Shown here: positions 1 through 23,705 of the stretch, piece by piece
How positions within the stretch are numbered: position 1 is the first letter of the stretch
Layout of the letters: the number at the start of each line of letters is the position of its first letter
The notes under the pieces: generated by a model
Seen by the model: only the letters and a program-made list of their open reading frames with translations
What the model was told of the DNA's origin: nothing
The model's database searches: none
Program-made: the position numbers and the translations under genes
Source of the DNA: a virus
Strand: one strand, 5' to 3'
DNA: 23,705 nucleotides
Virus record (IMG/VR): IMGVR_UViG_3300042691_008999
Coordinates: 1 to 23,705 of that record

Positions 1-1276
1 GGCTTTCAATGAAGTCTTTAGTCTTGTCTTGTCTTAGTTGTCCTATGATAGTTTCCGGACCCATGTTGAGGGCGCGAATAGCCGACGGATACAGACTGTT
101 GATATCCAGCGAACCAACCCAGTCTTGTAGTCCTTCTTTAGGATAAGCAACATACGCACCTGCTGCCGCAGTATCTTCTCGATCATCCATCTTAGGACGA
201 TTAGGAACAACAAATCCTCTGCGATGTGCTTCATTAATAATAGCCTGTTCAGTTACAGCAACAGCACCCATTGTTGTTTGTAACAATACTGTGTTTTCGT
301 GTGCCAGCGTGTTGGCTAAATCTAAGAACTTTAGTTTTTTATCGAGTCTGTCCAAGAGAGCGCAGTCTTGTCTGTTGTATTCCACAAATGTTTTAAAGTC
401 ATTGTTGTATAGTTGGTCCAACGTTCCTTCGTACTGTGTTTTTCTTTCACCAAGTTCGTATTCCGCGATGGCATCCAATCGATAGGAGTGTCTTTCTTCA
501 TATGTATATTTCCTATAAAGTTCGAGATAGTCCATATGTACTCGACCAACGAAATCAAATGTTACAGCCTGTCTACCAAATTTTTCATATTCTCTTTTTC
601 GAGGAAACTGATCAAACAGACAGAATCTGCGTGTATCTTCTTTTGACAATACTTTAGTTACACGGTTTACCGTATATGGAATATCAAATCCTTCTGAGTT
701 CCAACCGGATACTACATCGGCTTCTTGAATTAGATCTAAGAATGTATTAAGTAAATCTGCTTCGTTATCAAACAACATAGTGTTAGGAAACTCTTTAACT
801 GCTTCCTTGGCTTCTTCCATAGTCATAGTTTTAGGAGGTATAGCCAAACAGATCATAGTATCCAACCATTGTAAGTGGACTGCAATCGCAGTAATTGGCA
901 TGAACGCATCATCTGGACTTGCGTAACCACGTTCTGGATCAAAGTCTACCTCAATATCGAAGAATGCGGCGTTTAGTTTAGGTGCGTCAGCGTTAAGGAA
1001 GTTTTCACTTAAACAGACAAAGATTGGATTGATATCACTTTCGTAAAGTTGTTTGCCACTGTTAATGGCCATTTCTTTGCGAAGTTCTTTGGTATTTTTA
1101 CAAACGATCCTAGTTACTGGGTCACCATAGATAGATGAATGTTTGCCCTTAGGATCTTTTACGTAGAATGTATGGCGTACTGGAAAATCTCTAAATTCTC
1201 TTTCGCCTTTTTTGTTTCGTTCGACAATCTTGATAATATCATTATCACGGTCGAACCATGCGTCAACATAACTCAA
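1..1276 (-). CDS. 43: Family B DNA polymerase (T4 gp43-like), N-terminal 425 residues; runs off left edge
   Basis: Replicative DNA polymerase with 3'-5' proofreading. Visible in order: an N-terminal domain (about 1-100), Exo I FFDIEVD (105-111), Exo II GWNSEGFDIPY (191-201), Exo III YNRQDCALLDR (300-310), and the start of the palm with motif A DINSLYPS (391-398). Exonuclease acidic residues are all present, so proofreading should be intact. The remaining palm, fingers and thumb lie beyond position 1. No ATG is available: the frame has an in-frame TAG ten codons back at most, and the only sensible start is TTG at 1276-1274, preceded by AGGAG about 9 nt upstream. An out-of-frame ATG lies just inside. 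The gene follows the DsbA-like gene after an 86-nt gap. Family assignment is certain from motifs; the start is inferred. Confidence 0.95.
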   Translation of the reverse strand, partial: MSYVDAWFDRDNDIIKIVERNKKGEREFRDFPVRHTFYVKDPKGKHSSIYGDPVTRIVCKNTKELRKEMAINSGKQLYESDINPIFVCLSENFLNADAPKLNAAFFDIEVDFDPERGYASPDDAFMPITAIAVHLQWLDTMICLAIPPKTMTMEEAKEAVKEFPNTMLFDNEADLLNTFLDLIQEADVVSGWNSEGFDIPYTVNRVTKVLSKEDTRRFCLFDQFPRKREYEKFGRQAVTFDFVGRVHMDYLELYRKYTYEERHSYRLDAIAEYELGERKTQYEGTLDQLYNNDFKTFVEYNRQDCALLDRLDKKLKFLDLANTLAHENTVLLQTTMGAVAVTEQAIINEAHRRGFVVPNRPKMDDREDTAAAGAYVAYPKEGLQDWVGSLDINSLYPSAIRALNMGPETIIGQLRQDKTKDFIES

Positions 1277-1362
1277 AGTCTTTTTCTCCTATGCGATTTA
1301 TGGCTCGCAAATACCTATTGTGGCAGATTATGGCCTGCCTTGCCTTTATATTATAACAGATC
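1277..1362 (-). promoter_or_regulatory. Leader between DsbA-like gene and DNA polymerase
   Basis: This 86-nt gap holds a TATAAT hexamer on the minus strand (1355-1350) with no convincing -35 box, a weak 5-bp hairpin (GGCAG 1322-1326 with CTGCC 1335-1339), and the polymerase ribosome binding site AGGAG just before the TTG start. A secondary promoter for the polymerase is possible but weak. Confidence 0.3.
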
Positions 1363-1620
1363 TTAGATACGTTTTGTAATATCTAGGATAGCTTCAATTT
1401 CTTGCCAATCTTCATTATAAGCACTCCAATCGCCTTTATGCGCGATTTTAATTGCCTTGTTAATGACGCTGGGTTTTACTTGTAATTCTTCTGCAACTGC
1501 CTTGACTGTTTCTTTTAAGCCTTCTTGTAAATCTTCAATTTCACGTAGTACTGTGGAACCTTCACTAATTAAACGTTCCAATTTAGCCTTTTCTTCTGCT
1601 CCGTAATTGCGACCAGCCAT
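1363..1620 (-). CDS. dsbA: DsbA-like dsDNA-binding protein (late-transcription associated)
   Basis: Small 85-aa helical, charged protein. Its C-terminal half (VKAVAEELQVKPSVINKAIK, then HKGD and a run of acidic residues) resembles T4 DsbA in length and layout. T4 DsbA is an 89-aa dsDNA-binding protein linked to late promoters, with the similar core RAKDELGVDGKMFNRL...YHKD. It should bind phage DNA as a small accessory factor. It has a good ribosome binding site (AAGGAG, 6 nt before ATG) and its own sigma70-type promoter immediately upstream, so it probably leads the transcript that also reads the DNA polymerase. The match is by pattern only; a generic helix-turn-helix protein is the alternative. 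Confidence 0.6.
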   Translation of the reverse strand: MAGRNYGAEEKAKLERLISEGSTVLREIEDLQEGLKETVKAVAEELQVKPSVINKAIKIAHKGDWSAYNEDWQEIEAILDITKRI

Positions 1621-1644
1621 TTAAATCTCCTTAATAATATGCCT

Positions 1645-1673
1645 ATTGTACTATACTTATGTTTATAAATCAA
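1645..1673 (-). promoter_or_regulatory. Sigma70-type promoter for dsbA-like/DNA polymerase transcript
   Basis: On the minus strand TTGATT (1673-1668), a 17-nt spacer and TACAAT (1650-1645) sit about 25 nt before the DsbA-like start. The spacing is ideal and each hexamer has good consensus fit. It lies just after the terminator of the upstream unit. Confidence 0.6.
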
Positions 1674-1685
1674 GAGAGGAATTAA

Positions 1686-1712
1686 AAAACGGCAAAATAA
1701 ATTTGCCGTTTT
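1686..1712 (-). terminator. Rho-independent terminator
   Basis: An 11-bp perfect stem (AAAACGGCAAA 1686-1696 with TTTGCCGTTTT 1702-1712) has a 5-nt loop. Read on the minus strand it is followed by TTTTTAATT. It starts 2 nt after the stop codon at 1715-1717. This placement suggests that the reading frame ending at 1715, not the one ending at 1942, is the natural end of the upstream gene. Confidence 0.85.
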
Positions 1713-1714
1713 GT

Positions 1715-1945
1715 TTATGCTGAAAAATCTATACCAAATGTTTTTTTAGCATCGTACCCCTTACTGTCCAAATATGCTTTTACTGCGGCACGTTTTTCTG
1801 GAGTAGCATTATCATATGCTTTCTTAACTTCGCCTTTTGCTAGACTTGGATATTGAAAGGCCATATCTATGTCAGATCTTTCTTTAGCAGTCAGTTGTAC
1901 TGGAGTTTTAGCGGTAGTACTAGCAGTAGGATTATTAGCTGTTAC
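1715..1945 (-). CDS. Putative -1 frameshift extension (76 aa) of the gene ending at 1942
   Basis: This frame has no start codon of its own near its beginning. It is open from the A10 run through 76 codons to TAA at 1715-1717. It begins VTANNPTASTTAKTPVQLTA, a Thr/Ala/Pro-rich linker like the rest of the upstream protein. It then gives a compact charged domain (KERSDIDMAFQYPSLAKGEV, KKAYDNATPEKRAAVKAYLD, SKGYDAKKTFGIDFSA). The composition continues that of the 0-frame product, and the frame stops at a terminator. It is most simply translated as a fusion, by ribosomal -1 shift at A AAA AAG (1951-1945) or RNA polymerase slippage on A10. A one-base sequencing or assembly error in the homopolymer is the competing explanation. 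Confidence 0.7.
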   Translation of the reverse strand, partial: VTANNPTASTTAKTPVQLTAKERSDIDMAFQYPSLAKGEVKKAYDNATPEKRAAVKAYLDSKGYDAKKTFGIDFSA

Positions 1946-3024
1946 TTTTTTTTTTCGGCAGCTTTTGCGTCTTGCTCTGCTCGATTTTGTAATCCAGTAC
2001 CGGTATATACATCTCTTAATCTGCTAGAGCTTGAAGTTGCCTTTCCTTCTGGTTTTCCGCTTTGTGAAACTGTGTTTGCATTATCTGCGGATCCTGCTCC
2101 GCCTTGATACTTGTCACGTAGTCGTTTTAATTCATCTGGAACCGGTGCATCTTTAATAGGATCAAGTTCTTTAAATAACGCATCGATCTCTGCTTTGAGT
2201 TTATCTTCTTCTGAAGGTTGAGCAGGTGCTGGAGCAGGTGCTGGAGCTGGTGCTGGAGCTGGAGCAGGTGCTACATTAGGACCAGTTGTCGGTGGATTAA
2301 CAGGTGCTGTTACTTCCGGCTTACCACTTTGATCTGTTTCATCATCACCAGAAACTAAATCAGATATAGCACTACCTGCCTTGTATAACCCGACTCCTGC
2401 AACAATTCCAAGTGCAGCCGCCAGTTTTGGATTTCGTTGCACAAATCTTTTTAATACAGCACCCCGTTGTGATAGTTTTGCTTTAGGTGTTGTTCCAGGT
2501 TTAGGTGCTTCACCAGCTTTAGGTGTTGTTCCAGGTTTAGGTGCTTCACCAGCTTTAGGTGTTGTTCCAGGTTTTGGTGCTTCTCCTGCCTTTGGTGTGG
2601 TTGTATTAGGAGCAGTTGTATTAGGTGATGTATTAGTTCTTGGTGTGGTTGTATTAGGAGCAGTTGTATTAGTTCTTGGAACAGCAGTTGGTGCGTTATA
2701 TGTTGTTTGTCCGTAATTACCTTGTCTATAGTTTGCGTTTGGTGTAGCAGTTGATGTTGTAGCAGTTCCAGAAGATTTTTGTAATTTTACAAAATCGTCT
2801 GTGCTTATAACTTTATTTGTTTGTCTATTAAGATAGTTATTACCTACTTTTTCCCAAGTCTGACCATTTATGTTTGCTACCCTCGGTAACTGTGCGGCTA
2901 GTCTTTGTGCGGCAGTTGGCCCAACCATCTGTTGAAATACTTTATCTGCCGCTTTCTTTTTGGCAGCTTCGGAAACTGATGTGTCTGTTTCTACAATGTT
3001 AATATAATCTCTTAAATTTTTCAT
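1942..3024 (-). CDS. Pro/Thr-rich repeat protein, putative internal virion protein (0-frame product)
   Basis: About 360 residues. I choose the start at 3024 (MKNLRDYINIVETD) because AAGGAA lies 6-7 nt upstream; an in-frame ATG at 3042 overlaps the previous gene and has no ribosome binding site. The N-terminus ends in I-V-E at 10-12, like a T4 capsid-targeting peptide. A helical region follows, then a Thr/Asn/Pro linker with three 12-residue GEAPKPGTTPKA repeats, a short hydrophobic stretch (LAAALGIVAGVGLYKAGSAI), a Pro-Ala run, and a charged region with RLRDKYQGG and RLRDVYTGTG. It ends AEKKK-stop inside an A10 run, and a -1 shift would add 76 residues. The function is unknown. Low-complexity linkers joining small modules suit a virion or internal head protein. 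Confidence 0.7.
   Translation of the reverse strand: MKNLRDYINIVETDTSVSEAAKKKAADKVFQQMVGPTAAQRLAAQLPRVANINGQTWEKVGNNYLNRQTNKVISTDDFVKLQKSSGTATTSTATPNANYRQGNYGQTTYNAPTAVPRTNTTAPNTTTPRTNTSPNTTAPNTTTPKAGEAPKPGTTPKAGEAPKPGTTPKAGEAPKPGTTPKAKLSQRGAVLKRFVQRNPKLAAALGIVAGVGLYKAGSAISDLVSGDDETDQSGKPEVTAPVNPPTTGPNVAPAPAPAPAPAPAPAPAQPSEEDKLKAEIDALFKELDPIKDAPVPDELKRLRDKYQGGAGSADNANTVSQSGKPEGKATSSSSRLRDVYTGTGLQNRAEQDAKAAEKKK
1945..1956 (-). promoter_or_regulatory. A10 slippery site with A AAA AAG heptamer before TAA
   Basis: The minus-strand frame reads GAA AAA AAA AAG TAA. This contains the classic X XXY YYZ heptamer A AAA AAG (as in E. coli dnaX) in the correct phase, directly followed by the stop. Shifting -1 gives GTA ACA GCT and 76 open codons. 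Only a weak downstream stem is visible (GTACT pairing with AGTAC 14 nt apart). Confidence 0.6.
2223..2273. repeat. Pro-Ala coding repeat
   Basis: Tandem GGTGCTGGAGCA-like units encode an alternating Pro-Ala run on the minus strand, a stiff linker within the protein ending at 1942. Confidence 0.8.
2481..2588. repeat. Three 36-bp tandem repeats inside a coding region
   Basis: Copies at 2481-2516 and 2517-2552 are identical; the copy at 2553-2588 differs at three bases. Each encodes 12 residues (GEAPKPGTTPKA, minus strand). A second imperfect repeat follows at about 2592-2683, encoding NTTTP/NTTAP units. The near-identity suggests recent slippage or unequal recombination. Confidence 0.9.
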
Positions 3025-3034
3025 CGATATTTCC

Positions 3035-4282
3035 TTAAGCACTCATGTAGTATTGTTGTATAGCGGCTTTAGTAGGTTCGTCTATAATTCCAGTAACTTG
3101 GATTTCAGCGCCAGCTTTGATTAGATCTTGTTGTATAGCAGTAATAGTTAACTTGCCTAACACACCATCAACACCGTCACCGCCTGGGCCAGTAGTACCT
3201 AGATTATATCCATCTGCTTTTAGTTGTGCTTGTAATTCTGCTACATCTGGATCTGAGTTTCTAGGCTGTGCTTTTGCAACTTTTTTTCCGCCTGCTTTAC
3301 CGGTATTTTGTACTTTTGATCCTGCTGGTGGTTTTCCTTGTTGTGTAGCTTGATACACTTTTTCAACAATAGCATCAACAATTGAATTAACATCATCACC
3401 TAGAGCATAGCTTGCCGCTAGTCCGCCAACTCCACCAGCTACGAATCCGACTATCGCACCTGGTCCAGTAATAGCACCTGCTATTGCCGCACCGATAATA
3501 GCACCGGCCCAGAATAAACCAACTTGTGCAACAACCCGACTAATAATTTTAGAAACTTCTGCTTTGTAGCGACTTTCTGGTAAGTCTGTTGGCAGAGCTT
3601 TAATTTCTTGCCAAGCGTCCCAGGCTTCCCATAGTACCATAACAGGTAGTGCTACTTTGCTTAATACTTTTCCGCCAAAGCCTTTAAGTGACTGCCAAAC
3701 ACCAGTTGCCGGCGCCGCCGGAACTTGCATAGTAGCCGCTGCCGCCGCTTCGAGCAAGGTGTAATTATAATTCTCCATTAGATCTTTAACAATAACATTC
3801 TCTGTTAAATCTTGTTTGGTTACGCTTTCAACAATGTAATAGGCTAACGACGACTCTTGAACTGGTGCAGGTTGTGCTGAAGATTTTTTCAACTCTAACC
3901 ATTTGTCGATAAGTCCTTCTAATTTTTTTAGTTTTTCTAAAATAGCAGGATCTAGCAATAGTTTAGGATCAATAGGTTCGCCTAGTTTTACACCAATCTT
4001 AGCTAGTAAGTTTTTAACATGAGTTAATTCACCAAATACATCGCTAAAGTCATCTAGAATATCTGCATCAACTTCTGGATAGATTCTTCTGATTTCTTGC
4101 CACTGACGTGCATCTTTAACATCGCCGATAGCCGCATAAACTGCTTCCTCGTCGGTGCCTAGACCTGTAACTGCTTTTCTAATTTGTGCGGCAATTTTTG
4201 ATGATGCATCAAGTGTATCCGAAGGTGCTTCAGACAGTCTCTCGATTTCATCCATTTTTTCAATTAATGATTTCAAGTCCAT
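3035..4282 (-). CDS. Annexin-like / glycine-rich membrane / peptidoglycan-binding protein, putative internal virion protein
   Basis: 415 residues with several modules. Residues 1-18 end in L-S-E (16-18), a possible prohead-protease site. Residues about 29-85 resemble an annexin repeat: IRKAVTGLGTDEEAVYAAIG with GLGTDEE at 40-46, then ADILDDFSDVFGE. A helical charged region covers 86-135. Residues 159-180 hold further L-x-E sites (LTE, LME, LLE) before an Ala run. Residues 253-291 are hydrophobic and Gly/Ala-rich (GLFWAGAIIGAAIAGAITGP...), suited to membrane insertion. Residues 344-412 look like a PG_binding_1 domain (VAELQAQLKADGYN, GVDGVLGKLTITAIQQ, TGIIDEPTKAAIQQ). The combination suggests a protein delivered with the DNA that meets the envelope. 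It follows the 107-aa gene by 1 nt. The domain calls are by eye; the annexin match is the least certain. Confidence 0.7.
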   Translation of the reverse strand: MDLKSLIEKMDEIERLSEAPSDTLDASSKIAAQIRKAVTGLGTDEEAVYAAIGDVKDARQWQEIRRIYPEVDADILDDFSDVFGELTHVKNLLAKIGVKLGEPIDPKLLLDPAILEKLKKLEGLIDKWLELKKSSAQPAPVQESSLAYYIVESVTKQDLTENVIVKDLMENYNYTLLEAAAAATMQVPAAPATGVWQSLKGFGGKVLSKVALPVMVLWEAWDAWQEIKALPTDLPESRYKAEVSKIISRVVAQVGLFWAGAIIGAAIAGAITGPGAIVGFVAGGVGGLAASYALGDDVNSIVDAIVEKVYQATQQGKPPAGSKVQNTGKAGGKKVAKAQPRNSDPDVAELQAQLKADGYNLGTTGPGGDGVDGVLGKLTITAIQQDLIKAGAEIQVTGIIDEPTKAAIQQYYMSA

Positions 4283-4283
4283 A

Positions 4284-4607
4284 TTAGATCTCTTTATTAC
4301 GATTTTCCATTACTTTGTCTGCAACCTTACGTGCATACATTTTTAGTTGTTCTTTCCGTTCTTGCTCTTTTTGTGAAAAAAGCTCTTCTGCTTCAACAAA
4401 ATATTTTTTAATCACAGAGTCAGTTTTTGGAGTATCAACAACTTTTTCGTTTTGATAGTGTTGCATTGCCATTTGTACAGGAAGGCTAACTTTATGTGGA
4501 CTAGCACCTTCCTTTACGATTTGTACAAATTTTTTCATGTCATCAGATCCTTCTACAGGCTTATTTGAAGCACCGTCTAATGCCTGCAGAATTTTCTTCA
4601 TGTCCAT
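4284..4607 (-). CDS. Conserved phage protein of unknown function (107 aa)
   Basis: Charged, mostly helical protein beginning MDMKKILQALDGASNKPVEG. Its middle, SPHKVSLPVQMAMQHYQ, looks like a conserved block, and the C-terminal half is Lys/Glu-rich (EAEELFSQKEQERKEQLKMY). There is no signal peptide, membrane segment or known catalytic motif. It sits between two putative internal virion proteins, 5 nt after one and 1 nt before the next, so it is probably made late with them. It has no clear L-x-E N-terminal peptide. I recall similar N-termini in T4-like aquatic phages but can give no function. Confidence 0.75.
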   Translation of the reverse strand: MDMKKILQALDGASNKPVEGSDDMKKFVQIVKEGASPHKVSLPVQMAMQHYQNEKVVDTPKTDSVIKKYFVEAEELFSQKEQERKEQLKMYARKVADKVMENRNKEI

Positions 4608-4612
4608 ACTGA

Positions 4613-5875
4613 TTACCCGTTTAATCGTGTTAAGAACTGTTTCATACGGTCAAGTTCGGTTGACTCGTTTAAAGAATCAGTTTTTTCTTCTTCGCATTCA
4701 CAAGGATCCTTGTGGCATGCATCGCATTCTTGTGATTCTTCAATTTGAAAATCTTCTGGATTTAAATTCTCTAAATTTAGATCTTCTAGTTCTTCTGCAA
4801 CTTCTTCTTTGCTAGGTGCTAGTTCTTCTAAACTCTCTTTAAGAGATTTAGCTTTTGATTTCCATTGTGTACTAGCATCTTCTTTTACTTTTTTATCTTT
4901 TTTTGCAAACGGATTTTTCTTCTTGTCAGCAACTGCCTTTTTCATCGGCTCCTTTTTGTTGCCGTCTTTGTCCATGTCTAAAAAGTCTGGCTTGGCTGCT
5001 TCATCAACTTTCTTTTCTTTGCCCATAGCCTTCTTGATAGCTTTGTCTTTATTGTCCATGTACTCTTTCGAGTCTGGTTCGTCCTTGCCATCGTGGTCCA
5101 TATCACCTTTATCAGATTCGTTAACTTGCTTACCGTCGACATAACGCTTAACTGAACCTGGGTGTTTCTTTTCATAGGCCTTAGATGCTTTCTCTTGTTC
5201 TTTGTCTTTGGCTTTTTGTTCACGACGTTCTGCACCAGTCATTGCAGTTTTCTTTTCTTTCTTAGGTGGAACATAATCCTCATCGTCTTCTGGTTTAGCA
5301 TCACGCTTGTGAACTAGGCCAGTTGAAGTTTTTGTAGCAGTTCCGTGCTGTGTTTTATATGTGTCACCAACTTTTGATTTTTCGTCAAATGCTTCTTCCA
5401 TGCTACCACATTCTTTCATACCATGCACTGGACACTCTGTACCTTCTGCTGTATGGTTGCAGGATTTAGCTTCGTCGACTTTCTTTTCTTTTTTGTCTTT
5501 CTTGATCTTCTCAGCCTGAGCTTTTTTGAGTTCAGCTACTTTGGCTTTTGCTTCTGTAAGTTTAGTTAGGATCTCACGCTTGCGATCTTCGCTCATAACT
5601 TCAGCGTTGGCAAGATGTTCACCGTACTCACTGAACTTCATTTCATATTCTAAGTAGTGATAAACAGATGCGATATAATCCGCGGCTTTGGTAATTTTAG
5701 CCTGAACCCAACTTTCTAGTTGAGTTGAATCATCCATACGCTTGAATAGTTTAAGCGAATAGTTTGCTAACTTGTATAAGTCAGCTTTAGCCATCGCTCC
5801 TTCGCGGTCGTTATTTGCTTCGGCTCCTGCGTTGTGAGCGTCTGGATTAAAATCTGGTTGCATGTCGTCGTGCAT
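4613..5875 (-). CDS. Lys/Glu-rich protein with EF-hand-like loops and Cys clusters, putative internal head protein
   Basis: 420 residues. Residues about 23-78 form a compact block (NDREGAMAKADLYKLANYSL, LESWVQAKITKAADYIASVY, HYLEYEM) that I recognise as recurrent in T4-like aquatic phages. The rest is mostly Lys/Glu/Asp-rich and probably disordered. It contains two Asp loops like calcium-binding EF-hand or dockerin loops (DMDHDGKDEPD at 258-268, DMDKDGNKKEP at 300-310). It also has Cys clusters (C139, C148, C156; C384, C387, C392, C394). It ends ELDRMKQFLTRLNG. A good ribosome binding site (GGAG, 8 nt) and a GATAAATA late-type box lie upstream. The composition suits a DNA-neutralising internal protein or scaffold-like core component; the function is not established. 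Confidence 0.75.
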   Translation of the reverse strand: MHDDMQPDFNPDAHNAGAEANNDREGAMAKADLYKLANYSLKLFKRMDDSTQLESWVQAKITKAADYIASVYHYLEYEMKFSEYGEHLANAEVMSEDRKREILTKLTEAKAKVAELKKAQAEKIKKDKKEKKVDEAKSCNHTAEGTECPVHGMKECGSMEEAFDEKSKVGDTYKTQHGTATKTSTGLVHKRDAKPEDDEDYVPPKKEKKTAMTGAERREQKAKDKEQEKASKAYEKKHPGSVKRYVDGKQVNESDKGDMDHDGKDEPDSKEYMDNKDKAIKKAMGKEKKVDEAAKPDFLDMDKDGNKKEPMKKAVADKKKNPFAKKDKKVKEDASTQWKSKAKSLKESLEELAPSKEEVAEELEDLNLENLNPEDFQIEESQECDACHKDPCECEEEKTDSLNESTELDRMKQFLTRLNG

Positions 5876-5901
5876 GGTAAGAACTCCGTAATCTTATGTT
5901 A

Positions 5902-5909
5902 TATTTATC
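5902..5909 (-). promoter_or_regulatory. T4-late-type promoter box GATAAATA
   Basis: GATAAATA on the minus strand, 26 nt before the 420-aa gene, differs from the T4 late -10 element TATAAATA at one base. It overlaps the last codons of the preceding gene. Confidence 0.5.
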
Positions 5910-6687
5910 GTTTGATGCTTCCGCCTGTTAGAAGATTAGCCTTCATATCTAGGGCGTTTTTAGCTGTACCGTCTTTGTTTTTAGGCTGTTTAGGCGGTTT
6001 ATTTTTATAAACTGCTCCAACTGCTACATTACCTGCACTAGTAGAACCTGCTGTTGCGGTTTCTGCTAGATCATCTTCTGCTTTTTTAGTAAGCATGATC
6101 TTACCTTGCAGTTCTGGTTTATTTTTTAGGATAGCAAGGCCGTAATTATTAGCACCTTTTTTCCAGTCAAATACTTTTGGCTCACCTTTGCTCTTTAAAA
6201 TTTTTCCGTTAATCTTTAAGTACCAAGGCCCGCGATCTAAGTCGCGTTGTTTTTGTACTTGTTGCTGATAATATTCTTCTTCGTCGCCTAGTTCGTGCTC
6301 CATTTCGCGGCGTTTGAAGTCACGCTTTTCCCGATCCATTTGACGTTGCTGATCACGCTCGTAGTCCATTGGATTATAGTAACTGCTTTTTCTTCCGTAC
6401 ATTTCTTCTACACTTTCTTTGGGAACACAATTAGGAACAGTACGTCCACCTTTTTTCTTAGTACCTACAGGCTTGTAGCCCTTCCAACAGGGATTGTCTT
6501 TAGGATCACGAAGACCTTCATCCATTGGAACTTCTTGTTTCTTATGTTTGAAGTCGCCTTGCTTTTCAGCTTTCTTTTTATCCTTGTGTGCTCCAGACCC
6601 GCTAGTCTGCTGATTTTTAGCAACAAAGTTTCTAGGTTTGGGTGCTTCTTGTTTTTTAGCTTCGGATAATATTTCGTATGCTTTCAT
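5905..6687 (-). CDS. Conserved charged protein, putative internal head protein (260 aa)
   Basis: Begins MKAYEILSEAKKQ, a close look-alike of the T4 internal-protein targeting peptide ending in L-S-E (7-9). A Lys-rich region follows, then a two-Cys block DNPCWKGYKPVGTKKKGG...VPNCVPKE (64-90, C67 and C87) that I recall from many aquatic T4-like phages. Next is a highly charged Arg/Glu/Gln helix (about 105-150), a small folded block GPWYLKINGKILKSKGEP...FDWKKGANNYGLAILKNKPE (153-192), and a C-terminal TATAGSTSAGNVAVGAV stretch ending GGSIKR. There is no enzyme motif. An AGGA ribosome binding site precedes ATG. I infer packaging in the head from the N-terminus and neighbours. Confidence 0.75.
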   Translation of the reverse strand: MKAYEILSEAKKQEAPKPRNFVAKNQQTSGSGAHKDKKKAEKQGDFKHKKQEVPMDEGLRDPKDNPCWKGYKPVGTKKKGGRTVPNCVPKESVEEMYGRKSSYYNPMDYERDQQRQMDREKRDFKRREMEHELGDEEEYYQQQVQKQRDLDRGPWYLKINGKILKSKGEPKVFDWKKGANNYGLAILKNKPELQGKIMLTKKAEDDLAETATAGSTSAGNVAVGAVYKNKPPKQPKNKDGTAKNALDMKANLLTGGSIKR

Positions 6688-6688
6688 T

Positions 6689-6907
6689 TTATTTTCCTAC
6701 AGGTTTCTCGCCCGTTAAGTAAGGCTTACTAAACCATAACTGGAACCATTCCGGTGTTCCTGGTTTAATATTATGTTTTTTCATTAGTTCGCCTTTTTCG
6801 TTTCCGGTAATGCTGATATTACTTCCTTGATTAATAGAATATTCACTAAGTCCTCGAAACTTATTGCCTATCCCAGCTAACTGTTTTATTTGATCAAGTT
6901 CATTCAT
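6689..6907 (-). CDS. Conserved small phage protein (72 aa)
   Basis: Begins MNELDQIKQLAGIGNKFRGL and has L-S-E at 20-22, a possible prohead-protease site. The C-terminal block HNIKPGTPEWFQLWFSKPYL is rich in aromatic residues and looks conserved. The N-terminal ELDQIKQL resembles ELDRMKQF at the C-terminus of the 420-aa protein encoded at 4613-5875. The gene is spaced 1 nt from each neighbour and has no obvious ribosome binding site, so it may depend on translational coupling. Function unknown. Confidence 0.7.
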   Translation of the reverse strand: MNELDQIKQLAGIGNKFRGLSEYSINQGSNISITGNEKGELMKKHNIKPGTPEWFQLWFSKPYLTGEKPVGK

Positions 6908-6908
6908 A

Positions 6909-7343
6909 TTATTTCATAGATGCTCTTAACATCCAACTGTGTTTGCGATGTGCATCCATACGTCCTGCGATAAAATCACTTAGACCGTGTTCACCTAAAT
7001 CTTCGCTCATATCAAAAACTAATTTAAGTAGCTTGACCATTTTTTCGCTATCTTCGTGCAATTCTGCAAGCATCTGTTCTGCTGGTAGCATTTGTGTTTC
7101 ATCATCAACTTGCGTTAGCATCGAAAATCTTTGCAAACTAGCAGGCGTATAAGTTCCAGCCTTGCGTATATTTTCTGCAAAATCGTCGATACTATCATAG
7201 ACTTCTTCATAGATTTTTCCAAACAACTCATGATATTGAAAGAAGTTTGGTCCTTCTACGTTCCAATGAAAATTCTGTGCTTTTAAAGCAAAGGCAAATT
7301 CGCTAGCAAATGCCGTCTTTAGTGATAAATGAAATCTTTCCAC
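6909..7343 (-). CDS. dps: Dps-family mini-ferritin
   Basis: 144 residues, slightly shorter than cellular Dps and without the long Lys-rich N-terminal tail. The Dps core is clear: ALKAQNFHWNVEGPNFFQYH, ELFGKIYEEVYDSIDDFAEN, IRKAG. The dinuclear iron site ligands H26, H38, D53 and E57 have the family spacing (+12, +15, +4), so ferroxidase activity is expected. Dps proteins form 12-subunit shells that oxidise and store iron with peroxide and may coat DNA. The start is GTG at 7343, with GGAG 7 nt upstream; an overlapping ATG is out of frame. It lies among putative internal virion proteins, which raises the possibility of packaging, though it has no targeting peptide itself. The family call is firm; the role in infection is open. 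Confidence 0.93.
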   Translation of the reverse strand: MERFHLSLKTAFASEFAFALKAQNFHWNVEGPNFFQYHELFGKIYEEVYDSIDDFAENIRKAGTYTPASLQRFSMLTQVDDETQMLPAEQMLAELHEDSEKMVKLLKLVFDMSEDLGEHGLSDFIAGRMDAHRKHSWMLRASMK

Positions 7344-7344
7344 A

Positions 7345-8484
7345 TTATACTCCGTACTTGTTCTTTTTAGGTTTAGCCACAGGGCTAACTGTATTTGTTG
7401 ACTCTAATTCTTGGCTACGCATGTCACCGTGATTTACATCTTGATGACTAGCACCAGCAGCCTTAAAGGCTTTTTTTAATATTTTAGCATCTTGTTCTGA
7501 ATACGGAAATGCTACTTTAAATTTTCCAACCCAGCTCTTAGGATCGATATCAGGATCGTTTTCTCCGTCGGTCATAGCTGCCGCCATCATAGCACGGTAC
7601 TGTACATAATCAGCATTCCATCTCTCAGCATCGGCAAATTTATAGACACCTCTAGTAGACTGCTGTTGCCTTTTAGTAATTTTTCCTTCTTTTGCTTCTT
7701 GTAGTTCTTGTTCAATTACCTTAATTTGTTCTGCAAGTTTAAAAGCACGTAAGTTCTTACCTGGAGTTGATGCATCAACATCAGCTGTAGTATTTTGTGC
7801 AGTAATCCTACCTACACCAAATTCTTCTGCAACCTCTGGTTGTTTCTTTTTGGCCTTGGCAGCTTCTTTTTCAGCCTTAAGTCTTTCTTTTTCTGCGGCT
7901 TGATGTAAGTAGGGTGTTAGATAATGTTTAACAACTTCAAAGAACGACTTCCCGCCAATCGGTGTGTTAGCAGGCACACCAGCTGCCTGTTCAAATGCCT
8001 GCGGATCGTTATTAGCAACAGCCGCACGTAATTCTGTAGCACTACTAATGCGAGGTGCTTCTTCCCATACAATATCTTTAAATCGGTAAAAACCGTGTGG
8101 GCCTTCTACACCGTTAGATTTTTGTAATCCTGCAACAAATACTTTTGCATCAGCCGGATCAGTTACAACGTGTAGGGTAACAGGTCCGTGTTTTTTATAC
8201 ACATGTGCGGCTAATGTCCACCAACTTTGTTCGGCAACGAGATGTTCTTTGACATCTGGCCAAATTGCCTGCATGGCTGCAATTTTAACTTTAAATGGTA
8301 AAGGGTCTTTAGGACCTTCTGTACTTTGATTTGTACCAACGTACCAAGCACTAAATCCAGAAGCTAATTCCCAAGCGGCTTTATGCCCTTGATGAGGAGG
8401 ATTAAAACGGCCAAAAATGATTGCAACATCTTCGACTGATTCACCTGCTTCATATATATTTTCGTATAGTTCTCTTAATTTCAT
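7345..8484 (-). CDS. HxGH adenylyltransferase (NMNAT/cytidylyltransferase-like) with phage C-terminal module
   Basis: 379 residues. After a short N-terminal peptide ending I-Y-E (10-12) comes a nucleotidyltransferase domain: VAIIFGRFNPPHQGH (20-34, HxGH H31/H34) and ISSATELR (146-153), equivalent to the ISSTxxR signature. This pattern suits nicotinamide-mononucleotide adenylyltransferases; substrates with the same fold include pantetheine-phosphate and CTP-linked alcohols, so specificity is not proven. A Lys/Ala/Glu coiled region (195-220) leads to a separate C-terminal module (about 265-365: KRQQQSTRGVYKFADAERW, PDIDPKSWVGKFKVAFPY, GDMRSQELESTN) that I recall in many aquatic phage proteins. 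The start overlaps the stop of the ligase-like gene by 4 nt, so the two should be translated together. Confidence 0.85.
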   Translation of the reverse strand: MKLRELYENIYEAGESVEDVAIIFGRFNPPHQGHKAAWELASGFSAWYVGTNQSTEGPKDPLPFKVKIAAMQAIWPDVKEHLVAEQSWWTLAAHVYKKHGPVTLHVVTDPADAKVFVAGLQKSNGVEGPHGFYRFKDIVWEEAPRISSATELRAAVANNDPQAFEQAAGVPANTPIGGKSFFEVVKHYLTPYLHQAAEKERLKAEKEAAKAKKKQPEVAEEFGVGRITAQNTTADVDASTPGKNLRAFKLAEQIKVIEQELQEAKEGKITKRQQQSTRGVYKFADAERWNADYVQYRAMMAAAMTDGENDPDIDPKSWVGKFKVAFPYSEQDAKILKKAFKAAGASHQDVNHGDMRSQELESTNTVSPVAKPKKNKYGV

Positions 8485-9698
8485 ACTCTAGTTGCTCCCG
8501 GAGCCCACGATGTTGGTACTAATTTTATATTACCATATTTATGCCCTGGCTGTGCATAGCGAACGTAGCCTTCGCCTTCGGTGTCCCATATCTCAGGCCG
8601 ACTCTGCGATTTATAAGTAGCTACTACTTTATCTTTCATGTCGCGAATATCTTTGATCAAATCAAATATAGCATCAAGTCCGCCGGGCTGTTGTTTAATC
8701 ATATCGATGATATGCTGTTGTTTCTTTTGGCTTACGCCTTTTTGTTGCATCCAGTTCATAAAAGTTTCGCCAGTAATACTACGGAAGTTTTGTTTGCCAG
8801 CCGCATGTAAGTTACTCATCTGATTAAAGAACGGATAAAATATTCCGTTCTTATCAGGATCAGGTAGGCTAGCTAAGAAAGCATCTACTTTTGGACCTAA
8901 TTTAGTAGCACGTTGTATTGCGATATCGATTTCTTTCGTATCCATACCGCTACCTTCACTAGTATAGATCGGACCTTGAACAATTAGTCCGGCTGTTTGA
9001 TTAAACATTGAAAAGTCATCCATTGGTTTCTGCGCTCTGTCAGGAGCACCGAACTGATCAAACGATCCATGTCCTACGACCATTACTCTTGCCTTGCTAA
9101 TACGCTGTCCTAGTTCACTTGTGGCATCAACGTGGTAACAGGTCTTTGATTTAGGATTAGGACAGAAAGTCCATATTCCGTTAGGATATTCTTTAGTCTT
9201 TTCTAAACGTTTGTCTAGGCTAGGATCAACTCCAAATAAACTATCAGCATATACAAAGCCTACAAAGTCTTTAGGTGTAGCCGAATCAAATAATGGATAT
9301 AGATTGGCAAAATTCTTAGCAAACGACTGCCTTGCTTTTTGGTCTTCGGGTGTTTTAGGTTTTCCGCTTTGATTAGCAATAAAATCATATACACCTTCTG
9401 GAGTATCTGATTTTACACCTCTGCTCCACTGATTGTGTCCTGCAAGGATTAAGGGACCGCCCTTAGTTTCTCTACCCCAATAGACTTGCGGGTTACCATC
9501 CCATTTGCCGCGTACTGTAGTACCACCTGCTTTTTCCTGTGCGATTTCTTTAAAATGCTGTAATGCTTCCAGCGTACCTTGAGATCCTTTAAAGAATACT
9601 AGATGTTCTGGATGATTAAATGCCCGACCGTATTTTTCCATACTGTCGTCAGCAGGTCCAGATTTATCCTCAAAATAAAATAGTTCTCTAAGTAACAC
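8481..9698 (-). CDS. DNA/RNA ligase-like covalent nucleotidyltransferase (DUF6267-like)
   Basis: 405 residues. Motif I-like VRGKWDGNPQVYWGR has the candidate nucleotidyl-lysine K65 in KxDG. FVGFVYADSLFG fits a motif III position, EGYVRY (376-381) fits motif IV, and YGNIKLVP (K392) fits motif V. This is the order of the ligase/mRNA-capping superfamily. The middle is not like classical ligases, and I recall such phage proteins classed as an uncharacterised family (DUF6267). The substrate is unknown. It starts at GTG 9698 with AAGGA 6 nt upstream, 2 nt after the previous stop. The N-terminus MLLRELFYFE resembles the targeting peptides of its neighbours, though without a strict L-x-E. It overlaps the adenylyltransferase gene by 4 nt. 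Confidence 0.75.
   Translation of the reverse strand: MLLRELFYFEDKSGPADDSMEKYGRAFNHPEHLVFFKGSQGTLEALQHFKEIAQEKAGGTTVRGKWDGNPQVYWGRETKGGPLILAGHNQWSRGVKSDTPEGVYDFIANQSGKPKTPEDQKARQSFAKNFANLYPLFDSATPKDFVGFVYADSLFGVDPSLDKRLEKTKEYPNGIWTFCPNPKSKTCYHVDATSELGQRISKARVMVVGHGSFDQFGAPDRAQKPMDDFSMFNQTAGLIVQGPIYTSEGSGMDTKEIDIAIQRATKLGPKVDAFLASLPDPDKNGIFYPFFNQMSNLHAAGKQNFRSITGETFMNWMQQKGVSQKKQQHIIDMIKQQPGGLDAIFDLIKDIRDMKDKVVATYKSQSRPEIWDTEGEGYVRYAQPGHKYGNIKLVPTSWAPGATRV
8536..8543 (-). promoter_or_regulatory. Possible late-type box CATAAATA
   Basis: CATAAATA on the minus strand lies 51 nt before the adenylyltransferase start, within the ligase-like gene. It is one base from the T4 late box, but it also encodes part of HKYGNI, so chance is likely. 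Confidence 0.25.
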
Positions 9699-9700
9699 AG

Positions 9701-10075
9701 TTAGTCCTTATATTTGCCTTCTTGGAAATTTTTACAAAATTCTTCATGCATTTTTTGGCAAACTTCGTTACAAGTTTGTTCTTCTATTGTATGAGGAAGC
9801 TGTCTAATAGGAAATTCTTTTATATAATTTTTATATGCTTGTTCAACAACTTTTTTAAACACATTAGGGGATGGTTCTTTATTAGAGTTCATAGACTCTA
9901 CGCAGTTGCTAATAACTGGGTATAAGTGCCTACGATAAAGGTCGTCATTATTGTTTAGATAAAAAACTAAATCTTCAACTAAATCATAGGCGATATCTGT
10001 TCGTCCGTCTTCGGTTTTAGTAATAAAGTTAAGATCGTTAAACTTTTTGCCTTCTAAAAGCTCTCTAATACGCAT
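9701..10075 (-). CDS. Conserved phage protein (124 aa)
   Basis: Begins MRIRELLEGKKF with L-L-E at 6-8, again like a capsid-targeting peptide. The body is soluble and mostly helical, with blocks IAYDLVEDLVFYLNNNDDLY, RRHLYPVISNCVES, IKEFPIRQLPHTI and CNEVCQKMHEEFCKNFQEGK. The last has three regularly spaced cysteines. I recall proteins with the same architecture in T4-like cyanophages, without a known function. It is the first gene of the cluster behind the best late-type promoter box and is followed by the ligase-like gene after 2 nt. Confidence 0.8.
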   Translation of the reverse strand: MRIRELLEGKKFNDLNFITKTEDGRTDIAYDLVEDLVFYLNNNDDLYRRHLYPVISNCVESMNSNKEPSPNVFKKVVEQAYKNYIKEFPIRQLPHTIEEQTCNEVCQKMHEEFCKNFQEGKYKD

Positions 10076-10103
10076 TTTTTATTCCGTTTTTAAAAGTCGC
10101 ATG

Positions 10104-10125
10104 AATACTACGCGAATGTAGTATT
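10104..10125. repeat. 8-bp inverted repeat overlapping the late-type promoter
   Basis: AATACTAC (10104-10111) and GTAGTATT (10118-10125) are perfect inverted arms around a 6-nt loop. One arm shares bases with the GATAAATA box, so the dyad could be an operator or a 5' stem of the transcript. Confidence 0.6.
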
Positions 10126-10129
10126 TATC
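10122..10129 (-). promoter_or_regulatory. T4-late-type promoter box GATAAATA
   Basis: GATAAATAC on the minus strand lies 46 nt before the 124-aa gene, in one of the few true intergenic gaps. It differs by one base from the T4 late box TATAAATA. It is well placed to drive the whole 10075-1715 cluster. Confidence 0.6.
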
Positions 10130-10147
10130 GCAAACGGGGTCTTTAGA

Positions 10148-10804
10148 TTAAGGTTTGATTATGCGCTCTATTTTGTTTATAGAGCTTCCGAGGTGCATTT
10201 TAGCCATCAGCAGGTTGTTTTCACCCGTGATATAAAAGAAAGTACCACCCCAACTACGATCTCTGCTCAGTTCTTTTGCACAACTTTTAGTAAGTTTAAC
10301 CTTGGGATTTTTTTCAGCCCAACTAACAAATGCCGAATGTTCCTGAGTAGTTTTGCCCATAGTAACGCGAAATTCATAATTAATCTTGGGCATAATGATA
10401 GTATTACTATCAAGCTGTGTTTTATCAGGGGGAACGCAGACATACTTAATTCGTTCTTCGTCAATTTTAATAATGCTATTAATATCAGATTCGGAATTAG
10501 AGTAAACACTAATCCAAGGAGTTTCTACCCTTACATCAATGTCTTTGAGTTTTTTAAGTTGCTTTTGTAGCTTAAATGCGTAGTCTAAATCTTCTTGGGT
10601 TTTAATACCTGATGGTCTTCTACCGCCCCATGTCATTGTAGCCGCATTAGAAGAATTTAAATTAATCTTCTTAAGGTGGTCTAATGCTGTGTCCATATCC
10701 CCACCACGAAACCAGCTAGCACCAGCACAAGTTATTACTAACTTGTACTGATATTTGCTTTTAAATAATCTCGTGGTTGTTTTATACAACATTTTGCTCA
10801 GCAT
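10148..10804 (-). CDS. Unknown protein (218 aa) at the end of the chaperone operon
   Basis: Soluble protein; not recognised. Visible blocks are YKLVITCAGASWFRGGDMDT, ATMTWGGRRPSGIKTQEDL, a beta-rich middle (DIDVRVETPWISVYSNSES), and a C-terminus SRDRSWGGTFFYITGENNLL that looks like a strand pair. The first ATG (10804) lies inside the ClpA-like gene, overlapping its end by 23 nt; a second in-frame ATG is four codons in. Neither has a ribosome binding site, so translation probably depends on coupling to ClpA-like translation. No signal peptide or membrane segment. It could be a substrate adaptor for the unfoldase, but only position suggests that. Confidence 0.75.
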   Translation of the reverse strand: MLSKMLYKTTTRLFKSKYQYKLVITCAGASWFRGGDMDTALDHLKKINLNSSNAATMTWGGRRPSGIKTQEDLDYAFKLQKQLKKLKDIDVRVETPWISVYSNSESDINSIIKIDEERIKYVCVPPDKTQLDSNTIIMPKINYEFRVTMGKTTQEHSAFVSWAEKNPKVKLTKSCAKELSRDRSWGGTFFYITGENNLLMAKMHLGSSINKIERIIKP

Positions 10805-13046
10805 TGTCCGCAGTTAACAGAGGAACTTTCTGCATTTTTGGTCTAGATACTAACACCAATTTATCATCGTCAACTGTAATAGTTAACCATCCTCCAGATT
10901 TAAGATCTCCAAACAGCATCATCTTAGCAAGGTCTCGCTTAATCTCTTTATCAATGACACGAGCTAGTGGTCTTGCTCCCATCTTATGATCAAATCCTTT
11001 TTCGATGAGCCAATCGATTGCTTCTTTAGATACTTTAATTTTAATGCCTTTTTCTTTAACCTGATCTCGAAGTTCTTCCATAAACTTTTCAACGACCTTG
11101 ACCATAGTTTCTTTACTAAGTTTATTAAATGTAACGATTCCATCTAAACGGTTGCGAAATTCTGGTGTAAAAAATTTGTTAAGTTCTTTGTCGCTATAGT
11201 CTTTTTGTTGGCTACCAAAACCAATTTGATTTTTTTCAGCTTCTTGTGCTCCAGCATTAGTAGTAAGAATAAGGATAAGCTGTCGGCAATCGGCTTTCTT
11301 GCCGTTACTACCAGTGATGAAACCGTTATCCATCATTTGTAGAAGGACAGTAGATACATCTGGGTGTGACTTTTCAACTTCATCAAATAACAGAACAGCA
11401 TTAGGATTTTCTTGGATGCTTGTAATAAGTTGTCCAGCATTTTCTTCAAATCCCACATATCCCGGAGGACTACCGATCAACTTACTGATGCTATGTTTCT
11501 CTTGATATTCTGACATATCAAATCGTAGTAACTTAACACCTAAGTTCTTAGCAAGTGCTTTAGCAGTTTCTGTCTTACCACAACCAGTTGGACCCATGAA
11601 TACAAAACTACCAATTGGCTTGTTATCAGGTTTAAGACCGGCCTGAGCAACAATAATCTTATCAACAACTTCTTGGATAGCAAGGTCTTGCCCAAATACT
11701 TCAAGTTCTAGTTTATCTTGTAAGCTGGCAAGATTATGGCTTTCAGTTTCGCTGATAACTTCCTCAGGCATTTGTACTACTTTAGCAAGTTCGTACTGAA
11801 TTTCTCTTTCTGTAACTACTTTTTCATCTGCTAATTTTAAATTGAATCTAGAACAAGCAAGATCAATTAAGTCGATAGCCTTGTCTGGAAGTTTCTTATC
11901 GGCTTGAAATTTTACTGAAAGTTTAATTGCGGCTTGTAGTGCATCGTCTTTAATTTTGACACTATGAAATTGTTCATAGTATTTCTTAATACCTTTGAGA
12001 ATCTGTAGTGTAACTTCTGGTGTAGGTTCGTCAACTGTAATGCGTTGGAATCTACGCATTAAGGCACGATCCTTTTCAAAGTGCTTACGATATTCTTCCC
12101 ATGTAGTTGATGCAACTACTTTAATGTTACCTTTACTTAATGCCGGCTTCATCATGTTGGCAAGATCGTTAGCATTGTTGTTTGCTGACCCTGCACCACT
12201 GATCATGTGTGCTTCGTCGATGAACAATACAGTCTTACCTTTCTTAGACAGTGCTTTTAAGACCATCTTAAATCGTTCTTCAAAATCGCCTCGATACTTA
12301 CTGCCAGCTAGCATGGCACTGATATCTAAATTATAAACAGTATAATCTTTAAGGAAGTCGGGTACAGCACCTTTAACGATGTTAAATGCAAGACCTTCTG
12401 CAATAGCAGTTTTACCTACTCCAGGGTCTCCAACAAGAATTACGTTATTTTTACTGCGACGTCCCATTGCTAGTGCAATATTTTCAAGTTCGTCTACACG
12501 ACCAATAACGGGATCAATTTTATTCTTCTTAACCTGTTCGTTAAGATTAGTTGTAAATGCAGATAGTGCTCTGCTACTATTAGAGCCTTGGTCGTCTTGT
12601 TCTTCTTGTTCTTCAACGGCGTTATTAATATAGTCTGCAAATTTGTCTTTATCAATTTCTGCTTTTTGTATGTAGTAATATGCCCAACTACGCTTCTCAC
12701 CCATCATAGCAAGGAAAACATCTGTAGGTTCAATACGCTGACGTCCGTTGAAAAGAACCTGCGTAAACGCACGATTGAGAATGCGCTCAACTGATTGTGT
12801 CTTACGAGGTTTAACTACAACATCTTGCACAGTGATCTCATTACACTTTTCTTGCAAATAACCAGCAACACTTTTCTTAAACTCGTCTACATTAACACCG
12901 TATCCTTGTAATGTTTTACCAAATGAATCTTCGAGAAGCATAGCAAACAATAAGTGTTCTATTGTTAGATATTCGTGGTGTAGCTTCTTTGCGGTTTCGA
13001 TCGCCTTTTCGAAGATTGCTTGTAGATTGTCGCTTGGTTCTACCAT
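10782..13046 (-). CDS. clpA: ClpA-like AAA+ unfoldase
   Basis: 754 residues, the full length of bacterial ClpA. There is an N-terminal Clp-N domain (about 1-145, TIEHLLFAMLLED) and a first AAA+ domain with Walker A GDPGVGKT (206-213), Walker B VLFIDE (273-278) and pore-loop region KYRGDFEER. The second has Walker A GPTGCGKT (485-492), pore loop GSPPGYVGFE (525-534), Walker B VLLFDE (551-556) and the C-terminal GFDHKMGARPLARVI. There is no ClpB-type middle coiled coil. The ClpP-docking loop appears as I-G-F (608-610), equivalent to E. coli IGL, so it may pair with host ClpP. No ClpP gene is visible here. A strong ribosome binding site (AAAGGA, 7 nt) precedes ATG. It follows peptide deformylase with a 7-nt overlap. 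Confidence 0.96.
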   Translation of the reverse strand: MVEPSDNLQAIFEKAIETAKKLHHEYLTIEHLLFAMLLEDSFGKTLQGYGVNVDEFKKSVAGYLQEKCNEITVQDVVVKPRKTQSVERILNRAFTQVLFNGRQRIEPTDVFLAMMGEKRSWAYYYIQKAEIDKDKFADYINNAVEEQEEQDDQGSNSSRALSAFTTNLNEQVKKNKIDPVIGRVDELENIALAMGRRSKNNVILVGDPGVGKTAIAEGLAFNIVKGAVPDFLKDYTVYNLDISAMLAGSKYRGDFEERFKMVLKALSKKGKTVLFIDEAHMISGAGSANNNANDLANMMKPALSKGNIKVVASTTWEEYRKHFEKDRALMRRFQRITVDEPTPEVTLQILKGIKKYYEQFHSVKIKDDALQAAIKLSVKFQADKKLPDKAIDLIDLACSRFNLKLADEKVVTEREIQYELAKVVQMPEEVISETESHNLASLQDKLELEVFGQDLAIQEVVDKIIVAQAGLKPDNKPIGSFVFMGPTGCGKTETAKALAKNLGVKLLRFDMSEYQEKHSISKLIGSPPGYVGFEENAGQLITSIQENPNAVLLFDEVEKSHPDVSTVLLQMMDNGFITGSNGKKADCRQLILILTTNAGAQEAEKNQIGFGSQQKDYSDKELNKFFTPEFRNRLDGIVTFNKLSKETMVKVVEKFMEELRDQVKEKGIKIKVSKEAIDWLIEKGFDHKMGARPLARVIDKEIKRDLAKMMLFGDLKSGGWLTITVDDDKLVLVSRPKMQKVPLLTADNAEQNVV

Positions 13047-13528
13047 TTAATTTTCCTTTGCTTTTTTCTTGCCAAAATTAATTTCATTTGGCTTACTTTA
13101 TCGGTAAATGTAATTCCGTTTAAATGATCTAATTCGTGTAAAAAACATCTAGCATCGATGCCAGATAATGACATTATACATTCTGTTCCTTGCTTGTCAA
13201 AGTATTTGATATCAATAGTTTTTGGACGTTTAACATCTAGCCAGAGATTTGGAAAACTTAAACATCCTTCTTCTGCTGATATATCCATATCGTCTTGTTT
13301 TACAATTTCAGGATTAAACATTCCGACAGTTTGGCCTGTGCTTTCTAATTTTATAACAAATACACGTTTGAGTAAACTGACTTGATTTCCAGCAAGACCG
13401 CGTCCTCGAAATGATTCCATGATTTTAATCATTTCTTGTTCAACTTCTTCGGCGTTAGTATCTATGGAAAAATTCCATTCTACTGCACGTTGTTTTAAAA
13501 TTGGATCAGGATCTAGTGTTAATTTCAT
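13040..13528 (-). CDS. def: Peptide deformylase
   Basis: 162 residues. Removes the N-formyl group from nascent proteins. All three metal-site motifs are present: GRGLAGNQ (42-49), EGCLS (87-91) and HELDH (131-135), so the enzyme should be active. It lacks the longer C-terminal helix of many bacterial enzymes, as phage-type deformylases do. It ends in a Lys/Arg-rich tail (ARKKQRKIKW). The start lies 23 nt inside the DnaJ-like gene, suggesting coupled translation. Phage deformylases are known from cyanophages; here the gene sits within a protein-quality operon. Confidence 0.96.
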   Translation of the reverse strand: MKLTLDPDPILKQRAVEWNFSIDTNAEEVEQEMIKIMESFRGRGLAGNQVSLLKRVFVIKLESTGQTVGMFNPEIVKQDDMDISAEEGCLSFPNLWLDVKRPKTIDIKYFDKQGTECIMSLSGIDARCFLHELDHLNGITFTDKVSQMKLILARKKQRKIKW

Positions 13529-14339
13529 TGTTGAGATCCTTGAGCTTTTGTATTAAATGTGGATCTGTAATCTTTGGAGTCCTGATAACAACAACTATTA
13601 CAAATTTTCCTTTTCGGCCAGTATGCGGATTTCGGAAACCATGATTTGCCGAGGCATATTCTATACCGGATTCGATGCCCGGTCTGATATCAACATCTCT
13701 GTCAGACCCATCAAGGTGTTTTACTTGCTTTCTACAACCAATAATGGCTTCAATTGGATTAACATATACTGTAGTATATAAATCGTCATTTTCTCTTCGA
13801 TAATTTTGATCTGGTTGTACTATAATAGTTACGTTTAGGCTACCTCTAGGCAAATTAGGTACGCTATCATCACCTAATCCTTGATAGCGTATCGTTTCGC
13901 CGTGACTTATACCAGGAGGAATATTAATTATTACTGTCTGTGGTTTTCCGCTAGGAAGAGTATAGTTTGCTTCAATTTGTTTACCGTTGAAAGAATCTAA
14001 TAAAGAAATTTGACATTGAATATTGAGATCTCGATTCTTTCTTATTTGCCGTCCAAATATATCTCCGAACGGTCCACCCATTCCTCCAAAGATGTCGTTG
14101 AAGTCTTGGAATCCTCCTGATCTAAATCTAAACTGCTGACCACCTGATCTCATTTGATCATATTCGGATTTCTTTTGTGGATCACTAAGTGTTTCGTAGG
14201 CTACACTAATATCTTTGAATTTAGATTGGTCACCTCCTCGATCAGGATGGTGCTTCATAGCCAGACTACGATACGCCTTTTTAATTTGGTCTGGCGTAGC
14301 ATCTGGCTTTAATCCTAATGTTTGATAATAGTCACTCAT
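13506..14339 (-). CDS. DnaJ/CbpA-type J-domain co-chaperone
   Basis: 277 residues. The J domain (1-62) has HPD at 31-33, followed by a Gly/Phe-rich linker (FRSGGFQDFNDIFGGMGGPF) and the beta-sheet C-terminal substrate domains (NIPPGISHGETIRYQGLGDD, GSLNVTIIVQPDQNYRREND). There is no CxxCxGxG zinc finger, so it is a type II (CbpA-like) protein. It should bind host DnaK and stimulate its ATPase. The gene has a consensus sigma70 promoter right upstream but no obvious ribosome binding site; the predicted leader is only about 25 nt and includes one arm of a hairpin. It is the first gene of the DnaJ-deformylase-ClpA operon. Confidence 0.95.
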   Translation of the reverse strand: MSDYYQTLGLKPDATPDQIKKAYRSLAMKHHPDRGGDQSKFKDISVAYETLSDPQKKSEYDQMRSGGQQFRFRSGGFQDFNDIFGGMGGPFGDIFGRQIRKNRDLNIQCQISLLDSFNGKQIEANYTLPSGKPQTVIINIPPGISHGETIRYQGLGDDSVPNLPRGSLNVTIIVQPDQNYRRENDDLYTTVYVNPIEAIIGCRKQVKHLDGSDRDVDIRPGIESGIEYASANHGFRNPHTGRKGKFVIVVVIRTPKITDPHLIQKLKDLNNEINTRS

Positions 14340-14350
14340 GGTCGTAAAAA

Positions 14351-14394
14351 CAGGTCAAGTAATATAGTAATTATACTATACTAGGCTTGACCTG
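14351..14394 (-). terminator. Hairpin with T-run overlapping the dnaJ promoter
   Basis: CAGGTCAAG (14351-14359) and CTTGACCTG (14386-14394) are perfect 9-bp arms. Inside them TATAGTA and TACTATA form a second dyad. On the minus strand the stem is followed by TTTTT (14350-14346). It could terminate transcripts from the secreted-protein gene, act as an operator for the embedded promoter, or both. Confidence 0.55.
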
Positions 14395-14398
14395 TCAA
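14370..14398 (-). promoter_or_regulatory. Consensus sigma70 promoter for the dnaJ-def-clpA operon
   Basis: TTGACA (14398-14393), a 17-nt spacer and TATAAT (14375-14370): both hexamers are perfect consensus with ideal spacing. This predicts recognition by host RNA polymerase without phage factors, hence early expression. The -35 box lies in the palindrome CTTGAC-CT-GTCAAG (plus strand 14386-14399), a candidate operator. Confidence 0.88.
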
Positions 14399-14413
14399 GA
14401 GTTTGGTAAAAAA

Positions 14414-14638
14414 TTACTTTTTCTTTTCGTCCTTCTTGGCAGGTGCCTTTTCTGGAACTTTAGTGCCTTCGTGTTTCTGATGTACCTTTATTGTTTTGCA
14501 AACTTCTTTATCTTTACCTGTTTTAGCATCTTTCTGCATTACACAAACTTTCTTTGTTTCTGGTTTAGCTGGCTCATCTGCTGCCATTGCAACAGTAGCG
14601 AATGATGCTGCCATTACTAGTGCTAATAATTGTTTCAT
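14414..14638 (-). CDS. Small secreted (periplasmic) protein
   Basis: 74 residues with a textbook Sec signal peptide (MKQLLALVMAASFATVAMA, likely cleaved before ADEP). The mature part is about 55 residues, very Lys-rich, with two cysteines (KKVCVMQ, KEVCKTI) that could form a disulfide in the periplasm, and a tail EKAPAKKDEKKK. I do not recognise a family. Secreted phage proteins of this size may modify the envelope, block superinfection or help lysis; the position beside the lysis region favours an envelope role, by inference only. Confidence 0.75.
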   Translation of the reverse strand: MKQLLALVMAASFATVAMAADEPAKPETKKVCVMQKDAKTGKDKEVCKTIKVHQKHEGTKVPEKAPAKKDEKKK

Positions 14639-14649
14639 ATTTTTTTTCC

Positions 14650-14763
14650 TTATTTTTTAAATGAGGCTAAAATTTTAGCCTGTATAGTTTTTGCGAATTC
14701 TGGCTGTGGAAAATTCCATCCAATAAATGCGCCTAATGCTAGCCAAAAAAGTGTTTCTAACAT
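14650..14763 (-). CDS. 37-aa single-span membrane protein
   Basis: Short gene MLETLFWLALGAFIGWNFPQ, then PEFAKTIQAKILASFKK. It has one membrane segment (about 4-18) and a basic C-terminal tail. AGGAG lies 8 nt before ATG. It fits exactly between the 185-aa-type membrane protein and the secreted protein, with small gaps. I recall similar tiny proteins (GWNFPQP-x-WA type) in T4-like aquatic phages. Function unknown; a lysis accessory or envelope protein is possible. Confidence 0.75.
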   Translation of the reverse strand: MLETLFWLALGAFIGWNFPQPEFAKTIQAKILASFKK

Positions 14764-14777
14764 ATTTAAATCTCCTT

Positions 14778-15326
14778 TTAGAGTTCTGGTTGTTCTGGTT
14801 GTACAGGCATTAATTTTCCTGTGCTACTCATCGTCGGTGCCGGTGCTGCCGCGCCAAACGGACTAGTTGGTGCAGTTGGTGCACCGAATGCACTAGTAGT
14901 TGCAGGTTTATTAAAACTTAGGTTAGCACCTCCGAAACTAGCACTAGCACTAAATCCTCCACCTGATGACGGTGGTGTGCTTGATGGAGCTGAACTTACA
15001 GTAGGAGCTCTTGTTGCTGCCTCTAAGGCTTTCATTTTAGCATCCTTATCGTTACCAGCAAGCATAATACCTGATAAAGTTCCTGTTAAGAAAGTAGCGA
15101 TAGGAATAATCAATTCAAAAAACTTTTGATCGATTGGGCTAATGGCATTTAAAGGCTGTGTAACAAAAATAATCGAATAAAGAACAACAAAAACAATTCC
15201 TGTTAATGTTAGTGCTAAACAAATACCTATGAAGAACTTTAGTCGAGCCATTAACTGCTCTTCAGTATAGATAAAGTGTTCTCCTGTATCTTTATCCTCT
15301 TTTTTAAATCTTGATAACAGTTCCAT
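14778..15326 (-). CDS. Two-span membrane protein with Pro/Ala/Ser-rich tail
   Basis: 182 residues from the chosen start (MELLSRFKKEDKDTGEHF), preferred because AAGGA lies 8 nt upstream. An in-frame ATG three codons earlier is too close to that site. Two hydrophobic segments (FFIGICLALTLTGIVFVVLY and FELIIPIATFLTGTLSGIML) flank a short loop. A long low-complexity tail rich in Pro, Ala, Ser, Thr and Gly follows (SAPSSTPPSSGGGFSASASF, FGAPTAPTSPFGAAAPAP). The start shares bases with the previous stop (TAATG). The topology would allow a holin or antiholin role near the endolysin, but the long tail is unusual for one. Confidence 0.75.
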   Translation of the reverse strand: MELLSRFKKEDKDTGEHFIYTEEQLMARLKFFIGICLALTLTGIVFVVLYSIIFVTQPLNAISPIDQKFFELIIPIATFLTGTLSGIMLAGNDKDAKMKALEAATRAPTVSSAPSSTPPSSGGGFSASASFGGANLSFNKPATTSAFGAPTAPTSPFGAAAPAPTMSSTGKLMPVQPEQPEL

Positions 15327-15607
15327 TATTTGCATCCTTTATTATCTAGTGTTACTGGAGTTGGTTTTGTTGCTAGAGATACTTCCCCGTCTTTGGGAGG
15401 TCCTAATCTAGGGTCTCTGCCACCTTTAAAAATATGTTCTGGACATGTTCTAGTTACATCGCATAAAGGTAATTTGCACATATCTTTATCCCAGTTTGCA
15501 GGATTCTGGCAAGGATAGCGGAAACTATCTCCACCAAATATGGCTAAGCCCAAGGGTAGTGCTAGTAGAAATACTACCCACTTGAATAATTTTAGATCTG
15601 CGTTCAT
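15326..15607 (-). CDS. Membrane-anchored Cys-containing protein (93 aa)
   Basis: The start MNADLKLFKW is chosen because GAAGGAG lies 4 nt upstream; an ATG seven codons earlier has none. A single N-terminal hydrophobic segment (VVFLLALPLGLAIFGG) could be a signal anchor. The rest should be periplasmic, with five cysteines (YPCQNPANWDKDMCKLPLCD, TRTCPEH, and a Cys near the C-terminus), suggesting disulfides. It contains GGRDPRLGPPKDGEVSLATK. No family recognised. It overlaps the next gene in a TAATG. Confidence 0.7.
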   Translation of the reverse strand: MNADLKLFKWVVFLLALPLGLAIFGGDSFRYPCQNPANWDKDMCKLPLCDVTRTCPEHIFKGGRDPRLGPPKDGEVSLATKPTPVTLDNKGCK

Positions 15608-15674
15608 TGCGCTCCTTCTCTCGAACATTAACTACAAACTTATTTACCCAAAATTTGGATAAAAATACGCTCAA

Positions 15675-15917
15675 CTATTTGTTGTTATTTTCGCTATCTT
15701 TTTTTGGTCTAGAAAACTTTTCGGATGCTGTAAATCCTAGCCCTGCAATAACAATGTACATCATAGCTTCATACACGTTAGGGTCTACTTTCTTATCCCA
15801 GACTAAATCCCCGATAAATCCAGCCGCACACAGTAAGAAAGCCGCAACAGTCACAGCTCTTTTGCTACTAATTCCGTCATCAGTACCATCGGTAAACATA
15901 CTGTGTAGCAATCCCAT
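15675..15917 (-). CDS. Two-span membrane protein, holin candidate
   Basis: 80 residues from ATG 15917 (MGLLHSMFTDGTDDGISSKR). An in-frame GTG four codons earlier (15929) overlaps the previous stop, has no ribosome binding site and is less likely. Two hydrophobic segments (AVTVAAFLLCAAGFIGDLVW and EAMMYIVIAGLGFTASEKFS) are joined by a short charged turn, and a charged C-terminus (RPKKDSENNNK) follows. Size and topology match small phage holins with two spans. It lies directly after the endolysin and spanin genes, which supports this. Other phage membrane proteins share the layout. Confidence 0.7.
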   Translation of the reverse strand: MGLLHSMFTDGTDDGISSKRAVTVAAFLLCAAGFIGDLVWDKKVDPNVYEAMMYIVIAGLGFTASEKFSRPKKDSENNNK

Positions 15918-15929
15918 TTTATATCTCAC

Positions 15930-16196
15930 TTATTTTACGCTGTCGAAATTTTGCTTTTGTGTATCGTACCACTCTTTCCACAATTCGTTTTTAAATTGAC
16001 ATTCGTGGTATTGGCTGTAATTTTCAGTAACTATCTTTAACACTTCACTAAACTTCTCAGTACCTGCCGGTACTTCTTTTAAATTAGGGCACAATTCTAA
16101 TAATTCTTTAGGTGCTTCTGGGAATGTTCTTTTAACAGGTGTAGCGATACAGCCCGATAGTAAAATCACAGAAGTTAAAATTAATAGGTATCTCAT
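15930..16196 (-). CDS. Rz1-like outer-membrane lipoprotein (o-spanin candidate)
   Basis: 88 residues. A short signal sequence MRYLLILTSVILLSGC has a lipobox L-S-G-C, so C16 should be lipidated. The mature part is 72 residues, Pro-containing near the start (ATPVKRTFPEAPKELLELCP), then helical. O-spanins pair with an inner-membrane coiled-coil partner to fuse membranes at lysis. The start overlaps the stop of the Rz-like gene by 4 nt (ATGA), which is typical of spanin pairs, and AAAGGA lies 7 nt upstream. A generic phage lipoprotein is the alternative. Confidence 0.75.
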   Translation of the reverse strand: MRYLLILTSVILLSGCIATPVKRTFPEAPKELLELCPNLKEVPAGTEKFSEVLKIVTENYSQYHECQFKNELWKEWYDTQKQNFDSVK

Positions 16197-16663
16197 TCTT
16201 TAGTCCTTTCGGGTTTTTTGGCCGCCTCATTTAAAATATTAACAGCCTCCGGAGTTACCTTACATTGTGCATCTACTACTTTTTCAACTTCCTTGATCTT
16301 TTCTTGTACAATTACTTTAGTATCGGTTATTACTTTTACTCGATCCTTATATTGTACAACTATTTTTTCATTGATCTGTTTAGCCTTTTCTTCTGACTCT
16401 TTGACCTTAGCTTCGAGTTCCGCTACACGTTCTCGCCATGCCATTTCAACACCGTATCCGCCTTTAAAATAAAGACCAGCTACAAGTAACACAGCACTGA
16501 TGATTTGTAGTATTAGATGATAAGGTGCAAGTGCAGGAAACCAACGAACAACACGGTGGATAATGAAGAAGGATAAAAATGCACTAACAGCTCCAGCAAC
16601 TAATAAAATATTAACCGCATAAACAAGAACACTATCAGGAATCCAACTCATTAGCCAAAACAT
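16193..16663 (-). CDS. Rz-like inner-membrane coiled-coil protein (i-spanin candidate)
   Basis: 156 residues. Two hydrophobic regions (SVLVYAVNILLVAGAVSAFL and LILQIISAVLLVAGLYF) are followed by a long charged helix rich in Glu/Lys/Val (RERVAELEAKVKESEEKAKQ, VIVQEKIKEVEKVVDAQCKV) that should form a periplasmic coiled coil. Classical Rz has one membrane span; here there are probably two or three. Its place between the GH19 endolysin (1-nt gap) and a lipoprotein gene (4-nt overlap) is the main evidence for an i-spanin. AGGA lies 7 nt before ATG. Confidence 0.75.
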   Translation of the reverse strand: MFWLMSWIPDSVLVYAVNILLVAGAVSAFLSFFIIHRVVRWFPALAPYHLILQIISAVLLVAGLYFKGGYGVEMAWRERVAELEAKVKESEEKAKQINEKIVVQYKDRVKVITDTKVIVQEKIKEVEKVVDAQCKVTPEAVNILNEAAKKPERTKE

Positions 16664-16664
16664 A

Positions 16665-17291
16665 TTAGATTCCTAAAACATGTAATGCGTGGTTATAATG
16701 CTTGATGCGATCTTCTAAACCAATAGTACCGCCGTTAATGCGTTTTGTTAGTGTTAGGATATCGCCTTTATCGGCCCACTGGTTTAAATTATTTGTTTCC
16801 CAGAACCAGCAAGCTGATTGTACAGCACCTTCAAATGTTTCTAGATATTCGGCTGCTTCTTCTACAGGAATTTCTAAGCTGGCAGCAAACCATGTATAGT
16901 TTTCTTTACCAGTTAATTGAATTAGACCACGACCGCAGTAACGGAAGCCATCACCGCTTGCTTCGTCACCGTTGCCCATACGATTACCGTAGATTCTATT
17001 AGCAATCTTAGCTGGTTGCTTTTCGTATGCTCGTGCTTCGTCTAGTGTTTTAAAGTATTTAGGAAAAACTTTTACTAAACTTTCTGCTTTATAATTTAAG
17101 TTTTCTTTTAAGAATTTAAACCCGCCTGACTCATGAGCACACTGGGCAATGAAGGCCGCAACACGTTGTGGAGTATTAATTTCATATTCAGGAAGAATTT
17201 GAGATACTGCATCATACCATTGATCGACATACGGATTGCCTTTGATCATTTCTGCTAAGTGTTCTTTTTTAAAGTCGAATTTAAAACTCAT
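16665..17291 (-). CDS. GH19-type endolysin (chitinase-class lysozyme)
   Basis: 208 residues. Core of the GH19 family: FIAQCAHESGGFKFLKENLN with candidate catalytic E54 and E63, KIANRIYGNRMGNGDE, FRYCGRGLIQLTGKENYTWF (117-135), and RINGGTIGLEDRIKHY near the end. In phages this fold cuts peptidoglycan glycan chains during lysis. There is no signal peptide, so export through a holin is expected. The start overlaps the previous stop (TAATG), with GGAG 8 nt upstream. Downstream are the spanin and holin candidates. Confidence 0.94.
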   Translation of the reverse strand: MSFKFDFKKEHLAEMIKGNPYVDQWYDAVSQILPEYEINTPQRVAAFIAQCAHESGGFKFLKENLNYKAESLVKVFPKYFKTLDEARAYEKQPAKIANRIYGNRMGNGDEASGDGFRYCGRGLIQLTGKENYTWFAASLEIPVEEAAEYLETFEGAVQSACWFWETNNLNQWADKGDILTLTKRINGGTIGLEDRIKHYNHALHVLGI

Positions 17292-18019
17292 TATTGTTTC
17301 TCCAAAACTACAGCGTAGTTGCTGTTTTCAAAAATAAAAACATTACCAACCTTGGTAATGTTGTAGTTACCAATGTACTTGGTTAAAAACATAACCTCAG
17401 CCATGTCTTTGTTTTCTAAAACGATAGGGCCTTTAACTGCTTCATAAACATCTTGTTTTGTTCCACTAGTTACAATTTTAAACTTTATAGTGTCGCCGAA
17501 AATTTTCTTAAAACTAATTGATTCGTCTAATAGTTTTATTTCCTCGGCAAAACTGTTAATAAAAAATTCTTGAAAGTTTTCAAGTTTATTTCTTTGAGTA
17601 GATATGCGATATGACTCTTTATCTTTAGGTATAGATGTTTCGAGATTTTCTAGAGTAGCATCTTGACTTTTAAAACTTTTAAAATATCGAAATTTAAAGT
17701 TGTCGATGCCTGTAATTTTTTCTACACCGTCTAAGACTTCTCTAATTTGATCTGCGGCATGTCTTGTTCTTTCAAATTCGACATAGACTTTGTAAGTACC
17801 GTCATCGAGTTCACCTGGACTAACATCTGCATCCAGAACAAAATCGTAACCCATTTCGATAAAGTTTTCTAAATCTTTTGCAGGATCTTCGTGATCGACA
17901 GTAAAAGCGATAACAATAATATCTTCGTCATCTCCGATTTTACTTTTGAAAGAATCAATCTCAACAATTCTGCTGACAAAATTTCTTAGATCGTATTCTC
18001 TTAGGCTTTCGTTAATCAT
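17291..18019 (-). CDS. Conserved phage protein of unknown function (242 aa)
   Basis: Acidic soluble protein, MINESLREYDLRNFVSRIVE at the N-terminus. A repeated alpha/beta layout is suggested by DIIVIAFTVDHEDPAKDLEN, FIEMGYDFVLDADVSPGELD, GTYKVYVEFERT and a C-terminal half FGDTIKFKIVTSGT...VGNVFIFENSNYAVVL. I recall a similar opening and the 'YDFVLDADxSPGE' block in T4-like aquatic phages, always without function. A ribosome binding site AAGGA lies 5 nt before ATG. It follows the 197-aa gene by 8 nt and is probably co-expressed with it. Confidence 0.8.
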   Translation of the reverse strand: MINESLREYDLRNFVSRIVEIDSFKSKIGDDEDIIVIAFTVDHEDPAKDLENFIEMGYDFVLDADVSPGELDDGTYKVYVEFERTRHAADQIREVLDGVEKITGIDNFKFRYFKSFKSQDATLENLETSIPKDKESYRISTQRNKLENFQEFFINSFAEEIKLLDESISFKKIFGDTIKFKIVTSGTKQDVYEAVKGPIVLENKDMAEVMFLTKYIGNYNITKVGNVFIFENSNYAVVLEKQ

Positions 18020-18027
18020 AATATTCC

Positions 18028-18621
18028 TTACGCAGTTGGCATAGGAGCGCCACCTGCCGGTGCTCCAGGAATTCCACCTGCCGGTGCTCCAGGCATTCCA
18101 CCTGCCGCCGGCATTGGTGCAGCCGGCATCGGAGCTGCCATTGCACTAGGAGCCGAACTTCCTGTTTTGTTTTCTTCAGTTGTCTGATGTTCGTTCTTCA
18201 TCTTTTCCATGTATCCTCGATACATATCAAACGCAACTTTTTTAGGCATCTGTATTTCAACAATCCAAATAGGTTTTCGATCTAGTTTACCTTTTTTAGT
18301 TCCAGGACGATAATCGTCAGGACTTTTAATTTCTCTTGGCTCAACTAAGTGACTGCGCTCGTATTTGATCTTGCACCCTAGATCTTGTAATCGTTTAGCG
18401 GCTATTGGATTAGGCATCTTTTCCTTTGGCCACATAAATCCTGCTGTGATCCAATGACGGTCAACCTGTGGGCCGTAGCATAGTTCGCCGTCCTCCCAGT
18501 TTTCGTAGGCATAAATGTCTAGCTCGTCGATAACACGTTCAAAGTCTTTTAGTACAGCAAGACTTGAGTTGTTTTCGTAAAGATCGCTAACGTTCCTAAT
18601 AATGTCTAAAATATCGTACAT
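18028..18621 (-). CDS. Conserved phage protein with Pro/Ala/Gly-rich tail (197 aa)
   Basis: N-terminal 150 residues form a folded domain: MYDILDIIRNVSDLYENNSS, VIDELDIYAYENWEDGELCY, GPQVDRHWITAGFMWPKEKM, KPIWIVEIQMPKKVAFDMYR. I recall this domain from T4-like aquatic phages, function unknown. The last 45 residues are low complexity with AAPMPAAPMPAAGG and GAPAGG units. It is the first gene left of the divergent phoH region and shares a transcript with the next genes. Confidence 0.8.
   Translation of the reverse strand: MYDILDIIRNVSDLYENNSSLAVLKDFERVIDELDIYAYENWEDGELCYGPQVDRHWITAGFMWPKEKMPNPIAAKRLQDLGCKIKYERSHLVEPREIKSPDDYRPGTKKGKLDRKPIWIVEIQMPKKVAFDMYRGYMEKMKNEHQTTEENKTGSSAPSAMAAPMPAAPMPAAGGMPGAPAGGIPGAPAGGAPMPTA
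18050..18115. repeat. Tandem 24-27-bp repeats encoding Gly/Pro/Ala units
   Basis: CCACCTGCCGGTGCTCCAGG recurs and gives GAPAGG repeats in the C-terminal tail of the 197-aa protein. Confidence 0.75.
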
Positions 18622-18776
18622 GTTGGGTTCCAGAATATTCTATACTTATTTAGCTGGATCAAAATCATAACATAACAGTTTACTTTTTAGCGTAGAGGTT
18701 AAATATTTTTGTAGGACCTCTGTAGTTTTCCGGGCGGTCGCTACAAGTCCTGCTTTTATAGTAGGAGCTAACCTAG
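18622..18776. promoter_or_regulatory. Divergent intergenic region with alternative hairpins upstream of phoH
   Basis: The longest gene-free stretch (155 nt). It has a 10-bp palindrome AGAATATTCT (18632-18641). On the plus strand, stem 1 pairs AGAGGT (18694-18699) with ACCTCT (18716-18721). Stem 2 pairs AGGAC (18713-18717) with GTCCT (18747-18751) and GTAG (18722-18725) with CTAC (18741-18744). The stems share bases and exclude each other. The phoH ribosome binding site AGGAG is at 18763-18767. On the minus strand a weak TATAGA (18644-18639) with TGATTT 17 nt upstream could serve the 197-aa gene. No clean promoter for phoH is seen. Confidence 0.45.
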
Positions 18777-19493
18777 ATGAGTAAAAGAGTGAAGAAACGC
18801 TTTACATCAGAAGTTAAAGTAATTGATTTTGAACCATATCTTCCGCAGAGAAAACAGCGAGTTTTTATACAGGCTCGCAATCCCAACCAAAAGCTCTATT
18901 TGCAAAAATTACAAGACGAAGAAAAAAGCATAGTTTTTGCTATCGGGCCAGCCGGTACGGGTAAAACCATGATTGCTGTACAGCATGGTATTAAACTTTT
19001 TCAGGAAGGTATAGTTGACAAGATCATTGTTACTAGACCCGCCGTTTCCGTAGATGAAGACTTAGGATTCTTACCAGGTGACTTGAATGAAAAGATGGCA
19101 CCGTGGACAAGACCTATTTTTGACGTTTTTGGAGAGTATTATCAAAAGAAAGATATCACAAAGATGCTAGAGGAGGGCACTATAGAGATATCACCGTTAG
19201 CCTATATGCGTGGCCGTACGTTTAAGAACGCATACATTGTTGCAGATGAAATGCAAAATGCCACACAGAATCAGATGAAGATGTTACTAACACGTTTAGG
19301 AGAAGGATCTAAAATGGTAGTAACAGGAGACCTAGCACAAGCAGATCGATTAAAAGATAATGGTCTGATTGACTTTTGTAGTCTATTAGGAGGGAATGCC
19401 TACAAACATATTGACATTGTACAATTTGATGCTAAGGATATTGAAAGACATGAAGCCGTCAAGGAGGTGTTAGAAATTTACGGCGATAGTTAA
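18777..19493 (+). CDS. phoH: PhoH-like ATPase
   Basis: 238 residues, the only plus-strand gene. Walker A GPAGTGKT (57-64), a TRPAVSVDEDLGFLPGD block, and Walker B AYIVADEMQN (152-161) with the following QMKMLLTRLGEGSKMVVTGD identify the PhoH family. PhoH genes are frequent in aquatic phages, often discussed in connection with phosphate stress, but their biochemical role remains uncertain (ATPase with possible RNA-related function). ATG is preceded by AGGAG at 9 nt. The gene converges with the dCMP deaminase gene at a shared terminator. Confidence 0.95.
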   Translation: MSKRVKKRFTSEVKVIDFEPYLPQRKQRVFIQARNPNQKLYLQKLQDEEKSIVFAIGPAGTGKTMIAVQHGIKLFQEGIVDKIIVTRPAVSVDEDLGFLPGDLNEKMAPWTRPIFDVFGEYYQKKDITKMLEEGTIEISPLAYMRGRTFKNAYIVADEMQNATQNQMKMLLTRLGEGSKMVVTGDLAQADRLKDNGLIDFCSLLGGNAYKHIDIVQFDAKDIERHEAVKEVLEIYGDS

Positions 19494-19495
19494 GA

Positions 19496-19519
19496 AAAAG
19501 GGCTCCTAAGAGCCCTTTT
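19496..19519. terminator. Bidirectional terminator between phoH and dCMP deaminase
   Basis: A 10-bp perfect stem AAAAGGGCTC/GAGCCCTTTT with loop CTAA gives an A-run before and a T-run after on both strands. It lies 2 nt after the phoH stop and overlaps the last codons of the deaminase gene. Confidence 0.92.
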
Positions 19520-20030
19520 CTATTTGTTCTACAGTTATTCCCGACGCTTGGAGAAATTTGATCCCCGCATCATCTCTATAGTTTTCACCATAGTAAACAC
19601 GATTAATCCCAGACTGATAGATAAGTTTGGCGCAATCGAGGCAAGGAGCGTGAGTAATGAAAATATCAGCACCAAGCCCAGACTCAGTACTGCGAGCCAA
19701 TTTTGCGATAGCATTTGTTTCAGCATGTAGTACCTCCGGTTTAGTTTTTAAACGATACCTTTTAGTAAATGCTTGATCAAGGTCACACCAATCTGTAAAA
19801 GGCCACTGCTCTTCAATTTCATCAGGATTCAGCCAACCGCCTGCATCTCTACTCATGTATTCTCGATTTTCACAGTTGTTGTCCCAACCTGCAGGCATTC
19901 CATTATAGCCAATACTAATAATCCTGTCATCTTTAACAACAATAGCACCTACATGTAATCTTTGTGCATGACTAAGCTCTGCGAATGTAGCCGCAGTTTT
20001 CATGTACGCATTTTTTAATTTTGTTTTCAC
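19506..20030 (-). CDS. cd: dCMP deaminase
   Basis: 174 residues. Converts dCMP to dUMP, feeding dTMP synthesis. Zinc-site motifs are HAETNAIAK (102-110, H102 ligand and E104 proton shuttle) and PCLDC (129-133, C130 and C133 ligands). The upstream GYNGMPAGWDNNC block and the insertion before the HAE motif are typical of the T4-type enzyme. The start overlaps the gp44 stop by 4 nt. It ends within the terminator shared with phoH. Confidence 0.95.
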   Translation of the reverse strand: MKTKLKNAYMKTAATFAELSHAQRLHVGAIVVKDDRIISIGYNGMPAGWDNNCENREYMSRDAGGWLNPDEIEEQWPFTDWCDLDQAFTKRYRLKTKPEVLHAETNAIAKLARSTESGLGADIFITHAPCLDCAKLIYQSGINRVYYGENYRDDAGIKFLQASGITVEQIEKGS

Positions 20031-20941
20031 AGAGCTGCCAATCTAATTAATGTTGCCGCAAGATTAATTTCTGGATCGATAACCAATGTGTGGTCAACTA
20101 GTCCTTGTTTAATAATAAGGATAGCTTTATTCTGTCGATCTTCATCCCCGAAAATTGCTATGTTATCATAAAGCCAACGATAAATCTCTTCCATTTCTTC
20201 TGGCCGTGCCTGACTACATACTAATTTACGAGCTTCGCTAATTTTACCTGCTTTGAACAGTTCAACCATTTGTATTTTATAGTCAGCTTCGCCTGTGTCA
20301 CCTTTTTCTGGACTGTGTAATTTACCGTCCATACTGTTCATTTGTACCATATTGATGCATTTACGCAGATCCGGATATGTAGCACGAACAAATGTATCTA
20401 GCGTGTCCAGATCGAACTCCACATTCTCTTCAACAAGAATAGTAGCAACACGAGCGGTAAACTCAGTAATATCCGTTCGCTCAACGTGAAATCCTTGACA
20501 TCGTGAATGTAAAGCAGGGATAATGCGATTAGGGTAGTTACAGGTGAGGATGAAACGAGCAGTTGTATGATACTCTTCCATGACCCCACGTAACGCCGCT
20601 TGAGCATTCGGACTAAGATAATCAGCTTCATCTAATAATACCACCTTAAAGTCTCCAAACGGAATCATTTGGACAAAGTTAACAATTTTATCGCGAACAT
20701 CTTCTACAGAGTTTGTCCTTGATGCGTTTATTTCTAATATGTCTAAAGGATTGATATCTAATTCGTTAAACAATATTTTTGCCAGTGTTGTTTTACCAAT
20801 GCCAGCATTACCGCTGAATAACAAATGCGGGATCGTTCCTTCTTTGACCCAACGCTCAACTTGTTCTTTTTGGTGTGCATCTCTAAAAACATATCCGTCG
20901 ATTTTTTTAGGACGATATTTTTCTACCCATAATTCTTTCAT
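20027..20941 (-). CDS. 44: Sliding clamp loader large subunit (T4 gp44-like, RFC family)
   Basis: 304 residues. AAA+ ATPase that opens the gp45 clamp on primed DNA for the polymerase. The N-terminus LWVEKYRPKKIDGYV is the RFC box. It has Walker A GNAGIGKTT (44-52), Walker B VVLLDEAD (100-107), a sensor 1 region FILTCNYPNR, and the SRC motif (146-148). The C-terminal collar domain is present. Overlaps of 4 nt join it to the membrane-protein gene before and the dCMP deaminase gene after. The usual partners gp62 and gp45 are not in the window. Confidence 0.95.
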   Translation of the reverse strand: MKELWVEKYRPKKIDGYVFRDAHQKEQVERWVKEGTIPHLLFSGNAGIGKTTLAKILFNELDINPLDILEINASRTNSVEDVRDKIVNFVQMIPFGDFKVVLLDEADYLSPNAQAALRGVMEEYHTTARFILTCNYPNRIIPALHSRCQGFHVERTDITEFTARVATILVEENVEFDLDTLDTFVRATYPDLRKCINMVQMNSMDGKLHSPEKGDTGEADYKIQMVELFKAGKISEARKLVCSQARPEEMEEIYRWLYDNIAIFGDEDRQNKAILIIKQGLVDHTLVIDPEINLAATLIRLAAL

Positions 20942-21213
20942 TTAGTTGCCTCAGTTGTTTGTTTTTTTAAACGAATCGTTTCTAAGTGCTTGATCAGTTG
21001 ATCATATTCTTCTTGATTCACAGAATATAAATTATCGCTCATGTTATGATGACCGCTGAAGATACTGAAACTCTCTCTTGTAAAAATAGTAACAGGCTTC
21101 CAATGTTTGTGTACGATATTATTGATGAACACTAATCCACATAGTAATACTATCGAACCAAGAGTGAACAGGATTGATCCAACTAACCATAAACTTGCTT
21201 GTTCTAAACTCAT
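20938..21213 (-). CDS. Small single-span membrane protein (91 aa)
   Basis: One N-terminal membrane segment (about 8-32, WLVGSILFTLGSIVLLCGLV) is followed by a soluble tail of about 60 residues (HHNMSDNLYSVNQEEYDQLI, KHLETIRLKKQTTEATK). I do not recognise it. It is joined by 4-nt overlaps to the cytidylyltransferase gene before and gp44 after. Confidence 0.7.
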   Translation of the reverse strand: MSLEQASLWLVGSILFTLGSIVLLCGLVFINNIVHKHWKPVTIFTRESFSIFSGHHNMSDNLYSVNQEEYDQLIKHLETIRLKKQTTEATK

Positions 21214-21656
21214 TTATTTTCTGCCTTTACTATAAATTTTTCTGCTTCAGCATCGATTACACGTTGTCTTAGTTCAGTTGTAGAGAATGTGTGTTCTCGT
21301 TTGTTAAAATAAAACTTAATACCTTTTGTGATACATTCTTGTCTTCCGGTAAATCCACGATGTTCATATTCTTCTCCTAATATTCTAACATTTATAGGAT
21401 AAGAAAGCAAGATATCCACTAGATCTTTTTCCGTAGCATATACTACTATTTCGTCTACATACTTACAGGCCTGTAATTGTACATATCTTTCAAATATGCT
21501 TTGCACAGGTTTATTTTTTTCTAATGGACGATCAATAGTTGGATCTGTTTGTAGTCCTACGATTAAGTAATCGCATTGTGCCTTAGCTTCTTTGAGCATA
21601 ATAATATGTCCAGCATGAAACAGATCAAATGTTGAACAAGTAAAACCTACTTTCAT
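21210..21656 (-). CDS. Cytidylyltransferase (glycerol-3-phosphate type, TagD-like)
   Basis: 148 residues. Starts at once with the nucleotidyltransferase fold: MKVGFTCSTFDLFHAGHIIM (HAGH 14-17), then LQTDPTIDRPLEKNKPVQSI, ERYVQLQACKYVDEIVVY and HTFSTTELRQRV (122-133), the equivalent of the RTxGISTT signature. The length and layout fit CTP:glycerol-3-phosphate cytidylyltransferase. Related enzymes act on other sugar or alcohol phosphates, so the substrate is uncertain. In a phage it could feed envelope, glycan or nucleotide-linked modification. It belongs to the five-gene chain with 4-nt overlaps and is unrelated in architecture to the longer HxGH protein at 7345-8484. Confidence 0.88.
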   Translation of the reverse strand: MKVGFTCSTFDLFHAGHIIMLKEAKAQCDYLIVGLQTDPTIDRPLEKNKPVQSIFERYVQLQACKYVDEIVVYATEKDLVDILLSYPINVRILGEEYEHRGFTGRQECITKGIKFYFNKREHTFSTTELRQRVIDAEAEKFIVKAENK

Positions 21657-21904
21657 ACTACTTCTTCAGCTATACCGAGAATTTCTGCTAGAATTAGTAA
21701 ACTACCTGCATACCAGAACATACTGTAACACAACGCAACACCAGCCGCAATTCTAATACCACTTTTGGCAAAACTAATGTACTTGTGTTTTATAGGATCT
21801 GGGTGTCGATATTCTGCTTCAGGAACCTTATTAGATGCTAATACTGCATCAATCCTGTTTCTCAGATCTTTCATTACTTCTATATTTTGTTCGTATTCGG
21901 TCAT
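21653..21904 (-). CDS. Small membrane protein leading the gp44 operon (83 aa)
   Basis: The soluble N-terminus (MTEYEQNIEVMKDLRNRIDA) is followed by a hydrophobic C-terminal half (IRIAAGVALCYSMFWYAGSL and LILAEILGIAEEVV), with one or two membrane passes. No family recognised. AAGGAG lies 6 nt before ATG, and a sigma70-type promoter is directly upstream. It overlaps the cytidylyltransferase gene by 4 nt. Confidence 0.72.
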   Translation of the reverse strand: MTEYEQNIEVMKDLRNRIDAVLASNKVPEAEYRHPDPIKHKYISFAKSGIRIAAGVALCYSMFWYAGSLLILAEILGIAEEVV

Positions 21905-21927
21905 AAGATTCTCCTTTTTACTACCTA

Positions 21928-21956
21928 AGTATAAAGGTGAGAACAGGGCTTGTCAA
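21928..21956 (-). promoter_or_regulatory. Sigma70-type promoter for the gp44 operon
   Basis: TTGACA (21956-21951), a 17-nt spacer and TATACT (21933-21928) lie about 24 nt before the first gene. The -35 box is a perfect consensus; the -10 has one mismatch. The -35 box lies largely in the loop of the 9-bp hairpin at 21942-21966. Confidence 0.8.
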
Positions 21957-21966
21957 GAGCCCTGTT
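21942..21966. repeat. 9-bp inverted repeat around the -35 box
   Basis: AACAGGGCT (21942-21950) and AGCCCTGTT (21958-21966) are perfect arms with a 7-nt loop. There is no T-run on either side, so simple termination is less likely than a weak terminator for the GroES-like gene or an operator. Confidence 0.7.
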
Positions 21967-21980
21967 ACTCAAAAGAAAAA

Positions 21981-22367
21981 TTAGATAGTTTTGCTGAAGT
22001 CGTACATACCGCCTTCTGTTGGTGTAGAAAATTTTCCTAATTCCAAATCGGATGGTTTCTCATCTGCTGATGCTAGGATTCCGTCTGGATCAGCTCGCCA
22101 TATAGTAAATTTAGTGCCGTCATCTTCTTCGACTTCGATTCCTCGAGTCCAACGACCGTGTTCGAGTAGAATCCATTCGCCGACTTTAACATCAGTCTGC
22201 TCAGGGCCAATCGCGAATACTTTTGCCCAACGAGGCTTAACACCCTCGGACTTGCCATCATCACTACGGATAACAATACCACTAGCAGTAGTTTGCTCGC
22301 CAAAGTTCATATCTCGAACTAAGATATGTTTACGAATAGGTCTAATTTTGTTAGCTAGAGCTTTCAT
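21981..22367 (-). CDS. GroES-like co-chaperonin (T4 gp31 analogue)
   Basis: 128 residues. GroES-type beta-barrel features are IRPIRKHILVRDMNFGEQTT at the start, a mobile-loop region ASGIVIRSDDGKSEGV, then PRWAKVFAIGPEQTDVKVGE and WILLEHGRWTRGIEV. It should cap host GroEL, as T4 gp31 does for folding the major capsid protein. The C-terminal 45 residues (about 85-128) go beyond a standard GroES. It overlaps the 80-aa gene by 4 nt. Together with DnaJ, ClpA and deformylase it gives the phage a wide set of protein-handling genes. Confidence 0.85.
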   Translation of the reverse strand: MKALANKIRPIRKHILVRDMNFGEQTTASGIVIRSDDGKSEGVKPRWAKVFAIGPEQTDVKVGEWILLEHGRWTRGIEVEEDDGTKFTIWRADPDGILASADEKPSDLELGKFSTPTEGGMYDFSKTI

Positions 22368-22606
22368 ACGCCTCCTGTAGGATCCTCGTTAATTTCTTTT
22401 GAAGTTTGTTTGTTAGTAGTTTCTCGTAATACGTCTTCTCGTTTACGAATAATTTTTCCACCCGGGCCAAGTTCATCGCCACGAGCATTTACTTTTACGT
22501 TACCAACTGCAACAGTCATTTCATGTTGCATAGCCATTTTTTGCATATCAACTTCTTTACCTTGCATAGAACGGTAAACTTGTTTTGGTGTTTCTTTCAT
22601 TGCCAT
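22364..22606 (-). CDS. Conserved small phage protein (80 aa)
   Basis: Charged soluble protein with a block VNARGDELGPGGKIIRKRED that I recall as conserved in T4-like aquatic phages. The N-terminus is MAMKETPKQVYRSMQGKEVD. AGGAG lies 6 nt before ATG. The 4-nt overlap with the GroES-like gene suggests joint translation and possibly a shared role in capsid assembly, by position only. Confidence 0.75.
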   Translation of the reverse strand: MAMKETPKQVYRSMQGKEVDMQKMAMQHEMTVAVGNVKVNARGDELGPGGKIIRKREDVLRETTNKQTSKEINEDPTGGV

Positions 22607-22632
22607 AATAATCTCCTAGGACTGTGCTTTAC

Positions 22633-23148
22633 TTATCTCAGGAATTCCTGCCAGTCCAAATTAAATTTAATAGGGTCGATGCTATGAACACCTATTAAGT
22701 ATAATACATAACTTGCTACACTAGATCCACGTCCTACTCCCCATACTACACCTTCTTTTGAGCAAGTATCTACAAAATATTTTAACCAGCGTAGTAAATC
22801 TAGCATATTTCTTGCTTTGTACGCAGCCAATTCTTCTGCTAGTCTAGTACACTGAGGATCCCACGGCGGACATTGTTCTTTGAGCCATGCTTCTATATCC
22901 ATTTGTTTATATTCGCTAGGCATGTTCCAATTGTCTTGCATATATCGATCATAATCTTCAATGCTCAACTCATCATTAGCATTAATCGGCGGAACGAAGC
23001 TAAAATCTAAATGTTGTTCCAATTTAGTAGTTTCTTCTGTTCGATCGACAATAATAGTATCAGCAGAAGTTAGTTTGAAGCCACGATATAATGCTTCAAA
23101 TATATCTTGATCGTTAAGTATTGGATTTGAATATTGATCTAATCGCAT
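22633..23148 (-). CDS. DNA polymerase III alpha (DnaE)-like fragment
   Basis: 171 residues. The C-terminal part WGVGRGSSVASYVLYLIGVH (136-155), then SIDPIKFNLDWQEFLR, matches the DnaE block usually written [23 protein letters not shown]...FERFL. In DnaE this block precedes the catalytic aspartates; the present protein stops right there, so it lacks the polymerase active site. The N-terminal 110 residues (MRLDQYSNPILNDQDIFEAL, YMQDNWNMPSEYKQMDIEAW) look phage-specific. I recall equivalents in T4-like cyanophages. It may be a structural relic recruited for a replication-linked role. Confidence 0.8.
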   Translation of the reverse strand: MRLDQYSNPILNDQDIFEALYRGFKLTSADTIIVDRTEETTKLEQHLDFSFVPPINANDELSIEDYDRYMQDNWNMPSEYKQMDIEAWLKEQCPPWDPQCTRLAEELAAYKARNMLDLLRWLKYFVDTCSKEGVVWGVGRGSSVASYVLYLIGVHSIDPIKFNLDWQEFLR

Positions 23149-23157
23149 TCAACTATA

Positions 23158-23388
23158 TTAGTTGACTTTGATTAATTTGTCAAGACCTTTGTCCCGACTT
23201 TGGATCATTTTCTCGTATTCTTCTTGTTGTCTTCTGGACAAAGCCATTTTATAAGTGTCTAATGCTAAGACTATTTGATTTCTTAATTCTGGATTAGCTG
23301 TAGAGAAATACTTGCGAGTTAGATCACTTATTCGGTTTTCTAACTCGCTAATTTTAAGTTCATTAGTATCGTGTATTAATGGATGCAT
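23158..23388 (-). CDS. Small helical phage protein (76 aa)
   Basis: A charged, probably coiled-coil protein (MHPLIHDTNELKISELENRI, LALDTYKMALSRRQQEEYEK, ending RDKGLDKLIKVN). There is no membrane segment or enzyme motif. The gene lies 3 nt after the tail-fibre-like gene and 9 nt before the DnaE-like gene. I recall similar small proteins in T4-like aquatic phages; function unknown. Confidence 0.72.
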   Translation of the reverse strand: MHPLIHDTNELKISELENRISDLTRKYFSTANPELRNQIVLALDTYKMALSRRQQEEYEKMIQSRDKGLDKLIKVN

Positions 23389-23391
23389 AAA

Positions 23392-23705
23392 TTATGTTGC
23401 GTCACTGTCGTTAACCCACTGTGTGCCGCTCCATTTGAGTACTTGTCCAGCAATTACTCCGGATATAGCAACGTCTGTTAATTCGTCTAGTGTAGTAAAG
23501 CCTTGTGCAAAACTCTCACCGAATGCGCTGAGGAACGGTATTGCCTTCCATGTGTTTTCTTGGATACAAATATATAGATAATCTGAATCATATGATATTT
23601 GTCCAGCTTTTCCAGTTGAGCTAGCAGTGACAGGGGTTGAAATAATTTCAGCAGGTGTAACGCCTCCTATTTCACAGCCATTGTTACCAATTACGTACCA
23701 AGAGC
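23392..23705 (-). CDS. C-terminus of a tail-fibre/structural protein; runs off right edge
   Basis: About 104 residues visible, with no start in the window. The blocks GKAGQISYDSDYLYICIQEN (followed by TWKAIPFL) and TTLDELTDVAISGVIAGQVL (followed by KWSGTQWVNDSDAT) are typical of repeated beta segments at the ends of aquatic phage tail fibres and other large virion proteins. Which structural protein it is cannot be told. The stop is TAA at 23392-23394. Confidence 0.75.
   Translation of the reverse strand, partial: SWYVIGNNGCEIGGVTPAEIISTPVTASSTGKAGQISYDSDYLYICIQENTWKAIPFLSAFGESFAQGFTTLDELTDVAISGVIAGQVLKWSGTQWVNDSDAT

Follow-up and report, generated by a model that had tools for sequence, protein, structure and literature searches.

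Candidate capsid-targeting peptides on an enzyme-containing gene cluster of an uncultured giant T4-like phage

A tightly packed run of genes on the minus strand of a 23,705-base virus record (the window, i.e. the whole stretch of DNA analyzed here) encodes proteins that are best read as cargo, enzymes included, of a lake-type giant T4-like myovirus, directed to the capsid by T4-type N-terminal peptides and processed by a gp21-type protease (probability about 0.84). Nucleotide matching revealed no close relative of the window among known phages. Of the ten larger ORFs between 1942 and 10075, eight open with a short peptide whose last three residues are [L/I/V/F/Y]-x-E. The peptide is absent from the Dps protein, from the acidic protein D and from the small ORF at 1715-1864. 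The features are as follows.

9701..10075, minus strand: tagged protein H, 124 aa; peptide MRIRELLE at 10052-10075
8481..9698, minus strand: DUF6267 (PF19782), ligase-motif protein, 405 aa; GTG start at 9698, peptide MLLRELFYFE at 9669-9698
7345..8484, minus strand: NMNAT-like/cytidylyltransferase, 379 aa; peptide MKLRELYENIYE at 8449-8484, variable linker, FGRFNPPHQGH core
6909..7343, minus strand: Dps/ferritin-like protein; no peptide
6689..6907, minus strand: small protein F; MNELDQIKQLAGIGNKFRGLSE at 6842-6907
5905..6687, minus strand: tagged protein E with a DUF7230-type stretch (DNPCW..VPNCVPK); peptide MKAYEILSE at 6661-6687
4613..5875, minus strand: acidic/lysine-rich protein D, 420 aa; no N-terminal peptide
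4284..4607, minus strand: protein C, 107 aa; MDMKKILQALDG...DMKKFVQIVKE|G at 4509-4607
3035..4282, minus strand: tagged protein B, 415 aa; peptide MDLKSLIEKMDEIERLSE at 4229-4282, annexin-like repeat (residues 31-87), hydrophobic stretch, PG_binding_1
1942..3024, minus strand: tagged protein A, 360 aa; peptide MKNLRDYINIVE at 2989-3024, repetitive Pro/Thr region
1715..1864, minus strand: small ORF, 49 aa, at the edge of the range; no motif

The tag consensus of the cluster is M-[K/R/L]-[I/L]-R-[E/D]-[L/F]-[L/F]-x-E. The original prediction had listed seven N-termini, all of which are indeed encoded on the minus strand, and had missed an eighth, that of protein C (MDMKKILQALDGASNKPVEGSDDMKKFVQIVKE|G). 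The peptide it had called looser, that of the ligase-like protein, is present, and its MLLRE.F part is invariant in 19 sequences. Protein A is taken to start at the ATG at 3024 (SD score 6); a longer form starting at the GTG at 3042 is unlikely.

The motif counted, [LI]-x-E within residues 3-16, is frequent by chance, and in the window by itself it was only weakly enriched (6/10 cluster genes versus 5/24 others). Enrichment became strong because of the relatives. A single scan with the DUF6267 protein yielded 80 loci, and the larger contigs were analyzed in full. When seven syntenic contigs were pooled, 36/70 cluster genes carried the motif versus 122/911 others (odds ratio 6.8, p about 8e-13, a value computed over orthologues that are not independent). 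Alignment of the N-termini across related phages, which had been proposed as a check, showed that the peptides are kept: [LI]-x-E was found in 97% of the cytidylyltransferases, 94% of the DUF6267 proteins, 100% of the 9701 family and 83% of the 5905 family, the figures for proteins C, E and F being lower bounds, as the start codons of the simple gene finder were imperfect there. Most flanking families had the motif in 0-24% of members; one of them, 18028-18621, had it in 100%. Position P3 is strictly L/I in most families and departs from this in DUF6267 and in the window's protein C.

A modest in-window enrichment (Fisher p = 0.036) and a rate of 13% outside the cluster are what one would expect if a frequent motif had arisen by chance and the families had simply conserved their N-termini by ordinary homology. 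This explanation is disfavored, and we regard it as extremely improbable, because the tag profile transfers between unrelated families. In a leave-one-family-out test, a profile built from three families was scored on the fourth against a background of 998 genes; 100, 89, 80 and 46% of the held-out N-termini, by family, lay above the 95th percentile of the background, and the protein bodies are unrelated. In addition, one and the same enzyme carries lineage-specific tags (RELF type here, F..FL-x-E in cyanophages), and untagged homologues occur in other phages. The common profile and the conservation in relatives agree with the original assignment of these peptides to the T4 capsid-targeting type.

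In T4, the internal proteins IPI-III and Alt, the latter an ADP-ribosyltransferase, carry capsid-targeting sequences that are cut by gp21, the cleavage motif of which is L/I-X-E (PMC9026906). Neither gp21 nor the capsid protein gp23 was found in the window or in the 24 nearest contigs, all of which are fragments without head genes. A relative, G015, carries the cluster and ends just beyond a portal gene. With this portal gene as query, a 356,312-base record (G025) was retrieved in which the whole region has a syntenic counterpart, together with a DUF6267 homologue (E 2e-63). About 90 kb from the cluster, G025 encodes portal, core protein, a Peptidase_S77 protease (E 6.5e-27), scaffold and major capsid protein; among the relatives compared, none closer was found to have gp21 and the cluster on one contig. 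The gp21 homologue that the original prediction had proposed to search for was located in this relative. Peptidase_S77 proteases were present in 15 of the 17 portal relatives tested. Among 26 distinct major capsid proteins of the G025 group, the processing site reads L-x-E|S/T: P3 is Leu and P1 is Glu in 26/26, P2 varies among nine residues, and P1' is Ser or Thr. The gp21 of the group itself begins with ...MIVE|S. Together with the published T4 motif, these sequences point indirectly to an L/I-x-E specificity of the protease of this clade, as had been proposed. Giant phages of the phiKZ/SPN3US type likewise process many head proteins, including ejection proteins, after x-x-E, but their motif is S/A-x-E (PMC9026906), whereas Ser or Ala was found at P3 in none of the 26 capsid proteins here. 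For the phage of the window, targeting and cleavage are well-supported predictions.

Further evidence came from phages with published virion proteomes. A homologous cytidylyltransferase was detected by mass spectrometry, with its N-termini unmapped, in virions of the cyanophages S-CREM2, S-SCSM1 and S-SZBM1 (PMC10665884, PMC9602691, PMC9146016). The N-termini of these three proteins are MKNFSSFLTE|A, MKSFLQFLKE|A and MRFRQFIIE|A, respectively; they share an x-x-E peptide with the window but are tagged with the F..FL-x-E type. In S-SCSM1, seven of nine consecutive genes around the cytidylyltransferase are marked as virion proteins. The enzyme of phage CBB is untagged and starts straight at the catalytic core (MVYGRFNPVHLGH), and the published CBB virion list contains no ORF between CBB_38 and CBB_104. 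That of PA5oct lacks an x-x-E peptide and is the sole unmarked gene among four neighbors confirmed by mass spectrometry. The DUF6267 protein of S-SZBM1 is also untagged and absent from the virion table, in which its tagged cytidylyltransferase neighbor is present. In S-CREM2, FL-x-E-type peptides also occur on the other enzymes detected in virions, namely SAM hydrolase, an APH/ChoK-like kinase and Cas9 (in Cas9 at residues 17-25), and an FL-x-E-type motif derived from other phages occurred in 6/29 non-tail virion proteins versus 3/165 undetected ones (p = 4e-4, on small counts). For S-SCSM1, the strict FL-x-E-type motif was not enriched (1/21, p = 0.29); plain [LI]-x-E was, albeit on small counts (8/21 versus 28/235, p = 0.004). 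Across these phages, presence of the tag goes with detection in the virion. The published accounts, as far as accessible, leave entry route or co-purification of the cyanophage enzymes undecided, and for S-CREM2 co-purification is explicitly allowed for (PMC10665884). Among the papers found in the open literature, none connects such peptides with the enzymes of cyanophage virions.

Many proteins begin with a short amphipathic helix, and the AF2 models of DUF6267 and protein H predict one at residues 3-8 and 2-7, respectively. Such helices might dock the proteins to another phage structure, for example replisome, membrane or baseplate, with the glutamate being incidental. That the tag tracks virion detection in cyanophages makes this very unlikely, as does the pattern at the end of the peptide, where the terminal Glu is kept and the preceding residue varies, just as at the cleavage site of the major capsid protein.

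A more serious alternative accepts the tags as true targeting and cleavage signals and sees the proteins as prohead-core or assembly factors resembling T4 gp67/gp68, which would be mostly degraded or confined to morphogenesis. A small gene between portal and core protein begins with MILRELFYIDP, the tag type of the enzymes of the window, and ranked 20th of 998 in the tag profile although it was left out of profile building; this tag in the capsid operon also speaks for the preferred reading. Protein D is acidic and untagged, and proteins B, C and F are without an enzymatic domain. On the other hand, the catalytic core of the cytidylyltransferase is intact behind its variable linker, and its homologues have been found in mature virions. 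We consider this alternative improbable for the cluster as a whole; some of the tagged proteins may nevertheless be core-assembly proteins rather than injected cargo.

Under the preferred reading of capsid targeting with enzyme cargo, each tagged precursor would bear a short N-terminal propeptide that docks it to the prohead core during head assembly. A gp21-type S77 protease would then cut after the Glu, and the mature protein would stay inside the head. The predicted cargo comprises the NMNAT-like cytidylyltransferase, the ligase-motif nucleotidyltransferase DUF6267 and the peptidoglycan-binding annexin-like protein, which would probably enter the host together with the DNA and become active immediately. 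The analogy with T4 makes injection likely; there, the IPIII peptide suffices to package a foreign protein and ejection into the host occurs (PMC9026906). With T4 IPI-III and Alt, the system would share the short propeptide ending in L/I-x-E, the S77 prohead protease and basic or enzymatic cargo. It differs in its RELF/RELL-type tags, in a different and more numerous cargo encoded in one conserved block, and in its origin from an uncultured giant-genome clade. Closer in gene content are Methylophilales phage Melnitz and phage C48C1 (Kyanoviridae), in which DUF6267 and cytidylyltransferase are accompanied by small tagged genes and the gene order is shared; their tags, however, are of the F..F/YL-x-E type, and identity in DUF6267 is 21%. 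The kind of system is known from T4. New are the clade, the sequence of the tags, the set of enzymes among the cargo and the connection with enzymes of cyanophage virions.

A wider and more tentative idea, to which we give somewhat less than even odds, is a general cargo-loading code common to marine and freshwater T4-like phages. A lineage-specific tag, matched to the phage's own prohead core and protease, would sit on dozens of unrelated proteins, and enzymes (NMNAT-like, DUF6267 ligase-like, SAM hydrolase, kinase, even Cas9) would be pre-loaded and injected as a kit for defense, repair and metabolism in the first minutes. If so, the injected content could be deduced from sequence. The preferred reading, if right, would likewise allow the proteins that a T4-like phage injects to be predicted from their N-termini, among them the products of many "hypothetical" genes in giant phages known only from uncultured sources. 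It would also turn NMNAT and other auxiliary enzymes into candidate pre-loaded effectors rather than proteins expressed during infection. It offers a mechanism for the metabolic enzymes that recur in cyanophage virion proteomes and that the authors could not separate from contamination, and it would add new tag/protease pairs with which proteins can be loaded into T4-like capsids.

The original prediction had counted two enzymes in the cluster. The first, the cytidylyltransferase, is supported by a narrow pass of PF01467 (21.8 bits, cutoff 21), by phrog_3041 (2e-14) and by the HxGH signature within its FGRFNPPHQGH core. Its alignment consists of a (near-)invariant M-x-L-R-x-L-F-E, followed by 0-25 variable residues and the catalytic core. 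The ligase identity of the second is weaker. DUF6267 was assigned with a Pfam E of 5.5e-12 (46.2 bits, cutoff 27), and 22/22 members passed the profile. KWDG (residues 65-68) is invariant, and the motifs KWDG, EGxV (G375-E376-G377) and KxV (K392-V394) follow the order of ligase-type nucleotidyltransferases. Comparison with the PDB by sequence and fold gave nothing significant (no fold match with E<0.001, ligases at a probability of about 0.2), and tblastn against INPHARED gave no hit at 1e-3. These motifs suggest a ligase-like nucleotidyltransferase. In the AF2 model (pLDDT 83), residues 1-14 score below 50 and lie outside the predicted fold. DUF6267 is linked by profiles to Melnitz and C48C1. 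In the window as well as in Melnitz, C48C1, S-SZBM1 and S-PM2, its gene adjoins or is near that of the cytidylyltransferase, although in the latter two, unlike in the window, DUF6267 is untagged. A fold comparison matched it to long viral proteins that bear the name cytidyltransferase-like. From gene proximity and fold match we infer that DUF6267 and cytidylyltransferase probably act together; as to the pair's role in the host, NAD or the repair of nucleic-acid ends are guesses.

The Dps neighbor named in the original prediction was confirmed as ferritin-like by sequence (PF00210, 1.2e-20; PDB Dps match, 3.4e-22). The tag motif was found in 0/25 of its non-redundant orthologues, and any role of the untagged Dps is putative. 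Protein D is conserved in 59 relatives, and its profile hit S-SCSM1 virion protein 92 weakly, in low-complexity sequence (E 1.3e-4); it is possibly a core protein.

Among the tagged proteins, no relative of protein A was found in the relatives' loci compared. Protein H has 85 orthologues, and M1, R2, I3, L6 and E8 are invariant in 31 aligned sequences; its AF2 model is all-helical (pLDDT 87.5). Homology of protein H to the small Melnitz gene beside the portal (phmmer E 8e-5 for the G015 member) was considered and rejected, as profile comparison gave a probability of 5.5%. Protein F relatives read GLTEYS, GLVEYQ and RLHEY at the equivalent position, which is weaker support than for the other families. 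Protein E matched PF23876 just under the cutoff (6.4e-6), and the N-termini of its family include MKITDLDES, MKVTDILSE, MKIIELLGE and others. In 16/16 distinct relatives of protein C, L/I/V-x-E precedes.PHKV, with Leu at P3 in 13 and a variable P2. Protein B matched annexin VI (E 1.7e-5) and PF01471 (4.9e-7), and a peptidoglycan-binding homologue in G025 carries a different tag, MRAKEFLILE.

Two conserved flanking proteins in the window open with tag-like peptides and are possibly further cargo:

window 17291-18019, conserved flanking protein, tag-like start MINESLREYDLRNFVSRIVEID
window 18028-18621, conserved flanking protein, tag-like start MYDILDIIRNVSDLYENN

Another gene array was seen at ~307-335 kb of the syntenic relative G025 (loci L207 and L208), and its products, among them an SGNH-hydrolase-like and a HAD-phosphatase-like protein, start with MRA[KT]EF[IL].E or similar. 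This is a second tag type within one genome. The gp22-like scaffold of the clade (L116; G025 80667-81767) starts with MLDALKSLFENNVIS, resembling RELFENIYE of the cargo, and ends with RRLAGL(K), resembling QLAGI in the small protein F. Scaffold segments may be mimicked by cargo.

In tagged protein B (window 3035-4282), a phage protein, the tag is followed by an annexin-like repeat (GLGTDEEAVYAAI), to which a hydrophobic segment and the domain PG_binding_1 are joined. In phage S-PM2 (L219 6755-10291), an untagged DUF6267-like N terminus (KWDGAPA) constitutes a short gene adjoining the cytidylyltransferase. Long viral proteins named cytidyltransferase-like in UniProt match the DUF6267 fold.

Among cyanophages, the virion protein encoded by S-SCSM1 gene 93 (L218 41626-41835) carries a tag-like segment, KRTFKEFLEYIE, at its C terminus, recalling the C-terminal processing of T4 Alt. 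A phage-encoded protein of S-CREM2 annotated as Cas9 (L214, 7704-10313), reported to be present in the virion, contains FASFMAE|A close to its N terminus.

Follow-up and report, generated by a model that had tools for sequence, protein, structure and literature searches.

The window analysed here is the whole of a 23,705-nt stretch of viral DNA (IMGVR_UViG_3300042691_008999). Coordinates follow its plus-strand numbering, and the gene of interest lies, with its junction, on the minus strand. The gene encodes a body protein, ends on a run of adenines and is continued, in the -1 frame, by a module that stops just short of a terminator:

3038..4282, minus strand: upstream neighbour of 415 aa, containing two hydrophobic stretches plus a peptidoglycan-binding domain
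1945..3024, minus strand: body ORF, 360 aa from the ATG at 3024, with its stop at 1944-1942
1946..1955, minus strand: A10 run (T10 on the plus strand), the putative realignment site
1942..1944, minus strand: TAA stop of the 0 frame, immediately 3' of A10
1718..1945, minus strand: module in the -1 frame (P0001), 76 codons, with its stop at 1717-1715
1683..1712, minus strand: terminator-like stem-loop (ACGGCAAATTTATTTTGCCGT) and T run, common to relatives without the module
1363..1620, minus strand: downstream gene of a DsbA-like transcription regulator, the anchor of the locus in relatives

The body probably starts at ATG 3024, with AAGGA upstream, and its 0 frame ends as GCC GAA AAA AAA AAG TAA. 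The earlier note had described a run of ten A's holding A AAA AAG before the stop, and a -1 frame open for 76 codons up to 2 nt before a terminator. Both descriptions are correct when read on the minus strand: the run occupies 1955-1946, the heptamer A_AAA_AAG lies at 1951-1945 in the phase of the 0 frame (A_AAA_AAA is likewise in phase), the open frame spans 1945-1718, and the terminator stem begins at 1712, 2 nt past the -1 stop. Downstream of the junction, the dsbA-like gene is followed by that of a DNA polymerase. On the other side (3035-10075, minus strand), several neighbouring products start alike (MDLKSLIEKMDEIE, MDMKKILQALDG, MKAYEILSEA, MKLRELYENIYEAG, MRIRELLEG), perhaps with a shared targeting signal, as in T4 internal head proteins. 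The window also encodes, at 6909-7343, a ferritin/Dps-like protein within a phage gene cluster (Pfam Ferritin, E 1.2e-20).

A10 is the sole homopolymer longer than 8 in the window. Dinucleotide shuffling predicts about five overlapping A9 hits in a stretch of this kind, so that A9 would not be rare by chance, and the evidence on the junction was therefore taken from relatives. The earlier note had proposed looking for the same junction in related phages, and it was recovered, in the same phase, in eight further viral contigs. With the window this makes nine carriers, from several metagenomes, that fall into three divergent types with about 80% identity in the DNA of the module:

Type 1 (window, L002, L003): GAA AAA AAA AAG TAA, that is A10 GTAACA
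Type 2 (L004-L006): TCA AAA AAA AAG TAA, that is A9 GTAACA
Type 3 (L007-L009): CAA AAA AAA ACT CAG TAA, that is A9 CTC AGTAACA

All nine combine a long upstream ORF, a run of A9 or A10, a TAA in the ORF's own frame and, always in the same phase, the module in the -1 frame; the contigs L003 and L006 end within that ORF, with the junction intact in every case. The stop of the upstream ORF stands at the run or two codons behind it. In the L007 type the CTC is a difference of 3 nt that preserves the phase; A_AAA_AAG is gone there, while A9 is kept with A_AAA_AAA in phase. Over 643 kb of related loci we found just five distinct A9 sites, two of which are this junction. The remaining A9 runs of the phage group sit within continuous ORFs (L076:3320, L082:3041 and L092:3089), where polymerase slippage, if it occurs, would yield truncated products. 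Because such runs occur within continuous genes too, an A run is no proof of recoding by itself. A screen of the loci for other slippery-stop extensions returned, besides these junctions, only what appear to be normal overlaps between genes or short frames open by chance.

Between types, and in the -1 frame alone, synonymous codon differences in the module (21-23) outnumber nonsynonymous ones (3-9): the window differs from the other types by 22-23 synonymous and 3-7 nonsynonymous changes, and L004 from L007 by 21-22 and 8-9, respectively. Restricted to the last 58 codons, the synonymous and nonsynonymous counts are, in that order, 22 and 3 between the window and L004, 22 and 6 between the window and L007, and 21 and 8 between L004 and L007. 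In the other two frames the module contains 4-13 stops and the differences are nearly all nonsynonymous. When substitutions were placed at random, none of 5000 trials in any comparison matched so few amino-acid changes. Purifying selection thus acts on the -1 frame and on no other, and the synonymous excess, taken with the random placements, is strong evidence that this frame is translated.

The module opens with a variable linker of 16-18 aa; the remaining 58 aa or so form a conserved helical domain. AlphaFold2 predicts four helices in a short bundle, with a core pLDDT of 86-89 when the wider alignment is used. In a viral structure library the module matched (probability 0.99, E 0.15) a protein of Synechococcus phage S-SRM01 that is 536 aa long; tblastn also gave a weak match in this protein, and hhalign aligned the module with a 20-sequence family of the S-SRM01-type domain at 96% and E 4.9e-9. 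On these profile and fold comparisons, the module is a distant homologue of a helical domain of about 50 aa present in S-SRM01 and in many uncultured phages. In that family, which includes the hypothetical S-SRM01 protein QPX48005.1, the domain stands behind a proline-rich linker and, in contrast to the window, is in frame and internal, with about 100 residues after it. Its gene belongs to a baseplate cluster, the S-SRM01 copy being flanked by baseplate genes, an M23 peptidase gene and a hub lysozyme gene. The earlier note had held that homologues with a simple continuous frame would speak against recoding; a continuous frame is found only in these distant copies, in a different protein, and never in the same gene. 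Apart from S-SRM01 the module has no match in annotated phages, none in plasmids, bacterial genomes or archaeal genomes, none in the PDB by sequence or by fold, and no family in Pfam or PHROGs. The baseplate-cluster proteins of about 550 aa (L107-L147 and MW015081.1 24803-26413) form a family with a conserved AWQYRNNPMARGRIE..W domain that is not in Pfam.

What precedes the run is far less constant. In the window, the body is rich in proline, alanine and threonine, contains tandem repeats, ends in ...AEKKK and has no Pfam match. A 36-bp tandem repeat at 2480-2602 encodes PKAGEAPKPGTT units, and the near-identical contig L002 is without 6 residues of this repeat, so that copy number differs between close relatives. 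The L004 body is most similar to that of L030 (62%), and the L007 body to those of L050 and L034 (61.6%), whereas the L004 and L007 bodies share only about 42% with each other. L030, L034 and L050 do not have the module at this position, where their ORF ends ahead of the same terminator and dsbA-like gene, nor anywhere else in their contigs, although these may be incomplete. Against the L004 and L007 bodies, that of the window gives no blastp match at E 1e-4; its only similarity, a weak one, is to portions of other bodies found at this position. Judged by similarity, then, the upstream ORFs of the carriers are more than one conserved protein, that of the window being a third, dissimilar one.

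By its polymerase (that of L004 was used), the phage group of the window belongs to the T4 superfamily, the closest named relatives being large phages of Sinorhizobium and Agrobacterium. In the polymerase tree, carriers are interspersed among non-carriers inside one supported group, which requires three changes, gains or losses. Since two of the carrier bodies resemble proteins of relatives without the module, and that of the window is a third protein, the arrangement appears to have been repeatedly gained or lost. Repeated acquisition of the module is likely, though unproved because the three changes could be one gain and two losses. The shared phase fits two histories: either the module moves as a unit with the A run and the stop, or bodies have been exchanged upstream of a fixed end. 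Tentatively, and with less than even chances, the former would make of the module a portable recoding cassette, a domain spreading among unrelated phage proteins and bringing a poly-A slip site and a stop of its own. Were this the case, landing before the shared terminator would automatically create a minority C-terminal form through slippage of RNA polymerase.

These observations are best accounted for if the gene has two products, and we consider this very probable. Most expression would stop at the TAA behind A10 to give the protein of 360 aa. A fraction would be realigned by one base on A10, enter the -1 frame and yield 436 aa, with the helical domain added at the C-terminus. RNA polymerase slippage would do so by placing one extra A in some mRNAs, and the ribosome would reach the -1 frame by re-reading the last G; either route predicts the identical fusion, ...AEKKK-VTANN..., with VTANNPTASTTAK as its predicted tryptic peptide, and both may contribute. 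The earlier note had proposed two forms made by programmed frameshifting or transcriptional slippage: comparison of phase, selection and bodies gives good support to the two forms, which either mechanism may produce. Slippage of RNA polymerase is documented in bacteria on runs of 9 A's (PMC5009743, PMC1088944), and within the three divergent types known we lean slightly toward it, because all have runs of 9 A's or more, longer than a heptamer requires, because the L007 type lost A_AAA_AAG yet kept the run, and because the three share no RNA structure. Pure -1 ribosomal frameshifting at A_AAA_AAG or A_AAA_AAA, with no polymerase slippage, is a serious contender whose likelihood, short of even, is part of that granted to the two products. 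An X_XXY_YYZ heptamer stands in phase near the stop in every type, and A_AAA_AAG ranks among the most shift-prone heptamers in Escherichia coli (PMC4066793). A strong and well-placed hairpin lies downstream of the run in the L004/L005 type (z -5.0 and -4.6); being what ribosomal frameshifting leads one to expect, it counts against slippage. The window and L007 types, however, have no such downstream structure (z +1.1 and +0.6) and no pseudoknot above shuffles, inspection by eye found no Shine-Dalgarno-like stimulator, and the L007 type dispensed with A_AAA_AAG while retaining A9. A perfect 8-bp hairpin, GTACGGTG...CACCGTAC, sits inside a longer stem in the module linker at L004:4022-4046, in the L004/L005 type only.

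Other ways of understanding the junction do without recoding. Runs of A9 or A10 are hypermutable, and bacterial poly-A/T runs serve phase variation (PMC3711429), so that replication slippage could toggle the genome between a separate and a fused state, the contigs displaying the separate one only. This is improbable, as nine of nine assemblies are out of frame alike though the module remains under selection. Slightly less probable still is that initiation, or reinitiation, within the gene yields the module as a small protein of its own. In the window and L004 types the module does contain an ATG, and L007 has one elsewhere, but start positions are not conserved (the ATG common to the window and L004 is ACG in L007), no good ribosome-binding site is apparent, and the conserved N-terminal part L-T/S-x-K-E-x-S-D-I-D precedes the ATG. 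The earlier note had also kept open a single-base error, to which homopolymers are indeed prone. Nine contigs from several metagenomes, in three divergent types with an identical phase, speak against it; the strong purifying selection does so too, and makes a decaying pseudogene hard to sustain as well, which leaves error or decay as the least credible account of all. Stop read-through was rejected, the 0 frame closing 16 codons past the TAA.

As to what the two products might do, a protein acting in the virion or at the envelope is plausible, a minority of its copies carrying a domain for attachment or docking. The repeat-bearing body rich in proline, alanine and threonine, the peptidoglycan-binding neighbour and the baseplate-cluster homologues suggest it. 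For the association with the virion assumed in the earlier note, the neighbour and the homologues are weak hints.

Phages are known to add domains by frameshifting. As PMC5009743 recounts after Fraser (2006), Ig-like domains are frameshifted onto structural proteins, the T3 capsid and Lactobacillus phage A2 being cases in point; according to that same account these domains are promiscuous, appear on a fraction of the copies and are thought to be acquired by recombination. Like them, the module is a C-terminal domain carried by different proteins, some of which have it in frame while in others it is out of frame. Unlike them, it is predicted to be all-helical (AlphaFold2) and has no Pfam family, the shift would take place on 9-10 A's, with the -1 phase shared by all three known types of carrier, and its body is no known capsid or tail protein. 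Because of its predicted helical fold, we place it outside the Ig-like family. Slippage at 9-10 A's in Thermus thermophilus dnaX, in bacterial IS elements and in Shigella type III secretion genes uses the same run to make a trans-frame product, whereas here phage proteins would gain a mobile accessory domain from it. The tail assembly chaperone G/GT of phage lambda is likewise a phage gene with a 3' extension in the -1 frame, but the present junction is not beside a tape-measure gene (it precedes dsbA-like and DNA polymerase genes) and its body is larger and variable. Text searches of the open-licence literature yielded neither a title nor an abstract on this domain or arrangement. As far as this search reached, the frameshifted add-on domain is a known trick of phages, while this domain and its arrangement are new.

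The locus would thus be a second, non-Ig case of a phage domain read in frame within one protein yet attached out of frame to others, and it defines a helical phage domain that had not been described. A C-terminus of this kind, encoded in the -1 frame, would escape gene callers. It may also provide a clean natural case in which to ask whether it is poly-A slippage or shifting of the ribosome that determines how much of an accessory domain is made.

Follow-up and report, generated by a model that had tools for sequence, protein, structure and literature searches.

The DNA analysed here (the window) is a virus record of 23,705 bases (23.7 kb), a genome fragment. Where the original prediction had placed a single protein with annexin-like, membrane and peptidoglycan-binding parts, the minus strand carries an intact open reading frame of 415 aa with an ATG start, at 3035-4282. 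The gene, the segments of its product and the neighbouring genes are as follows.

3035..4282, minus strand: whole gene, 415 aa
4229..4282, minus strand: residues 1-18, N-terminal helix MDLKSLIEKMDEIERLSE that looks capsid-targeting, with a cut presumed after residue 18; leader common to relatives, helix at 3-17 in the model
3992..4225, minus strand: residues 20-97, single annexin-like repeat with GLGTD loop (40-44) and D78, from PDB sequence search, model and alignment
3749..3835, minus strand: residues 150-178, four clustered L/I-x-E sites, with 168-178 (LMENYNYTLLE) fitting a second conserved motif
3398..3535, minus strand: residues 250-295, hydrophobic stretch rich in Gly/Ala that may form a membrane hairpin, from hydropathy and model
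3044..3256, minus strand: residues 343-413, PG_binding_1 domain, from Pfam
4613..5875, minus strand: C420, charged protein, upstream neighbour and slot marker; gene order kept in relatives
4284..4607, minus strand: MDMK, 107 aa, upstream neighbour; gene order kept in relatives
1942..3024, minus strand: downstream neighbour with probable start ATG 3024 (MKNLRDYINIVE), low-complexity middle and hydrophobic stretch LAAALGIVAGVGLYKAGSAI
1363..1620, minus strand: MAGR, 85-aa gene at the other slot edge; gene order kept in relatives
1..1276, minus strand: start of a family-B DNA polymerase gene, truncated where the contig ends

Genomic context and the slot before the DNA polymerase

Besides the start of the T4-type DNA polymerase, the window encodes PhoH, peptide deformylase, spanins, a ClpA-like ATPase and two products labelled from sequence and PHROG category, a clamp-loader ATPase and a GH19-type endolysin. 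A DnaJ-like protein was read from its own sequence, the matching PHROG being nameless. No head-assembly genes were seen in this 23.7-kb contig. Judged by the DNA polymerase of a relative (L004), the closest isolates are jumbo phages, namely Sinorhizobium phage Phosso (50.5%) and Agrobacterium phage Atu_ph07 (46.4%), with Serratia phage BF also among the nearest (43.4%). The annotation tables of these three phages, which were compared as annotations rather than as proteins, showed no positional relative.

Residues 86-415 of the protein recur as an identical partial copy in another contig, L001. The gene that follows it (window 1942-3042) contains KAGEAPKPGTTP repeats, of which L001 has a different number. 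It stops at roughly ten consecutive A, beyond which another frame stays open (VTANNPTAST...), so that the end as annotated could reflect a frameshift or sequence error. Several products encoded at 4284-10075 have similar starts (MKAYEILSE, MKLRELYENIYE, MRIRELLE, MLLRELF and MDMKKIL), and the group may form a cassette whose products are packaged in the head, one of them cytidylyltransferase-like. The same group includes a Dps/ferritin-like gene at 6909-7343 (Pfam Ferritin, 74.3 bits), the frame of which is opened by GTG.

The order C420/MDMK, gene, MAGR, PolB defines a slot that is found in the same arrangement in many contigs, and the contents of which change fast from contig to contig. Relatives numbered 328 when confirmed, the best 80 of which were returned. 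A set of 86 slot-interval proteins came down to 51 that were non-redundant at 85% identity. An annexin repeat is present in four of the 51 and absent from most, a PG-binding-like match was found in 26 by a local model partly trained on slot proteins, and 16 contain a 19-mer with a hydrophobicity of at least 1.4. L138, L127 and the L106-type proteins were found by the annexin motif alone and are located in the same slot, so that their slot membership constitutes independent support. They also have PG-binding-like segments, weak in Pfam, and for the L106-type these matched PG_binding_3 (E 0.0039) and PG_binding_1 (E 0.014), both below cut-off; together with its annexin repeat, the L106-type thus contains the parts of the window protein in a different order. 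L106-type proteins open with MDLKNLINKLDTISSKKILLE, followed by S, and contain LIESFGYIAEA. L179 and L180 (E 0.02-0.03) as well as L194 (E 0.08) matched the annexin model weakly; these matches were left uncounted, as was a C-terminal PG-binding part of L116 that was recognised by eye and has no Pfam match. The C-termini of L138, L127 and L106 share a tail, AES.ELD.I..LSG, which is like the end of C420 (LNESTELDRMKQFLTRLNG). Another slot-region protein, of 479 aa (L034, 3930-5369), by eye has a first half like a HAD-type phosphatase and a second half like a GH19-type endolysin.

The annexin-like repeat and its phage relatives

In animals and plants the annexin repeat is a known module for binding membranes, and its calcium motif comprises a GxGTD loop and a downstream acidic ligand, with about 38 residues between them. 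The window protein has one repeat, in contrast to the four-repeat core of eukaryotic annexins; its GxGTD loop occupies residues 40-44, and 34 residues separate T43 from D78, as against the roughly 38 of annexins. Pfam Annexin (PF00191) did not match the whole 415-aa protein, and scored its 83-aa segment at 13.3 bits (E 0.091, 22 residues aligned) against a cut-off of 25. A phmmer search of the PDB gave 77 matches, the best 60 of which were all annexins or annexin fusions, with a best E of 1e-11 summed across repeats and of about 7e-4 for a single repeat. AlphaFold2 modelled residues 17-111, with 31 phage rows, as the five-helix fold of an annexin repeat (pLDDT 91.7, pTM 0.82), whereas the full-length model (pLDDT 62) is useful just for the N-terminal ~110 residues. 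The best 50 Foldseek rows obtained with the segment model were annexins or annexin fusions throughout (best E 0.044, probability 1.00, TMq 0.60), and none of these 50 reached E<=0.001. According to the note that accompanies VIA-align, unrelated helical bundles can also attain its Z of 9.8, a value that is hence indecisive alone for a small helical domain; non-annexin rows were ZYG11B, ZER1 and astrotactin-2 (Z 6.7-7.3), in a list that excludes no family.

Scanning 2.9 million viral contigs for the motif returned 103 stretches, many of them not annexin-like, such as capsid-like KANTGAGTDELL proteins, and the profile built from it retained 40 distinct annexin-like segments; E-values from searches with this profile are circular because the model was built from the same segment set. 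In a set of 20 records, all but one of which (19) had been selected for an annexin-motif locus, the profile matches 18, G003 and G037 being without a match. Thirty representatives were aligned with the window segment, near copies and the truncated L123 being left out. Pfam Annexin detects 17 of these 31 segments at E<=1 (best 9e-08), and 12/31 proteins at E<=0.01. When full proteins were scanned with Pfam in two batches of ten, the wider phage set reached the Annexin cut-off of 25, with five proteins at 25.6-31.0 bits: L127 (31.0), L064 twice (30.6 and 25.6) and L054 (25.6) from one batch, and L041 (27.5) from the other. The D78 column, which lies outside the search pattern, is acidic in 28 of the 31 segments. 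In L064 (3173-4930) three adjacent reading frames each encode one annexin-like repeat and a hydrophobic N-terminus.

Taken together, the PDB matches, the relatives above the Pfam cut-off, the acidic column and the AlphaFold2, Foldseek and VIA-align results make it very likely that the repeat is homologous to annexins. A convergent origin, in which a helical domain acquired a GxGTDE loop with no shared descent from annexins, could appeal to the sub-threshold score of the window segment, to the lack of a Foldseek match at E 0.001 and to a Z within the range of unrelated bundles, but we regard it as highly improbable given the proteins above cut-off and a helix pattern and acidic residue that fit annexins. 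Filing the slot gene in the annexin family proper was rejected, because the protein has a single repeat and itself misses the Pfam cut-off; we prefer the label 'annexin-like repeat, homologous to annexins'. The annexin resemblance proposed in the original prediction is thus borne out by PDB matches, fold model and relatives, while the Pfam Annexin cut-off is passed by phage relatives and not by the window protein. By analogy with annexins, the repeat may dock on lipid, perhaps with calcium.

No isolate-phage relatives were found for the window protein, L043, L092, L081, L095 or L046, and the 83-aa segment gave chance-level matches only against isolate phages at E<=10. A 2014 survey reports annexins from bacteria as single domains, and none in viruses (PMC3894181). 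No literature on phage annexins was found, in a search that mostly did not extend to subscription papers and preprints. If the homology is right, contigs from uncultured phages contain annexin-type repeats, and many such contigs are large, T4-related and encode a prohead protease.

PG_binding_1 is present in seven of the 31 annexin-repeat proteins (the window protein, L043, L111, L118, L097, L122 and one not individually identified), and a phage lysozyme domain in two (L086 and L097). With the window protein set aside, the PG_binding_1 count is 6/30, in which the kin L043, L111 and L118 are taken separately and three independent lineages are represented among those identified, versus <=1/90 for length-matched ORFs from the same contigs (P=0.0009); the latter figure reflects the absence of PG_binding_1 from families with two or more members among the 90 neighbours. 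In L086 (2514-3356) and L097 (10978-12003) the annexin-like repeat is fused to phage lysozyme. The L097 fusion includes PG_binding_1 as well, and this protein matches a baseplate-hub lysozyme PHROG (5e-08).

Putative envelope modules, leader and candidate prohead-protease sites

The C-terminal domain matches Pfam PG_binding_1 (PF01471) at 30.3 bits in the whole protein and 36.6 bits as a segment, against a cut-off of 23, in agreement with the original prediction, and we infer that it holds peptidoglycan. Over the half that contains this domain and the hydrophobic stretch, PHROG matches were to endolysins (1493 and 10341) and a tail-associated lysin (1047), at 2.7e-06, 4.9e-06 and 7e-04; PHROG and Pfam searches detected no catalytic or toxin domain in the 415-aa protein. 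The highest 19-residue Kyte-Doolittle mean, 1.99, falls at 250-268, and residues 250-295 weakly resemble DUF6861 (E 0.0016, below cut-off) and a glycine-zipper. The model, in which the hydrophobic stretch forms helices, has a pLDDT <50 over 263-296, so that membrane association of 250-295 can be called no more than likely. The stretch is also not constant, as the remaining three annexin-bearing slot proteins have none (maximum 0.56-0.75).

Several L-x-E sites had been noted; the whole protein has 12 L/I-x-E sites (P=0.00055 versus shuffles), four of them within 40 residues at 150-178 (P=0.016). Among the 51 slot-interval proteins, 30 start with the pattern M[DN]h[KR].hh, and the 21 without this strict pattern include unrelated genes as well as L127 and L138. 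[LIVF]xE followed by [ASGN] occurs at residues 11-34 in 25 of the 30 leader proteins, mostly ending at 14-23, against a shuffle mean of 3.8 (maximum 10 in 5000 runs) and 10% of internal windows; these 30 are not 30 independent cases, because they are related and were thinned at 85% identity only. In the window protein the site is LSE-18, followed by A, consistent with an N-terminal propeptide of 10-20 aa that ends in a prohead-protease-type site. A second motif, [LIV]xE[SND][FY]x[YF], is found in 17/51 (shuffle mean 0.11, maximum 1 in 300), and in the window protein reads LMENYNY (168-174), with site 170 inside it and 178 just behind. Of the cleavage positions originally predicted, 18, 170 and 178 thus lie in motifs kept among relatives, while 161 does not. 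The significance of the N-terminal LxE is reached across relatives and not within the window, where its enrichment in the gene group (5/8 versus 6/21) is not significant (P=0.11).

All four records of at least 180 kb that have this neighbourhood encode a T4-gp21-type S77 prohead protease, and in one of the four, G041, the slot gene has an annexin repeat. Among records of all sizes the protease is present in 5/15; it is seen in relatives only, because the window contig is without head genes. The separate set of 20 records in which the annexin profile was run contains the protease in ten. The gp23 gene was present in 5/5 records searched, and in three protease/gp23 stretches gp23 has LxE then S or T ahead of a mature-like start. 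If the leader has the meaning proposed here, the combination of conserved leader and LxE would be a simple rule to spot head-packaged proteins in uncultured phages.

Proposed role and comparison with known systems

The domain make-up, the conserved slot, the conserved LxE leader and the protease of the relatives can be read from sequence, and on that basis a large freshwater-type phage carries a protein that looks packed and trimmed in the head. We propose that this protein, from a T4-related jumbo phage, is packaged in the head, trimmed by protease and ejected, and that it tethers membrane to wall, a proposal that we consider to have an even chance of being correct. The N-terminal helix would send the protein to the prohead core, where a gp21-type prohead protease would remove the leader after LSE-18; a second cut, at LME-170/LLE-178, may separate the annexin-like repeat from the hydrophobic/PG-binding half. 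During infection the mature protein, in one part or more, would exit with the DNA and act at the envelope, where the hydrophobic hairpin would insert into the inner membrane, the PG_binding_1 domain would grip the wall and the annexin-like repeat would dock on the membrane, perhaps assisted by calcium, the parts jointly stapling membrane to wall round the entry path. Packaging in the head is quite probable in this phage and N-terminal trimming only slightly less so, and the role as an envelope staple is plausible but falls just short of an even chance. The original prediction of an envelope-crossing factor cut into pieces during head maturation is upheld in part, by the annexin-like, PG-binding and head-maturation parts, by two conserved cut-site motifs and by the S77 protease in the largest contigs of relatives.

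A protein that is packaged, cut and injected in the manner of T4 internal proteins might instead have a cytoplasmic target, for example a host defence system, its envelope-type domains serving as spacers or DNA-condensing parts. T4 internal proteins are reported to be a highly diverse defence set with the targeting sequence alone in common (PMC3012670), and slot proteins are equally variable, but the recurrence of PG-binding-like segments (26/51, by the local model partly trained on them) and of hydrophobic 19-mers of at least 1.4 (16/51) points to the envelope, and we consider a cytoplasmic target unlikely. Somewhat less likely still is an unpackaged, late-made protein that works inside the infected cell as a lysis helper or as a superinfection-exclusion tether from membrane to wall. 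The PHROG matches to endolysins and a tail lysin would suit such a protein; the window already encodes a GH19-type endolysin and spanins, the protein has no detected catalytic domain, and the leader-LxE of 25/30 positional relatives would have no role there. A tail or baseplate protein that aids passage of the tail through the cell wall would be in keeping with the lysozyme fusions of L086 and L097 and with the baseplate-hub match of the latter, yet the window protein is without lysozyme and its leader resembles head targeting, which makes this reading improbable.

If the proposal of a head-packaged envelope tether is right, it provides T4-related jumbo phages with a testable envelope-crossing ejection protein, and ties annexin-type repeats, absent from viruses in the 2014 survey, to phage cell-wall modules. 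More broadly, and tentatively enough that we would put it slightly below even, phages may own an annexin branch, in which single, possibly calcium-binding repeats are a recurrent membrane-docking module of injected or wall-acting proteins; a head-targeting leader would precede these repeats and the PG-binding, lysozyme and hydrophobic modules among which they are shuffled, such that the head would carry a membrane-wall staple kit for the entry point.

Head-packaged, leader-bearing ejection proteins are as such an already known kind. In T4, ejection proteins have a leader of 10-20 aa that is removed by gp21 (PMC7411985), and internal proteins have diverse bodies with the leader alone constant (PMC3012670). 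The window protein and its relatives share with the capsid-targeting-sequence proteins IPI-III and Alt of T4 a short, here presumed, N-terminal propeptide with a prohead-protease-type site, variable bodies behind a constant leader and, in relatives, the protease type; they differ in that these sources describe no annexin-like or PG-binding domain for the T4 proteins, and in that the window protein is a putative packaged protein. The giant-phage ejection protein gp47 of SPN3US is reported to be processed by a prohead protease and to have a predicted transmembrane helix (PMC5694885), a likeness taken from its description, whereas the SPN3US protease motif is given as AxE (PMC7411985). Bacterial single-domain annexins share the single annexin-type repeat outside eukaryotes (PMC3894181), in contrast to which the window repeat belongs to a phage protein and is accompanied there by PG_binding_1 and a leader of head type. 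The endolysins of PHROG 1493 and 10341 and the tail-associated lysin of 1047 are weakly matched by the hydrophobic and PG-binding half, and the window protein, in contrast, is without a lytic enzyme domain. The PVC secretion system is phage-tail-like, and if our proposal holds, the window protein would be a natural counterpart to the annexin domains that are found in toxins from such injectors. A 2012 study describes single annexin domains in PVC-delivered toxins and suggests that they help in breaching membranes (PMC3482391); the window protein resembles these toxins in its single annexin-type domain within a putatively delivered protein, and differs from them in that no toxin domain was detected in it.
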